DNA of 64,000 nucleotides from an uncultured Pelagibacteraceae bacterium (lineage in GTDB: Bacteria; Pseudomonadota; Alphaproteobacteria; Pelagibacterales; Pelagibacteraceae): NCBI GenBank assembly GCA_902538495.1, contig CACBFJ010000001.1, forward strand, positions 115,534 through 179,533. The letters are read 5' to 3'. The translations under genes were made by a program, and so were the position numbers. Under the pieces are notes generated by a model, which saw only the letters and a program-made list of their open reading frames with translations, was not told the origin of the DNA and did not search any database. Shown piece after piece: positions 1 through 64,000 of this stretch. Positions within the stretch are counted from its first letter, which is position 1; each line of letters starts with the position of its first letter.

Positions 1-65
1 AAACTTAAGCTTACAGCTCCAAAAAAAACCAAAAAAGGTCCAGGTATTGTTTTGATTATGTTCAT
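1..65 (-). CDS. Partial N-terminus of a membrane protein, possibly DMT/EamA-type permease (continues off left edge)
   Basis: Reverse-strand ATG at 65 overlaps the stop of the 62..1060 ORF (ATGA). Reads MNIIKTIPGPFLVFFGAVSLSF..., hydrophobic and open to the window edge. Confidence 0.45.
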   Translation of the reverse strand, partial: MNIIKTIPGPFLVFFGAVSLS

Positions 66-1060
66 TCAATTTGAGAAATTAAATTTTGAGTTTCTAAGTC
101 ATATAACTTAAATAAATTTTCTGCACTAGATAAATCAACATGCTTAAACTTTATTTTAGAGCCTGGTGATAGTTGAACTAATTTGTCGTAATCAGCGCTT
201 ATTACTACTCCTATTTTTGGATATCCTCCTATGGTCCCATGATCTGAAAGCATAACAATGGGATTCCCATCTGCAGGTACTTGTATTACTCCTTTTATTA
301 ATCCTTCTGATTTAATGTTGGTATCAATAACATTCTCTATTTTAGGTCCCTCTAACCTCATACCCATACGATCAGTTAACTTTGAAACAACAAATTCTTT
401 TTCTAGAAAGATTTTTTTTCCTTTATCTGAAAAATAATCAAAATTTGTTCCTTTAATTATTCTAATATTTTCTATTTTAGTATTTATATAATTTAATTTT
501 CTTTCCATTGATTGATTATTTAATTTTGAAATATTTATCACTTGTTCGTTTTCAAGCTTTTTACCATCATTTGCACCAATTATTGCTTTTGTATTTGTAG
601 AACAACTAGACCATTGATATTCTAAATCTATCTGACCACCAATAGCTAAATATCCATACACAGACTTATTGGTAGACAAAATATCTATTTCATCACCATT
701 CTCTAAATTTAAAGATTGATAACAGTTACCATCAATAATTATATCTTTTTTTTTAATCTTAAAATTTACCTCACCTGTGATTGCAATATTAATTTTATTT
801 CCAAAATATTTAAGTAAAGGGCCTTGGTACGCAAATTCTAAAGCAGGTGAATTTATCTTATTACCAACAAGTTTATTTGATAAAAAATAATTTCTTTTAT
901 CCATTGCTCCACTAAAAGGAATTCCAACATGATAAAGATTTTTTCGACCCTCATCTTGAAAAGTAGTGTTAATTCCTGCTCTGATAACTTGAAAATAATT
1001 TTTACTCATTATAATTTTCGTACTGTTTTTTTGATATTTCTTTAAATAAAACAATATCAC
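62..1060 (-). CDS. pxpC: 5-oxoprolinase subunit PxpC / biotin-dependent carboxyltransferase (KipA) family
   Basis: ORF with family motifs (QDEGR..GIPFSGAMD, GVIQVPADGNPIVMLSDHGTIGGYPKIGVV); next to pxpB and pxpA. True start is probably the internal Met at about 1006 (MSKNYFQVIRAG). Confidence 0.9.
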   Translation of the reverse strand: MILFYLKKYQKNSTKIIMSKNYFQVIRAGINTTFQDEGRKNLYHVGIPFSGAMDKRNYFLSNKLVGNKINSPALEFAYQGPLLKYFGNKINIAITGEVNFKIKKKDIIIDGNCYQSLNLENGDEIDILSTNKSVYGYLAIGGQIDLEYQWSSCSTNTKAIIGANDGKKLENEQVINISKLNNQSMERKLNYINTKIENIRIIKGTNFDYFSDKGKKIFLEKEFVVSKLTDRMGMRLEGPKIENVIDTNIKSEGLIKGVIQVPADGNPIVMLSDHGTIGGYPKIGVVISADYDKLVQLSPGSKIKFKHVDLSSAENLFKLYDLETQNLISQIE

Positions 1061-1676
1061 CTGGATTTATTAAATTTGGATTTGTTTCTTTTGAACTATC
1101 AAATATTGTTAATGGACTATTACCAATAACATTCCATCCACCTGGACTTTCAAAAGTATAAATATTTGCAAACTGTTCGGTCAAAGCCACCGATCCCTTA
1201 GGAACTTTAACCCTAGGTGTTTCGAGACGTTTGGCTCTCATATTTTCAGATAAATCTCCTAAAAAAGGCATTCCAGCAATAAAGCCTGTCATATAACAGA
1301 AGAATTCTTTACTAAAAAAATTTTCATAAATTTTTTCTCTTTTAAGATTAAGTTTTTTCTCCAACCTGACTATATCTAAAGCAAAATTTTCATCACAACA
1401 TACTGGAACTTCAATTGTTTTATTTTTTAGATTATCTTCATTGGTAATATTAAGGTTTTCTATTATCTTTTTTAAATCTTTAAAATTTGTTTTTTTTAAA
1501 TCGAAAGAAATTATTAATTTATTATAAGAGGGAGATAAATTATTTATTGATGATATATTTTCTTTCTGAATACTTTTGAAATATCTAATTACTTGAGTAT
1601 TGGTCTCTTTATTTACCTCTTTACCAAAATCACAATATAATGCTGCGTCACCAAGATTTAATATATTTTTTATCAT
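1002..1676 (-). CDS. pxpB: 5-oxoprolinase subunit PxpB (KipI family)
   Basis: KipI-like ORF (YMTGFIAGMPFLGDL, TPRVKVPKGSVAL, SPGGWNVIGNSPL, NPGDIVLF). Confidence 0.9.
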   Translation of the reverse strand: MIKNILNLGDAALYCDFGKEVNKETNTQVIRYFKSIQKENISSINNLSPSYNKLIISFDLKKTNFKDLKKIIENLNITNEDNLKNKTIEVPVCCDENFALDIVRLEKKLNLKREKIYENFFSKEFFCYMTGFIAGMPFLGDLSENMRAKRLETPRVKVPKGSVALTEQFANIYTFESPGGWNVIGNSPLTIFDSSKETNPNLINPGDIVLFKEISKKQYENYNE

Positions 1677-1679
1677 GCC

Positions 1680-2483
1680 ATGATATACTTAACACTTATG
1701 ACTATGGAAATTAATATAAATTGTGATTTAGGAGAAAAATCAAAACACCATTCAAATAAACATGATCCAGAATTATTGGAAATAGTTAATTCTGCAAATG
1801 TTGCTTGTGGATACCATGCTGGAGATGAGGAAACTATGAGCCAAGTCATAGAAATATCAAAAAAAAATGGTGTAAGTATCGGTGCGCATCCATCTTTCAA
1901 TGATCCAGAAAATTTTGGAAGAGAAAGAATGAATTTATCTGACTCAGAAATTCAAAAACTCATAATTGATCAATACGATATTCTTCAAAAGAAAGCATCA
2001 GAGCAAGGAGAAAATGTTACACATATCAAGCCTCATGGAGCTTTAAACAACATGGCTTGTGAAAATATTGATTTAGCGACAACACTTGCAAAAAGTATAA
2101 AGGGAATTAGTAAAGATTTAATTTATTTAGTTCCCACTGGATCTAAAATGGAGGAAGCTGCAAAAAAGCTTGATATGAAAATAGCCTGTGAGATATTTGC
2201 GGACAGAAATTATGAGGATGACGGAAATCTTGTCTCCCGAAAGAAACCTCATGCTTTAATTACAGATCCAGAGCAGGCAAAAACACACGTTTTAAGTATG
2301 GTTAAAAATCAGTCGCTTAATTGTCACAGTGGAAAGCAAATACCTTGTGAAATCGACTCTGTGTGTATACATGGAGACAATATGAGTTCATTAGCAACTG
2401 CTAAGTCTATCAAAGATAACTTACTAAATAATGGCCTCAAACTGAAACCTTTAAACAAAATGAAGAAATTTACAAATGATTAA
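1680..2483 (+). CDS. pxpA: 5-oxoprolinase subunit PxpA (LamB/YcsF family)
   Basis: INCDLGE..., NVACGYHAGDE, IGAHPSFNDPENFGRERM, HIKPHGALNN, VCIHGDN motifs. Likely start is the internal ATG at 1704 (MEININCDLGE). Confidence 0.92.
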   Translation: MIYLTLMTMEININCDLGEKSKHHSNKHDPELLEIVNSANVACGYHAGDEETMSQVIEISKKNGVSIGAHPSFNDPENFGRERMNLSDSEIQKLIIDQYDILQKKASEQGENVTHIKPHGALNNMACENIDLATTLAKSIKGISKDLIYLVPTGSKMEEAAKKLDMKIACEIFADRNYEDDGNLVSRKKPHALITDPEQAKTHVLSMVKNQSLNCHSGKQIPCEIDSVCIHGDNMSSLATAKSIKDNLLNNGLKLKPLNKMKKFTND

Positions 2484-2979
2484 AAAGATATTCATCACAA
2501 TCTTATTATCTATAACTCTGATATCAAATTCTTACTCAGCAGGATCTAGTAGCAGTGGGGGTGAAGGTGATGGTCCAAAAACCAAAACAAATTATGAAAA
2601 GGCAGTTAAATTAATAAAATCTGCAAATAAATATGAAAAAAAAGGAAAAAAAGATAAAGCACAATCAAGTTATGAAAAAGCTTTAAAACTTTTACTTAAA
2701 TCAAACAATAAAAAACCAAATAAACCAGATACTTTAAATTATTTAGGTTTTACTTCTAGAAAATTAGGTGATTTTGAAAATGGAGAGAAATATTATCTTC
2801 AAGGTTTGGCAATCAATCCTTACCACATTGGTATTAATGAATATTTAGGTGAGCTTTACGTAGCAACAAATAGACATAATCTTGCAGTTGAAAGATTAGA
2901 AGTTTTAAAAGGTTGTGATTGTAAAGAATATGATGACCTGAAAGCCATTATAGCTGGAGAAAAGATTTCTAAGTATTAA
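2476..2979 (+). CDS. Secreted/periplasmic TPR-repeat protein
   Basis: N-terminal signal peptide and TPR-like repeats (YEKALKLLLKSNNKKPNKPDTLNYLGFTSRKLGDFENGEKYYLQGLAINP). Confidence 0.75.
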   Translation: MIKKIFITILLSITLISNSYSAGSSSSGGEGDGPKTKTNYEKAVKLIKSANKYEKKGKKDKAQSSYEKALKLLLKSNNKKPNKPDTLNYLGFTSRKLGDFENGEKYYLQGLAINPYHIGINEYLGELYVATNRHNLAVERLEVLKGCDCKEYDDLKAIIAGEKISKY

Positions 2980-4286
2980 TTAATATTTTTAATCATCTGC
3001 TCTGGTAGCCACAAAGCAATCTCCGGAAAAATCACAACTAATATAACTGCTAAAACCATTAATAAGAATAATGGAAAGGCACTTCTAGCAATGTAACCCA
3101 TATCTTTGTTGGCCATACCTTGAAGAACAAACAAATTAAAACCCACGGGTGGTGTTATTTGGGCCATCTCTACAACAATAACTAAAAATATACCAAACCA
3201 AATCATGTCAAAACCTGCTTGTCTAATCATTGGTTCTATAATTGCCATCGTCAATACTACTGCTGAGATACCATCAAGAAACATTCCTAAAATGATATAA
3301 AAAATCATTAAAACAAAAATTAACACATAAGGAGATAAATCCATATTTTGAATCCACATTGCTAAGTTTCTTGGTAAACCTGTAAAACCCATTGCCAAAG
3401 ATAAGAATGTTGAGCCTGCTAAGATAAATGCAATCATACAAGATGTTTTTGTTGCACCTAGTAAGGATGTTTTAAAAGTTTCTAAAGTTAAACTTTTTTG
3501 AAAATAGGACAAAATTAAAGCTCCAACAACTCCTAAGGATGCGGCCTCAGTAGCAGTAGCTATACCAGTATATATTGAACCTATAACAGCTGAGATTAAA
3601 AATATAACAGGTAAAAGTTGTTTAGATCTTTTTATCTTTTCAAAAATTGAATATTCTTCAATAATTTTAGGCATTTGTTTTTTATTGATCAAAGACCAGA
3701 AAATAACATATGACATAAAAATTAGTGCAATCATTATCCCCGGTAAAATTCCAGCTATAAATAACTTTGCAATAGACTCTTGAACTGCTACTCCATAAAT
3801 AATCAAAATTATTGATGGAGGTATCAATAAACCTAGTGTTCCAGAGCCAGCAAGACTGCCAAGTAAAATTTTCTCAGGATAATTTCTTTTTCTTAATTCG
3901 GGTATAGACATCTTCCCTACAGTTGCAACTGTTGCTGCAGAAGAACCTGAGATTGCCGCAAATAAAGCACAACCGACTACGTTTACATGAATTAAACCTC
4001 CAGGTAATTTTTGCATCCATGGAGATAAACCTTTAAACAGATTTTCAGATAATCTTGTTCTAAATAAAATTTCTCCCATCCAGACAAATAAAGGTAATGC
4101 CGTGAGTGTCCACGAAGATGATGTTCCCCATATTGTTGTTGCCATTGCATCTCCAACTGGTCTTGATGTAAATAACATCATACCTATTGCAGATACTCCG
4201 ATCATGCTCAAGGCTACCCAAATACCTGAACCAAGAAAGAATAATAAAACACTTATGAAAAATATTGTTAATAAAATTTCAGCCAT
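2976..4286 (-). CDS. dctM: TRAP transporter large permease (DctM family)
   Basis: Multi-TM ORF with DctM motifs (GSSAATVATVGKMSIPELRKRNY, GTLGLLIPPSIILIIYG, TEAASLGVVGAL, MAQITPPVGFNLFVLQG). Confidence 0.93.
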   Translation of the reverse strand: MAEILLTIFFISVLLFFLGSGIWVALSMIGVSAIGMMLFTSRPVGDAMATTIWGTSSSWTLTALPLFVWMGEILFRTRLSENLFKGLSPWMQKLPGGLIHVNVVGCALFAAISGSSAATVATVGKMSIPELRKRNYPEKILLGSLAGSGTLGLLIPPSIILIIYGVAVQESIAKLFIAGILPGIMIALIFMSYVIFWSLINKKQMPKIIEEYSIFEKIKRSKQLLPVIFLISAVIGSIYTGIATATEAASLGVVGALILSYFQKSLTLETFKTSLLGATKTSCMIAFILAGSTFLSLAMGFTGLPRNLAMWIQNMDLSPYVLIFVLMIFYIILGMFLDGISAVVLTMAIIEPMIRQAGFDMIWFGIFLVIVVEMAQITPPVGFNLFVLQGMANKDMGYIARSAFPLFLLMVLAVILVVIFPEIALWLPEQMIKNIN

Positions 4287-4769
4287 TTAACTTTTTTTAA
4301 AAATTAAAATAAGTTGATGAAAAACACACATAAAGAAAATAGTGGAACCAAAAGCTACACTTGTTTGAGGGATCCAAATTAAAATTTCATCTGCACCCTC
4401 ACTTCTCTCTTGAAATTTATATGAAATAACTAACATTTTAACAAAATAAAATGCCAAATACCCAGAGAAAAAAGTTGCTACACTTAAACACCAGATTTCA
4501 ATAAATTTTCTTTTTAAACCTGATAATTTTTCAAGAAAAAGAGTAATCCTTATGTGACCGTTTTCAACAAATGTATAAGCTAATGCAAAAAAAGATGCTG
4601 CAGCCATACAGTAACCTGAGTATTCAGCAAGACCTCTGATATAAAAACCAAATATTCTTGATGAAATACCTATCAAAATGAATACTGCCACTAAAATAAG
4701 AAATGCTGCTGCGATATATCCAGAAAATTTATAAAGTTTATTTAAATTTTTATCTAAGATTTTAAACAT
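4287..4769 (-). CDS. dctQ: TRAP transporter small permease (DctQ family)
   Basis: Four-TM ORF between DctM and DctP. Confidence 0.88.
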   Translation of the reverse strand: MFKILDKNLNKLYKFSGYIAAAFLILVAVFILIGISSRIFGFYIRGLAEYSGYCMAAASFFALAYTFVENGHIRITLFLEKLSGLKRKFIEIWCLSVATFFSGYLAFYFVKMLVISYKFQERSEGADEILIWIPQTSVAFGSTIFFMCVFHQLILIFKKS

Positions 4770-4775
4770 GATAAT

Positions 4776-4808
4776 TTAAGGCCACCTAAAATTCTTTGGT
4801 GGCCTTAA
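4776..4808 (-). promoter_or_regulatory. Intercistronic hairpin between dctP and dctQM
   Basis: Perfect inverted repeat TTAAGGCCACC-(11 nt)-GGTGGCCTTAA between the dctP stop and dctQ start. Confidence 0.7.
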
Positions 4809-4819
4809 TTAAAATTTGA

Positions 4820-5791
4820 TTATTTATAACTTGATAAAACGGCTGCCCCTCTTGAACCAGCTTTTTGAGACCATTCCTTTGCCATAGTCTCACCTACTTT
4901 TTCAAAATGAGCTTGTAGAGACGCATTTACTTTGCCTACTACCATCCCAGCATTAGCTAAAGCTTTTTTGTCGCCGACATTTCCTTGTTTTGATAATTGC
5001 CAGCCTTTTCTCTCTGCTAAAGCTGCTTGTTTCATTACTAGATCTTTTGTTGCTTGATCAAGTTTATTCCAAGAATCTTTATTTACAATTACCATATTTT
5101 TTGGAAACCAAGCTGCTATATCATAAAAATATTTCACACCATTCTCCCATATTTTAGAATTTTTTCCTGTCGTTGGGGAAGTGATCATACTTTCAACAGC
5201 ACCAGTAGAAAATGCTTGGCTTATTTCAGCAGCTTCAATTTTAGTTGGCGCCATACCTGTTAGCTCAGCAATTCTAATCGTTGCAGAATTGTATGCTCTG
5301 AACTTTAAACCCTTAAGGTCATTGACAGAGTTGATTTCCTTTTTGCTATATAAGCCTTGTGCAGGCCATGGCACGGCATAAAGAAATACTAAACCTTTTT
5401 CATCTAAGCCTTTGATGATCTCAGCTTTAGATGCTTTGTATAATTTCATTGCATCCGAGTAAGATGTTGCCAAGAATGGCTGTGAGTCTACTTCCAGTAA
5501 AGGGTCCTCTTTACCTAAGGCTGACATAAATCTTTCTCCAATCTGAGCTTGACCAGTTCTCACAGCTCTAAAGATTTCTCCACCTTTAAATAATGAGCCG
5601 CCTGGATGTGTAACTATTGTAAGTTTTCCACCACTTTTTTCAGTCACATTTTTTGCAAATTCAGTTGCGTTTGCAGAATGAAAATTACCAGCACCATAAG
5701 CTAATGCCATATCCCATTTTTCCGCAAAAGAAGAATTAATTGACAAAATTGATGAAACCAAAATAATTGATAAGTATTTTATGAATTTCAT
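4820..5791 (-). CDS. dctP: TRAP transporter substrate-binding protein (DctP family)
   Basis: Signal peptide, then DctP-type SBP (GGSLFKGGEIFRAVRTGQAQIGERF, LKGLKFRAYNS, GAVESMITSPTTG). Confidence 0.92.
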   Translation of the reverse strand: MKFIKYLSIILVSSILSINSSFAEKWDMALAYGAGNFHSANATEFAKNVTEKSGGKLTIVTHPGGSLFKGGEIFRAVRTGQAQIGERFMSALGKEDPLLEVDSQPFLATSYSDAMKLYKASKAEIIKGLDEKGLVFLYAVPWPAQGLYSKKEINSVNDLKGLKFRAYNSATIRIAELTGMAPTKIEAAEISQAFSTGAVESMITSPTTGKNSKIWENGVKYFYDIAAWFPKNMVIVNKDSWNKLDQATKDLVMKQAALAERKGWQLSKQGNVGDKKALANAGMVVGKVNASLQAHFEKVGETMAKEWSQKAGSRGAAVLSSYK

Positions 5792-5904
5792 TTATCCTCC
5801 ATTTTTTTTAAAAGCATTTCATTATGTATTAAAATAATTATCAATAAAAAAATTATACTACTTTTAATTGAATAATTTAAAATATCTAATACTATGGGCT
5901 TACT

Positions 5905-6516
5905 TTGTTAGAAGAAGCACTCATATTAGTTCAGATTATTTTCATTGATATAATCTTGGCAGCAGATAATGCGATCATTATTGGATTGATTGCAGCTAAT
6001 TTTGCGCCCAAAAATAGAAGACAAATTATTTTATGGGGTGTAGCTGGAGCATTAATTTTTAAAATTGTTTTTGCATTATTTGCTACATATTTATTTGAAT
6101 TTTATTTTATAAAAATATTGGGAGGTTTACTCTTAATTTGGATTGTTAATGATTTGAGAAAGGATCTTTTTGAGATTAAAAAAGTTAAATCTCCAACTAA
6201 AAAATCAAAAGAGCCTTCATATATTCAAAGTGTGTATAAAGTTTTATTTGCTGATATTACGATAAGTTTTGATAACGTAATTGGAGTTGTTGGGGCAGCA
6301 AAGGGTAATTTCGGTTTTATGATTTTCGGTCTTGTATTATCAGTTGTGCTTACTGGTGCTATGGCAACCTATCTTGCTAACTATATTCAAAAACATTTAT
6401 GGATTGCTTATGTGGGTTTAGGGTTTATCTTACTTGTTGCTCTTCAACTGGTAATTGGTGGTCTAGTTGATCTAGATATATTGTCTATAAATGAAGAATT
6501 TAAAAAATATTTCTAA
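5905..6516 (+). CDS. TerC/YjbE-family integral membrane protein
   Basis: DIILAADNAIIIGLIAA and ADITISFDNVIGVVGAAKGN motifs of the TerC family. Confidence 0.85.
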   Translation: MLEEALILVQIIFIDIILAADNAIIIGLIAANFAPKNRRQIILWGVAGALIFKIVFALFATYLFEFYFIKILGGLLLIWIVNDLRKDLFEIKKVKSPTKKSKEPSYIQSVYKVLFADITISFDNVIGVVGAAKGNFGFMIFGLVLSVVLTGAMATYLANYIQKHLWIAYVGLGFILLVALQLVIGGLVDLDILSINEEFKKYF

Positions 6517-7286
6517 TAAGAATGTTTTTTTGTAGGGTATTTTTTTTTCCTTACCTCTGAGGCATACTTTCTAATACCAACATTGATATACTTTTTAACA
6601 TTAGAAAACCTTTTAACAAATTTAATGTTGGTATGATTTAATCCAATTAAATCATCAGTCACTAAAACTTGACCATCACAATACACAGATGAACCAATTC
6701 CAATTGTTGGAATATTCAATTTTTGAGTAATGAGTTTTGCAATTTCAGTTTTTACACACTCTAAAACAATTGCAAATACTCCACTTTCTTGTAACAACAT
6801 TGCATCACTTATTAAGTTTTTTATTTCACTATTCGTTTTTCCCTTAGATTTAAATTTTTTTGTTGATTGAGGAAGTAGACCAATATGACCCATAACTGGG
6901 ATTTTATTTTTAATTAAAAACTTTATTTGTTCGATAACCCTTTTGCCACCTTCTAATTTTACTGCATCACATTTAGTCTCTTTTAGAATTTTCTTGGAAT
7001 TCTTTAATGCTAGAGACTTAGTACTATAAGTTTTAAAAGGCATATCGACAACCATTAAACTTTTTTTAATACCCAATCTAACACTTTTGGAGTGATTGAT
7101 CATTTCTGTTAAGGAGACTTTTTTTGTTGAAGAATAATTATATAAAACAGAGCCTAAGGAGTCTCCAACTAAAACAATATCAACATGTTTATCAACCTCT
7201 TCTGCGATATTTTTTGAGTAAGCCGTAAGACATACAATTTTTTGTTTGTTTTTTTTGTTAATTATATCTGAAATTTTTTTTTTCAT
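6513..7286 (-). CDS. panB: 3-methyl-2-oxobutanoate hydroxymethyltransferase
   Basis: VCLTAYS, VLVGDSLGSVLYNYSST, GHIGLLPQS, KLEGG, GIGSSVYCDGQVLV motifs. Confidence 0.92.
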   Translation of the reverse strand: MKKKISDIINKKNKQKIVCLTAYSKNIAEEVDKHVDIVLVGDSLGSVLYNYSSTKKVSLTEMINHSKSVRLGIKKSLMVVDMPFKTYSTKSLALKNSKKILKETKCDAVKLEGGKRVIEQIKFLIKNKIPVMGHIGLLPQSTKKFKSKGKTNSEIKNLISDAMLLQESGVFAIVLECVKTEIAKLITQKLNIPTIGIGSSVYCDGQVLVTDDLIGLNHTNIKFVKRFSNVKKYINVGIRKYASEVRKKKYPTKKHSY

Positions 7287-7290
7287 CGAC

Positions 7291-7389
7291 TTAATAAGAG
7301 ACGGTATTTTCTACTCTTCTTGTGTCCTTTAACTCAAGACCTTTACAAAAAAACCTAAACGACCTATTTACGTTTTTAATTTTAATCAT
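7291..7389 (-). CDS. Candidate 32-aa leader ORF upstream of panB
   Basis: ATG at 7389 to TAA at 7291: MIKIKNVNRSFRFFCKGLELKDTRRVENTVSY, ending 4 nt before the panB ATG. Not in the supplied ORF track. Confidence 0.35.
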   Translation of the reverse strand: MIKIKNVNRSFRFFCKGLELKDTRRVENTVSY

Positions 7390-7449
7390 TTTATGTAAAT
7401 ATTTTTTTATCTATGATGTATTTAAATTTGAATTTAATTCAACTTAAAA

Positions 7450-8232
7450 TTACAAATTTTTATTTTTTTCTGAGGAATAACCCAATGCAACTGCTGTTGG
7501 ATCAAGTTTTTCAATAATTACATTTACTTCTTGGGTAGAAAAAACTTTTTTCCATTCTCCGGATTTTCTTAGTGAAATATGACCAGTTTGAAAACCAGTG
7601 TTAATATCGAAAGATCTATAAAATCCATTTCCAAATTTAACTATTTTTTTTGTATCTACAATTTCATTTTTGTTAATTTTCATCTCAATTTCTTCATCAT
7701 TAATTTTTATTAAATTCTTAACTTTATTTTTACTATATTTTAAACTTATATTTTTTATTTGAATTTCAGATAACTCTACATCACAAAATTCAGACAATTT
7801 CTTAATTAGTTCATCTTTTTGATTTTCAATATCTTCATATTTCACTAAAAAAATATTTTTACAAAGATTTTGGTAATAATTAAGCCAATTTAATAAATCT
7901 GATGCTACTGTTAAAGATTTATCTAAATCACACTTCATAAACTCTTTATAAGATGCACATACATCATAAGGATTTCTAATATTAACTACAACTTTGGATC
8001 TGGGAGGTAAGATCATTAATCTACCGTGTATTTTTAATACAAATTTATTTAATGGATTCTTATCCAGTTGCGCTTTTGAAGTATAATAATCTAAAATTTC
8101 TTTATCAGATTGAATTTGATCTTTTGGAAATACATTTAAGTTGTTTTCAGTAAAAATTTCTCTAATTATATTAGTTGTCCACATTGAACCAGTTCTTGGA
8201 ACTGAGGCTACCCAAAATGTATTGATTTCCAT
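7450..8232 (-). CDS. P-loop sulfotransferase-like protein
   Basis: N-terminal VASVPRTGSMWTTNIIREIF (PAPS-binding P-loop-like) and later VVVNIRNPYDVCASYKEF (3'-PB-like). Confidence 0.7.
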   Translation of the reverse strand: MEINTFWVASVPRTGSMWTTNIIREIFTENNLNVFPKDQIQSDKEILDYYTSKAQLDKNPLNKFVLKIHGRLMILPPRSKVVVNIRNPYDVCASYKEFMKCDLDKSLTVASDLLNWLNYYQNLCKNIFLVKYEDIENQKDELIKKLSEFCDVELSEIQIKNISLKYSKNKVKNLIKINDEEIEMKINKNEIVDTKKIVKFGNGFYRSFDINTGFQTGHISLRKSGEWKKVFSTQEVNVIIEKLDPTAVALGYSSEKNKNL

Positions 8233-9794
8233 TATTCCAATTCTATTGTGCTTGGAGGCTTAGATGTAACGTCATAAACTACCCTATTTATTCCTCTTAT
8301 ACTATTTACAATTTTATTCGAAATCATTTGAATAAAAGGCTTTTTAAATTCATAAAAGTCTGCTGTCATACCATCCTCAGAGGTAATAGCTCTCAATAGA
8401 CACAAATATTCGTAAGTTCTATTATCACCCATTACACCTACAGTCTTAACAGGGAGTAAAGCAGCATAAGCTTGCCAAATCTTACTATAAAAACCATGTT
8501 CTTTTAAAGCAGTAATAAAATAATGATCAGCTTCCTTTAAAATTTTAATTTTTTCTTTTGTTATGGTTCCGGGCATTCTTATTGCTAAACCAGGTCCAGG
8601 AAAAGGATGTCTAGAGATGATTTCTTTATTTAAATTTAGATCTAAACCTAATTTTCTCACTTCATCCTTAAATAAAAATCTTAAGGGCTCTACTAATTTC
8701 AGTTTCATTTTCTTTGGAAGGCCACCTACATTATGATGCGATTTAATTTTAGAGGTTTGGCTACCCGTAACAGATTTACTCTCAATTAAGTCTGGATAAA
8801 GAGTTCCTTGAGCTAAAAATCTCACGTTTTTAATTTTTTTGGCATATCTTTCAAAAATTTTTATAAAAAGATTTCCTATTATTTTTCTCTTTTTTTCTGG
8901 ATCTGAAATATTTTTAAGTTTTCTCAAAAACTCTTTTTCAGCATTTACATAAATTAGATTAATTTTTAATCTCTTTTTAAATGTGTTAACTACTTGTTTT
9001 TCCTCATTTTTTCTTAAAAGACCTGTATTTACGAAAATGCAGTATAATTTTTTTCCTATTGCTTTGTTTATTAATTGCGCAACTACGCTGCTATCCACCC
9101 CTCCAGACAAAGCACATATTACTTTATTTTTGCCAACTTCATTTCTTATCTCTTTTATTAATTTATTTTTTTGATTTTTTACTGACCAATTTTTTTTAAT
9201 CTTACAAATTGAAAAAATGAAGTTTTTAATTATTATTTTACCATTCTCAGTATGAGTTACCTCGGGATGAAATTGTACTCCATAAATTCTTTTTAGGCTG
9301 TTTTCCACAATTGCAAATTTTGAATTTTGACTAGATGCAACAACTCTGAAATTTTTTGGTAATCTGGAGACTTGATCAGCATGGCTCATCCAAACTTTCA
9401 CATATTTTCTATTTTTAAAATAATCTTTTATTAACGGACTATTATTTTTTTTAATAATATTAGCTAAACCGAATTCCCTATGTTTTGATTGTTTTACTTT
9501 TCCACCTTTTATTTTAGATAAAATTTGATGACCAAAGCAGATACCGAGTACTGGTATTTCATTTTCAATAATATTTTCATCAAATGAGTATTTCTTAATA
9601 TCATAAACGTTTAACGGTCCACCTGATAAAATTATTCCTTTAATCTTTTCGTTTATATCTTTATTCTTTATTTTTTTATGACTAATGATTTCTGAAAATA
9701 CACCAAACTCTCTTATTCTTCTTGCAATCAATTGGGTAAACTGTGAACCAAAATCAATAATTAAAATTTTATTAAGACCTTTATCAAGAGTCAT
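8232..9794 (-). CDS. guaA: GMP synthase (glutamine-hydrolysing)
   Basis: GATase triad motifs ([21 protein letters not shown]), ATP-PPase SGGVDSSV, C-terminal [14 protein letters not shown]. Confidence 0.97.
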
Positions 9795-10221
9795 TTTTTG
9801 GCTCTAGATTACCAAGTGTCTCTAAAATTTTTTTATTCTCACTGCATAAACTTTTACAAACCTCAGAAAATGTTTTTGATAAATCTTTGACCTGGGAATA
9901 ATTTGATTTTTCCAACCCTATTTTCATTAGCATTAAAATGGCTTCTTCATTATTTGGATCTATCAATAAAGTAGCATCTAAATTTTTCTCTTCTTTACTT
10001 TGGTCTTCTTTAACGTTGTAAATTTTAGCTAAATATAAATACGAATTTGAGTCTTTTGGATTAAAAACAATACTTCTTTCAAACATAAACTTCGCATCAT
10101 CGAATTTTTTATTTTCATAAAGAGCCAAACCTTTAGCAAAAAAATTTTCGCTTGCAAATGAACTAACAAATATGTTTGTAAGAAAATATATAAATATAGT
10201 TTTTTTAAAAATATTTTTCAT
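9784..10221 (-). CDS. TPR-repeat protein, probably exported
   Basis: Signal-like N-terminus and TPR pattern ([36 protein letters not shown]). Confidence 0.65.
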
Positions 10222-11303
10222 TAGTATCTATTTTCATCTTTAACAATATCGACATTATGTACCATACTTTCATAAAATCCAGCTTTTGTAATTTTTATAA
10301 ATTGAGGTTTTTTCCTTAAGTATTTAATTTGTCTAGATCCAAGATACCCCATAGATGATCTTAAGCCACCTACTAATTTAAAGATAACCTTATCTACTTT
10401 CCCTTTATATTTAGCAAGACCCTCAACTCCCTCAGGAACATATTTAGAATTATCTTTTTGTTTAGATTGAAAGTATCTATCTGCGGAACCTTTATTCATC
10501 GCTCCAACAGATCCCATGCCTCTAAAGCTTTTAAATAACTTTCCGTTTTTTTTAATAAGTTTACCTGGTGTTTCATCAGTGCCTGCAAACAAAGACCCAA
10601 TCATGACTGCGTCTGCTCCAGCAGCAAATGCTTTCGCCAAATCTCCAGAATACTTAATACCTCCGTCAGATATTATTTTAACTTTGCTTTTTTTTATCGC
10701 ATTTCTAACATTTAGAATTGCAGTTAATTGAGGAACACCAATACCTGCAACCAATCTTGTAGTACAAATAGAGCCAGGTCCTATTCCAACTTTAATAATA
10801 TCAACACCTAATTTATCTAGGTATCTTGCTGCTTCTGCTGTTGCAATGTTTCCAGCACAAAGTGCAGTTTTTAAATTTTTTTCTTTTTTAATAAACTTAA
10901 TCATTTCCGAAACTTTTTTTGTATGTCCGTGTGCAGTATCAACTACTATCATATTTATACCCTCTTTTAAAATTGCCTTTGCTCTAGCAAGTTCATTCGA
11001 CCCAGCACCTACGGCAGCCCCAACTAATAATTTTTGTTTTTTAACTTTTTTTATTTCCTCAACTTGTTTTTTTATATTTAAATTACGATGGATAATGCCA
11101 ATGCCTCCAGCTTTAGCTATAGCAATTGCCATTTTGCTCTCAGTCACAGTATCCATAGCTGAAGTTAGTAACGGAATTTTTAGTTTAAGGAATTTAGTTA
11201 ATATAATACTGGTATCAACTTCCGACGGAAGGATGTTTGAATATTGCGGAGCTAGTGTAACATCATCAAAGGTAAGCGCTTCTTTTATAGGATCCATATT
11301 CAT
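10221..11303 (-). CDS. guaB: IMP dehydrogenase lacking the CBS/Bateman domain pair
   Basis: [66 protein letters not shown] joins the two halves of the barrel without CBS sequence. 360 aa. Confidence 0.95.
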
Positions 11304-11334
11304 TTATATATGATTCCCTATAATATTAAAGTGA

Positions 11335-11946
11335 CTATCTAATTTTTTTACAAACTATAAAACTTTCTTTAGATTCTTTTCGGCTTGATAAAGGTTTAAA
11401 AACCTTAACTTCTCTAAATATTTTCTTTCCTAGTGCGACAATTTCATTAAAGGTACTACCCATAAATATTTTTGAAATAAAATAACCCTTTGATGAAATT
11501 ATTTTTTTTGAAAATATCATTGCCTCTTTGCATAATTCTCCAGTTTGAATTGAATCAAGGTTTTTTACTCCAGTGGTATTTACGGCCATATCAGACATCA
11601 CTACATCGAATTTTTTTGTTAAATTTTTTTTAATTTTTTCTTGAATGTCTGGCTCTGTAAAATCACCTTTAATATGAATTCCATTATTAATCGGTGACAT
11701 ATCTTTTAAATCAATTGATATTATTTTACTATTTTTTATTGCTTTTGAGGCATATTGAGACCAGCTACCTGGTGCTGCACCAATGTCTAAAATAAACATT
11801 CCGTTCTTGAAAATCTTAAATTTTTTGTCTATTTCAATTAATTTATAAGCTGATCGCGCTCTATAACCGTCAACTTTTGACTGGCGCACATAAATATCTC
11901 TCTTTTGTCTATTGATCCAGTTTTTAGAAATTTTATTTTTTTTCAA
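11335..11946 (-). CDS. rlmE: 23S rRNA 2'-O-methyltransferase RlmE/FtsJ family
   Basis: YRARSAYKLIEIDKKF, LDIGAAPGSWSQ, VMSDMAVNTTG, SKIFMG motifs. Confidence 0.92.
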   Translation of the reverse strand: MKKNKISKNWINRQKRDIYVRQSKVDGYRARSAYKLIEIDKKFKIFKNGMFILDIGAAPGSWSQYASKAIKNSKIISIDLKDMSPINNGIHIKGDFTEPDIQEKIKKNLTKKFDVVMSDMAVNTTGVKNLDSIQTGELCKEAMIFSKKIISSKGYFISKIFMGSTFNEIVALGKKIFREVKVFKPLSSRKESKESFIVCKKIR

Positions 11947-12858
11947 CTAATTTTTATACCTTAAGCTTTTAATAACTTTATTATCACTTAGTGTTTCAAT
12001 CTCTATTTCAATACTTTTATTTATCCTCATGTCCTTACCATCTTTCCAAATACCAGCTGCAAGGTGCATTATACCTATTTTATAATTGGGCAAGTATGGT
12101 TCAACGAAAGTATTATTAATTTCGTCATATTTTGGCAGTAGATTACTAGCAATCCAATTACAATTAAGTGGTAAAAATTCTGTGGCTAAATCATCAATAT
12201 ATACTGACATATTAATTGCTAATCCCTCAGAGCCAAAAATATTTCCTGCTTTTAAGGTTTGTTTAAGATTGTTTTGCCAACTTTCCCAACCTGAAGAATT
12301 TTTTTCCAAAGAAAAAACACCAATGTTTATATGCGGTGCAAAGGCTAATTTTCTTGCTTTATCATATGGTATTTTAGATTTCACTGCATGTTTGAAATTT
12401 TGTGATTTTATAATTGCTAATTTTCCAAATAGCCAATTAACTTTCGACATTATTTTGTATCCAGGCCCAAGCGTCTGTGTGATACCTAATTTACCATTGT
12501 CGCAAGCTTTAAAATATAATTCAACACACTCCCAATTATTCACCCAAGCATCACAATCAATCCATAAATATTTATCATAATTTGGGAAATACTTTGGCAA
12601 AAAAGCCCTAGAGACTTGACTTTTTAACCATTCTTTTCCTTTTACTTTAAACTCTGGAACTTCGATATCCCAATCTGCTTTTTTAATTTCATCTACTTTT
12701 TTTGACAATAAATCTTTTTGATCTTGTGTTAATCCTGCATCTAATACACAAATAGCAACATCTTCACTTTCTTTAAATTTCTTTATAGAATTAATCAGCT
12801 CATCTAATAGAGGAAAATAATTAGCATCAGCTAATGAAACAATTACTTTTTTTTTCAT
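11947..12858 (-). CDS. Glycosyltransferase, GT8-like fold
   Basis: Nucleotide-sugar transferase-like ORF with DxD-like YLWIDCDAWV and later HINIGVFSLEK. Confidence 0.55.
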   Translation of the reverse strand: MKKKVIVSLADANYFPLLDELINSIKKFKESEDVAICVLDAGLTQDQKDLLSKKVDEIKKADWDIEVPEFKVKGKEWLKSQVSRAFLPKYFPNYDKYLWIDCDAWVNNWECVELYFKACDNGKLGITQTLGPGYKIMSKVNWLFGKLAIIKSQNFKHAVKSKIPYDKARKLAFAPHINIGVFSLEKNSSGWESWQNNLKQTLKAGNIFGSEGLAINMSVYIDDLATEFLPLNCNWIASNLLPKYDEINNTFVEPYLPNYKIGIMHLAAGIWKDGKDMRINKSIEIEIETLSDNKVIKSLRYKN

Positions 12859-13661
12859 TAAAGTATATCTTCAAGATCATCTTCATCTTGAATTCTGTCA
12901 TTTTCATGTTGCTTTTTAATTTTTTGATAATGAAGAAAACTTATAGGCAACAATAATACATAAATGACAGCACTTAATGCGATTACATTAAATGTATATA
13001 TAAGTAATAAGCCAAAAAATAGAACAATACTAAATAATAGGAATATAGTTGTTCTTCTTGGAATAACTATTTTTTTAAAAGAATAAGTTGGAAATTTACT
13101 TATTAATAAAAAAGAGGTGACTATAAAGAAGACTGGTGTGACTATGTCATAATTAATTTGAAATAATTCAAATCCACTTAGACTTATGATTAATGGTGTT
13201 AGCACTAAAATTCCCCCAGCTGGAGATGGCACACCCTCAAAAAAATTATCTCTCCACGAAGGCTCACTAATTGAATTAACGTTAAATCGTGCTAACCTTA
13301 AAGCAACACAAATTACATATATTAAACATAATAACCAACCAAATTTTCCAAGTGTATTTAGTTTCCAGAAAAACATAATAAATGCAGGAGCAACTCCAAA
13401 ACTTATCATATCTGTCAAAGAATCTAATTCTTTACCAACTTTTGATGTTCCTTTAATCAATCTAGCTATTCTTCCATCTAAGCCATCAATTAAAGCGGCA
13501 ATAATAATTGCTACGATAGCTAATTCAAATCTGCCATCTAAAGCAAATCTTATAGATGTTAATCCAATGCAAACTCCTATTAAAGTCAACATGTTTGGCA
13601 AGATCACTCTTGCACTTTTTTTATCACTTACGATTTTAAATTTTTTTTTTTGTGGTTCCAT
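12858..13661 (-). CDS. pssA: CDP-diacylglycerol--serine O-phosphatidyltransferase
   Basis: CDP-alcohol phosphatidyltransferase motif (DGLDGRIARLIKGTSKVGKELDSLTDMISFGVAP); next to psd. Confidence 0.92.
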   Translation of the reverse strand: MEPQKKKFKIVSDKKSARVILPNMLTLIGVCIGLTSIRFALDGRFELAIVAIIIAALIDGLDGRIARLIKGTSKVGKELDSLTDMISFGVAPAFIMFFWKLNTLGKFGWLLCLIYVICVALRLARFNVNSISEPSWRDNFFEGVPSPAGGILVLTPLIISLSGFELFQINYDIVTPVFFIVTSFLLISKFPTYSFKKIVIPRRTTIFLLFSIVLFFGLLLIYTFNVIALSAVIYVLLLPISFLHYQKIKKQHENDRIQDEDDLEDIL

Positions 13662-14314
13662 TATTTTTTAGCTAGTAATGTTTCTCCAGCTACAGAAGTT
13701 TGACCAATTTGAACAAGGGGTTCATAATTTTCATAGTATACATCTGCTCTACTTCCAAATCTTATCATTCCGATTCTATCACCTTGTTTTAAATCTTGAT
13801 CTTTGCTTGACTCACAAACAATCCTCCTTGCTACTAATCCTGCTATTTGAACAACAACGACATCATTACCATGACTATCTTTAATTTTGTAATAATTTCT
13901 CTCATTGTCTTCACTTGCTTTATCTAAAGATGCATTAACAAATTTTCCTGGTTTGTATAAAATTTCCTCAATTTTTCCGCTACATGGAGTTCTATTTACA
14001 TGGCAATCAAAAACGTTCATGAATATACTAATCTTTTTAAATTTTTTATTTTCTAACCCAAGTTCTTTTGGGCCATCTACCTCTTCAACCTTGATCACCT
14101 CTCCATCAGCAGGACTTACAAGATAATTGTCATCGTTAATAATTATTCTATCCGGATCTCTAAAAAAATAGTAAACCCAGATTGTTAAAACTAAACCAAT
14201 CAAACCTAGGAAGCTGCTAAAAATATAAAAAATGATAGTTATAATTCCTGCAATTACTAGGAATTTATACCCTTCAGCGTGAATTTTTGGAAATATCTTG
14301 CTAAACATATTCAT
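13661..14314 (-). CDS. psd: Phosphatidylserine decarboxylase
   Basis: SPADGEVIKVEE, SIFMNVFDCHVNRTPCSGKI, GMIRFGSRADVY (pyruvoyl GS site). Confidence 0.93.
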   Translation of the reverse strand: MNMFSKIFPKIHAEGYKFLVIAGIITIIFYIFSSFLGLIGLVLTIWVYYFFRDPDRIIINDDNYLVSPADGEVIKVEEVDGPKELGLENKKFKKISIFMNVFDCHVNRTPCSGKIEEILYKPGKFVNASLDKASEDNERNYYKIKDSHGNDVVVVQIAGLVARRIVCESSKDQDLKQGDRIGMIRFGSRADVYYENYEPLVQIGQTSVAGETLLAKK

Positions 14315-14384
14315 CTATTTGATAATTTTTTCATTAATATGTATATAAAATTGCGAAATTCAATTATTAAGATAGTTAAATAAA

Positions 14385-15599
14385 GTGAGCAAAATAAAGG
14401 TAAAAAACCCAGTTGTAGAGTTAGATGGTGATGAAATGACCAGAATAATCTGGGAATTTATCAAAAATAAATTAATTCTTCCCTACATAGATCTAGGCAT
14501 TGATTATTACGATCTCGGTATGAAAAGCAGGGACAATTCAGATGATCAAATAACTATTGATGCGGCCAATGCAATAAAAAAAGTTGGTGTAGGAATTAAG
14601 TGTGCAACAATTACTCCTGATGAAGCTCGAGTAGAAGAATTCAAATTAAAAAAAATGTGGAGATCTCCAAACGGTACAATTAGAAATATTATTGGAGGCA
14701 CCGTTTTTAGAGAGCCAATTATTTGTTCAAATATTCCAAAACTTGTTCCATCTTGGACTGATCCCGTAATTATTGGAAGACACGCTTTTGGAGATCAATA
14801 TAGGGCTACAGATTTTAAAGTACCTGGTAAAGGTAAAATGGAAGTAAAATGGACTTCTGAAGATGGCAAAGATGAAATCAAATATGAAGTATTTAATTTC
14901 ACAGGTCCAGGAGTTGCTCTTTCGATGTATAATTTAGATAAATCAATTGAAGATTTTGCTAGATCTTGTTTCAGCTACGGGTTGATAAAGAAATGGCCAG
15001 TATATTTATCAACTAAAAATACAATACTAAAAAAGTATGATGGAAGATTTAAGGATATTTTTGAAAAGGTATTCAATGAAGAATTTAAGAAACAATTTGA
15101 TGATGCTAAAATTACATATGAACACAGATTAATTGATGACATGGTTGCATGTGCAATGAAATGGAGTGGTAAATATATCTGGGCATGTAAAAACTACGAT
15201 GGCGATGTACAGTCTGATACTATGGCACAAGGTTATGGGTCATTAGGTTTAATGACGAGTACACTGCTTACTCCAGATGGCAAAGTAATGGAGGCCGAAG
15301 CAGCTCATGGTACTGTTACCAGGCATTATCGTATGCATCAACAAGGTAAAGAAACATCCACAAACCCTATTGCATCTATATTTGCGTGGACTAGAGGCTT
15401 GGCTCATCGGGGTAAATTAGATGGAAATGATGAACTTATAAATTTTGCAAATACTATCGAAAAGGTTTGTGTCGAATGTGTTGAAAATGGTTCAATGACT
15501 AAAGATCTCGCAATATTAATAGGACCATCAAGTAAGTATTTGACTACTAATCAGTTCTTGGATGTAATTGATAGTAATTTGAAAAAAAGATTAAATTAA
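14385..15599 (+). CDS. icd: Isocitrate dehydrogenase (NADP+)
   Basis: [69 protein letters not shown] start. Confidence 0.96.
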
Positions 15600-18257
15600 A
15601 GATTTTATCTTTTCAAAAGCTTCATCAATTTTGTTTTGATCCTGACCACCAGCTTGTGCGAAATCTTTTCTGCCACCTCCACCTTTGCCACCAATAGTCT
15701 CTGAACCTAATTTAGCAAATTTCACTGCATCATATTTATCAACTAATTTTTCTGTTATACCTACAGCTAATCCGACTTTATCCTCATTAGTAGCAAATAC
15801 AATTATTATGCCATCACCTAATTCTTTTTTTCCATTATCAACAAGTTTTCTTAAATCTTTTGGTGGTAGATCAATAACTTTCTGAAATCTTACTTTTATA
15901 TCTTTAATCTTTTGATCATTAATAATATTTTTTGTTTTATCTTTAAGAACCGAACTCACATTGAGTTGTTCAAGTTGTCTTGTAAGATTTTTAATAAGTT
16001 CCTTAAGATCTTTACTTTTTATATTTGGCTTACCACCAAGTTTTATTATTTGAGATGATAATTCTTTAATCGCATCTTCGTCTTTCTGAATTGAAAGTGT
16101 TGATGCCTTTTCTTTATTTTTAATATATTCATCTAATTGTTTATCTCTTAGTGCTTCTACTCTTCTAACACCTGCTGCAATAGAGGACTGACTTATAGTT
16201 TTAAATTTTCCAATATCACCCGTGTTTTTAACATGTGTTCCACCGCATAATTCTGTTGAAAAATATGCTTCTTTTTCTTTGCCCATAGATACCACCCTTA
16301 CTTCCTCGCCGTACTTTTCTCCAAAAAATGCTAAAGCACCTTTTTCAATAGCTGCTTTTGGTGTCATTATTCTAGTGGTTACTTCAGTATTATTTTTTAC
16401 ATAGTCATTTACCAATTTATCAATTGTTTGTAGCTCTTCATTTGTGATTGGTTTCATATGGCTAAAATCAAATCTCAAACGATCTGGTGCAACAAGCGAA
16501 CCTTTTTGCATAACGTGTTTTCCAAGTGTTCGTCTTAAAGATTCATGAAGAAGATGTGTTGCCGAGTGATAAGCTTTTAGATTTGCTCTTCTTTCAATAT
16601 CAATCTTTAATTCAACAGCATCACCCACTTTTATTGAGCCTGTTTTTAATGAACCATAATGAACAAATAAATTACCAAGTTTCTTCTGTGTATCCTCAAC
16701 CTCAAAAACTGAGTTTCCTGAAACTATTGTGCCTTTGTCACCAAGTTGTCCACCGGACTCACCATAAAAAGGAGTTTGATTTGTTATTATCATTCCTTCT
16801 TCACCAGTAGATAATGATTTCACTTCGCTATTTTCCTTAATCAAATTTAATATAACCCCCTCTGATTGATTAGACTCGTAACCTAAAAATTCAGTTGGAC
16901 CAATTTTATCTTTGATTGAAAACCAAATTGCTTCTTCTGAACTATCACCTGAACCTTTCCAATTTTTTTTAGCAAGTTCTTTGCTATTTTTCATTAGTTG
17001 ATCAAATTTTTTGTGATCAACTGTTAATGATTTATTTTTTAAAATATCTTCAGTAAGATCTAATGGGAAACCGTAAGTATCATATAATTTGAATGCTACA
17101 TCTCCAGGTAAAACTTTATCTATTTTTGAAATTTCATCATTTAAAATTTTAATTCCTCTATCAAGTAAAACTAAAAATTTTTCCTCTTCCATTTTTAATG
17201 TTTCTCGAATTAACGACTCTGATCTTTCTAACTCTGGATAATTTCCTGACATTTCATTTTTTAAAGCCTCAAAAATTTTAAAAAATATTGGTTCTTTAGA
17301 TCCCAATAAATGAGAGTGTCTCATACCTCTTCTCATAATTCTTCTAAGAACATATCCACGACCTTCATTTGAGGGCAAAACACCTTCAGCTAAAAGAAAT
17401 GAGCTTGCTCTTAAGTGATCAGCAATTACTCTAAAACTTGATATATTTTTATCTTCTTGTTTGACTTTTGTTACTTCAGATATTGAATTTATTAATTTCT
17501 TAAAATGATCAGTTTGATAATTATCGTGTGTTCCTTGTAAAAGAGCTGCAATTCTTTCTAATCCCATTCCTGTATCGACAGACGGTTTTGGCAGGTCTAT
17601 TCTTTTATCTTTTGAGACTTGCTCATACTGCATAAAGACTAAGTTCCAAATTTCAATAAAACGATCACCATCTTGATCTTTAGTTCCTGGCAATCCTCCT
17701 TTTAAATGATCACCATGGTCATAAAATATTTCTGAACAAGGACCACATGGCCCAGTTTCACCCATTGACCAGAAGTTATCTGACGTTGCAATTCTAATTA
17801 TTTTATCATCACTAAAACCTGCAATTTTCCTCCAAAAATTAAAAGCCTCGTCATCCTCATGAAAAACAGTTACATAAAGCCTATTTTTATCAAGGCCAAA
17901 GTCTTTAGTTATCAAATTCCATGCTAGTTCTATTCCTCTTTCTTTGAAATAATCTCCAAAAGAAAAATTTCCTAGCATTTCAAAAAAAGTATGGTGTCTT
18001 GGGGTGTAACCAACATTTTCTAAATCATTATGTTTACCACCTGCCCTTACACATTTTTGAGAAGTGGTTGCTCTTTGATAATCTCTTTTCTCTAAACCAG
18101 TAAATACATTTTTGAATTGAACCATTCCAGAATTAGCAAACATTAGTGTTGGGTCATTATTTGGTACTAAATTACTAGACTCAACAATCTTATGATCATT
18201 CTTTTCAAAGTATTTTAAGAACGTGCTTCTTATTTCATTTAATGATTTATCTGCCAT
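15591..18257 (-). CDS. alaS: Alanyl-tRNA synthetase
   Basis: Full-length AlaRS ([79 protein letters not shown]). Confidence 0.97.
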
Positions 18258-18308
18258 ATTTTTAAAATACAGCTTTTTTGTTTTATGTCTAGTTAGGGAT
18301 GAAGGGGG

Positions 18309-18333
18309 AAAGGCGCTTATAATAAGCGCCTTT
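18309..18333 (-). terminator. Hairpin downstream of recA, candidate terminator
   Basis: Perfect 11-bp stem AAAGGCGCTTA-TAA-TAAGCGCCTTT after the recA stop; weak T-tract. Confidence 0.6.
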
Positions 18334-18357
18334 ATAATTTAAAGATGACCTTTAATT

Positions 18358-19506
18358 CTAGTTCTTTTTAGTAGGAGCAGTCTCTTTTGCAGCCTCTTCA
18401 TTTTCAGCTACTTTCTTCTCCTTTTCAATTTTTTCAGGGCTTAGTGGATTTCCCTCAATTTTCTTTGAAATCACACCAGCTTTTTCTCTAATTGCCATTT
18501 CTATTTCTGCAGCAACATTAGGGTTTTGTGCAAGATAAGTTTTTGCATTTTCTCTACCTTGACCTATCTTTTCACCCTTATAAGCATACCATGCTCCTGA
18601 TTTTTCAATAATATCAGCTTTAGCACCTAGGTCGACTAACTCACCCATTTTGCTAATTCCTTTGCCATACATTAAGTCAAACTCAACAACTTTAAATGGT
18701 GGTGCAACTTTGTTCTTAACTACTTTTACTCTTGTAGTATTACCAATAATTTCATCTTTATCTTTGATGGCACCAATTCTTCTAATGTCCATTCTTACAG
18801 ACGAATAAAACTTAAGTGCATTTCCACCTGATGTTGTTTCTGGACTTCCAAACATAACTCCAATTTTCATTCTAATTTGGTTAATGAAAATCATCATTGT
18901 GTTTGTATTTGAAATTGAACCAGTTAATTTTCTTAAAGCCTGACTCATCAATCTTGATTGAAGACCAACATGATGATCTCCCATCTCCCCTTCAATTTCA
19001 GCTTTTGGAGTTAAAGCTGCAACAGAGTCAATTACGATAACTGAAATAGAGCCTGATTTTACTAGCGTATCAGCGATTTCTAAAGCTTGCTCACCTGCAT
19101 CTGGTTGAGAGATTAAAAGCTCTTCAGTATTTACACCTAATTTTTTTGCATAAACTGGATCTAAAGCATGCTCTGCATCAACGAATGCACAAATTCCACC
19201 TGCTTTTTGAGCTTCAGCAACAACTTGTAATGCTAATGTTGTTTTTCCAGAAGACTCTGGCCCGTAAACTTCAATAATTCTGCCTTTAGGTAATCCACCT
19301 ATTCCTAAAGCTAAATCTAAACTTAAAGATCCAGTAGATACCGACTCGATATCCATAGCTCTTTTTTCACCAAGCTTCATTACTGAACCTTTTCCAAAAT
19401 TATCTGTGATTTGGCTAATTGCAGCTTCTAAAGCTTTATTTTTCTCTTTATTTTCCAATTCTTGATTTTTAGTAGATTTAACTACTTTTAAGTTATTTTT
19501 AGTCAT
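18358..19506 (-). CDS. recA: Recombinase A
   Basis: [57 protein letters not shown]. Confidence 0.98.
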
Positions 19507-19555
19507 TTTTTGCCTTTTTTTTTACGTTTTTTAACACTCGAATCATAAAATAAAT

Positions 19556-19570
19556 GTACACATTTTGTTC
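19556..19570. promoter_or_regulatory. Candidate SOS-type operator upstream of recA
   Basis: GTAC-ACATTTT-GTTC on the + strand, one mismatch from the alphaproteobacterial LexA consensus GTTC-N7-GTTC. Confidence 0.5.
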
Positions 19571-19612
19571 TCATTAGCAAGATTTATTTATTTTAGCCTA
19601 AAAAGCCTCTTT

Positions 19613-20911
19613 TTATCGTAATTTTAGATAATCACTATTCAGTAAACCGATAGATTTAAGCAAATTAAACTGAGAAAGAATAAAGTTTCTCTCAGAGTCG
19701 GCTAAGGAAATTTGAGCATTCAATAAAAGAGAGTTAGATTGAATAACTTCAAGAGTAGTTCTACCAGAAGAACCACTATTATATTCTGCTGCAATACCTT
19801 CATTAGCAATTTCTGCTGCTCTTACTTGCAATTGAACAGAGTTAAGCAAACTTTTATTTGATTGAAAATTTGACCAGGCGCTTGCTACATTAGTTTGATT
19901 TTGTTTAATCTCACTATCTAAAGTTAAACGTGATCTATTTTCTATATTCTTATTTTTATTTAATGATGCCAGATTTTTTCCACCTGAATAAAATGGCCAA
20001 GTAACAGTTGCTTTTAAAGTTTCTTTATCTCTCTCATCGTAAGTAGCACTTAAGTCGTCTGAATACGACTTTTCTAAAGATAATTTAGCAGTTGGTGCTA
20101 ATTCTGATCTTGCAATCGATGTATCTTTTTTCGATTGTTCATATTCCATTTCAGCGATAATTAAATCTGGATTGCTTTTTTTAGATTGTTCTATAGCTGA
20201 ATTTAAACTTCCTGGTATTTGGTAACTAATTATTGAACTTTTATCTAATGACTGAGCATTACCTAGAGGTCCGATAATATTTTCATAATTCAACTTGCTA
20301 GTTAAAAGATCACTTTGTGCTTGAATAAAACTTGCCTCAGCACCAGCTAATGATGACTCTGATTGTGAAACGTCAGATAAACTAATTTGACCTCTTTCAA
20401 GTCTAATTCTATCAGTTTCAACCTGTCTGCTTAGAAGCTCAACGTTAGCTCTATTAATTTCTAATTTTTCATTTGCTGAAATTAATCCAGTATACGCTGC
20501 TACAGTTTTATATAAAATATCTTGCTCTTTTTTTAAAAGTTTTGCTTTAGCTAAATTGATACCAATTTTACTTTTTGACAAATCAGCACCTCTGCCAAAA
20601 TCAAATAATGTTTGAGTAACTGAAATAGATTTAGTTTCTGTATCTACATCAGTAATTGTAGCATTTGACCCATTTCTATTTGTTAATTTGTCAGTCTCAT
20701 CTTGGCTTTTTGATCCCTCTAAAGTAATTGTTGGAAAATAGGAACTCATTGAGATTTTAAGCTCTTGTTCTGAAATACTGATATTTTCTCTTTCAGCATT
20801 TAATTCAGAATTATTTTTATAAGCTTTTTTTAGAGCTGCAGTAAAGGTTTCAGCACTTAAATTAGAAATTATGAATAGATTGCTAAGAATGATAATTAAA
20901 AATTTTTTCAT
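19613..20911 (-). CDS. tolC: TolC-family outer membrane efflux protein
   Basis: Signal peptide and TolC-type coiled-coil repeats (AALKKAYKNNSELNAERENI, SVTQTLFDFGRG, DVSQSESSLAGAEA). Confidence 0.88.
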   Translation of the reverse strand: MKKFLIIILSNLFIISNLSAETFTAALKKAYKNNSELNAERENISISEQELKISMSSYFPTITLEGSKSQDETDKLTNRNGSNATITDVDTETKSISVTQTLFDFGRGADLSKSKIGINLAKAKLLKKEQDILYKTVAAYTGLISANEKLEINRANVELLSRQVETDRIRLERGQISLSDVSQSESSLAGAEASFIQAQSDLLTSKLNYENIIGPLGNAQSLDKSSIISYQIPGSLNSAIEQSKKSNPDLIIAEMEYEQSKKDTSIARSELAPTAKLSLEKSYSDDLSATYDERDKETLKATVTWPFYSGGKNLASLNKNKNIENRSRLTLDSEIKQNQTNVASAWSNFQSNKSLLNSVQLQVRAAEIANEGIAAEYNSGSSGRTTLEVIQSNSLLLNAQISLADSERNFILSQFNLLKSIGLLNSDYLKLR

Positions 20912-21837
20912 TTGTTTCTATATAATGCAGATTTGATCTGATGGTTACTATTTAAATTGAATATAATTGATGCATATTTAGGCATATTCTTGAACATGTT
21001 TTGCGTAATTCTTTGATACGTTTGCATAAAATTAATTACATCCCCTCTACTCATAATCTTTAAGTTCGATTTTACTTTACTTTTTACCCAAAGTTTTCTC
21101 TCTTGTTTTAATCTCCATTTTTGTAACAAGCTGAAATTTTTTGCTTTTAAATAAATTAAACAATTCAATTGGGAATATAATTTTTTATATTTTGATTTCA
21201 ATTGGTCGTTAACATATTTTCTCCAGATCTGTTTTTGATCCTTGGCCTTCTCCATTGAATTGATTGTTTTCTTTAATGAGCTATTTTTTTCAGATTTTGC
21301 TCCTACACACCATCCTTCAAATATAATTACATCTGGTCTTTCTTTTAAATCATACCAGTATTTTTTATTAAATCTATCATCTATAGCTTTATTAAATGTT
21401 GGTAATTTTAGTCTTTTAAATTTATTACTTTTTGCTTTTTTAAAGAAATTTAACATCATATCGATGTCATGAGTTCCTGGTACCCCTCTTGTTATAAGCA
21501 TGGAATGAACTCTTTTTGATAAATTTTTACGTTCTTTTCTTGTTTTATAAAAGTCATCTATTGAAATTCTAAAAACATTTAATTTAAAATATTTAGTTAA
21601 AATAATTCTGATTAGAGAACTAATTGTAGTTTTGCCTGTTCCTTGACCCCCTGCTAAACCTACAAAATAAGGTTTTTTCTTTTCAGCCTTTTTACTTATC
21701 CAAAAACATAATGGAATTAAGAACAATTTAATCATTTTTTCTTTATTCTTAAATTTGTCAGCTTTTGTCTCTTGAGATTTAATAAACTTTAAACAATCTT
21801 TTTTTACCTTACCAAAGCATAAGCTGAATTGTTCCAT
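20908..21837 (-). CDS. P-loop kinase, D-glycerate 3-kinase (GLYK/YggC-like) family
   Basis: GLAGGQGTGKTTISSLI, RISIDDFYKTRKER, RGVPGTHDIDMM, VIIFEGWCVGA. Confidence 0.8.
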   Translation of the reverse strand: MEQFSLCFGKVKKDCLKFIKSQETKADKFKNKEKMIKLFLIPLCFWISKKAEKKKPYFVGLAGGQGTGKTTISSLIRIILTKYFKLNVFRISIDDFYKTRKERKNLSKRVHSMLITRGVPGTHDIDMMLNFFKKAKSNKFKRLKLPTFNKAIDDRFNKKYWYDLKERPDVIIFEGWCVGAKSEKNSSLKKTINSMEKAKDQKQIWRKYVNDQLKSKYKKLYSQLNCLIYLKAKNFSLLQKWRLKQERKLWVKSKVKSNLKIMSRGDVINFMQTYQRITQNMFKNMPKYASIIFNLNSNHQIKSALYRNK

Positions 21838-21842
21838 GTAAA

Positions 21843-22205
21843 TTATTTTTTATCTAAAGGATGATTTTGACCATCGTTTACTGGTACATCTTTCATATCA
21901 AAAGTATTTATCTCATCAACACACCCAACATTAAATCCTGTCATAGCTGGATTAATTCTTGGATTATGATGAGTATAAATTCCACACTCAGAACAAAAGT
22001 AATGTTTAGCAACTTTTGAATGGAACTGATAGAGTTTTAATTTATCTTCACCTTTAGTAATTTTAAAATCCTCATTTTTTACCATCGACATTATTGCACC
22101 TTTTCTTTTACAAATAGAACAATTACATTTTATTACTTTAGCTAAATCTCCGTCTAAATTTATTTCTGCTTCAACAGCTCCACAATGACAAACAAGTTTT
22201 TTCAT
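21843..22205 (-). CDS. GFA (glutathione-dependent formaldehyde-activating-like) domain protein
   Basis: Zinc cysteine pattern CHCGAV...CNCSIC...FCSECGIYTHH. Confidence 0.85.
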   Translation of the reverse strand: MKKLVCHCGAVEAEINLDGDLAKVIKCNCSICKRKGAIMSMVKNEDFKITKGEDKLKLYQFHSKVAKHYFCSECGIYTHHNPRINPAMTGFNVGCVDEINTFDMKDVPVNDGQNHPLDKK

Positions 22206-22263
22206 TTTAGTATAAAATTAAACTATCCTTGGTTGAAGTTATCCACAAGCATACAAAATATAG

Positions 22264-22299
22264 TTTTGATGTTCACGTTTTGATTCACTTTTGATTCAA
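22264..22299. promoter_or_regulatory. Triple direct repeat upstream of umuDC, candidate SOS operator
   Basis: TTTTGATGTTCA-CG-TTTTGATTCA-C-TTTTGATTCA; contains ATTC-N7-ATTC and GTTCACGTTTTG, resembling the recA upstream motif. Confidence 0.45.
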
Positions 22300-22339
22300 T
22301 TACGGACTCAAAATACAACCTCTTGCGTGCATTGTATAA

Positions 22340-22765
22340 ATGGGCTATAAATTAGAACAAAACAAGAACATGAAACTAACTATTCCCTATTATCTGCATA
22401 AAGCTGGTGCTGGTTTCCCATCACCTGCCACTGATTATATCGAAGAAGATATCGATTTAAACATGCATCTAATCAAAAACGTTCCAGCTACTTTTATTAT
22501 CAGAGTACAGGGAAAATCCATGGTGGATGTTGGGATCAATGATGGAGACTTATTAGTTGTCGATAAAAGTTTAAAACCAAAAAATTTTTCAACAGTTATT
22601 GCAAATGTTCATGATGAGCTTGTGGTTAAAACTTTAGTTCAAGAAAGAGATAAAAAATTTCTATCGTCTGGGTCTAAAGATTTTTCTAATAGAATTTTAA
22701 TTAATGAAGAAGAAGATGTTTTTATTTGGGGGGTTGTGACGTATGTCATCCATTCAACGTACTAA
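22340..22765 (+). CDS. umuD: UmuD-like S24 autoprotease, Pol V subunit
   Basis: AGAGFPSPATDYIEEDIDLN with Ala24-Gly25 cleavage site; catalytic S60 (GKSMVD) and K97 (VVKTL); overlaps umuC. Confidence 0.93.
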   Translation: MGYKLEQNKNMKLTIPYYLHKAGAGFPSPATDYIEEDIDLNMHLIKNVPATFIIRVQGKSMVDVGINDGDLLVVDKSLKPKNFSTVIANVHDELVVKTLVQERDKKFLSSGSKDFSNRILINEEEDVFIWGVVTYVIHSTY

Positions 22766-24023
22766 AAAAATAGGCTTAGTTGATTGTAATTCTTTCTATG
22801 TTTCATGTGAAAGATTATTTAATCCAAAAATAAGAAAAAAACCTGTGGTTGTTTTATCTAATAATGATGGTTGTATCATTTCTAGATCCAATGAAGCAAA
22901 AGCATTGGGGATCAAGATGGGTGAACCTTATTTTAAAGCAAAAGATATTATTGTTAAAAATAAAGTTGAAGTTTTTTCATCGAATTACTCTTTATACGGA
23001 GATTTATCTAGAAGAGTAATGAGAACTCTTAAAAGATTTAACACTGAAATAGAGGTATATTCAATCGATGAGGCATTTATAGATTTATCTAATTTTCCAG
23101 ACTCAGAAGTTGAAAAGGTTGGAAGAGAAATTAGACAAACAGTTCTGCAATGGACTGGAATTCCGACTAGTATTGGAATTGCTAAAACTAAAACTTTAAG
23201 TAAAGTTGCAAATCATATTGCAAAAAAAAAACAATCAGGAGTAACGAGTTTAATTGGTATAGAAAATTTGGATCCAATTTTAGAAAAAGTTGAAATTAAT
23301 GATGTGTGGGGTGTTGGTAGACAACTTACAAAATTTTATCAAAAGAACGGCATCTATAATGCTAAACAACTTAAAAATAAGTCTAATACTTGGATTAAAA
23401 AATGTTCTAATGTTTTAAGCTCAAGAACTGCGATGGAACTTAGAGGAGTTCCTTGTATTGACTTAGAGACTACACAAACAAAAAGAAAAAGTTGTGTCGT
23501 TTCAAGATCATTTGGTAAAAGAATAGAAAGTTTTCAAGAATTAAAGGAAGCAGTTGCTAATTATTGTTTGAACGCTTCTGAAAAAATTAGATCAGAGTCT
23601 TTAGTTGCAAAGGCCATCACAGTATTTGTTAGAACCAGTCCTTTTCAAAGGGATTATGGCTATTATTCAAATTCAAAAACTGTCGACTTTCCAATTGCAA
23701 CAAACAATAGTCTTGAGACTGTTAAAACTGCAGTTGTAATACTTGAGAGTATATTTAGGAACGGCTGTCGTTATCAAAAAGCAGGAGTTATGCTTACAGG
23801 GTTACGAGATGATGATGGTAGGAAAAATTTATTCTCATCAGAAAAAGATGAAAAAATAAAAACTTTGATGCAATCAATTGATAATACTAATTATAGATAT
23901 GGTAGATCAACCTTAAGTCTTGCGAGTGCTGGAGTTCATAAAAAATGGAATATGAGAAGACAATATTCTTCTAAAATAGATACCGCTGATTTTTATTGTT
24001 TGCCAACAATCAAAGCTATTTAA
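22743..24023 (+). CDS. umuC: Y-family DNA polymerase UmuC
   Basis: VDCNSFYVSCERLFNP, VVLSNNDGCIISRSNEAKALGI, YSIDEAFIDL, SIGIAKTKTLSKVANHIAK. Confidence 0.96.
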   Translation: MSSIQRTKKIGLVDCNSFYVSCERLFNPKIRKKPVVVLSNNDGCIISRSNEAKALGIKMGEPYFKAKDIIVKNKVEVFSSNYSLYGDLSRRVMRTLKRFNTEIEVYSIDEAFIDLSNFPDSEVEKVGREIRQTVLQWTGIPTSIGIAKTKTLSKVANHIAKKKQSGVTSLIGIENLDPILEKVEINDVWGVGRQLTKFYQKNGIYNAKQLKNKSNTWIKKCSNVLSSRTAMELRGVPCIDLETTQTKRKSCVVSRSFGKRIESFQELKEAVANYCLNASEKIRSESLVAKAITVFVRTSPFQRDYGYYSNSKTVDFPIATNNSLETVKTAVVILESIFRNGCRYQKAGVMLTGLRDDDGRKNLFSSEKDEKIKTLMQSIDNTNYRYGRSTLSLASAGVHKKWNMRRQYSSKIDTADFYCLPTIKAI

Positions 24024-25206
24024 TAAAATGGCAATTTGGTTCAACAACTGTCCATGATGAAGTGCCAAATTTTCTTTTTGAAATATTTTCAAAATTCAAA
24101 ACTATTTTAGCTTGGTAACTGTTAAGATTACTGCTATGTGACGACCATTGCTGAAGTCTTTTGATATTTTCATGATCTGGAAACCGAGTTGCATAAGCAT
24201 AAAGCCAGCCCCAATTACTCCCTTGTCTTCCATCAAGATCTTGCATTTTATAATTTTTTGCAGGTCCAGGTGCTTTCATTTCTTTAGCGTATTTAAAAAC
24301 TATTTCGTTATTTTCAGTAAAATCGATGAAAAACTTAACAATATTATGAAAGTTTTTGCCTTTATATTCATAATCCCAAATATTATAGCCCTGGTTTTCT
24401 GCAATAATTGCAATAACTGATAAAGCATTCATTGCTCTTGCTTGATAAAACATTGCTCTACCACCTCTTCTTGTTTCAATAGGTAAACTACCATCTTTTC
24501 TTTGGTACCGAATGGTGGCTTCATAGTTTTTAAAAGCTTTTTTAAAAAGCTTATTATCATTTAGCAGGACACCCAGCTGCATATGACTTATTGCAGATGA
24601 TAATGCATGGTTATGAGCTCTTTTCGGAACGCCTCTTGCTTGAGTACCATCTTTGTAGGTCATGTCATACATAAGATGTTTGTTCTTTTTTACTATCTTT
24701 TGAAACCAATCTTTAATTATTTTATCTTCATTACTTGGGATATCTATTACTTGTTTTGCAAAAGAATAACCAGCCATCATAGGTGATGCCACCCATAAAT
24801 TTATGGTGAGGGTATCATTCCAGTGTCTACCTTCATGATCGGATGGACCTGTTCTTTTTGCAGCATCTGCTTTAGCCCATTCTAAGATAATCTTTTTGAC
24901 ATTTTCACATGCCTCGACGCTACCCCCACCACATGGACGTTTGAAGTTCTCAAATTTTTGTAATGCTCGATTAAACCTATTATCTAATCCATAACCTTTT
25001 GGAGCTTTAACTTCTGGAATAGGTGTAACTGGATTAGTCATGGGATTGGAATACATTTTTGTCATACATCTATTTGAATTTTTTGAAACTGGAAAAATAA
25101 TTTCAGGATTATTTATTTTTGCTTTTTTCTTAATTTCTTTGAAATTTGAAAATGATGGAGTACAAAATAATGTAAAAATTATAATTGTAAAAAACTTTCT
25201 ACTCAT
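24016..25206 (-). CDS. Exported alginate-lyase-like (alpha/alpha toroid) protein
   Basis: Signal peptide; RAHNHALSSAISHMQLGVLLND resembles the Asn/His catalytic segment of PL5-type alginate lyases; GRAMFYQARAMNALSVIAI downstream. Confidence 0.6.
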   Translation of the reverse strand: MSRKFFTIIIFTLFCTPSFSNFKEIKKKAKINNPEIIFPVSKNSNRCMTKMYSNPMTNPVTPIPEVKAPKGYGLDNRFNRALQKFENFKRPCGGGSVEACENVKKIILEWAKADAAKRTGPSDHEGRHWNDTLTINLWVASPMMAGYSFAKQVIDIPSNEDKIIKDWFQKIVKKNKHLMYDMTYKDGTQARGVPKRAHNHALSSAISHMQLGVLLNDNKLFKKAFKNYEATIRYQRKDGSLPIETRRGGRAMFYQARAMNALSVIAIIAENQGYNIWDYEYKGKNFHNIVKFFIDFTENNEIVFKYAKEMKAPGPAKNYKMQDLDGRQGSNWGWLYAYATRFPDHENIKRLQQWSSHSSNLNSYQAKIVLNFENISKRKFGTSSWTVVEPNCHFIK

Positions 25207-27893
25207 CAGCCAGTATTTTTCATAGCAGCAGAAATACCCGCTATTGAAGTCAATAGAGCATCATTTAAATATTCTTTATCTTTTCTGTTTTTAGTATACT
25301 TAATTTTCTTAATCACTATTGGTTGTATTATATTTAAAACTTCAGAATATATATTTCTAATTATGATTGGTGATCTAAACTGTTTTCTCGATACAATTAT
25401 TTCTTTAGGTGTTATTTTCTTATTTAGTTTTTTAATCACATCAAATTGAAATCTAAGTTTCTGTCCAACCCTTTTTAAACTTTCATCTGCTAAATATTCC
25501 TCGTAAATTTTTGATATCTCTGGATCTGCTTTTGAGATGACCATATCGAGCATATCAAGCATTGAATTAAAAAATGGCCAATTTTTCTCCATGTCAAATA
25601 GAGTTTTTCTAAATTGATTAATGTATGAATATCTTAGAGCTTCAGCACTTCCCAGCCACGCTGGTAGCATTAGTCTAATTTGCGTCCAAGCAAACACCCA
25701 GGGTATTGCTCTTAAACTTTTAATGTTATCAACATTTTTTCTTTTTGACGGTCTAGATCCAATCGAGAGTTTACCAAGAGCCTTGTGAGGAGTTACTGTC
25801 TTAAAATATTTTATAAATTCAGAACTTTGATTGATATTTTTTCTGTATGAATTTTTCGATATTTCTGACATTTTTTCTATTAAAGATCTCCAATTTTTCT
25901 TTGGAACAGGTGGAGGATTTAAAGTAGCCTCAGCGACAGCTCCTATGTAACTACATAAATTATATTTTGCTAAAGGTTCGTAACCATATTTTTGCTGTAT
26001 AACCTCACCTTGATCTGTAATTCTAATTCTTCCATTTACTGAGTTTGGAGGTTGCGATCTCAGCGTTGCTTGAATAGGGCCACCACCTCTACCAGGAGAA
26101 CCTCCCCTTCCATGAAAGAAAGTAACATTTATATTAAATTCATTGCCCAATTTTATAATTTCCTCCTGAGCTTTATATTGATGCCAACTTGAACATATTT
26201 TACCAGCGTCTTTACTTGAGTCGGAGTATCCGATCATTACTTCCTGATCATTTTTAATCATTCTTCTATACCATGATTGTGAAAACAATTTTTCCATGAT
26301 CTCTTTAGCATTGATAAGATCATCTAAAGTTTCAAATAAAGGAACAACTCTCAATTTGTGCTTTATATTTGCTTCTTTCTGTAAAAAGGACACTGAAAGA
26401 ATATCTGAAGCTGAAGTTGTCATAGATATTATGTACGCACCCAAGCATTCACTAGGCTCCTTAGCTAAAATCTTAAAAGTTGACCAAACTTCTTTGTTTT
26501 CTTTATTTTTAAATTGAAAGTTATTTATTTGTCTTTTTTTGGAAATTATTTGTTTTTTTAAAAATTTGATCTTTTCATCTTCACTGAATTTATAATAGTT
26601 TTTGTTAAATCTTTTTTTAACGTATTCACTAATTAATTGACTATGTCTGGATGACTCTTGTCTAATATCTAATCTTGCTAAATTGACACCAAAGCATTTA
26701 GCTCTTCTCATTAAATCTAATAATTCACCACTAGCAATATTTTCATTTTGATTTTGCTCAAGAGATTCTCTTACTACTCTTAAGGGCTTTAATATTTCCT
26801 CTCTTGAGCTTAACAATTTTTTTTGATCAAGGGGTTTATTATTAACTAAATGTTGTTCTATAGATCTATGGGTAATTCTCAACTTATCTCTTAAAGGTCT
26901 CAAGAATACTCTATAGGGTTCAAATGACTTACCTACTTTATTAGATATTTTTTTAGAACATTTCATCATAGAGTAGGATCTAATAATTTTTGTTAAAGAC
27001 TTCTCATATAATTTTGCTGCCTCCCATCTTGAGAGTAAGATTACTTTTCTTGTTACTTCAGCTGTAACATTTGGGTTACCATCTCTATCACCTCCCATCC
27101 AAGAACCAAACTCAATTGGATTAAAATTTTTAGGTAGGCCTTTATCCATATTCTGAAGGAAAATTGAATTTAGTCTCCTATAAACTTTCGGAATCGTATC
27201 CCATAAACTATCTTCTATTACAGCAAGCCCCCACCTTGCTTCATCAAATGGTGATGGTTTAAATCTCTTTAATTCGTCTGTATTCCATATAATTGTCAAC
27301 TCATCATAGAGTTTTTTATCTAAAATTTTTAATTTTGACGGGAAATTTTTTAAAAGATCTCTTTGCTCAAGTATCTCAATGATATTATGATATTTTTGGA
27401 TTAAAGTTCTTCTCTTCACCTCAGTTGGATGAGCAGTTAATACAACTCCTATTTTTAAATTTTTAGCAGTATTATATATTTTTGTTTCTGAAATATTTTT
27501 GTTATTGAAAAGATCCTCAAAAATCTCTTCAATAAATAAGTTGCTGTTTGAAATTTTTTTTTTGTTATTTTCATATTCATTTAATTTTCTAGAGGCATCT
27601 ATCAATTCCGCTAAATTCATAAAATTCATGAAGTGAGTAAATGCTCTTGTTATTTTATAGGAATTTTTCGGGCTAAGATTTTTAATTGCCCTTACCACTT
27701 TTCGATTAGTTTGATTTATATTTGGATTAACCTTATTAGCTTTCGACAGTTTTCTAATTTTTTCAACTAATTCAAAAAATTTTTGTCCTTCTTGTTCTTT
27801 GATCACTCTTCCTAAAATATTTCCTAAATATCTTACATTTTCTCTTAATAACTTCGTAGGAATACGCTCGTAATAAAGATCTCTTTTTTTCAT
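25206..27893 (-). CDS. ppc: Phosphoenolpyruvate carboxylase
   Basis: VLTAHPTEVKRRT, GSWMGGDRDGNPNVT, VMIGYSDSSKDAG, FHGRGGSPGRGGGP. Confidence 0.97.
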   Translation of the reverse strand: MKKRDLYYERIPTKLLRENVRYLGNILGRVIKEQEGQKFFELVEKIRKLSKANKVNPNINQTNRKVVRAIKNLSPKNSYKITRAFTHFMNFMNLAELIDASRKLNEYENNKKKISNSNLFIEEIFEDLFNNKNISETKIYNTAKNLKIGVVLTAHPTEVKRRTLIQKYHNIIEILEQRDLLKNFPSKLKILDKKLYDELTIIWNTDELKRFKPSPFDEARWGLAVIEDSLWDTIPKVYRRLNSIFLQNMDKGLPKNFNPIEFGSWMGGDRDGNPNVTAEVTRKVILLSRWEAAKLYEKSLTKIIRSYSMMKCSKKISNKVGKSFEPYRVFLRPLRDKLRITHRSIEQHLVNNKPLDQKKLLSSREEILKPLRVVRESLEQNQNENIASGELLDLMRRAKCFGVNLARLDIRQESSRHSQLISEYVKKRFNKNYYKFSEDEKIKFLKKQIISKKRQINNFQFKNKENKEVWSTFKILAKEPSECLGAYIISMTTSASDILSVSFLQKEANIKHKLRVVPLFETLDDLINAKEIMEKLFSQSWYRRMIKNDQEVMIGYSDSSKDAGKICSSWHQYKAQEEIIKLGNEFNINVTFFHGRGGSPGRGGGPIQATLRSQPPNSVNGRIRITDQGEVIQQKYGYEPLAKYNLCSYIGAVAEATLNPPPVPKKNWRSLIEKMSEISKNSYRKNINQSSEFIKYFKTVTPHKALGKLSIGSRPSKRKNVDNIKSLRAIPWVFAWTQIRLMLPAWLGSAEALRYSYINQFRKTLFDMEKNWPFFNSMLDMLDMVISKADPEISKIYEEYLADESLKRVGQKLRFQFDVIKKLNKKITPKEIIVSRKQFRSPIIIRNIYSEVLNIIQPIVIKKIKYTKNRKDKEYLNDALLTSIAGISAAMKNTG

Positions 27894-28783
27894 TTGATAT
27901 TATCTATGCTGTCAATTTGACTTAAAGAATCTTTAAATTCATCCATATTTTCCCTCAATGCTAAATTTGATACTAAATAAACTGCAATAAGCAAAAATAT
28001 CAAAGGTATTGACGTTATCACAGAGGCATTACTTTTAATTAACAATATATATAAAATTATAAATACAGCAGAACGTATTAAAAATGTTTTTTTAAAAACA
28101 CTTATTATGGATAATGAATGTTTAATCAGGTTAAAAAAACTCATTTTTGATGGTCCAAAGTATCTAGTTCCTCTGATCGATGGCACTCTTATAAAATTTT
28201 TTTCTATTTTAGACAAAGAACCAGAAAAACTATTCCAAGTAGCTTTTTCATTAATCATATTTTCAACCGTTTTTTTTGGCAAACAAGTAAAGTTTCCGAA
28301 TCTTATTGATTTGCCAGTGAAAGTTAAAGTTACCAATTTATGTAACTGATAACAAACTTTAAATAGTAAGCTCTCTGATCTTTTTATTCTCTCTCCTACA
28401 ACTGTAATATCATCAGTACTTTTAATTTGATCTAAAAAATTTTTTAATTCTTCTGGTCTATCTTCGCCATCTCCATCCATTGGTATTACATAATCAAATT
28501 CCTCTTTATTAAAAATATATTTTAACCCAGTGGCTATACATCTTGCATGTCCTTGATTTTTTTTCATATTCAAAATCTTTATAGATTGAATATTATCAAA
28601 TTTTATTTCTTGATTTGATCGATCATGGTTTGAGGCATCGTTAACAACAATAATGGATATCTCAAAATTTTTATCAATTTTTAAATTATCAATTTCTTCG
28701 AAAAGTTTAAATGCTGACTGCCAATCATTATAAATAGGGATTATGATTTTTATTTTCATAATTTTTAGTATCTTCCTAAACAA
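27890..28783 (-). CDS. Family 2 glycosyltransferase with C-terminal TM segments
   Basis: IIPIYNDWQSAFKLFEEID, VVNDASNHD, NQGHARCIATGLKY, PMDGDGEDRPEEL; C-terminal hydrophobic helices. Confidence 0.85.
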   Translation of the reverse strand: MFRKILKIMKIKIIIPIYNDWQSAFKLFEEIDNLKIDKNFEISIIVVNDASNHDRSNQEIKFDNIQSIKILNMKKNQGHARCIATGLKYIFNKEEFDYVIPMDGDGEDRPEELKNFLDQIKSTDDITVVGERIKRSESLLFKVCYQLHKLVTLTFTGKSIRFGNFTCLPKKTVENMINEKATWNSFSGSLSKIEKNFIRVPSIRGTRYFGPSKMSFFNLIKHSLSIISVFKKTFLIRSAVFIILYILLIKSNASVITSIPLIFLLIAVYLVSNLALRENMDEFKDSLSQIDSIDNIK

Positions 28784-30150
28784 ATATCATCTAAACAAAT
28801 AAATTGACTTGATTTATTTAGTATCTCATTTTTAGTAAATCCTTCCCACTTTGGTCTTGATTTTAAATGATAAGATAAATTACCTGCCTTCCACTCATCT
28901 CCTGTGACAAACTCAATTTCTTCTTCAAAATCTTGTTCCCAAGTGAATTGAACCTTAGCTGCTATCTCTTTACCTGGATAATCAGTTCTTTTATCAGTTT
29001 TTATAATAGAAATATATGCGTATAGGCTTGGAGATAAAAAAAATAGAAATAAAAACCCAACTAAAAATGAATTTATATTTTTAAGATTGATTTGAGACTT
29101 AAATAAATAAATAGAAAATATTCCTAGGGGTAAATAAAAAGGTGTCATCCACATTGTTCTAATTTTAGATCCTGTAATGGCTGAGGTAATAAATATTAAA
29201 AAAATAGGTAAAATGCTTATTGATAATAAAAAAAGAAACTTCTTATCATCAAAATTGAATTTAATTTCAATTTTTTTTATCAATAACCACATTAAAAAGA
29301 AAAACGGTATAAGTATTCCAATTTGTTTTAATAAAAAAGTTATTGGATATTTTATATGATTTAGAATTTCTGACTCCTCAAGCCCTGATCTTTTCAAGCC
29401 ATATGAAACAGTTATAAAATCATTGTCAAATAACCAAATTAGATGTGGAACTAAGAGAACTAGAAAAATTTCAATTATTATTAAATATTTAAAATCAAAC
29501 TTTTTAAATTTTTTATAAATAACATAAATAAATAATAAATTAATTGATAATAAAAGGTAAACGAACAAATATTTTGAAAGAAAACCAATTGCAGCAAATA
29601 ATCCAATTAAAAAACAATCATAAAAAAGTATTTCTTTTGCATCATATATTTTCCAAGAATAATAAATGACTAATGACCAAAAAGGTAACTGACAAACATT
29701 TACATTAAATTCTGGAGTTGTGAAGTTAAAGAAATAAATAGCCTCTAATAACATCACTGAAATTAAACTTAATTTAATATTTCTTAAAATTTCAAATGCA
29801 AATTTGAATATAAAATAGAATGATATAACTACAAAAATTTGACTTAAGAGATAATAAGACCAATCTTGAGAACCGAATATATTGTAAAATACCTCTGAAA
29901 AAAAAGCGCTCATTGGAGGATGTTTGTTGAAACCCCAATCTAAATTGCTTCCCCAGGCCAGTGCTTCTATTGTATCAAGAGGCAAATTTGAATTTGTCAA
30001 TGAGGGAATCATTGTCCAAATTATTAAATGTGTAATAGCAAAAATAAAAAATATGTTATTAATATTCTTGTTTAAAACATTCATAAGTAAATATTTACAA
30101 TAATTAAGGTTGCTTGACACCCATATTTTGCTGAATATACTGCCTCGCAT
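28765..30150 (-). CDS. Polytopic membrane glycosyltransferase, ArnT/PMT (GT39/GT83)-like
   Basis: Multi-TM protein with N-terminal acidic loop (DTIEALAWGSNLDWGFNKHPPMSAFFSEV) typical of the family. Confidence 0.75.
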   Translation of the reverse strand: MRGSIFSKIWVSSNLNYCKYLLMNVLNKNINNIFFIFAITHLIIWTMIPSLTNSNLPLDTIEALAWGSNLDWGFNKHPPMSAFFSEVFYNIFGSQDWSYYLLSQIFVVISFYFIFKFAFEILRNIKLSLISVMLLEAIYFFNFTTPEFNVNVCQLPFWSLVIYYSWKIYDAKEILFYDCFLIGLFAAIGFLSKYLFVYLLLSINLLFIYVIYKKFKKFDFKYLIIIEIFLVLLVPHLIWLFDNDFITVSYGLKRSGLEESEILNHIKYPITFLLKQIGILIPFFFLMWLLIKKIEIKFNFDDKKFLFLLSISILPIFLIFITSAITGSKIRTMWMTPFYLPLGIFSIYLFKSQINLKNINSFLVGFLFLFFLSPSLYAYISIIKTDKRTDYPGKEIAAKVQFTWEQDFEEEIEFVTGDEWKAGNLSYHLKSRPKWEGFTKNEILNKSSQFICLDDICLGRY

Positions 30151-30162
30151 TCAAATTTAGAC

Positions 30163-30687
30163 ATGCCAAAGATAGCTAAAGTAAAAAAAAAGGTCACAAA
30201 AGTAAAAGCAAAGAGTGTGTCTAAACCAAAAACAAAAGTAGTTACTAAAACAAAAGAAGTTAAAAAAGGACCTATAAAAATATCAAAAACCTACATTCCA
30301 AAAGATACAGAAAAATATATGTGTGAAAAACATAAAGTTTTTTTCAGAATTAAATTGCAAGAATGGAAAAAAGAACTTGTGAAATCAAACAACGAAGCTC
30401 TCTACAACGGCTCTATGGATGATAATAGTATTTCTGCAGATATTGTTGATCAGGCAAGTTCATATACCGATAAAAATGTAGAAATGAAAGCAATCAATAG
30501 ACAAATAAAACTTATCTCAGAAATTGATAAAGCTTTAGCAAGAATAAGGGAAGATACTTATGGATATTGCCTTGATACTGCTGAACCAATCGGGCTAAAA
30601 AGACTAATGGCAAGACCAGTTGCAAAATATACAATTGCTGCACAAGAAAAACATGAAAAAGACGAAAAGGTCCACGCAGATGACTAA
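30163..30687 (+). CDS. dksA: DksA/TraR-family transcription factor with degenerate zinc site
   Basis: Coiled coil with DIVDQAS (DxxD tip retained) and RIREDTYGYCLDTAEPIGLKRLMARPVAKYTIAAQEKHE; lysine-rich N-terminal tail. Confidence 0.88.
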   Translation: MPKIAKVKKKVTKVKAKSVSKPKTKVVTKTKEVKKGPIKISKTYIPKDTEKYMCEKHKVFFRIKLQEWKKELVKSNNEALYNGSMDDNSISADIVDQASSYTDKNVEMKAINRQIKLISEIDKALARIREDTYGYCLDTAEPIGLKRLMARPVAKYTIAAQEKHEKDEKVHADD

Positions 30688-30808
30688 GAGAAAGAAAAAA
30701 ACAAAAAAAGTGCATAATCCAGTTACTTATAATTTTACAAAAAAATATATTTATTATTATTATGCGTTGTTCTGGATAATTTTAATATTTTTTGTCTTTA
30801 GTAGATGA
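30680..30808 (+). CDS. Candidate 42-aa single-TM basic small protein
   Basis: MTKRKKKTKKVHNPVTYNFTKKYIYYYYALFWIILIFFVFSR; start overlaps the dksA 3' end. The in-frame track ORF 30620..30808 is an extended version. Confidence 0.55.
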   Translation: MTKRKKKTKKVHNPVTYNFTKKYIYYYYALFWIILIFFVFSR

Positions 30809-30909
30809 ACCTAAAATTAATTTTAATTATTTTAGTAATACTTGCGATTGAAGCATCAGGTCATGGCATTTTTGCTTCATTATTTAGATTTCTTAATTCG
30901 ATAAATTAA
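30805..30909 (+). CDS. Candidate 34-aa single-TM small protein
   Basis: ATG overlaps the preceding ORF's stop (ATGA): MNLKLILIILVILAIEASGHGIFASLFRFLNSIN; stop abuts the convergent gene's stop at 30910. Absent from the supplied ORF track. Confidence 0.5.
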   Translation: MNLKLILIILVILAIEASGHGIFASLFRFLNSIN

Positions 30910-31536
30910 TTATGGCTTAGGTGGTAATTCATTTTTATCCATAAAAGCAAAACCTTTTTTAACACCATCTCTATCAGAGATATTCTCGTACCATCTAGTT
31001 AAATTTTTAAATTTTTTTAGACCAATGTCATGCCACTCATGCCTGGCAATCCAAGGAAATGTTCCAATATCTGCAATTGTATAATTTTCTCCTGATAAAT
31101 ATTTTGATTTTGATAATCTTTCATCTAACTCTCTATATATTCTTTCAGAAATCTTGAAATATCTGTCTTCACCAAACTTACTTTTCCCTGGATTATAATG
31201 ATGAAACTGATGATGTTGACCTAACATTGGACCAACATAGCCCATTTGGGCCATAAGCCATTGATTAATTTCTAATCTTTCTTCAGAATTATAAAATTTT
31301 CCACTTAATTCAGCTAAGTATATTAAAATTGCCCCAGACTCAAAAATTGTTTTTTTATTTTTATGATCAATAATTACAGGAATTTTACTTAATGGACTAA
31401 TCTTTTTAAAATCTTGTTTAAACTGTTCACCATTATCTAAATCAACTTTAGTTACTTTGTAGTCAAACTTGATCTCTTCAAGCATAATACTAATTTTTTT
31501 TCCATTAGGAGTATTAGCTGAAAAAAGCTCTATCAC
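30910..31536 (-). CDS. Glutathione S-transferase family protein
   Basis: N-terminal thioredoxin fold (SPLSKIPVIIDH, ESGAILIYLAE) and C-terminal GST helices (YTIADIGTFPWIARHEW). Confidence 0.9.
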   Translation of the reverse strand: MIELFSANTPNGKKISIMLEEIKFDYKVTKVDLDNGEQFKQDFKKISPLSKIPVIIDHKNKKTIFESGAILIYLAELSGKFYNSEERLEINQWLMAQMGYVGPMLGQHHQFHHYNPGKSKFGEDRYFKISERIYRELDERLSKSKYLSGENYTIADIGTFPWIARHEWHDIGLKKFKNLTRWYENISDRDGVKKGFAFMDKNELPPKP

Positions 31537-32549
31537 TCTTTTTTCCCAAGTCTTTTTAACAAGTTTGATGAAGTAGTTGTGAATTCAAATCTATATTTCT
31601 CATTAGGTCTTGCGAGTTTAAAACATGCTCTAGCAGCTAAAGCACCCTCATGGAAACCAGAGAGAATAAGTTTTAATTTACCAGGATAGTTACAGATATC
31701 TCCAACAGCATAAATACCTTTTTGATTTGTCTCAAATTTTTCTGTATCAACCTCAATAGTTTTTTTATTCAAATTAAGACCCCAATTAGCAATCGGTCCT
31801 AATTGCATAATAAGACCAAAAAAACCAAGCACATAATCAGACTTAAGGTTCTTAATTTCATTGTTGTCGTGTTTTATATCTATACTTTCTAATTTTTGAT
31901 CTCCTTGAGCATTTGCCATTTGATATTTAGTAAATAGGTTTATTTTTCCTGATTTTACAAGTTCCTGCATTTTATCTACTGTTGCTTGTGCTCCTCTAAA
32001 TTCATCTCGTCTATGTATTAAATTAATTTTACAATCTTTTGATAACTCAATAGCCCAATCTAATGCACTATCTCCACCTCCAAAAATTGATACTGTTTTA
32101 CCTTTAAATATTTTTTTATCTTTTACCGAATAAAATAATGATTTATTCTCATACTTTTCACATTCTTTTGGTGCAAATTTTCGAGGTTCGAATGAACCAA
32201 CTCCTCCAGCAATAATAACATTGGGTGTCAAAAAAGAGTTACCACTACTAGTTTTTACAAACCAGCTAGTATCTTCTTTCTTAACCTCCTCTACTCTTTC
32301 ACTTAAATGAAATTTAATGTCAAAAGGTTTTAACTGACTAATTAAATTATTTGTTAATTCTTCTCCTGTGCACTCTGGTACCGCAGGAATATCATAAATT
32401 GGTTTATCAGGATAAAGCTCTATACATTGTCCACCTATTTTATCTAAATTATCAACTATTTCACAATCAAGCCCAATTAGTTTTAATTGGTGTGCCGTAA
32501 ACAATCCTGTGGGTCCTGCTCCAATAATTAGTGCATCGGTTTTATTCAT
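31533..32549 (-). CDS. Ferredoxin--NADP+ reductase, thioredoxin-reductase-like type
   Basis: IIGAGPTGLFTAHQL, IGGQCIELYPDKPIYDIP, FGGGDSALDWAIEL, GIYAVGDICNYPGKLKLILSGFHEGALAA. Confidence 0.92.
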   Translation of the reverse strand: MNKTDALIIGAGPTGLFTAHQLKLIGLDCEIVDNLDKIGGQCIELYPDKPIYDIPAVPECTGEELTNNLISQLKPFDIKFHLSERVEEVKKEDTSWFVKTSSGNSFLTPNVIIAGGVGSFEPRKFAPKECEKYENKSLFYSVKDKKIFKGKTVSIFGGGDSALDWAIELSKDCKINLIHRRDEFRGAQATVDKMQELVKSGKINLFTKYQMANAQGDQKLESIDIKHDNNEIKNLKSDYVLGFFGLIMQLGPIANWGLNLNKKTIEVDTEKFETNQKGIYAVGDICNYPGKLKLILSGFHEGALAARACFKLARPNEKYRFEFTTTSSNLLKRLGKKE

Positions 32550-32870
32550 TTAAGCCTGTTTAGATGGTATGTTTACTTCGAGACCATCTATTTCATCTGA
32601 AACAATAATTTGGCAACTTAGTCTGCTATTTGTTTTTGGTTCAAATGCCATATCCAGCATATCATCTTCTCCGTCTTCTTTTTTTGGTAACTTATTAAAC
32701 CAGTCTTCTTTGACATAAACATGGCAAGTTGCACATGCCATTCCTCCACCACAATCTGCGTCTATGCCGGGTATGTTGTTTTGAACTGCACCCTCCATTA
32801 CAGTTAATCCATTTTGAACTTCGATTGTGTGTTTTTCGTTCTCGTGAGTGATGTATGTGATCTTAGCCAT
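32550..32870 (-). CDS. 2Fe-2S ferredoxin (adrenodoxin-like)
   Basis: Cluster motif [14 protein letters not shown] ... RLSCQIIV. Confidence 0.94.
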
Positions 32871-32887
32871 TAAAATGAATATAAGTG

Positions 32888-32930
32888 TAAAAAAAAATAG
32901 GGCAAGTATGTAAAAACATACTCGCCCTAT
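32888..32930 (-). terminator. Rho-independent terminator of the proteorhodopsin gene
   Basis: On the - strand: ATAGGGCGAGTATG-TTTTTA-CATACTTGCCCTAT followed by a T-run. Confidence 0.85.
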
Positions 32931-32952
32931 AAATTATAAGTTTAAAGCGTAA

Positions 32953-33729
32953 TTATCTTGCTCTTGCGCCAGCTCCAGAACTCATTGCAGCAGCCCAGAT
33001 TACTAGACCAAATGCAATTTTGTTAATGAAGTCAGCTAAGTTGTAAACTACGTTTAATGTGTCAGCATCTACTCCACCAGTTAGGTAACCAAATACGTAA
33101 CCTAATGGATAAATTGCCCAACCTACAGTTACAATCATTCTCATTGCACCGAACGCAGTTACAAGAGCTTTGTTTCCGCTCTTAGCAGCAGCTTTACCTG
33201 CTTCACCTGAGAATACTTCATAAAGAATGTATACCCAACCTGCCATACCGATAATGAAACCAAGTGTAGCGTTGATGTATCCCGCTTCTCCTAAGTATCC
33301 ACCGATTAACATTACTAATGAACCGATTAACAATCTCCAGAACATTCCAGAGTTTGCTTTTCTTACAGCTACTAGAATTAAATAAAATTCTACCATCTGT
33401 AATGGTACAGTAATTAACCAGTCAATATATCTATATACTGTTGGTGAGTCACCTGTAGCAACCCATACTTCTCTCATGTACATGTAGTGAATGAAAGCAA
33501 TACCAGTTACTAGACCAGCAACAGTTACTGATGTTTTCCACGCAGGGTTAACAGTACCTCTCTCCATGAAGAAGAAAGCTGTAGCCGCTAACATACCCAT
33601 TGAAATAATCCAAAAAGATATTCCAACAAAGTCATCCTGAGCTAACATCGTTGCGTCTGCTGCATTAGCAATTCCTGTTAAACCTGTTAAGGCAACAGCT
33701 GCTAGAGCAAACAGTTTAAGTTTTTTCAT
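32953..33729 (-). CDS. Proteorhodopsin, blue-tuned light-driven proton pump
   Basis: Seven-TM opsin; RYIDWLITVPLQMVEFYLIL (D103, T107, Q111, E114 here, aligning to GPR D97/T101/105/E108) and Schiff-base lysine K237 (LADFINKIAFG). Confidence 0.97.
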   Translation of the reverse strand: MKKLKLFALAAVALTGLTGIANAADATMLAQDDFVGISFWIISMGMLAATAFFFMERGTVNPAWKTSVTVAGLVTGIAFIHYMYMREVWVATGDSPTVYRYIDWLITVPLQMVEFYLILVAVRKANSGMFWRLLIGSLVMLIGGYLGEAGYINATLGFIIGMAGWVYILYEVFSGEAGKAAAKSGNKALVTAFGAMRMIVTVGWAIYPLGYVFGYLTGGVDADTLNVVYNLADFINKIAFGLVIWAAAMSSGAGARAR

Positions 33730-33760
33730 AAAAAACTCCCTCTTTAGTTAGTTTTTACTT

Positions 33761-33796
33761 TTAGTTTATATAAACTAAGCTTAGGCTTCCCTAAGC
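33761..33796. promoter_or_regulatory. Two abutting 18-nt inverted repeats in the proteorhodopsin/prpE divergent intergenic region
   Basis: 33761-33778 TTAGTTTATATAAACTAA (perfect palindrome), then 33779-33796 GCTTAGG-CTTC-CCTAAGC (perfect 7-bp stem). Confidence 0.7.
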
Positions 33797-33942
33797 AAAG
33801 ATTTGGGTTAAATAGCAAATAAAAACAGATTATTGAAGACTAAAGTGTCATTTATTTACGTTGATTTTACTGACTTTTTGAAATTAAATACAATTTATAA
33901 TTTAATAATCTAAAAAAAAGGCTCTATCGAATCAAAAATCAC

Positions 33943-35835
33943 ATGCCCAAGAAATTCAATGAAATATACCAAGAATCTATAAAGAATCCTGAAAACTTTT
34001 GGAGACAAGCATCAGAAAACATCTTCTGGTTTAAGAAACCAAGCAAAATTTTAAACAAATCCAATCCTCCTTTCTATAAATGGTATGAAGATGGTGTCAC
34101 TAACACGTGTTATAACGCATTGGATTTTCACATTGATCAAGGAAAGGGAGGCAAAACCGCATTAATTTACGACAGTCCTATTACTGGAAATAAAAGCAAG
34201 TTCAGTTATGAGGAATTGAGATCAAAAGTATCCAAATTTGCAGGAGCACTTAGAAATCAAGGGGTCAATAAAGGTGATCGAGTAATAATTTATATGCCCA
34301 TGATACCTGAGGCTGTTATAGCAATGCTTGCTTGTGCAAGAATTGGGGCCATACACTCAGTTGTTTTTGGTGGATTTGCCTCAAACGAACTTGCAAGTAG
34401 AATTGACGACAGTAAAGCTAAACTTTTAGTAACTGCTTCATGTGGTTTTGAGCCTGGAAGGACTGTTGAATATAAACCCTTAGTAGACGAAGCAATAAAA
34501 CTTGCTAATCACAAAATTAGTAAAATGATTTTGTTTCAAAGAAAAGGTCATGAAGTCAAATTAAATGCTCCTATGGAGATCAGCTGGGATGAAGCCCATG
34601 CTGATGCTAAGGATACAGATTGTGTGGAAATGAATTCAAACGAATTTGCTTATATTCTTTACACATCAGGAACTACCGGAACTCCAAAGGGTATCGTTAG
34701 AGATATTGGGGGTCACATCGTTGCTTTAAAATGGACTATGAAAAATATTTATAACATTGAAGAGGATGATATTTGGTGGTCTGCTAGTGATATTGGTTGG
34801 ATAGTGGGTCACTCATATATTGTTTACGCTCCGTTATTTAAAGGATGCACAACCGTGCTGTTTGAGGGTAAGCCTGTCGGTACACCTGATGCAGGTGCTT
34901 TCTGGAAAATTATTTCAGACTATAAAGTGAAATCATTATTCACAGCACCAACAGCTTTTAGAGCAATTAAAAAAGAAGATCCTGATGGAAAATTCTTCTC
35001 CAAATATGACTTAAGCAAATTTGAGAGTCTTTTTTTAGCTGGTGAGCGTGCAGATCCAGATACAATTAAGTGGGCAGAAAATTTATTAAAGGTTCCAGTA
35101 ATAGATCATTGGTGGCAAACAGAAACAAGCTGGGCAATAAGCTCAAATTGTACCGGAATTGAAATGATGAAAACTAAATATGGTTCAGCATGTAAAGCAG
35201 TGCCTGGCTATGATGTAAAAATTATTAAATCAGACCAGACTTTGGCTAAACCAAATGAAATGGGAGATATAGTTGTGAAACTCCCATTGCCCCCAGGTAC
35301 ATTCCCAACTCTTTGGAATGCTGATCAAAGATATAAAGAAAACTACATGTCAAACTATGACGGTTATTATCAAACTTATGATGCAGGTCATATTGATGAA
35401 GATGGATATATATGGATTATGTCTAGAACAGATGACATAATTAATGTTGCAGGCCACAGATTATCAACTGGCGCAATCGAAGAAGTTTTGTCTGAACATC
35501 AATCAGTAGCTGAATGTGCTGTTCTTGGAATTGCCGACAAACTAAAAGGACAATTGCCTATTGGCTTAGTTGTTTTAAAAGCAGGCGTTGATAAAAGTCA
35601 CGAGGATATCTCAAAGGAGTGCATACAAATGGTCAGAGAGAAAATAGGTCCAGTTGCTGCATTTAAAATTGCTATAGTTATCAAAAGACTTCCTAAAACT
35701 AGATCAGGTAAAATTTTAAGAGGAACAATCAGAAAAATTGCTGATAAAGAGGAATATAAAATGCCTCCAACTATTGATGATCCGGCAATTTTAGATGAGA
35801 TAAAAGCTGATCTAAAAAATAATAATATTCTTTAA
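33943..35835 (+). CDS. prpE: Propionyl-CoA synthetase (acetyl-CoA synthetase family)
   Basis: YTSGTTGTPKGIVRD, ASCGFEPGRTVEYKPLVDEA (PrpE-type), KTRSGKILRGTIRKIAD. Confidence 0.87.
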   Translation: MPKKFNEIYQESIKNPENFWRQASENIFWFKKPSKILNKSNPPFYKWYEDGVTNTCYNALDFHIDQGKGGKTALIYDSPITGNKSKFSYEELRSKVSKFAGALRNQGVNKGDRVIIYMPMIPEAVIAMLACARIGAIHSVVFGGFASNELASRIDDSKAKLLVTASCGFEPGRTVEYKPLVDEAIKLANHKISKMILFQRKGHEVKLNAPMEISWDEAHADAKDTDCVEMNSNEFAYILYTSGTTGTPKGIVRDIGGHIVALKWTMKNIYNIEEDDIWWSASDIGWIVGHSYIVYAPLFKGCTTVLFEGKPVGTPDAGAFWKIISDYKVKSLFTAPTAFRAIKKEDPDGKFFSKYDLSKFESLFLAGERADPDTIKWAENLLKVPVIDHWWQTETSWAISSNCTGIEMMKTKYGSACKAVPGYDVKIIKSDQTLAKPNEMGDIVVKLPLPPGTFPTLWNADQRYKENYMSNYDGYYQTYDAGHIDEDGYIWIMSRTDDIINVAGHRLSTGAIEEVLSEHQSVAECAVLGIADKLKGQLPIGLVVLKAGVDKSHEDISKECIQMVREKIGPVAAFKIAIVIKRLPKTRSGKILRGTIRKIADKEEYKMPPTIDDPAILDEIKADLKNNNIL

Positions 35836-35837
35836 TA

Positions 35838-36170
35838 GTGTTAAAAACATATTTATTCCTAATTGGGGCAATTTTTTGTGAAGTTGCCGGAACAATGTTA
35901 TTACCAGTGTCACAAAATTTTACAAAGTTTTTACCAACTTTTGCCTTAGCCGCATTTTATTTAACTGCGTTTTATCTTCTAACTTTTGTTGTAAATAAAT
36001 TACCGATTGCAATTGTTTATGCTACTTGGAGTGGCCTTGGAATATTTACTATTGCAATACTAGGCTACATATTTTTTAAACAAACTTTAGCTTGGCAAGC
36101 AATCGTAGGGTTATTCTTAATTGTGATTGGTGTAATATTAGTAAATAGTTTTACAGGAAAGATTAGCTAA
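35838..36170 (+). CDS. Small multidrug resistance (EmrE-like) transporter
   Basis: Four-TM protein; AIFCEVAGTMLLPVS, AIVYATWSGLGIFTIAILGYIFFKQ. Confidence 0.9.
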   Translation: MLKTYLFLIGAIFCEVAGTMLLPVSQNFTKFLPTFALAAFYLTAFYLLTFVVNKLPIAIVYATWSGLGIFTIAILGYIFFKQTLAWQAIVGLFLIVIGVILVNSFTGKIS

Positions 36171-37470
36171 ACACTAAAGGATTTCCCTCAGGTTCACCTA
36201 AAATTTTACTATCTTTCATTTTTATTTTTCCAGCTATAATAGTTGCCATTGGAGTACCCTTAAACTCAAATCCATTGAAAGGTGACCATCCACATTTACT
36301 CTCAATATTTTCATTTTTAATTTGAATTGTTCTGTTCATGTCCACCACAGTAAAATCAGCATCATAACCTTCTTTAATAAATCCTTTATTTTTTATACCA
36401 AAAATTTTAACTGGATTTTCACAAACAAGATTAATTAATTGGTTTAATGATAACTTCCCATCATTTACATGATTCAGCATCACAGGCATCAAAGTTTGAA
36501 CACCAGGCATTCCTGAAGGTGAATTGGGATATTCTTTTTCTTTATTAACTTTTAGATGTGGGGCGTGATCTGATCCAATTGTATCGTTTAAATTATTTTT
36601 AACTGCGTACCAAAATCTATCATAATGAGATTTATCTCTAATAGGAGGATTCATTTGAGCATATGTGCCAAGCTTGTCATAACAGTCTGGAGCATAAATC
36701 GTTAAATGTTGGGGAGTAATTTCAAAAGTAATGTTTCCTTTATGTTGAGATAAAAAATCAATTTCTTGCTTTGTTGATATATGAAGTACATGGGCTTTTT
36801 TGTTATATTTTTTTGCAATCCTAACAATTCTTCTTGTTGATGACATGGCACATTCCTCACTCCTCCATACTGGATGTGTATGGACATCTCCATTTTTAAT
36901 TAATTTCTTATTTACCTCTAAAATTGCCTCATCCTCTGAATGAACTGCTACAACTTTTGAGCTATTTTGAAAAACTTTATCAATATCTTTTTCATCAGCT
37001 ACTAAAAGATTTCCAGTCGACGAACCAGCAAATAGTTTTATACCACAGCACCCTTCTAAATTTTTTAATTCTGCTAATTGGCTGACATTGTCAGCAGTTG
37101 CTCCAAAATAAAAAGCGTAATTGCAGTACATTCTATTTTTTGCAAGATCTAACTTTCTTTGAAATTCTTTTATGTTTGATGTTGGAGGGTTGGTATTCGG
37201 CATTTCAAAAACAGCTGTTATACCACCTGCGACCGCGGCCCTACTTCCTGAATTTAGATCTTCAGTATCAGTTGAACCCGGTTCTCTAAAATGTGTTTGG
37301 GTATCTATGCAACCAGGTAAAACAGTTTGGTTTTTTGCATCATATGATTCTTTTGCGTCTTCAGAAATATCGCCAATCTTTAAAATTTTACCATCTTTTA
37401 CCGCAATATCCTTATTTTCTAATTGTCCGTTAATATAACATTGCCCATTTTTGATTATTAGATCTAACAT
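36163..37470 (-). CDS. pyrC: Dihydroorotase
   Basis: DTQTHFREPGSTDTEDL, FEMPNTNPPT, GIKLFAGSSTG, HVLHIST, IGSDHAPH, SGMPGVQTLMPVML. Confidence 0.88.
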   Translation of the reverse strand: MLDLIIKNGQCYINGQLENKDIAVKDGKILKIGDISEDAKESYDAKNQTVLPGCIDTQTHFREPGSTDTEDLNSGSRAAVAGGITAVFEMPNTNPPTSNIKEFQRKLDLAKNRMYCNYAFYFGATADNVSQLAELKNLEGCCGIKLFAGSSTGNLLVADEKDIDKVFQNSSKVVAVHSEDEAILEVNKKLIKNGDVHTHPVWRSEECAMSSTRRIVRIAKKYNKKAHVLHISTKQEIDFLSQHKGNITFEITPQHLTIYAPDCYDKLGTYAQMNPPIRDKSHYDRFWYAVKNNLNDTIGSDHAPHLKVNKEKEYPNSPSGMPGVQTLMPVMLNHVNDGKLSLNQLINLVCENPVKIFGIKNKGFIKEGYDADFTVVDMNRTIQIKNENIESKCGWSPFNGFEFKGTPMATIIAGKIKMKDSKILGEPEGNPLVFS

Positions 37471-38407
37471 TTATGAAAAAAGTTATTATATTAAAAATAG
37501 CTATCAATCAAACATGAATAACAGTGTTTTTATATTAAAAGACAGATCCATACTCTTTGTTAATGGCTTAGATGCTAAAAATTTTCTTCAAAATTTAATA
37601 AGTAATGACATCAATAAAGTAAATGATAGTTCTAGTTGTTTTGCGTCTTTATTAACACCTCAGGGTAAATTTCTTTATGAATTTATAATTGTAAAACATA
37701 AATTAGGTTTTTTTATTGATTGTGAAAAAACTCAATCAGAAGCGATATTTAAACAACTAAACATGTATAAACTTAGATCAAAAGTGGAGATATTAGATTT
37801 AAGTAATGAATTTGTTGTAGCAAGTTTTGGTTACGAAAAATATTTATCGATTGAGGGATCAAAAGACATATTGGGTTTTACTTTTAAATATAGGGAAGAT
37901 CCTATCATTCTAGATCCTCGGAATAAAAATTTAGGTGCACGCTTAATAATCAACTTAGAAAAACTTTACCTATCATTAAAAAAACTTGATTTAAAAGATG
38001 ATAACATCGAAAAATACTACGCTCAAAGTCACAAATTAGGAGTTGTTCCGAAATATTTGAATAAGCTACAAAATAAATTATTTGGTATTGAATGTAATTA
38101 TGCTGAACTAAATGGAATTGATTTTAAAAAAGGATGTTTTGTAGGTCAGGAAAATACAGCAAGAATAAATTTAAAAAACAAACTATCAAAAAGATTATTG
38201 CCTATTGAAATAATTGAGGGAAATTTATCAGAAGATGAAAAAGTTTTTAATAATGATGTAGAGATTGGTAAAGTATTAATTAATGACAATTACCCTTTTG
38301 CCCTAATAAAGTTTTTAGATAAAAATTTTGACAAAAATCAAGTATTTAAAAGTAAAAATGGAACTTTTAAAATTTTGGTGCCTGAGTGGCTAAATATTAA
38401 TAATTAA
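37451..38407 (+). CDS. ygfZ: YgfZ/GcvT-like folate-binding protein
   Basis: KKGCFVGQENTARI signature; likely start at the internal Met near 37514 (MNNSVFILKDRSIL). Confidence 0.88.
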   Translation: MIIRSNIYEKSYYIKNSYQSNMNNSVFILKDRSILFVNGLDAKNFLQNLISNDINKVNDSSSCFASLLTPQGKFLYEFIIVKHKLGFFIDCEKTQSEAIFKQLNMYKLRSKVEILDLSNEFVVASFGYEKYLSIEGSKDILGFTFKYREDPIILDPRNKNLGARLIINLEKLYLSLKKLDLKDDNIEKYYAQSHKLGVVPKYLNKLQNKLFGIECNYAELNGIDFKKGCFVGQENTARINLKNKLSKRLLPIEIIEGNLSEDEKVFNNDVEIGKVLINDNYPFALIKFLDKNFDKNQVFKSKNGTFKILVPEWLNINN

Positions 38408-40524
38408 TTTTTATTTGATAGTTTAATAAATAATCCATAATCAGGATCTTTATTGAAGAGTTCATAGTGACCATCTAAATTAATTTGAAAATTATCTAAT
38501 TCTTTATTGTGAGATAGTTTCGCTAAAGAGTCTTGAAATGTCATTGAGTATAGTGATCTTTGTGAATTTTTATAATCAAGCGCTATCACAAAATTATCAT
38601 TTTTACTGTCTTTGGCCTGATCCCTAGTATATTTTGTCATTAAAGTTAGTCCGTTATTAGAAATTAAATCAAATCCAATTCCGCCAATTATATTATGTGT
38701 AGCATTATTTATATTTTTAAAAGTATAAGCACTACCATCTGACTCGTATGAAAATTTTTGCTGAGATGACGGACTCATATCAGCATAATATTCAAAATCA
38801 AAATATGGTATCAAACTTCCAACCTTTAATTCATAAGTATTGTCCAAACTTGCACCTATTGAGGAAGTAAAATTTCCAATATATTGATCTTCAAATTTTA
38901 AGTTTAGTCCAGCTGCACCTGTTTCTGTATATTCACCAAAATGTGTTATCCCATAATTTATTTTTATCTTAGGTGTAAAATTTAATTTATTTTTTGAAAA
39001 AGTATCTCTTAAACTTAAGGATCCATATAATTGCTCACCATATCTTTCACCGTCAGTTGATGTTGAACCGCTATTATTTAATAAATCAGAATTTATAAAA
39101 CTTAATCCTAATAAGTGATCTGTAAATCTCTCTCCTCCTTTTGGTTTGCTCTCATAAAAAGTTAAACTAAATGAACTCATATCAAGCGCACTTCCAAGAT
39201 CCCCCACATCAACATCGTCACTACCAAATCTTAATGCTATTCCTCTCATAATATTATCTTCGCTTCTTTTGTCGGCTCCAAAAGTAATTGCTGAAGTATT
39301 AATATCTTTTGAGGAAGAATCAGAAGTATCTCCAATTTTACCAATACTAATTGTACCTTCGCTCCAAAAAGACCAGCTAGAATTTTGATTTAAATCGGAA
39401 GAATTATTATTAGAAAAATAAAGAGGAATTAATTCCTCTGTAAGAGAATTTAAAATTTCATTATTAAATTGAAACTTAATATTTTGGTTTGTTAAATTTA
39501 ATCTATTGCTGTTACGTCTTAACCATTCCATACGATTTAGGACTGGATAGGTTGTATGTTGAATTAATTTTTTTGCTGCCTCTGATTGGGATTCTGCCGA
39601 TGCAACATCATCTTTATTTGCTGTTGGATCAATACATTTAACTACCCCGAAACCACATGATAGATTATATTCGTGTACATCAGATGATTTATCTGTGTCA
39701 TAATCCATAATAAACATTTTGGATCCATCAGTGTTAAACGTTATACCCCATACCTGAGTAAGTTCTTCAGACGTATTATATGAACCTACATAAGTAACGG
39801 TACCAGCTAAATTAAACGGAGTAGATAAAGAATACTCATTTATTGTATCTCCTTCACCAGTTGTTATATACATTTTGGATCCATCAGAACTAAATTTTAT
39901 ACCCCGAACATCACCACCATTAGCAATTAAACCACCGCCACTTGGTGAAAAATTTTTTACTAAAGTTTCGTTAGATAAATCATACGGGCTTGAAAGTGAA
40001 TATTGAAAGACATGCCCATTACTTGCTCTATCAAGGAGATAGATATTTTTACCGTCATTACTAAAAGTTATTGCTCTTAAATTTGGAGAGCCATCTAAAG
40101 TGAAACTTTTGTTACCTTGGCTTACACAAGTTGAAATATCATAAGCAGTTGTTAATGAGTATATTTCTACATCATCGTCTCCCATGTCAGTTAAAAAAAA
40201 TTTTGTTCCATCAGAGTTAAATTCGATATTAGTGCCATCTAATGCCTCACCTCCGATATTACAAAAGGAGTTAGTTAAAAAAGTTGCTTCTGAAATATCA
40301 AAAGGAGTACTTAATGTATATTGGATCACTCTATTAGCAGAAAAACCGGCAATGAACATTCTTGTACCATCCGAGTTAAAAGTTATACCTGAGGGTGAGT
40401 TCTGGCCTTTGTCACTATTTTTTGGAACATCGATATCGTCAACAAATGACGAAACTGCTCCAAAAGCTTTAAAGCTCGTGAGAAAAAAGATTAATAATAA
40501 ACTTATAAATTTTAGCAATTTCAC
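38404..40524 (-). CDS. Exported protein with about five propeller-like repeats and a C-terminal autotransporter-like beta-domain
   Basis: Signal peptide; repeats such as GITFNSDGTRMFIAGFSANRVIQYTLSTPFDIS; C-terminal alternating amphipathic strands resembling an outer-membrane barrel. Confidence 0.7.
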   Translation of the reverse strand: MKLLKFISLLLIFFLTSFKAFGAVSSFVDDIDVPKNSDKGQNSPSGITFNSDGTRMFIAGFSANRVIQYTLSTPFDISEATFLTNSFCNIGGEALDGTNIEFNSDGTKFFLTDMGDDDVEIYSLTTAYDISTCVSQGNKSFTLDGSPNLRAITFSNDGKNIYLLDRASNGHVFQYSLSSPYDLSNETLVKNFSPSGGGLIANGGDVRGIKFSSDGSKMYITTGEGDTINEYSLSTPFNLAGTVTYVGSYNTSEELTQVWGITFNTDGSKMFIMDYDTDKSSDVHEYNLSCGFGVVKCIDPTANKDDVASAESQSEAAKKLIQHTTYPVLNRMEWLRRNSNRLNLTNQNIKFQFNNEILNSLTEELIPLYFSNNNSSDLNQNSSWSFWSEGTISIGKIGDTSDSSSKDINTSAITFGADKRSEDNIMRGIALRFGSDDVDVGDLGSALDMSSFSLTFYESKPKGGERFTDHLLGLSFINSDLLNNSGSTSTDGERYGEQLYGSLSLRDTFSKNKLNFTPKIKINYGITHFGEYTETGAAGLNLKFEDQYIGNFTSSIGASLDNTYELKVGSLIPYFDFEYYADMSPSSQQKFSYESDGSAYTFKNINNATHNIIGGIGFDLISNNGLTLMTKYTRDQAKDSKNDNFVIALDYKNSQRSLYSMTFQDSLAKLSHNKELDNFQINLDGHYELFNKDPDYGLFIKLSNKN

Positions 40525-40597
40525 GAGCTATTTTTAAACCAAAAAAATATTTTATGCATCCGAGAATATAGATGATTGATGTTGAAAAAGTTACATT

Positions 40598-40683
40598 TGG
40601 TGCGGCCAGAGAGACTCGAACTCTCATGGACTAGGTCCACACGGCCCTCAACCGTGCCTGTCTACCAATTTCAGCATGGCCGC
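40598..40683 (-). tRNA. tRNA-Leu(GAG), CCA encoded
   Basis: Reverse complement GCGGCCATGCTGAAATTGGTAGACAGGCACGGTTGAGGGCCGTG...GTTCGAGTCTCTCTGGCCGCACCA; acceptor stem GCGGCCA/TGGCCGC, loop TTGAGGG gives anticodon GAG; long variable arm. Confidence 0.95.
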
Positions 40684-40740
40684 AAATATGACCCACATTA
40701 AATCAATGACAAGCAGGTTTCAAATTGATAAATTTTTATT

Positions 40741-41730
40741 ATGGAATTTAACCAAGAAGTAAAGCAAGCAACTGACCCTATTTACAAAAAAATATCAAAG
40801 GTAATGCCTGAAATCGAATGGTCAGTGCACGCGCCTTATATTCATAAAATTAATAAACTTAAAAAAGAAAAAAATGCAGTTATTCTTGCTCATAATTATC
40901 AAACTCCAGAAATTTATCACGGGATAGCAGATTTTTCAGCTGACTCTCTTGCATTAGCAGTTGAAGCATCAAAAACTTCTTCAGATATAATTGTAATGGC
41001 GGGTGTTCACTTTATGGCTGAAACTGCAAAGCTAATGAGTCCAAATAAAAAAGTTTTATTACCAGATATGAAAGCAGGATGTTCATTATCTTCTTCAATT
41101 ACTGGTAAAGATGTTAGATTATTAAAAGAAAAATATCCTGGTGTTCCAGTAGTTTCTTATGTCAATACTTCTGCAGATGTAAAAGCTGAAACAGATGTAT
41201 GTTGCACATCTGCAAATGCAGTCAAAATTGTAAAATCACTAGGTGTTAAAAAAGTAATTTTTCTTCCTGATGATTATTTAGCAAAATATGTTGCTTCACA
41301 AACAGATGTTGAAATAATTTCGTGGAAAGGAATTTGTATTGTGCATGATCAGTTTAATGAGAAGGAAATTATAAACATTCGAAAAAATAATCCAGGAATA
41401 AAAATTATTGCACATCCGGAATGTCCTCCTGAAGTAATTAAAGCAAGTGATTTTGCTGGATCTACATCTGGAATGATTAATTATGTGAAAAAAAACCAAC
41501 CTAAAAAAGTAATGATGGTTACTGAATGCTCTATGAGTGATAATATTCAAGTCGAGAATCCAAATGTAGAGTTTATAAGACCATGTAATATGTGCCCACA
41601 TATGAAAAAAATAACTCTACCAAAAATATTAGACTGCTTAGAAAATGAAACTGGTGAAATTATTATGGATCAAGAGACAATCAATAAAGCTAGATTGTCT
41701 GTAGAGAAAATGGTTGCTATCGGTAGATAA
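40741..41730 (+). CDS. nadA: Quinolinate synthase
   Basis: ILAHNYQTPEIYHGIADFSADSLALA, VMAGVHFMAETAKLMSPNKKVLLPD, HPECPPEV, CNMCPHMKKITL. Confidence 0.96.
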   Translation: MEFNQEVKQATDPIYKKISKVMPEIEWSVHAPYIHKINKLKKEKNAVILAHNYQTPEIYHGIADFSADSLALAVEASKTSSDIIVMAGVHFMAETAKLMSPNKKVLLPDMKAGCSLSSSITGKDVRLLKEKYPGVPVVSYVNTSADVKAETDVCCTSANAVKIVKSLGVKKVIFLPDDYLAKYVASQTDVEIISWKGICIVHDQFNEKEIINIRKNNPGIKIIAHPECPPEVIKASDFAGSTSGMINYVKKNQPKKVMMVTECSMSDNIQVENPNVEFIRPCNMCPHMKKITLPKILDCLENETGEIIMDQETINKARLSVEKMVAIGR

Positions 41731-41736
41731 CTTTTT

Positions 41737-42570
41737 GTGTCTCAAATAAAACTAAGTGAAAATTTTATTAAAAATACTGTCAAGCTTGCACTAAATGAAG
41801 ATTTGTATCCCTCAGGAGATATTACCTCAAGTCTTGTAAAAAATAACAAAACAATCAGAGCAAAATTAATAGCTAATGAAGATGCAATTATTGGAGGGTT
41901 ATTATTTGCGAAAAGCGCATTTTCTCTTGTTGATAAAAAAATAAAATTTATTTTGAAAAAAAAAGATGGAACTTTTGTTAAAAAGAGGTCATTGGTAGCA
42001 ACAATTCAAGGTAATGCTCAAAACATATTGATTGCAGAAAGAGTGGCTTTAAATTTTTTATCTCATATTTCAGGGATTGCGACAAAGACTAATAAGTTTG
42101 TAAAGCTGGCTGGAAAGAGGTGTAAAATATGTTGCACAAGAAAAACTATTCCAAATTTAAGAGTCATTCAAAAATATGCCGTCAAGTTAGGTGGTGGAGT
42201 CAATCATAGATTTAATCTTAGTGATGAGTTTCTTATTAAAGATAACCATGTTGCAAGCACAAATATTAAAAAATTAGTTTCTTCAGCTATTGCAAATAAA
42301 AAAGGAAGAAAAATTACTGTTGAAGTAGATAATCTCAATCAACTTAAACAAATTATTGGTTTAAAATTTGATAGGGTTTTATTTGATAATATGAATAATA
42401 AAAACTTAAAACTTGGAATTAAACTTGCAAAAAAGAATTATGAAACTGAAGCGTCTGGAAACATTAGTCTTAAAACAATTAAATCTGTCGCAAAAACTGG
42501 GGTCAACAGGGTTTCTGTTGGTAGTATAACACACAGCGCTCCAGCAATAGATTTTAAACTTGAAATTTAG
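41737..42570 (+). CDS. nadC: Nicotinate-nucleotide pyrophosphorylase
   Basis: LNEDLYPSGDITSSL, ALNFLSHISGIATKT, CTRKTIPNLR, KLGGGVNHRFNLSDEFLIKDNH. Confidence 0.95.
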   Translation: MSQIKLSENFIKNTVKLALNEDLYPSGDITSSLVKNNKTIRAKLIANEDAIIGGLLFAKSAFSLVDKKIKFILKKKDGTFVKKRSLVATIQGNAQNILIAERVALNFLSHISGIATKTNKFVKLAGKRCKICCTRKTIPNLRVIQKYAVKLGGGVNHRFNLSDEFLIKDNHVASTNIKKLVSSAIANKKGRKITVEVDNLNQLKQIIGLKFDRVLFDNMNNKNLKLGIKLAKKNYETEASGNISLKTIKSVAKTGVNRVSVGSITHSAPAIDFKLEI

Positions 42571-42938
42571 TTTATAAATTTTGTCAGGTCTGGCTTAAAA
42601 TAATTTGGCCCTTTCATTACTTTACCATGCTCATTATAAATTGGTTTTCCATTGTCATCCAATTTACTCATATTTGAGTTTTGAACCTCTTCAAAACACT
42701 TATCTAAATTAATACCAAATGCATGGCCCGCACCGTAAGTGACGTAAAGTATATCTGTTAGTGCATCTGCAACCTCTAATAAATCTTTATTGTTCATTGC
42801 CTCTGTGAGTTCGCTCAATTCCTCTTTTATTAGGTCTAGTCTTAATTTGTTGATTTTATCTGTGCTAAATGAGGGTTTATCTTTAACTTCTTGTCCAAAA
42901 GTTTTCATGAAAACTCCAACCTTACTAAAATTTGACAT
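42567..42938 (-). CDS. MazG/phosphoribosyl-ATP pyrophosphohydrolase-like protein
   Basis: KEELSELTEAMNNKDLLEVADALTDILYVTYG (all-alpha NTP pyrophosphatase EExxE..D signature). Confidence 0.82.
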   Translation of the reverse strand: MSNFSKVGVFMKTFGQEVKDKPSFSTDKINKLRLDLIKEELSELTEAMNNKDLLEVADALTDILYVTYGAGHAFGINLDKCFEEVQNSNMSKLDDNGKPIYNEHGKVMKGPNYFKPDLTKFIN

Positions 42939-43004
42939 AATGCTCCTGTAAGTTTTTTAAAAATAATGTATATTCATAATAATTTATTAGTTACTAGTTA
43001 ATCA

Positions 43005-44393
43005 ATGAAATTAAGAAAAGAATTTGACAGTATAGGATCTATTAATGTTCCTAATGATAAATATTGGGGCGCATCAACTCAAAGGTCAAAGAAATATTTT
43101 GATATTGGTGAATTCCTTGTAAGACCAACGCTGATAAAATCGATAGCTATTATTAAAAAAGCAGCTGCAATAGTTCATGCAAAAGAAAAACAAATTCCAC
43201 CTAATATTTCAAAAGCAATAATAAAAGCATCAAATGAGGTAATTGCAGGAAAATTAGATGATCATTTTCCACTAAAAGTTTGGCAAACCGGTTCTGGCAC
43301 TCAAACAAACATGAATGTAAATGAGGTAATTGCTAATAGAGCTATCGAAATTTTGGGAGGGAAAAAAGGTTCAAAGAAACCTGTGCATCCCAACGATCAT
43401 GTCAATAAATCTCAGTCAACTAATGATGTATTTCCGACTGCTATGCATATTGCAATAGCTGTTGAAACGAGAAAAAGGTTATTACCAGCATTAGAACTAT
43501 TGAATAAAGATTTAAAAAAGAAAGCTTCTAAATTTAAGAAAATAATTAAAGTAGGAAGAACTCACTTACAAGACGCAACCCCTTTATCATTAGGACAAGA
43601 ATTTTCTGGCTATCAGTCACAACTACAAGACTGTATTTCAAGAATTAAAAATGCATTAAATGAAATTTACTTTTTAGCACAAGGTGGAACTGCTGTTGGA
43701 ACAGGTATCAACAGTAAAAAAGGTTTTGATAAAAAAATAATCAATCAAATAAAGAAAATTACAAAAATTCCATTTAAACCAACGAAAAATAAGTTTGCAG
43801 CATTAGCTGCTCACGATGAAATAGTGAATTTCTCGGGAACACTAAACACTACAGCAGTATGTTTAATGAAGATTGCTAATGATATTAGATTTTTAGGCTC
43901 TGGTCCAAGAGCTGGATATGGGGAATTAATCTTACCAGCCAACGAGCCAGGCTCATCAATAATGCCAGGGAAAGTAAACCCCACTCAATCAGAAGCAGTA
44001 ACTATGGTTTGTGTTAAAGTAATTGGAAATCACAATGGTATCACAATGGCCGGATCACATGGTCACTTTGAATTGAATGTATTTAAACCATTGATTGCCC
44101 ACAATATTTTACAATCGATTGATTTGTTATCTGATAGCTCAAAAAACTTTTCATTATATTGCATCAAGGGTATCAAGGCCGATAAAGTTAAAATAAGATA
44201 CTATCTTGAAAATTCTTTAATGTTAGTCACTTCGCTCGCACCAAAAATTGGGTACGATAAAGCAGCTAAAATTGCTAAATCAGCTCTAAAAAATGGAACT
44301 ACTTTAAAGTCTGAAGCTTTAAAATCAGGTTTAGTTGACGAAAAAGAATATGATAAGATTGTTGATCCGAAAAAAATGATTCACCCCGAGTAG
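43005..44393 (+). CDS. fumC: Class II fumarate hydratase
   Basis: [70 protein letters not shown]. Confidence 0.96.
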
Positions 44394-45868
44394 CTACTGA
44401 AGAAGTTATTTACAAAATTTTTGAAAGAAATTTTATTAGAAAACTTTTTTTCAGTTGAGTTAAAGTTATCAAGGAATCCATTTAGTTTATCATTAGACTT
44501 GTTATCAACTTTTACATTATCAAAATTAAATTTATTTTTGTTAAAATTGTATACAAAATCTAATTCAAGTTTATTTATTTTTTTTCGGTGAATCTTTTTT
44601 ATTTGAAATGATTTATAAAAATTGTCAATATTATTTGCATTAATGATAAGTTTTCCAATTAAAAAAATTTCATCCTGATCATAATTAAGTATCCCCTCTT
44701 TAAGATTAATTTCTAGATCATCCTTCCACATTATTCGTGATTTTGAAAAAGTTATATTTCCTTGATCTAAATTGAGCTTTAATTTTAGATCATTCAAATA
44801 ATCAATGTTTGTAAGGTTCTTTACATTTAAATCAATATTCACATTTAAATTTTGGTTATTAAGAATTTCTGATTTAAATAGTTCTATAAGTAATGAATCA
44901 TTTTTTAAAATATCTTTCGCACTTATTCCATCATAATTAAAAGATGCTTTTAAGTAAAATGGTTTGAAATCAAAATATCCATTAAATTTTTTTTTATCAA
45001 CAGATGAAAAGTTTAAAGAATTATTATTAATTTCGTAAAAAAGAGACTCATTTTTATTAACAAACATTAAGTCTAATTTACCTTTTCTTATTAAATCTTC
45101 ATAATTTGTATTACTTTCAATATTTAATCCAATTTTTTTTGAATTAAATTTTATAGAAAAGTTCTTCTGAAATTTATTATTTTTAAGATTAATAGTATAT
45201 GGAACATTGAAAATTTCATTTTTTGAAATCAACACATTCTCTAAATTGTACGAGTCAAAATAAAATTTACTATTACTAATTTTATTTAAAAATAATAATT
45301 CTTCATCTAAATTTTCAAAAAATATATTACTTTTTTTAAAAATTATTTTGTTTTCGTTAGGTTCCATTTTAAGAAGCTTTTCAAAAAAAAGTAAGTCACT
45401 TTTATTTAAATTGAAATCTGTTTTATTTAAAACTAAATCTTTTATCTCTAATTCGTCTATAGAAAAAAGATTACTAAAATCAATAAATGCTTTAAAATTT
45501 TCAACTTTTCCTATTACTCTTTCATTATTTACAATTGATAAATTTTTACTTGTGAAATGAGGTTTAGGTAATAAACCATATCTGATTTTTTTATTAAACT
45601 TTATATGAAAATCGTATTTTTTTTGAATTTGATTCTTTATTTCAACTTGGGCTATATCTTTATCATATAAAGTTGGTAACAAAAAATAGCTCAGTGTCAA
45701 AATAAAAACTGCTGACAAGCTAAAAAAAACTCTATTATTAGCAAGAATATTGTTTTTTTTGGAATATGTTTTAATAAAATTTAATTTGCTAAAATAGCTT
45801 TCTAATGAGTTATTTATTGATACAAATCTTTGCTTAAATTTTTTAGAAATTAAATTTATTTTATTCAT
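44381..45868 (-). CDS. AsmA-like inner-membrane-anchored protein
   Basis: Single N-terminal TM, AsmA-like beta-rich repeats ([56 protein letters not shown]). Confidence 0.6.
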
Positions 45869-45902
45869 TATTTTTTGACCAACTTATAATAAATTATATT
45901 AA

Positions 45903-47942
45903 ATGGTAAACTCTGATTATTTAAAAAACCTTAATAAAGCTCAAAAAGAAGCTGCTACACATCTTGATGGACCTCTATTAATTGTTGCTGGTGCTGGATC
46001 TGGCAAAACTAAGGTGCTCACAACAAGAATTGCAAATATCATAAAAGAAAAAAAAGCTTTTCCAAATCAAATTCTTGCAGTGACATTTACAAACAAAGCG
46101 GCAAAAGAGATGCAAACAAGAGTTAGTCAGATTCTAGGTTCAGCAGCTGTTGGGTTATCTTGGCTTGGTACTTTTCACTCAATCTGTGCAAAATTATTGA
46201 GAAAACATGCTCCTGCTGTTAATCTTAACTCAAACTTTACAATTATTGATACAGAGGATCAGATCAGGTTAATCAAAAATATTTGTAAAGCAGAGAATGT
46301 AGATGTTAAAAAATTATCACCTAAATATATCATAGCAATAATTGATAAATGGAAAAATAGGGGATGTTATCCAGATGAGGTAACTATTAACAAAAAAGAT
46401 ATTTATGAAAAAACAATTTTACCAATCTATAAAATTTATCAACAAAAACTTACGGATCTCAATTCATGTGATTTTGGAGATTTAATTCTACATTCATTAA
46501 AAATTTTAGAAAAAAATGTTGATATTAGAGATTTATACAAAAAAAATTTTAAATATATTTTGGTAGATGAATACCAAGACACGAATTTAGTTCAAAGTAA
46601 GTGGCTCAATTTGTTAGTCGGAAATAATCAAAATATTTGTTGTGTTGGTGATGATGATCAATCTATTTACAGCTGGAGGGGGGCTGAAATAAAAAATTTT
46701 TTAGAATTCGATAAAATTTATAAGAACACAAAAGTTGTTAGACTTGAGCAAAACTATAGATCTACACAAAATATTTTATCAGTAGCATCGAACTTAATTT
46801 CAAATAATGAAAACCGTGTTGGAAAAACTCTTGAAACTACTATGGAAGAAGGTGATCTGGTAAATTTAAACTGTTTTAAGACTGGTAAAGATGAGGCAAT
46901 TGGAATTTCTGATGAAATAGAAAATATCAAAAAAAATTATTCACTCAATAATATTGCTATACTCGTAAGAGCAATTTTTCAAACTAGGGAATTTGAAGAA
47001 AGATTTTTAAAAATTGGAATACCTTATAGAATACTTGGTGGGATAAAATTTTATGAGAGAGCTGAAATAAAAGACTGTGTTGCTTATCTTCGTTTAATTT
47101 ATCAAGAGAAAGATGATCTTGCTTTTGAAAGAATCGTTAATAATCCAAAAAGGTCAATCGGAGAGACTACTCTTAAAGATATACATAATTTTTCAAAAAA
47201 TAATTCACTTTGTTTAGAAACCTCCTCAAAAAAAATGGTAGATCAAAATTTAATCAAACCCAAAGCAAAGACTGGTTTAACACTTTTTTTAGATTTAATA
47301 GATAGATGGAGAAGTGAGTTTAAAAAAAATAATACTAATCATGTGAAACTACTTCAGTTGATTCTCGATGAATCAGGCTATTCTGCAATGCTCAAAAATA
47401 AAAAAGATTTAGAAAATGAGAATAGACTTGAAAACATTAAAGAACTCCTAAGTGCTATGAAAGAATTTGATAACTTAGAGAGTTTTTTGGAGCATGTTGC
47501 GTTAGCTACATCAATTGATCAAAATTGGGATGGGGAAAAAATAAACATGATGACAATGCATGCTGCTAAAGGTCTGGAGTTTGATGTTGTTTTTTTACCT
47601 GGATGGGAAGAAGGTCTTTTCCCTCATCAAAAATCAATAGAGGAAAAAGGACAAAATGGTTTAGAAGAGGAAAGAAGATTAGCTTATGTTGGTATAACTA
47701 GAGCAAAAAAAAAATTGATTATATCATTTTCCATGAATAGATTTTATCAAGGCGACTGGATCGATAGTATGGCATCAAGATTTGTTAACGAACTACCTGA
47801 AAAATTCTTAGAAAAAAATTCTTTTTTTGACCAAGATAAAGATGTAATGGAAGATTTTGATTTTAACCAGGACATAGATTTTGATGATAATGATAACATA
47901 AGAAGTCCGGGGTGGATAAGATATCAAAAAAAACTAAAATGA
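45903..47942 (+). CDS. uvrD: UvrD/PcrA-like ATP-dependent DNA helicase
   Basis: LNKAQKEAATHLDGPLLIVAGAGSGKTKVLTTRI, VDEYQDTNLVQ, GDDDQSIYSWRGA, TMHAAKGLEFDVVFLPGWEEGLFPH, EERRLAYVGITRAKK. Confidence 0.95.
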   Translation: MVNSDYLKNLNKAQKEAATHLDGPLLIVAGAGSGKTKVLTTRIANIIKEKKAFPNQILAVTFTNKAAKEMQTRVSQILGSAAVGLSWLGTFHSICAKLLRKHAPAVNLNSNFTIIDTEDQIRLIKNICKAENVDVKKLSPKYIIAIIDKWKNRGCYPDEVTINKKDIYEKTILPIYKIYQQKLTDLNSCDFGDLILHSLKILEKNVDIRDLYKKNFKYILVDEYQDTNLVQSKWLNLLVGNNQNICCVGDDDQSIYSWRGAEIKNFLEFDKIYKNTKVVRLEQNYRSTQNILSVASNLISNNENRVGKTLETTMEEGDLVNLNCFKTGKDEAIGISDEIENIKKNYSLNNIAILVRAIFQTREFEERFLKIGIPYRILGGIKFYERAEIKDCVAYLRLIYQEKDDLAFERIVNNPKRSIGETTLKDIHNFSKNNSLCLETSSKKMVDQNLIKPKAKTGLTLFLDLIDRWRSEFKKNNTNHVKLLQLILDESGYSAMLKNKKDLENENRLENIKELLSAMKEFDNLESFLEHVALATSIDQNWDGEKINMMTMHAAKGLEFDVVFLPGWEEGLFPHQKSIEEKGQNGLEEERRLAYVGITRAKKKLIISFSMNRFYQGDWIDSMASRFVNELPEKFLEKNSFFDQDKDVMEDFDFNQDIDFDDNDNIRSPGWIRYQKKLK

Positions 47943-49645
47943 TTAAAAGAAGACTAGACAGCTTGAAAAAAAAATTTAATTCTCTTGGTATTGATGGATA
48001 TGTAATACCCAAAAATGACGAATTTTTTTCGGAATACTCCGCTAATGATAGGCTAAAAACAATCTCAAATTTTAGTGGTTCAGCAGGGTACGCTGTGATT
48101 TTGAGGCATAAAAATTACCTATTTGTAGACGGGAGATACACTCTCCAAGCCAAAATAGAGGCTGGCGATAAATTTATTATCAAAAATTTCAATGAGCTTT
48201 TAAAATGTAATCTATTTAAAAATATTACACTCGGTATCGACCCTAAAATATTTACAATAAATCAAATAAATAAGTTTTTTTTAAGATATAATAAAATTAA
48301 GATTATTGAAGACAATTTAATTGATAAAATTCATAAAACATATTCATATTATATAAAACCCTTTTACTCATTAAAAAAAAAAGTAGCGGGTGAAAGTCAT
48401 TTTAAAAAAATTACTAGAGTTTCTAATATTCTGAAAAAACAAAAAATAGATTATCTATTTGTTACTGCACCAGAAAATATAGCTTGGTTATTAAATATTA
48501 GGGGTCACGATAATCCTAATAGTCCTATACCAAATTGTCGTCTACTTTTAACTAAAAACAAAAAACTCTTTATTATTTGTAAAAATCAAAAACTCATTAA
48601 ATTAGTTAAAGAAAAAAAAATTAAAAGTAATCAAATAATAGAACCACATAAATTAAAGAATTTTTTTAATAAAATTAAGTTTAGTAAATTCATAATTGAT
48701 AATAAAACATGTTCAATATTTTATAGAAATTTTATAATTGCAAAACACAAAATTGTTAATAAAAAAGATCCAATATATCTTTTAAAATCTATAAAAAATA
48801 AAAGTGAACTTAATAATATCATAAATATACATATTGAAGATGGAGTAGCTTTGACAAAATTTCTTTATTGGATAAAAGTATCAAACAAAAAAGAAATTAC
48901 TGAAGTTGATGCGCAAAATAAGTTAGAAAAATATAGAAAAAAAAATAAAAAATATTTATTTCCAAGTTTTAATACTATTGCAGGCTCAGGGGCAAATGGA
49001 GCTATAATTCATTATAGAGCGACAAAAAAAAATACAAAAAAAATTAGTAAAAAGGAACTATTTTTATGCGACTCAGGTGGTCAATATAAATATGGCACCA
49101 CCGATGTAACAAGAACTATATGTTTCTCTAAACCCCAAAATTATATAAAAGATATTTTTACAAAAGTTTTAAAAGGTCATATTGCCGTTGTTACTTCAAA
49201 TCTTAAAACTCATTACAATGGTAAATTAATTGATAAAAGAGCTAGAGCTTTTCTAAAAAGAAATGGTCTCGATTATGAACATGGAACAGGACATGGTGTT
49301 GGTTTTTTTTCTAATGTTCATGAAGGACCGCAAGCGATTTCAAAATTCAACACAATAAAATTACAACAAGGCATGATCCTAAGCAATGAGCCAGGATATT
49401 ATAAAAAAGGAAAATTTGGTATTAGAATAGAAAATCTTTTATATGTAGATAGTCACAACAAAAAATTATCTTTTGTAAATTTAACTTTGGCACCTATTGA
49501 TGTGGATTTAATAAATTTTGACCTACTAACTGGAAACGAAAGAAATTATCTATTTAACTATCACTTAAATATATATTCAAATTTATCAAAATATCTTAAT
49601 AAAAAAGAAAGAGAATGGTTAGCTGGTTTTATTAAGCATTTTTAA
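47912..49645 (+). CDS. pepP: Xaa-Pro aminopeptidase (M24 family)
   Basis: DGYVIPKNDEFFSEY, DSGGQYKYGTTDVTRT, HGTGHGVGFFSNVHEGPQ. Likely start is the ATG at 47939, overlapping the helicase stop (ATGA). Confidence 0.9.
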   Translation: MDKISKKTKMIKRRLDSLKKKFNSLGIDGYVIPKNDEFFSEYSANDRLKTISNFSGSAGYAVILRHKNYLFVDGRYTLQAKIEAGDKFIIKNFNELLKCNLFKNITLGIDPKIFTINQINKFFLRYNKIKIIEDNLIDKIHKTYSYYIKPFYSLKKKVAGESHFKKITRVSNILKKQKIDYLFVTAPENIAWLLNIRGHDNPNSPIPNCRLLLTKNKKLFIICKNQKLIKLVKEKKIKSNQIIEPHKLKNFFNKIKFSKFIIDNKTCSIFYRNFIIAKHKIVNKKDPIYLLKSIKNKSELNNIINIHIEDGVALTKFLYWIKVSNKKEITEVDAQNKLEKYRKKNKKYLFPSFNTIAGSGANGAIIHYRATKKNTKKISKKELFLCDSGGQYKYGTTDVTRTICFSKPQNYIKDIFTKVLKGHIAVVTSNLKTHYNGKLIDKRARAFLKRNGLDYEHGTGHGVGFFSNVHEGPQAISKFNTIKLQQGMILSNEPGYYKKGKFGIRIENLLYVDSHNKKLSFVNLTLAPIDVDLINFDLLTGNERNYLFNYHLNIYSNLSKYLNKKEREWLAGFIKHF

Positions 49646-51658
49646 CCACTCTGCTTGAGACAGTATTTTTATTTTTAAATCTTTCGCTGCCTCTATTTTT
49701 CTTTTTGTTGGCTTTTCACCAATTATCAAAAAATCTAATTTTTTTGATACATTACTAATAATTGATCCTGAATTTTCCTCAATTAAAGACTTTGCCTCTG
49801 CTCTACTTATTCCCTCAAGTTTTCCTGTAATCATAAAAGTTTTATTTATAAATAAACCATCTTTTTTTAATAATATTGCATCTTTAACTTTTATTAATCT
49901 ACTTAAGTCATTTAATACTTTTAAATTTATTTTATTTGCCAAAAAACTTTTTATCGAATTGATTTGTGTTTCACCAATGCCATCTATGTTAATTAAATCA
50001 TCAAATTTTTTTGTCTCGGCTAATGAAATAAAATTTTTTAATGATAATAAGTGTCTCGAAATTAGCTTGGCATTTTCTAAACCTATATGACGTATCCCTA
50101 AAGCAAAAATAAATTTCTCAAAAGGAACTTTCCTTTTTGAGTCTATTGAGTATCTTAAATTAGAAACAGATTGTTTTCCCCATCCATCTAAGCTTTCTAT
50201 TACTGAATAATCTAATGTAAATATGTTCTGTGGTAGCCTAACTAAATTTTTCTTCCAGAAACTTTCAACAATTTTTTTGCCAAAACCATCTATGTTAAAC
50301 GCTTCTTTAGACACAAAATGTTTAATCTTTTCAATTGCAATTTTCTCACATTCAAAACCTTCACTGGTACATCGTCTCACTGCATCCTCTTTTTTTGTGA
50401 TAGAATTATATTCTTTCACTGTTTTTGATCCACAAGAGGGGCATTTCGATGGAAATATAAATTTTTTTGACTCTTTATTTCTGAGTTTCAAGTCCACTGA
50501 AATAACGTGTGGTATTACATCCCCAGCTCTTTCAATCAAAACAGTATCTCCTATTCTTATATCTTTTCGAATTATTTCTTCTTCATTATGTAATGTTGCG
50601 TTAGATACTACAACTCCTCCAATATTAATTGGTTTAATTTTAGCTACTGGGGTTAATGCTCCAGTTCGACCGATTTGAATTTCTATATTTTCAATTTTTG
50701 AAACACCATTGTTAGCAGAAAATTTATGTGCAATAGCCCATCTGGGTGAATTAGTAATATTACCAAGTCTCTTTTGCAATTTAAAGTCATTAATCTTATA
50801 AACAATACCGTCAATATCAAAATTTAAACTTTCTCTTTTATTTTCTATTTCTTTGTAATTTTTCATTAAATTTTCAATGCCCGTAATAGTCTTGTTTAAA
50901 GGATTTGTTTTAAAGCCCCACTCTTTGAGCTTTTTCAAAAATTCGCTTTGTTTGGTAATTTTAAGTCCTTTTTCATAACCAAAAGTATAAGCAATGAACT
51001 TTAAAGGAATTTTTTTTGTTTCAAGTGAATCTTTTTGTCTTAAGGAACCAGATGCAGCATTCCTAGGATTAGCAAACTTATCACCCAATTTCTTAAAATC
51101 GTTGTTTTGAATAAAGATTTCTCCTCTTACATCAATATCATTTGGAAAATCCTTTGATAAAATCTTTTGTGGAATATCATTTATAGTTTTTAAATTCTCA
51201 GTTATGTCCTCTCCCTCTTTACCATCTCCTCTAGATAAACCAGTGATAAAGTTTCCATTTTTGTATGATAAAGAAGCTGAAATTCCATCAATTTTTGGTT
51301 CAGCGCTGTACTCAATTTCTAATCGATTTTTTTGATTTAAATAATTCATAATTTTTTTTTCAAAATTACTCAAATCATCTTGATCAAAAGCGTTAGCAAG
51401 TGAAAGCATGGGTACTCTGTGTGGTGCTTTCCTGAAATTTTTGGAAGGTTTAAATCCTACAGTTACTGAGGGAGAATTTTTGCTTTTAAGATAAGAATAT
51501 TTACTCTCAAGTTCTAAAATATTTCTTTTAAGAATGTCATATTCACTATCGTCAACTATTGGATTATTTTTTTCATAATAAAATTTATTTAGTTTAGTTA
51601 TTTTTTTAATTTTTTCATTATACTCTTTCTCAATCTTTTTTCTTATCATTTTACTCAA
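49619..51658 (-). CDS. ligA: NAD-dependent DNA ligase
   Basis: AEPKIDGISASLSYKNG, SRGDGKEGEDITENL, NPRNAASGSLRQKD, Cys4 zinc finger CPSC...RCTSEGFEC, HhH and C-terminal BRCT. Confidence 0.96.
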   Translation of the reverse strand: MSKMIRKKIEKEYNEKIKKITKLNKFYYEKNNPIVDDSEYDILKRNILELESKYSYLKSKNSPSVTVGFKPSKNFRKAPHRVPMLSLANAFDQDDLSNFEKKIMNYLNQKNRLEIEYSAEPKIDGISASLSYKNGNFITGLSRGDGKEGEDITENLKTINDIPQKILSKDFPNDIDVRGEIFIQNNDFKKLGDKFANPRNAASGSLRQKDSLETKKIPLKFIAYTFGYEKGLKITKQSEFLKKLKEWGFKTNPLNKTITGIENLMKNYKEIENKRESLNFDIDGIVYKINDFKLQKRLGNITNSPRWAIAHKFSANNGVSKIENIEIQIGRTGALTPVAKIKPINIGGVVVSNATLHNEEEIIRKDIRIGDTVLIERAGDVIPHVISVDLKLRNKESKKFIFPSKCPSCGSKTVKEYNSITKKEDAVRRCTSEGFECEKIAIEKIKHFVSKEAFNIDGFGKKIVESFWKKNLVRLPQNIFTLDYSVIESLDGWGKQSVSNLRYSIDSKRKVPFEKFIFALGIRHIGLENAKLISRHLLSLKNFISLAETKKFDDLINIDGIGETQINSIKSFLANKINLKVLNDLSRLIKVKDAILLKKDGLFINKTFMITGKLEGISRAEAKSLIEENSGSIISNVSKKLDFLIIGEKPTKRKIEAAKDLKIKILSQAEWLKMLNKTS

Positions 51659-52499
51659 AAAGAGTTTTAAATTTTTTTAATACTTTTTTGTTTTTTTTTT
51701 TTATTTCTTTAAACCTATCTTTTTTTCTCATTTTATAGTTCTTATCAAACAAACTGTAGGTATTTTGATACCATTCGGATGAACCGTAATTATAACCAAG
51801 AAGTTGTGCATATTTTTCTGCTTCATCAATTAGACCTATTGTGTAATGAACCTCTACCAATCTATGTAGTGCCTCAGCAGTATAGATTGTTGTATCATAA
51901 TCGTCTACAACAGTCCTAAAGCGATTGATCGCCGATATCCATTTTTTTTTTTCAAAATAATATCTACCAATATACATTTCTTTGGAAGCTAAAATATCAT
52001 TAATCAAACTTATTTTGAATTCTGCATCTAAAGCATATTCTGTATTAGCATATTCTTTTAAGACATAATCAAATTTTGTTTTGGCATTCTTAATTGATTG
52101 TAAATCTTTTTTTTCATCAACTATTTGCTCAAAGTAACATATGCCCATTAGGTAATGTGCGTATGAAACATCTTTATGATAAGGATAAACTCTTATAAAT
52201 CTTTCTAACTCAGCAATAGAGTCACTGTAATAATCTTGTACATAATATGAATAAGCTGCCATTAAAGCAGATTTAGGAGCCCAATCTGATTGTGGAAAAA
52301 GTGTTTCGACTTCATTAAATTTTTTCGCTGCATATAAAACATCACCACTCTCTAGTGCATCTTTACCAATGTCATAAGCCTCCAAGACTTGAAGCTCTAA
52401 ATTTTTTTCTTTAATTTCTGAAACTTCAATATTATTTTTTGAGCAAGAAACTAAAACTAATAAAAATAATAAAAAATAAAGCGCCCTAAAAATTAACAT
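51651..52499 (-). CDS. bamD: Outer membrane assembly lipoprotein BamD
   Basis: Lipobox-like LVSCSK; TPR motifs (AAKKFNEVETLFPQSDWAPKSALMAAYSYY, YAHYLMGICYFEQI). Confidence 0.9.
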   Translation of the reverse strand: MLIFRALYFLLFLLVLVSCSKNNIEVSEIKEKNLELQVLEAYDIGKDALESGDVLYAAKKFNEVETLFPQSDWAPKSALMAAYSYYVQDYYSDSIAELERFIRVYPYHKDVSYAHYLMGICYFEQIVDEKKDLQSIKNAKTKFDYVLKEYANTEYALDAEFKISLINDILASKEMYIGRYYFEKKKWISAINRFRTVVDDYDTTIYTAEALHRLVEVHYTIGLIDEAEKYAQLLGYNYGSSEWYQNTYSLFDKNYKMRKKDRFKEIKKKNKKVLKKFKTLFE

Positions 52500-52545
52500 T
52501 TAGCTTTTATATAATTTAAAACATTAATTTAAAAGAACAATATAT

Positions 52546-53469
52546 TTAAGCTATAGATCTAAATAATCTTTTATTTATTAATGAATGTGGAAGATTTCTC
52601 TCTTGAATTTCAATTATTGAAAAATTATCTTTATTTTCAAATACTTTTTTGAGTAGTTGATTAGTCATAAAATGTCCACCTTGAGAACATGTTATGCTTG
52701 CTACCATTCTATAACCAGATGTATATAAGTCCCCTACACAATCAAGGATCTTATGATTAACAAATTCTAAAGAATTTCTTAAGCCATCTTTATTTAAGAC
52801 TTTGTCATCTTTAACAACAATAGCATTATCTAAACTACCGCCTTTTGCAAGGCCGTTTTCTCTAATTTTTTCTACATCTTCGTATAAGCAAAAAGTTCTC
52901 GAATTAAAGATATCATTTAAATCATCTTCATAAATATTAATTTTATTTTTTTGCGTCCCAATAATGGGATTCTGATATTTTAATTCAAAATCAATTTCTA
53001 AACTTAATTTAGATGGTTCAATTGATATAAACTTTTCATTATCTCTGTAAGTTACCTTTTTGTTAATTTTAATAATTTTTATAGGTGCTTCACTTTTTTC
53101 TAATCCAGATAAGATTATCTTTTCTATAAATTCTTTAGCTGAACCATCTAAAATTGGCACCTCTTCATTATCAATCTCTATTAAAACATTATCCACACCT
53201 AGACCAAACAAAGCTCCCATTAAATGTTCTATAGTAGAAACTTTAACACCATATTCATTAGAAATAGTGGTGTTAAGAACTGTATTATTAACATTAGAAA
53301 AATTTGGGAGAACAATATTATTTGTTTTCAGATCAATTCTTTTAAAAATTATTCCTGAGTTTGGTTCAGACGGTTTTAAAGAGATATTTGAATTCTTTCC
53401 ACTGTGTAAACCAACACCACTAAAATTTACAGGATTTTTAATAGTTTTTTGTGTAAGTAACTTCATCAA
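52546..53469 (-). CDS. lpxC: UDP-3-O-acyl-N-acetylglucosamine deacetylase
   Basis: GVGLHSGKNSNISLKPS, VSTIEHLMGALFGLGVDNVLIEID, PILDGSA, NSLEFVNHKILDCVGDLY. Confidence 0.96.
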   Translation of the reverse strand: MMKLLTQKTIKNPVNFSGVGLHSGKNSNISLKPSEPNSGIIFKRIDLKTNNIVLPNFSNVNNTVLNTTISNEYGVKVSTIEHLMGALFGLGVDNVLIEIDNEEVPILDGSAKEFIEKIILSGLEKSEAPIKIIKINKKVTYRDNEKFISIEPSKLSLEIDFELKYQNPIIGTQKNKINIYEDDLNDIFNSRTFCLYEDVEKIRENGLAKGGSLDNAIVVKDDKVLNKDGLRNSLEFVNHKILDCVGDLYTSGYRMVASITCSQGGHFMTNQLLKKVFENKDNFSIIEIQERNLPHSLINKRLFRSIA

Positions 53470-53528
53470 ATACTTTTATTATTTAGATGAAATAATTTGA
53501 ATACAACAAATGTTACTGGAAAATACGA

Positions 53529-54233
53529 TTATCTGAATAGATCAAAAAATTTTTCAAAAAAACCCTTATTTTTTGATATTTTGTTAACTAACTTAACCTC
53601 ATTTTTATTATATCCTCCAATAATTTTACTTGTCATCTCAAAAAAATCAATATCGCTATCACTCACATATTTACCAATATAACTTGCACTCAATATTTGA
53701 TTTACTGAGATTTGAAATTTTTTTAACGTTTTTTCAACATGTTTAACTAGTTCATCGGGTAGACAAATAAAACTTATGTCCAAAGAAAAATTTTTACATT
53801 TTTGATTAGGTGGTAACTCTGTAAAATGAACATTATCAATAAGATAATTATCAATTAAAATGTGAATTATTCTCATATTCTGAATAGTTTTTTCACATTG
53901 GTACTTCGCACTTTTTATTAAATATAGAATTATATTGGAATTAATATTTTCATTATGATTATGCTTTTTCATGGAGATCTGTAAATTGAAAAAATCTCTT
54001 GTTTCTATTATTACATTAATTTTTTCAATGAAATTTCCTAAAATTTTTTCGATTTTAAAAATATTTTCATTAAGAAAAGAATCTAATTTATCAAAGTTTA
54101 GTTGAATGGAATCATTTTCAAAGAAAAATTCATCTTTAAATATTAGCTTAAAGTCAGTTTTGTGGTAAACAGATAATATTATTTTTTCTGGGCTAAAAAA
54201 TAAAAAAACTTCAAAGTTTAAATCATTTTCCAT
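53529..54233 (-). CDS. ftsA: Miniature FtsA-like protein lacking apparent ATPase lobe
   Basis: Directly downstream of ftsQ and upstream of lpxC. FSLDISFICLPDELVKHVEKTLKKFQISVNQILSASYIGKY aligns by eye to the FtsA 1C/SHS2 region; C-terminal amphipathic GFFEKFFDLFR. 234 aa. Confidence 0.65.
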   Translation of the reverse strand: MENDLNFEVFLFFSPEKIILSVYHKTDFKLIFKDEFFFENDSIQLNFDKLDSFLNENIFKIEKILGNFIEKINVIIETRDFFNLQISMKKHNHNENINSNIILYLIKSAKYQCEKTIQNMRIIHILIDNYLIDNVHFTELPPNQKCKNFSLDISFICLPDELVKHVEKTLKKFQISVNQILSASYIGKYVSDSDIDFFEMTSKIIGGYNKNEVKLVNKISKNKGFFEKFFDLFR

Positions 54234-54897
54234 TAATTATAACCTGTTTGTCTTGACGAAGATCTAAAATCTTAATATTTTTGAATTTGTTATTACTAAT
54301 TAAATCTAATGCTAAATTTAGTGAGTCTTGTAAATTTTGTTTAGGTAGTTTAATAAAAATATTATCATTAGTTTCTATATCCCATCTACCTGATTTAAAG
54401 AAATATAAGTTTTTAATTTCTAATAATTCAAAATTTGATTTTTTTATAGACTCTATCAAATTAAAAAAAGAGTCTTTATTATAATCTCCAAAAATATTTG
54501 GTAGATTGTAATTTTTATTAACAGTCTGAATTAATTTCCCGTTTGAACCCAATACAAAAGATTTTCCATCTTTAAATACATTTGCTAAAAATTTTGTTTT
54601 GTTAATTCTAATTTCTATTGATGAAGGATACTTCTTGAATACAGTATAATTTTCAATTGATTTGTTAGCTTCTAACTTTTTTATAAGATTAAATTTATTT
54701 AAAAAAAAAATATTTTTTAGATTAAGTAATTCAAGATTATTTAATAGATCTTTTTTTTCTTCTCCTTCTAATCCTTTTATCATAATATTATCTATATTTT
54801 TTAATTTAATTTCGGATAAAAATTTATTATTAAGGGTGCTTAAAAAAATAATGAAAAAAATATATAACAATATTTTTTTACTTAATCTTAATTGCAT
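54223..54897 (-). CDS. ftsQ: Cell division protein FtsQ (divergent, POTRA-type)
   Basis: N-terminal TM, POTRA-like region, FtsQ-like segment NYTVFKKYPSSIEIRINKTKFLANVFKDGKSFVLGSNGKLI; between ddl and ftsA. Confidence 0.8.
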   Translation of the reverse strand: MQLRLSKKILLYIFFIIFLSTLNNKFLSEIKLKNIDNIMIKGLEGEEKKDLLNNLELLNLKNIFFLNKFNLIKKLEANKSIENYTVFKKYPSSIEIRINKTKFLANVFKDGKSFVLGSNGKLIQTVNKNYNLPNIFGDYNKDSFFNLIESIKKSNFELLEIKNLYFFKSGRWDIETNDNIFIKLPKQNLQDSLNLALDLISNNKFKNIKILDLRQDKQVIINGK

Positions 54898-55792
54898 TTT
54901 TTAAAATTAACTCAATTAATTTTATAAAACTGATTTTTTTAAATGCAGCTATTTCAGGTACTAAAGAAAGTTTTGTCATCCCTGGCTGAGTGTTAATTTC
55001 CAAAAGATAAAACTTGTTTCTAAAAAATTTAAAATCTGATCTAGTGACACCGCTGCAATTTAATATTTTGTGAGCCTTTAAAGCTATATTCATTAATTTA
55101 TTATATTCATCCTTAGTTAATTCAACAGGAATCATATGCTTAGTTTTTGCCTTTGGATTATATTTAGCTTGATAGTCATAAAATTTTCTCTTTGGCTTTA
55201 ATTCAATAGCTCCAAGCTTATTTGATCCAATTATAGCTGCTTGGATTTCACGACCAGGAATAAATTCCTCAATAATAATTCTTTTATATTCTTTTAATAA
55301 ATTTAATTTTTTATAAATATTTGACTTATGGCATATAAAAACATTAACACTCGACCCCTCATTTATTGGTTTGATAACAACGGGAAATTTAATTTTTCTG
55401 TCGATTTTCTTAATTAAATTAGTTTTAGATAAGTTAAACGAATAACAAAAATGTTTTGGTGTTAGTATATTATTTTTTTTAAAAATTTTTTTAGATATCT
55501 CTTTATCCATAGCTAAAGCTGATGAGATTACCCCTGAGTGAGTATATGGTATTCTGATACTTTCTAAAATTGTCTGAATATACCCATCCTCACCGAATTG
55601 GCCATGCAATGCATTAAAAATAATTTTTGGTCTAAAAGATTTAATTGTTTTAAAGAGTTTGTAATTCGGTTCAGTAATTTTTACCTGATAATTATTTTTT
55701 TTTAGTTCCTTTGCTACTTGCATTCCAGTATCGAGACTAATTGCTCTTTCTTTCGAAATACCTCCGGAAATAATTAATATTTTTTTTTTCAA
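54878..55792 (-). CDS. ddl: D-alanine--D-alanine ligase
   Basis: GGISKERAISLDTG, FNALHGQFGEDGYIQTILE, SALAMDKEISKKIF, LEINTQPGMTKLSLVPEIA. Confidence 0.95.
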   Translation of the reverse strand: MKKKILIISGGISKERAISLDTGMQVAKELKKNNYQVKITEPNYKLFKTIKSFRPKIIFNALHGQFGEDGYIQTILESIRIPYTHSGVISSALAMDKEISKKIFKKNNILTPKHFCYSFNLSKTNLIKKIDRKIKFPVVIKPINEGSSVNVFICHKSNIYKKLNLLKEYKRIIIEEFIPGREIQAAIIGSNKLGAIELKPKRKFYDYQAKYNPKAKTKHMIPVELTKDEYNKLMNIALKAHKILNCSGVTRSDFKFFRNKFYLLEINTQPGMTKLSLVPEIAAFKKISFIKLIELILKNAIKIK

Positions 55793-55793
55793 G

Positions 55794-56702
55794 TTACTCC
55801 AATATTTTAATTTCTTTTTCTAAACTAATTCCAGTTTTTTTTAAAACTTTTTCAGAAACGTAATCTATTAATTTCTTCATATCTTGAAATTTCGCATTAC
55901 CTTTATTTACAAAAAAGTTACAATGTTTTTCTGAAATACAAGCATCACCAAATGATTGATTAAGCGGTACAGAGTCTTTTATAAGCTCCCAAACTTTTTT
56001 ATCAGTTTGAGATATTGGATTTTTAAATGTACTCCCGCTTGTTTTAATTCTCGTGGGTTGATTTTTTTCTTTTTTAGATTTTAGTTTATTTGTTGTGGCC
56101 TCAATTTCTTTTTGGTTTGACTTGACTCCTTTAAAAGAAGCGCTCAAAAAAATGTAATCTTCAGGTATATTGTTTTTTCTGTATTCAAATTCTATTTCTT
56201 TTGAAGGTATTGTTACCACTTTGCCAAACTTGTCAATTGCCTGAATGGAGACCAGTATATCTTTAAACTCTTTACCGAAGCAACCTGCATTCATTGATAT
56301 ACCTCCCCCAACTGTACCTGGTATACATGATAGAAACTCGAAGCCACTCAAATGATTTTTAAAAGCAAAGTTAGACAAACTTTTATCTAGTACTGCGCTA
56401 CCTGCAATTATAATATCTTCACTATGTAATGTAATATTACTGAAACTTTTACCTAATTTAATGACTACCCCATCAAATAAATCATCTGTTATTAAAATAT
56501 TTGAACCTGCTCCAAGTATAAAAATTCTCTCTTGATTGTGAAGAATTTTTAGTAAATTTATTAGCTGAGTCAGATTATTTGCTTGAAAAAAAACTTTGGA
56601 TTTGCCGCCAATATTAAACCAATTTTTTTTTTTTAGATCATATTCGAAATGTAAATTTTCTCCAAAACTATATAGTAGTTTTTTAAGTTGATTTATTTTC
56701 AT
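55794..56702 (-). CDS. murB: UDP-N-acetylmuramate dehydrogenase
   Basis: NWFNIGGKSKVFFQANN, ILGAGSNILITD, CIPGTVGGGISMNAGCFG, SGSTFKNP. Confidence 0.95.
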   Translation of the reverse strand: MKINQLKKLLYSFGENLHFEYDLKKKNWFNIGGKSKVFFQANNLTQLINLLKILHNQERIFILGAGSNILITDDLFDGVVIKLGKSFSNITLHSEDIIIAGSAVLDKSLSNFAFKNHLSGFEFLSCIPGTVGGGISMNAGCFGKEFKDILVSIQAIDKFGKVVTIPSKEIEFEYRKNNIPEDYIFLSASFKGVKSNQKEIEATTNKLKSKKEKNQPTRIKTSGSTFKNPISQTDKKVWELIKDSVPLNQSFGDACISEKHCNFFVNKGNAKFQDMKKLIDYVSEKVLKKTGISLEKEIKILE

Positions 56703-58096
56703 TTCATTAACTTAGGAAGTTCTCTCATCCAATTTGAAATAGTTCCAGCACCCATACCAATTACTATTTTTTTTCCATAAATATTTTTTTTAATAAATTT
56801 TGCCAGTTGGAGATTATCTTTTATTAAAAATAGTCTTACTTTGGAATTTTTTATAATTTCTTTTGCAAATTTCAAATAACTGAAGCCTAATTTAATTTTT
56901 TCACCTGCTGAATAGACAGGACACAGTATAACTGTATCTGCATTTTTAAATGAAAATGAAAATTCTTTCCGAAGGTCTCTTAATCTTGAAATTCGATGAG
57001 GTTGAAATACACATACTTTTTCATAATTTTTATAAACTTTTTTAACTCCATCCAAAGTCATTTTAATTTCAGTCGGATGATGTGCATAATCATCGTAAAA
57101 ATTTACACCATTTAATGAAAATATCTTATTAAATCTTCTTTGAACACCATTAAATCTAAATAAACCATTTTTGATATCATTAGTCGTAATGCCAACTGTT
57201 ATAGCCACAGCTGCAGCTGCGACAGAGTTTCTTATATTGTGTATACCTATAAGTGGAATTTTAATATTTTTAATTATTTGTTTTTTTTTATTAGGTAAAC
57301 TTACTATTAAATCAAATTGAGTTATATCTTTTTTTTGAATTATGTTCTTTATTAAAAAATTTGAATATTTATTTTTGCCGTAAGTATAAAAATTTTTACT
57401 TTCAATATTTTTGATAAGTTCTTTATTGATTTTATCATCGATACAAATAAAAGATTTTCCAAATGATGGAACCTTTTTAATGAATTCACTAAAATATTTT
57501 TTTAAGTCATTAATAGTTTTGTAAAAATCCATATGTTCTCTGTCTATGTTGGTTATAATTGAATATGTAGAAGGAATATGTACAAAGCTACCATCTGACT
57601 CGTCAGCTTCCAAAATTGACCAATCACTTTTACCTAATTTCGCAGAGCTTTTTAGTGAGTTAATAACACCACCATTAATTATTGTTGGGTCTAACTTAGT
57701 TTTTTGAAAAATTGAGGCTATAAGTGAAGTGGTTGTAGTTTTACCATGGGATCCAGCCACCACTATATTTTTTGTTAAGGAAACAATATGTGCCAACATT
57801 CTTCCTCTTTTGATTATTGGTAAATTTTTTCTTTTTGCCTCGAGTAATTCTGGATTATTTTTTTTAATAGCTGAGGAAACAACAACGATTGTAGCATTTT
57901 TTATGTTGTGTTTTTTATGGCCTATAAAAACTTTTACTTTTTCTTTTTTTAATCTTTCTATATTTTTATTTAAAGTTATATCACTTCCTTGAACTTTAAA
58001 TTCTTTTCCTTTCATAATAAGGGATAAACCACTCATTCCTATTCCACCTATTCCAATGAAGTGAATGATTTCGTTTTTTGCAAGCTCAATTTTCAT
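56699..58096 (-). CDS. murC: UDP-N-acetylmuramate--L-alanine ligase
   Basis: IHFIGIGGIGMSGLSLIM, VVAGSHGKTTTTSLI, EADESDGSF, YDDYAHHPTEI. Confidence 0.96.
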   Translation of the reverse strand: MKIELAKNEIIHFIGIGGIGMSGLSLIMKGKEFKVQGSDITLNKNIERLKKEKVKVFIGHKKHNIKNATIVVVSSAIKKNNPELLEAKRKNLPIIKRGRMLAHIVSLTKNIVVAGSHGKTTTTSLIASIFQKTKLDPTIINGGVINSLKSSAKLGKSDWSILEADESDGSFVHIPSTYSIITNIDREHMDFYKTINDLKKYFSEFIKKVPSFGKSFICIDDKINKELIKNIESKNFYTYGKNKYSNFLIKNIIQKKDITQFDLIVSLPNKKKQIIKNIKIPLIGIHNIRNSVAAAAVAITVGITTNDIKNGLFRFNGVQRRFNKIFSLNGVNFYDDYAHHPTEIKMTLDGVKKVYKNYEKVCVFQPHRISRLRDLRKEFSFSFKNADTVILCPVYSAGEKIKLGFSYLKFAKEIIKNSKVRLFLIKDNLQLAKFIKKNIYGKKIVIGMGAGTISNWMRELPKLMK

Positions 58097-59156
58097 TTAA
58101 AACATTTAATATTTTTTGATTAACATTTATCCAAGTATTTTGAAAATTTAAATTACTTAAACTTTGTATCTTTTTATTAATATTTGATTTATTTGATAAA
58201 ATTTCTTCCATCAGTTGCTCTATTTTTTCCTCAAAATGGCCTTGGTCTAAAATCCAACAGGCATTATTTTCTATATAAAAATTTGCATTTTCAAATTGAT
58301 GATTGTCTTTAGAATTTGGCAATGGCACTGCTATAAACGGCACATTAAGAATTGATAATTCAGCCAAGGTTGTTGCCCCCGCTCTTGTTATACAAAGATC
58401 AGCACTGTCAACTTTATCTACAAAATTTTTATCATAACTAAAAATATCATTCTCGACATTGTTTTTAGAATAAAATTCTTTGAGTAAAGAAATATTGTTT
58501 AGATGTGTTTGCTGAATAACTTTTATGGAAAATTTTTTTGATATATTGAGAATTGATTTCTTTAGATTTTTATCAAATATACTCGCTCCCTGGCTCCCTC
58601 CGACAATTAATAAACAAAATTTATCATAATTAATTTTACGAGTTTTTTTTTTGTAGAATTCTTTTCTTACAAGCGGATATGTAATAACCTTCTTATTTAG
58701 GTATTTTTCAGGAAAATTTTTTATTTGTTTCGTATAGCAGAAAATTTTTTTGCACAAACTTAAATAAAATCTATTGGCTTTTCCCAATACTAAATTTGGT
58801 TCAAGCAGATAAATTTTCAAATTTAAAAATTTTCCTGCTAGAATTATCGGTAATGACATATAACCGCCTGTTGAAAATAATAAATTTATTTTTTCCTTTT
58901 TAAGAAAAAGAATAGATTTTATTGTCAAAAATAAAATCTTAAAAAAATTTAAAGGTAATGATAATAAATTCAACTTTGGAGCATCAATTAAAAATATTTT
59001 ATAAACATTTTTGTCTAAATATCTAAATCCTCTATTGTCTGTCGAAATTATAATATCGTTTTTTTCATAAAGATGGTCATGCAGAATAGTTGCAGGTATT
59101 ACATGACCACCTGAACCACCTGTAGAAATTAAAATTTTTTTTTTCACTTTAATCAA
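58086..59156 (-). CDS. murG: MurG glycosyltransferase (lipid II synthesis)
   Basis: ISTGGSGGHVIPATIL, STGGYMSLPIILAGK, VGGSQGASIFD, CITRAGATTLAELSILNVPFIAVPLP. Confidence 0.95.
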   Translation of the reverse strand: MIKVKKKILISTGGSGGHVIPATILHDHLYEKNDIIISTDNRGFRYLDKNVYKIFLIDAPKLNLLSLPLNFFKILFLTIKSILFLKKEKINLLFSTGGYMSLPIILAGKFLNLKIYLLEPNLVLGKANRFYLSLCKKIFCYTKQIKNFPEKYLNKKVITYPLVRKEFYKKKTRKINYDKFCLLIVGGSQGASIFDKNLKKSILNISKKFSIKVIQQTHLNNISLLKEFYSKNNVENDIFSYDKNFVDKVDSADLCITRAGATTLAELSILNVPFIAVPLPNSKDNHQFENANFYIENNACWILDQGHFEEKIEQLMEEILSNKSNINKKIQSLSNLNFQNTWINVNQKILNVLNEN

Positions 59157-60273
59157 TTTTTCTTTTTGTCAAATTAAGGATGATCCCTGAAAAAATAGAC
59201 ATTCCTACTATAGAGGAACCGCCATAGCTTATAAAAGGAAGTGTCATTCCTGTAGTGGGAAATAATCTTATATTTACTCCAACATGTATCATCACTTGCA
59301 TTAAGATTAAACTTATACAACCTACTAAGACTAGTTTTGATCTATCATCATTTTCTAAATTTACTTTTCTAAAAACTGTATGAATAAATACTAAAAACAA
59401 AAATAGAATTAAAATTATGGCAACAATTCCAAATTCTTCCGAAATGACAGAAATAATATAATCTGTATGTGCTTCAGGTACCCTATTCTTTAGAGTTCCC
59501 TCTCCTATGCCTTTTCCAAAAAAACCCCCACTTATTATTGACTCAATCGCTTTATCAGATTGAAAATTATGTGTTCCAGTATCTGAGTCAAAAAATGAAA
59601 TTATTCTACTTTTAACATAGCTAAATTTTGGAATAAATATTACTAAGTATGAAAATGATAAAATTAATATAAAAAAAAGAGTAATTAAGAAGATAAAATT
59701 TATTCCTGAAATAAAGATTAATATTGACCATGCGAAAAGAATTAATAGAGTTTGACCAATATCTGGTTGTAAAACAAGAAAAAATACAACTCCTAATGTT
59801 GCTAAAAAAGATAGAGAATATTTTAGATAAATATTAACAAGCATTTGACTACTTAAAAGTACACTTAAGAACACAATAAAAAAAGGTTTAACTAATTCAA
59901 TTGGCTGAAATCTTGGTAGTAGGTATAGGTCAATCCACCTTTTAGATCCTTTGACTTCAATACCAATTATAGGGACTAATATTAAAAGTAATACCGATAA
60001 ACCAAAACAAACTGTAGAAATTTTAAAAAGATTTTCTTGATCCATGGATGAGAAAATAAAAATGAAAAAAACTCCTAAACACAAAAAAATTAAATGTTTA
60101 AAGAAAAAAAGATAATCGTTTGTATTCAATTTATCAGATGCAATTAACGATGTTGATACCAAAGAGAAAAATAAACCCACTAAAAATAACAAAACTATGA
60201 GTGTGAGTATAAATTTATCAATATTTTTCCACCATCTATAATAAAGTTTTTGAAATGATATAATCTTATACAT
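59149..60273 (-). CDS. ftsW: FtsW SEDS-family peptidoglycan polymerase
   Basis: Polytopic; KGSKRWIDLYLLPRFQPIELVKPFFIVFLS, LQPDIGQTLLI, PEAHTDYIISVISEEFG, GMTLPFISYGGSSI. Confidence 0.95.
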   Translation of the reverse strand: MYKIISFQKLYYRWWKNIDKFILTLIVLLFLVGLFFSLVSTSLIASDKLNTNDYLFFFKHLIFLCLGVFFIFIFSSMDQENLFKISTVCFGLSVLLLILVPIIGIEVKGSKRWIDLYLLPRFQPIELVKPFFIVFLSVLLSSQMLVNIYLKYSLSFLATLGVVFFLVLQPDIGQTLLILFAWSILIFISGINFIFLITLFFILILSFSYLVIFIPKFSYVKSRIISFFDSDTGTHNFQSDKAIESIISGGFFGKGIGEGTLKNRVPEAHTDYIISVISEEFGIVAIILILFLFLVFIHTVFRKVNLENDDRSKLVLVGCISLILMQVMIHVGVNIRLFPTTGMTLPFISYGGSSIVGMSIFSGIILNLTKRKID

Positions 60274-61603
60274 TCAAATATTTTTTTATAAGTTTATTAA
60301 AATAACTTCCTCTATCCTCAAAATTCTTAAAACTATCGAAAGAAGCAGCTGAAGGGCTAAAAATTATAATTTTTTTTGGAAAATTTTTTTTATTAATGAT
60401 TGAAAATATTCTTTTTAAAGCATGATTTAAATTATCAAAATTATTATACCAGACTTTCCCCTTTAGTTGATTGCTAAAAAACTTTTTGTTTTTTCCATAG
60501 ATAAATGCTTTAATATTATGATAATATTTTTTTTGTAACTTAAATTTATCACCTTTTTTAGGTATTCCACCCAACAGCCAGTAAATATTCAATTTATTTT
60601 TTAAAATGGGTATTGACGATGAAAAAGATGTGGATTTAGAATCATTAATTATAGTAAGGTAAGAATTTTTATATATTATTTGTTGACGATATTTTAATCC
60701 CCTAAATCTTTTTAAAGTTTCAAAAACAATTTTTTTTTTCAATCTTAATTTATTTGAAATTGCCATTATAAACGATAAATTTTCCATATTCGCATCGTTT
60801 AAGAAATATTCATTTTTTATTTTTTCTTTTATATAATTTTCTGGATGTTTATTAACTCTTAATATTTTTCTTTTTATATTTTGTTTTTTTAACTCTTTAG
60901 TTGTTAATAAATCCTTTTTGTTAATAAAACCAAGATAATTTTTCGAATTATTATTTAAGATTTTAAACTTAGCTTTTACATAATTATTAATAGTTTTGTG
61001 TCTCTCCAGATGATCTGGCGATATATTTAATATAGCTGCATACTTAGATTGAAAAATTCGGCTATATTCAAGCTGATAAGATGAAGCCTCTATAACAAAA
61101 ATGGTTTTAGATTTAATGTTCTTTACAGATAATATTGGTCTTCCAATATTTCCAACCAATTTCACGTCGTATTTATGTTTTGATAATATTTCATATAAGA
61201 GTTGGCAAGTCGTGGATTTCCCATTCGTTCCTGTAATCGAAATACAATCATTTTTGTAAAAAGAGTAAAAAACATCTAAATCAGTGTGAATTTTTTCTAA
61301 ATTTTTTTTTAAATAATTTGTCAATTTACATTTATTTAGATCAATTCCAGGACTGATTATAATGAAATCAAATTGATTTTTTAAAACAAATTTCTGACTA
61401 ATTGATTTTTTTAAATTTTTTTTGAAGTCATCGTATAAAAAAACATCACATTTATTTTTTAAAAATTTTAAAGTTGATAATCCACTTTTACCTGAACCAT
61501 AAATTAATATTTTTTTATTTAAAAAAATACTCAAATAGTTCTCCGTTATCTTAATTTGAGTGTTGCCAAACCAATCATAGCTAGAATTATTGAAATAATC
61601 CAA
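60266..61603 (-). CDS. murD: UDP-N-acetylmuramoyl-L-alanine--D-glutamate ligase
   Basis: IYGSGKSGLSTLKFL, ITGTNGKSTTCQLL, GNIGRPI, NISPDHLERH, NDSKSTS. True start is likely TTG at 61534 (MSIFLNKKILIYGSG), removing the overlap with mraY. Confidence 0.93.
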   Translation of the reverse strand: MDYFNNSSYDWFGNTQIKITENYLSIFLNKKILIYGSGKSGLSTLKFLKNKCDVFLYDDFKKNLKKSISQKFVLKNQFDFIIISPGIDLNKCKLTNYLKKNLEKIHTDLDVFYSFYKNDCISITGTNGKSTTCQLLYEILSKHKYDVKLVGNIGRPILSVKNIKSKTIFVIEASSYQLEYSRIFQSKYAAILNISPDHLERHKTINNYVKAKFKILNNNSKNYLGFINKKDLLTTKELKKQNIKRKILRVNKHPENYIKEKIKNEYFLNDANMENLSFIMAISNKLRLKKKIVFETLKRFRGLKYRQQIIYKNSYLTIINDSKSTSFSSSIPILKNKLNIYWLLGGIPKKGDKFKLQKKYYHNIKAFIYGKNKKFFSNQLKGKVWYNNFDNLNHALKRIFSIINKKNFPKKIIIFSPSAASFDSFKNFEDRGSYFNKLIKKYLNV

Positions 61604-62631
61604 AATCTAATAACAACTGTTGACTCTGGCCATCCTTTTTTTTCAAAATGATGATGAATTGGTGCCATCTTAAAAATTCTTTTACCTGTCAGCTTAAAAG
61701 AAATTACTTGAACCATTACTGATACAGCCTCCAAAACAAAAAGGCCTCCTGTTATAGCTAGTACAATCTCATGCTTAGTAATTATTCCAACAGCGCCCAG
61801 AGACCCTCCAAGAGATAAAGAACCTGTATCTCCCATAAAAATTTTAGCTGGTGGTGCATTAAACCATAAAAAACCAAGGCATGAACCTATTATAGCTCCA
61901 CAAAAAATTGAAACTTCTCCTGTACCTTCTATGTAAGGAATTTGCAGATAATCAGAAAATACTATATTTCCAGTAACATAACTTATAAAAGCAAAACAAG
62001 CAGCCACTAATATAACTGGCACTGTAGCTAATCCATCAAGACCATCTGTAAGATTTACAGCATTTGATGATCCAATAATTACGAAAACGGAAAAAGGGAT
62101 AAAAAACCATCCAAGATTTATTATAAGATTTTTAAAAAATGGAAAATATAGGTTGGACATATCTTGGTAATCAACAAAATAAACAAATAAACTTACTCCA
62201 ACAACTGCTAGTAAAATCTGTAAGATTATTTTTAATTTAGAAGAAATTCCAGAAGAGTTACTGTATTTAATCTTTTTAAAGTCATCAAAAGCTCCAAGCA
62301 ATCCAAAAGTAACCGCTATGTATATACAAAATAAAATATTTAAGTTCGATAAATCTGCCCAAAATAATACTGAAATTAATAAACCTAATAAAATGATTAC
62401 ACCACCCATTGTTGGTGTTCCTATTTTTTTAACAACATGATCTTCTGGACCATCGTCTCTAATAGGGTTAAAAATTTTTTGGTTAGAGAAAAATTTAATA
62501 AATGGACCTCCAATAATTAAAACGATCGCCAATGATGTAAATACAGATAGACCAGTCCTAAAAGTAAGATATTTAAAGACATTTAAAAAACCGAATGTAT
62601 CAACAAAATTTAATAAGAATTGGTATAACAT
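61546..62631 (-). CDS. mraY: Phospho-N-acetylmuramoyl-pentapeptide-transferase
   Basis: IGTPTMGGVII, GAFDDFKKI, NAVNLTDGLDGLA, FMGDTGSLSLGGSLG, APIHHHFEKKGWPE. Confidence 0.97.
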   Translation of the reverse strand: MLYQFLLNFVDTFGFLNVFKYLTFRTGLSVFTSLAIVLIIGGPFIKFFSNQKIFNPIRDDGPEDHVVKKIGTPTMGGVIILLGLLISVLFWADLSNLNILFCIYIAVTFGLLGAFDDFKKIKYSNSSGISSKLKIILQILLAVVGVSLFVYFVDYQDMSNLYFPFFKNLIINLGWFFIPFSVFVIIGSSNAVNLTDGLDGLATVPVILVAACFAFISYVTGNIVFSDYLQIPYIEGTGEVSIFCGAIIGSCLGFLWFNAPPAKIFMGDTGSLSLGGSLGAVGIITKHEIVLAITGGLFVLEAVSVMVQVISFKLTGKRIFKMAPIHHHFEKKGWPESTVVIRFWIISIILAMIGLATLKLR

Positions 62632-64000
62632 TAATTAACACCTTTCATTTCTTTTATTATCTTATTGAAACCTGTCGCATTTGATGCCTTAACCATAAGA
62701 CTATCATTATTATTTAAATCATTTCTAATCAAATCAATAATTTGAGATTTATCAGATAAAACTCGACCCTTTTTTGAGTCTGAGAGTTTTTCAAACATAA
62801 ATTTCATAAAGCGACCTTTTATAAATACTTTGTTAATATTAGTTTTATTTATTGTAGCTGCGATTGACTGATGGAGTTTTTTTGAATGTTTTCCCAACTC
62901 CAACATATCCCCAAGCAAAAGATACTTTTTGAATTTTTTCGAAAAAATTTTATCATAATTTAATATGGCAAATTTTAATGATAATGGATTTGAATTATAA
63001 CTTTCATCGACTAAATTAATATTCTTTTTAAAAATTTTAATTTTTGATAAATCACCCCTACCTTGTGGTACTTTAAAATTAAGAAAAATATTTTCATTTA
63101 TTTGGGAAATATCAATATAGATACTCATAATAGCTAATGCAGTTAGAATATTATAAATATTACTTTGAAAATTATTTGAAACTAAAAAGTATCTTTTTAA
63201 CTTGTTAACTTGAATGTAAAGTTGAAAATAGTCACCTTTATTTTTGATATCTAACAATTTTACACTCGAATTTTTATTTTTTATCCCAAAAGAAATAAAT
63301 CTCAGATTATTTTTAAAAGTTATTCTTTTATGTAAATTAAAAAATTTATCGTCAGCGTTTAACACCACAAAACCACCTTGTTTAGTATTTTGAATAATTT
63401 CAGATTTAGCAATTGCAATTTGCTTAATATTTTTAAAATTTTTTGCATGAGCAAAATTGATATTTGTTATTACACTAACATCAGGTTGTATGATTCTAGT
63501 TAAATAATCTATTTCACCTTTTTTATCCATTCCAACTTCTAAAACACCAAATTCATCATTCTCTCTTAAGTTTAATAAACTCAGAGGAACTCCATATTTA
63601 TTATTATAAGATTTTGGAGAAATGCTTACTTTGGAGATTTTTCCTAAAGTTTCTCCCAATAATTCTTTAAGTGTTGTTTTTCCACAGCTTCCAGTAATAG
63701 CTATTAAATTTGTACTAATGTTTGTCCTAAAGATTTTTGAAACATCAGTTAAAAATTTTAATGTGTTCCCTACTTTTATTTGCCTGTTAGCTTGAAATTT
63801 TTTTTGAATTCGATTTACTACTGCAAGAGAGGCTTTATTTTTAAACGCTTGATTAACAAATTTATTTCCATCATTTTTTTTGCCTTTAATTGCAAAAAAA
63901 AAATCATTTTGCTTTACCTCCTGTGAGTTAATTCTAGCAAAATTCAATGACAGATTTTTAGGCAATCTTTTATTTGGTGACAATTCTTTTAAGATATTAA
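62631..64000 (-). CDS. murF: UDP-N-acetylmuramoyl-tripeptide--D-alanyl-D-alanine ligase (5' end beyond window)
   Basis: FFFAIKGKKNDGNKFV, ITGSCGKTTLKELLG, NYNSNPLSLK-type VDESYNSNPLSLKFAI. The frame stays open upstream of the listed TTG (NILKELSPNKRL...) to the window edge. Confidence 0.93.
   Translation of the reverse strand, partial: NILKELSPNKRLPKNLSLNFARINSQEVKQNDFFFAIKGKKNDGNKFVNQAFKNKASLAVVNRIQKKFQANRQIKVGNTLKFLTDVSKIFRTNISTNLIAITGSCGKTTLKELLGETLGKISKVSISPKSYNNKYGVPLSLLNLRENDEFGVLEVGMDKKGEIDYLTRIIQPDVSVITNINFAHAKNFKNIKQIAIAKSEIIQNTKQGGFVVLNADDKFFNLHKRITFKNNLRFISFGIKNKNSSVKLLDIKNKGDYFQLYIQVNKLKRYFLVSNNFQSNIYNILTALAIMSIYIDISQINENIFLNFKVPQGRGDLSKIKIFKKNINLVDESYNSNPLSLKFAILNYDKIFSKKFKKYLLLGDMLELGKHSKKLHQSIAATINKTNINKVFIKGRFMKFMFEKLSDSKKGRVLSDKSQIIDLIRNDLNNNDSLMVKASNATGFNKIIKEMKGVN

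Follow-up and report, generated by a model that had tools for sequence, protein, structure and literature searches.

The window that we analysed, a stretch of 64,000 nucleotides from an uncultured Pelagibacteraceae bacterium of the SAR11 group, carries the gene order mraY-murD-ftsW-murG-murC-murB-ddl-ftsQ-short ftsA-lpxC-bamD, with every gene on the minus strand. The gene that we call short ftsA (53529..54233, minus) is an ORF of 234 codons that starts with an ATG at 54233, is coding down to 53532 and closes with a stop codon at 53529-53531. Its start overlaps by 11 nt the end of the upstream neighbor ftsQ (54223..54897, minus; PF08478 and PF03799 both above cut-off), and it is followed by lpxC (52546..53469, minus), a downstream neighbor that was conserved by synteny in 40 dcw regions from relatives. 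With this place in the dcw cluster adjoining ftsQ, the ORF meets the positional criterion for an FtsA. A preliminary description, made without database searches, had put a 234-aa ORF in the ftsA slot and had not stated its strand; the assignment held, as judged from the ORF itself, the dcw synteny and the conservation of the gene in more than 100 relatives. A detail on the position of ftsZ differed, as ftsZ does not come after ftsA; in the relatives examined, those with a short and those with a long FtsA alike, it lies ~15.5 kb upstream of ftsA at the opposite end of the dcw cluster. Synteny in the relatives' dcw regions was identical between the two classes.

The 234-residue product gave no significant Pfam match, and its match to the TIGR01174 ftsA model was below threshold (E = 0.0015, 17.7 bits; residues 51-185 against positions 50-182 of the 371 in the model). 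The NCBI equivalog cut-off of 175.85 bits was missed by the ORF and also by long relatives (93-103 bits). PF02491 covered residues 85-157 of a short homolog (G108) above its gathering score, which it did not do in the window protein. The AF2 model of the window protein (pLDDT 87.8, pTM 0.83) contained the elements of 1C (E82-96, H99-116, E120-132, and E145-159), and together with the G108 match these place subdomain 1C (SHS2) at residues ~84-158 (53760..53984, minus). A Foldseek search with this model returned FtsA for all 19 of the best PDB matches, each to lobe I over ~188 columns (TMq ≤0.64). Searched against the PDB, a profile of the short family matched FtsA chains over their N-terminal half only, whereas a profile of the long family covered nearly the entire FtsA. 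The criterion of a lobe I with an SHS2/1C subdomain was met on these profile and fold matches, as was that of a C-terminal amphipathic membrane helix: the terminal segment GFFEKFFDLFR (53532..53564, minus) has near-invariant G and F positions and a hydrophobic moment of 0.67, compared with a median of 0.56 in short forms and 0.29 in shuffled sequences. Lobe I (1A and 1C), the last 1A helix, and the C-terminal membrane helix are all retained.

What the short proteins miss relative to the long ones is one internal block of ~150 residues, both flanks of which align with homologous sequence in the long proteins. For example, short G108 and long G025 share 51% identity over lobe I and 79% over the last 39 residues, and their alignment jumps at query 193|201 against subject 195|345, leaving residues ~196-344 of the long protein absent. 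This identity on both sides of the gap, with the same synteny, meets the criterion of orthologous descent from a full-length FtsA; the criterion of a lobe II (2A/2B, PF14450) is not met. In the window protein, the comparison and the alignment put the junction at residues ~191-198 (53640..53663, minus). In an AF2 model of a long relative (pLDDT 85.8), lobe II is formed by residues 201-333 and lies between helices 184-196 and 338-349; in the model of the 234-aa product the corresponding helices (183-190 and 197-205) are directly consecutive. The latter, which DSSP of both models identified as the counterpart of long-form helix 338-349, is the last lobe-I helix (53619..53645, minus). The positions at which the chain crosses between the two lobes of the actin fold are well known, and since the flanking helices adjoin directly in the short-form model, the cut is seen to fall at both of these crossings. 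We are thus highly confident that the 234-aa protein descends from FtsA with lobe II lost, and that the loss was an in-frame internal deletion removing 2A and 2B together.

A second FtsA, or a separately encoded lobe II, could be ruled out by searches with an FtsA actin-lobe model and a lobe-II profile. Apart from the ORF, the actin-lobe model matched only MreB in the window's genome, the gene for which adjoins an MreC-like gene; that assembly is 86.5% complete, and the absence of a second copy rests on closed short-form relatives. The lobe-II profile found no match in 27 short-form genomes, closed ones included, and matched all four long-form control genomes (E < 1e-48). These results all but exclude a split FtsA, in which lobe II would be encoded elsewhere and the halves would reassemble, and we found no evidence in support of such an arrangement. 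The 234-aa protein is the only FtsA found in this genome.

The nucleotide site has gone with the lobe. The former phosphate-1 loop (residues 11-20; 54174..54203, minus) has lost its D-x-G, which was present in none of 42 short forms and in all 28 long Pelagibacter forms. None of D-x-G, DIGxxRTS, GGxxITKDIS, or GxGS occurs in the window's 234-aa ORF, and across the same 42 short forms D-x-G and motifs of the GGxxITKDI and GxGS types were without exception absent, so the criterion of actin-type ATP motifs is not met. Among short forms the first D of phosphate-1 survives only in G108 and G251 (as DLSS), which, with that residue still kept, fits a recent loss. The long Pelagibacter proteins are full FtsA (D-F/L-G-S, DIGxxRTS, IPIGGxxITKDIS, and GxGS motifs), in which the canonical DIGGGT is already replaced by DIGxxRTS. 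The preliminary description had claimed that 1A through 1C is kept and is followed by a C-terminal segment and an amphipathic helix, which the AF2 lobe-I fold, the alignment, and the helix moment confirmed; that phosphate-1 and the other ATP motifs are missing, which the motif counts upheld; and that 2A and 2B are deleted, which held in the AF2 model, the orthologue alignments, and the lobe-II profile searches. Each of the checks it had named came out in its favor, in that structure prediction gave an FtsA lobe-I fold without 2A/2B, many relatives showed the same clean absence, and no full-length FtsA was found elsewhere in the genome. Its further proposal of a non-ATPase adaptor is supported by inference, because both the nucleotide-binding lobe and the phosphate-1 motif are gone, and there is no assay behind it. 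We consider it very probable, again by inference and without ATP-binding or filament data, that the short FtsA has neither an ATP cycle nor a longitudinal polymer.

In a separate family (f2), two full-length FtsA proteins (L153 and L154) had degenerate phosphate motifs (ALQVGNN, AIDIRAD; DINYNKT). Nucleotide binding by FtsA may perhaps be weakened across the order, a possibility inferred from sequence alone. Since the long Pelagibacter forms lack DIGGGT and the f2 proteins are changed further, the pocket may have weakened before the lobe was lost, the order of events being itself an inference.

A first search matched ftsA in 25 of 61 relatives' genomes, with frames of either ~235 aa or 377-398 aa. 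Among 300 sampled genomes of the genus, 150 matches were listed, 103 of them at 207-246 aa (typically ~231-246) and 47 at 370-406 aa, and among these 150 there was no FtsA of intermediate length. The two forms can be found in genomes such as G328, which carries a long FtsA (a 370-residue frame), and G329, which carries a short one. More than 100 relatives keep the short ORF at this position, with its length and both ends unchanged, a degree of conservation far above what chance would give. The few frames listed from other genera of the family were 397-405 aa, those of the two f2 proteins were 393-395 aa, and nearly all listed alphaproteobacterial FtsA frames exceeded 410 aa (three shorter ones were not inspected). 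Because the frames outside the genus were nearly all long, the short form appears confined to it, and we regard short FtsA as probably a trait of Pelagibacter within the genomes sampled. In three genomes (G106, G136, and G383; L251, L124, and L254) the short FtsA was only 220-223 aa, ~12 further residues being gone inside 1C.

It could be objected that the short gene is an artefact of assembly or annotation, a longer gene having been truncated in sequencing or by a break in the contig. In favor of this, certain frames of the genus that are shorter still (96-179 aa) truly are fragments, as the cases we fetched stop at a contig end, and we rejected them as still smaller FtsA. Against it, the same short architecture recurs in more than 100 genomes, many of them single-cell, and in closed genomes, with intact flanks and lpxC directly after the short ftsA; we hold the objection to be all but excluded. 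Complete loss of ftsA in some genomes was likewise rejected, since 10 of the 13 concerned also lacked lpxC and the region is probably unassembled in them. The contigs of several genomes stop inside ftsA or miss the whole ftsA-lpxC region. This region may be difficult to assemble, and its rate of breakage was not compared with that of other genes.

Pairwise dN/dS among short forms had a median of 0.164 (range 0.09-0.32, 169 pairs), similar to the 0.203 of long forms. The short ftsA is under purifying selection and, given this low dN/dS and the high hydrophobic moment kept by the C-terminal helix, is a working gene; that the protein is produced is inferred, with no experiment. The alternative is a decaying remnant, in which the gene is disappearing and its short ORF is functionless. 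Its rapid evolution might be taken to favor decay, as might a frameshift at a T/A homopolymer in one closed genome (G012, L018 1331-2025), which could be either a sequencing error or a pseudogene, and a broken ftsA frame in G421. Against decay stand the dN/dS range across all 169 pairs and the more than 100 species with an open frame of near-constant length, conserved ends, and the membrane helix retained, and we consider this alternative very improbable.

How often lobe II was lost is less clear. The tree built from dcw proteins split the short forms into four groups lying among long forms and rejected a single short clade (p = 6e-43). Such a clade was also rejected by a tree of RpoB, which is encoded in a different region of the genome (p = 6.5e-5); in this tree long G086, G179, and G328 were sister to the window's short clade and the other short clades fell outside. 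In addition, G108 was nearest to long-form genomes both in FtsA (by BLAST) and in ftsQ, ftsW, murG, and ddl. Because the neighboring-gene and RpoB trees reject one short clade, there were two to four losses unless the gene was transferred. A tree of lobe I itself, in contrast, grouped all short forms with modest support (SH-aLRT 82), which leaves the number of deletions uncertain. These tests of clades were post hoc, having been run once the trees had been seen. A possible, though less likely, alternative is a single ancient deletion that spread among SAR11 lineages by recombination, which would alter the history of the gene and not its function. For it speak the union of short forms in the lobe-I tree and the rejection by lobe-I data of trees that joined one short clade with far long forms (p = 2.5e-6). 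Against it speak the two rejections above, the closeness of G108 to long-form genomes, the apparently recent loss in its residual DLSS loop, and the failure of lobe-I data to reject a grouping of G108 and G251 with long G025 (p = 0.33), as expected with vertical descent for G108. Shared loss of constraint can also draw short forms together, so the lobe-I grouping might reflect this or might reflect transfer by recombination. We favor at least two separate losses, which the neighboring-gene tree would raise to three or four, and do not exclude transfer by recombination.

Loss of lobe II raises the matter of how FtsZ is held. The Thermotoga maritima FtsZ tail binds FtsA in 2B (4A2A). The FtsZ tail peptide is DLEIPAFLRRQKN, and the terminal EIPAFLRRQ was invariant in all 30 short-form and all 17 long-form genomes; we could thus rule out that the tail had been altered to match the lost 2B pocket. 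Since the tail is unchanged in short-form genomes, some partner presumably still holds it, and with the known 2B site gone this must be either a new site on short FtsA or another holder. Direct binding of FtsZ by the short FtsA, for which there are no binding data, seems to us a little short of an even prospect. A search for SepF, the only alternative FtsZ tether looked for, gave nothing above cut-off in 14 genomes. The rival explanation here is a switch of role, in which short FtsA no longer contacts FtsZ and has a late role only, using 1A/1C to contact FtsQ, FtsW, FtsK, or others at the membrane, while FtsZ is tethered by its conserved tail to some unidentified protein. It is favored by the disappearance of the known pocket in 2B, yet an unchanged FtsZ tail, and disfavored by the failure to find another tether; on balance we lean slightly against it.

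The suggestion that the kept 1C is a surface for FtsN and the late divisome is unsupported as regards FtsN, as we found no SPOR-type FtsN; the two loci inspected gave only an RlpA-like SPOR lipoprotein, and an FtsN without SPOR would have escaped the search. We rejected this SPOR protein as an FtsN candidate on its RlpA-like character and its MltB-like and D-alanyl-D-alanine carboxypeptidase-like neighbors, the three genes forming a conserved trio (L284 in G000 C3, and L287).

The reading that we prefer is a lobe-I-only FtsA acting as a nucleotide-free membrane adaptor, which we think likely overall. Filaments of known FtsA are joined longitudinally through IIA-IIB and laterally through IC-IC, and FtsA binds FtsN in its IA-IC cleft (PMC7613929). 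Loss of lobe II would remove actin-type ATP binding with its cycle and, because the IIA-IIB interface is absent, the longitudinal filament (an inference without assay), and would spare membrane binding and the contacts of 1C. The short FtsA would then be a constitutive, nucleotide-free adaptor in the divisome, held to the membrane by its C-terminal helix and at most paired through 1C-1C contacts, which would link early and late division proteins, with the FtsZ tail docking on a new surface of lobe I or FtsZ held by another tether. That it is still a division adaptor is likely, in the absence of any experiment on its production, midcell localization, or binding to FtsZ. A bolder reading, which we would not yet back, is that lobe II was lost by deletion on three or more independent occasions within one genus, each time at one and the same domain boundary, and that lobe I alone is a working, nucleotide-free FtsA with a new surface for an FtsZ tail that has not changed; if true, FtsA could fulfil its division role without ATP and without forming filaments.

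Students of bacterial division have long asked whether FtsA needs to bind ATP and polymerize in order to function. These highly abundant ocean bacteria appear to have settled the matter by a deletion that spares the membrane anchor and 1C; the lobe removed is the one that completes the nucleotide site and bears both the contact for longitudinal filaments and the site at which FtsZ is known to bind. Dispensing with the nucleotide site is striking because mutations near it impair the in vivo function of E. coli FtsA (PMC10213515). That short-form genomes retain an unaltered FtsZ tail points toward a contact as yet unidentified. We found no prior report of a naturally truncated FtsA, or of FtsA in SAR11, in the open-access literature searched, and one may exist elsewhere.

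We consider "FtsA-derived half-actin" the best name for the protein, as its descent from FtsA is given by locus and lobe I, while by the ATPase fold that defines FtsA it fails the test. With the FtsA structures of T. maritima (1E4F/4A2A), E. coli (7Q6D), and Vibrio maritimus (7Q6F/7Q6I) it has in common the locus, a lobe-I fold with 1C, the last 1A helix, the C-terminal amphipathic helix, and an FtsZ with a canonical tail; it differs from them in lacking 2A/2B and the phosphate-1, phosphate-2, and adenosine motifs, and in its length (234 vs. ~400 aa). Full-length Pelagibacter FtsA (e.g., the 370-residue frame) shares its locus, genus, and homologous lobe I and tail, but keeps a lobe II with D-x-G, GGxxITKDIS, and GxGS. 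Lower matches in the fold search were to other actin-like membrane-associated adaptors, PilM of type IV pili and the cytoplasmic domain of GspL/EpsL of type II secretion; PilM, however, keeps both lobes, and GspL, with a TMq of 0.37, shows only distant similarity and does not represent an FtsA reduced to lobe I. MreB in the same genome belongs, like short FtsA, to the actin superfamily, but has both actin lobes intact, carries DIGGGT and TGGGA motifs, and is encoded at a separate locus.
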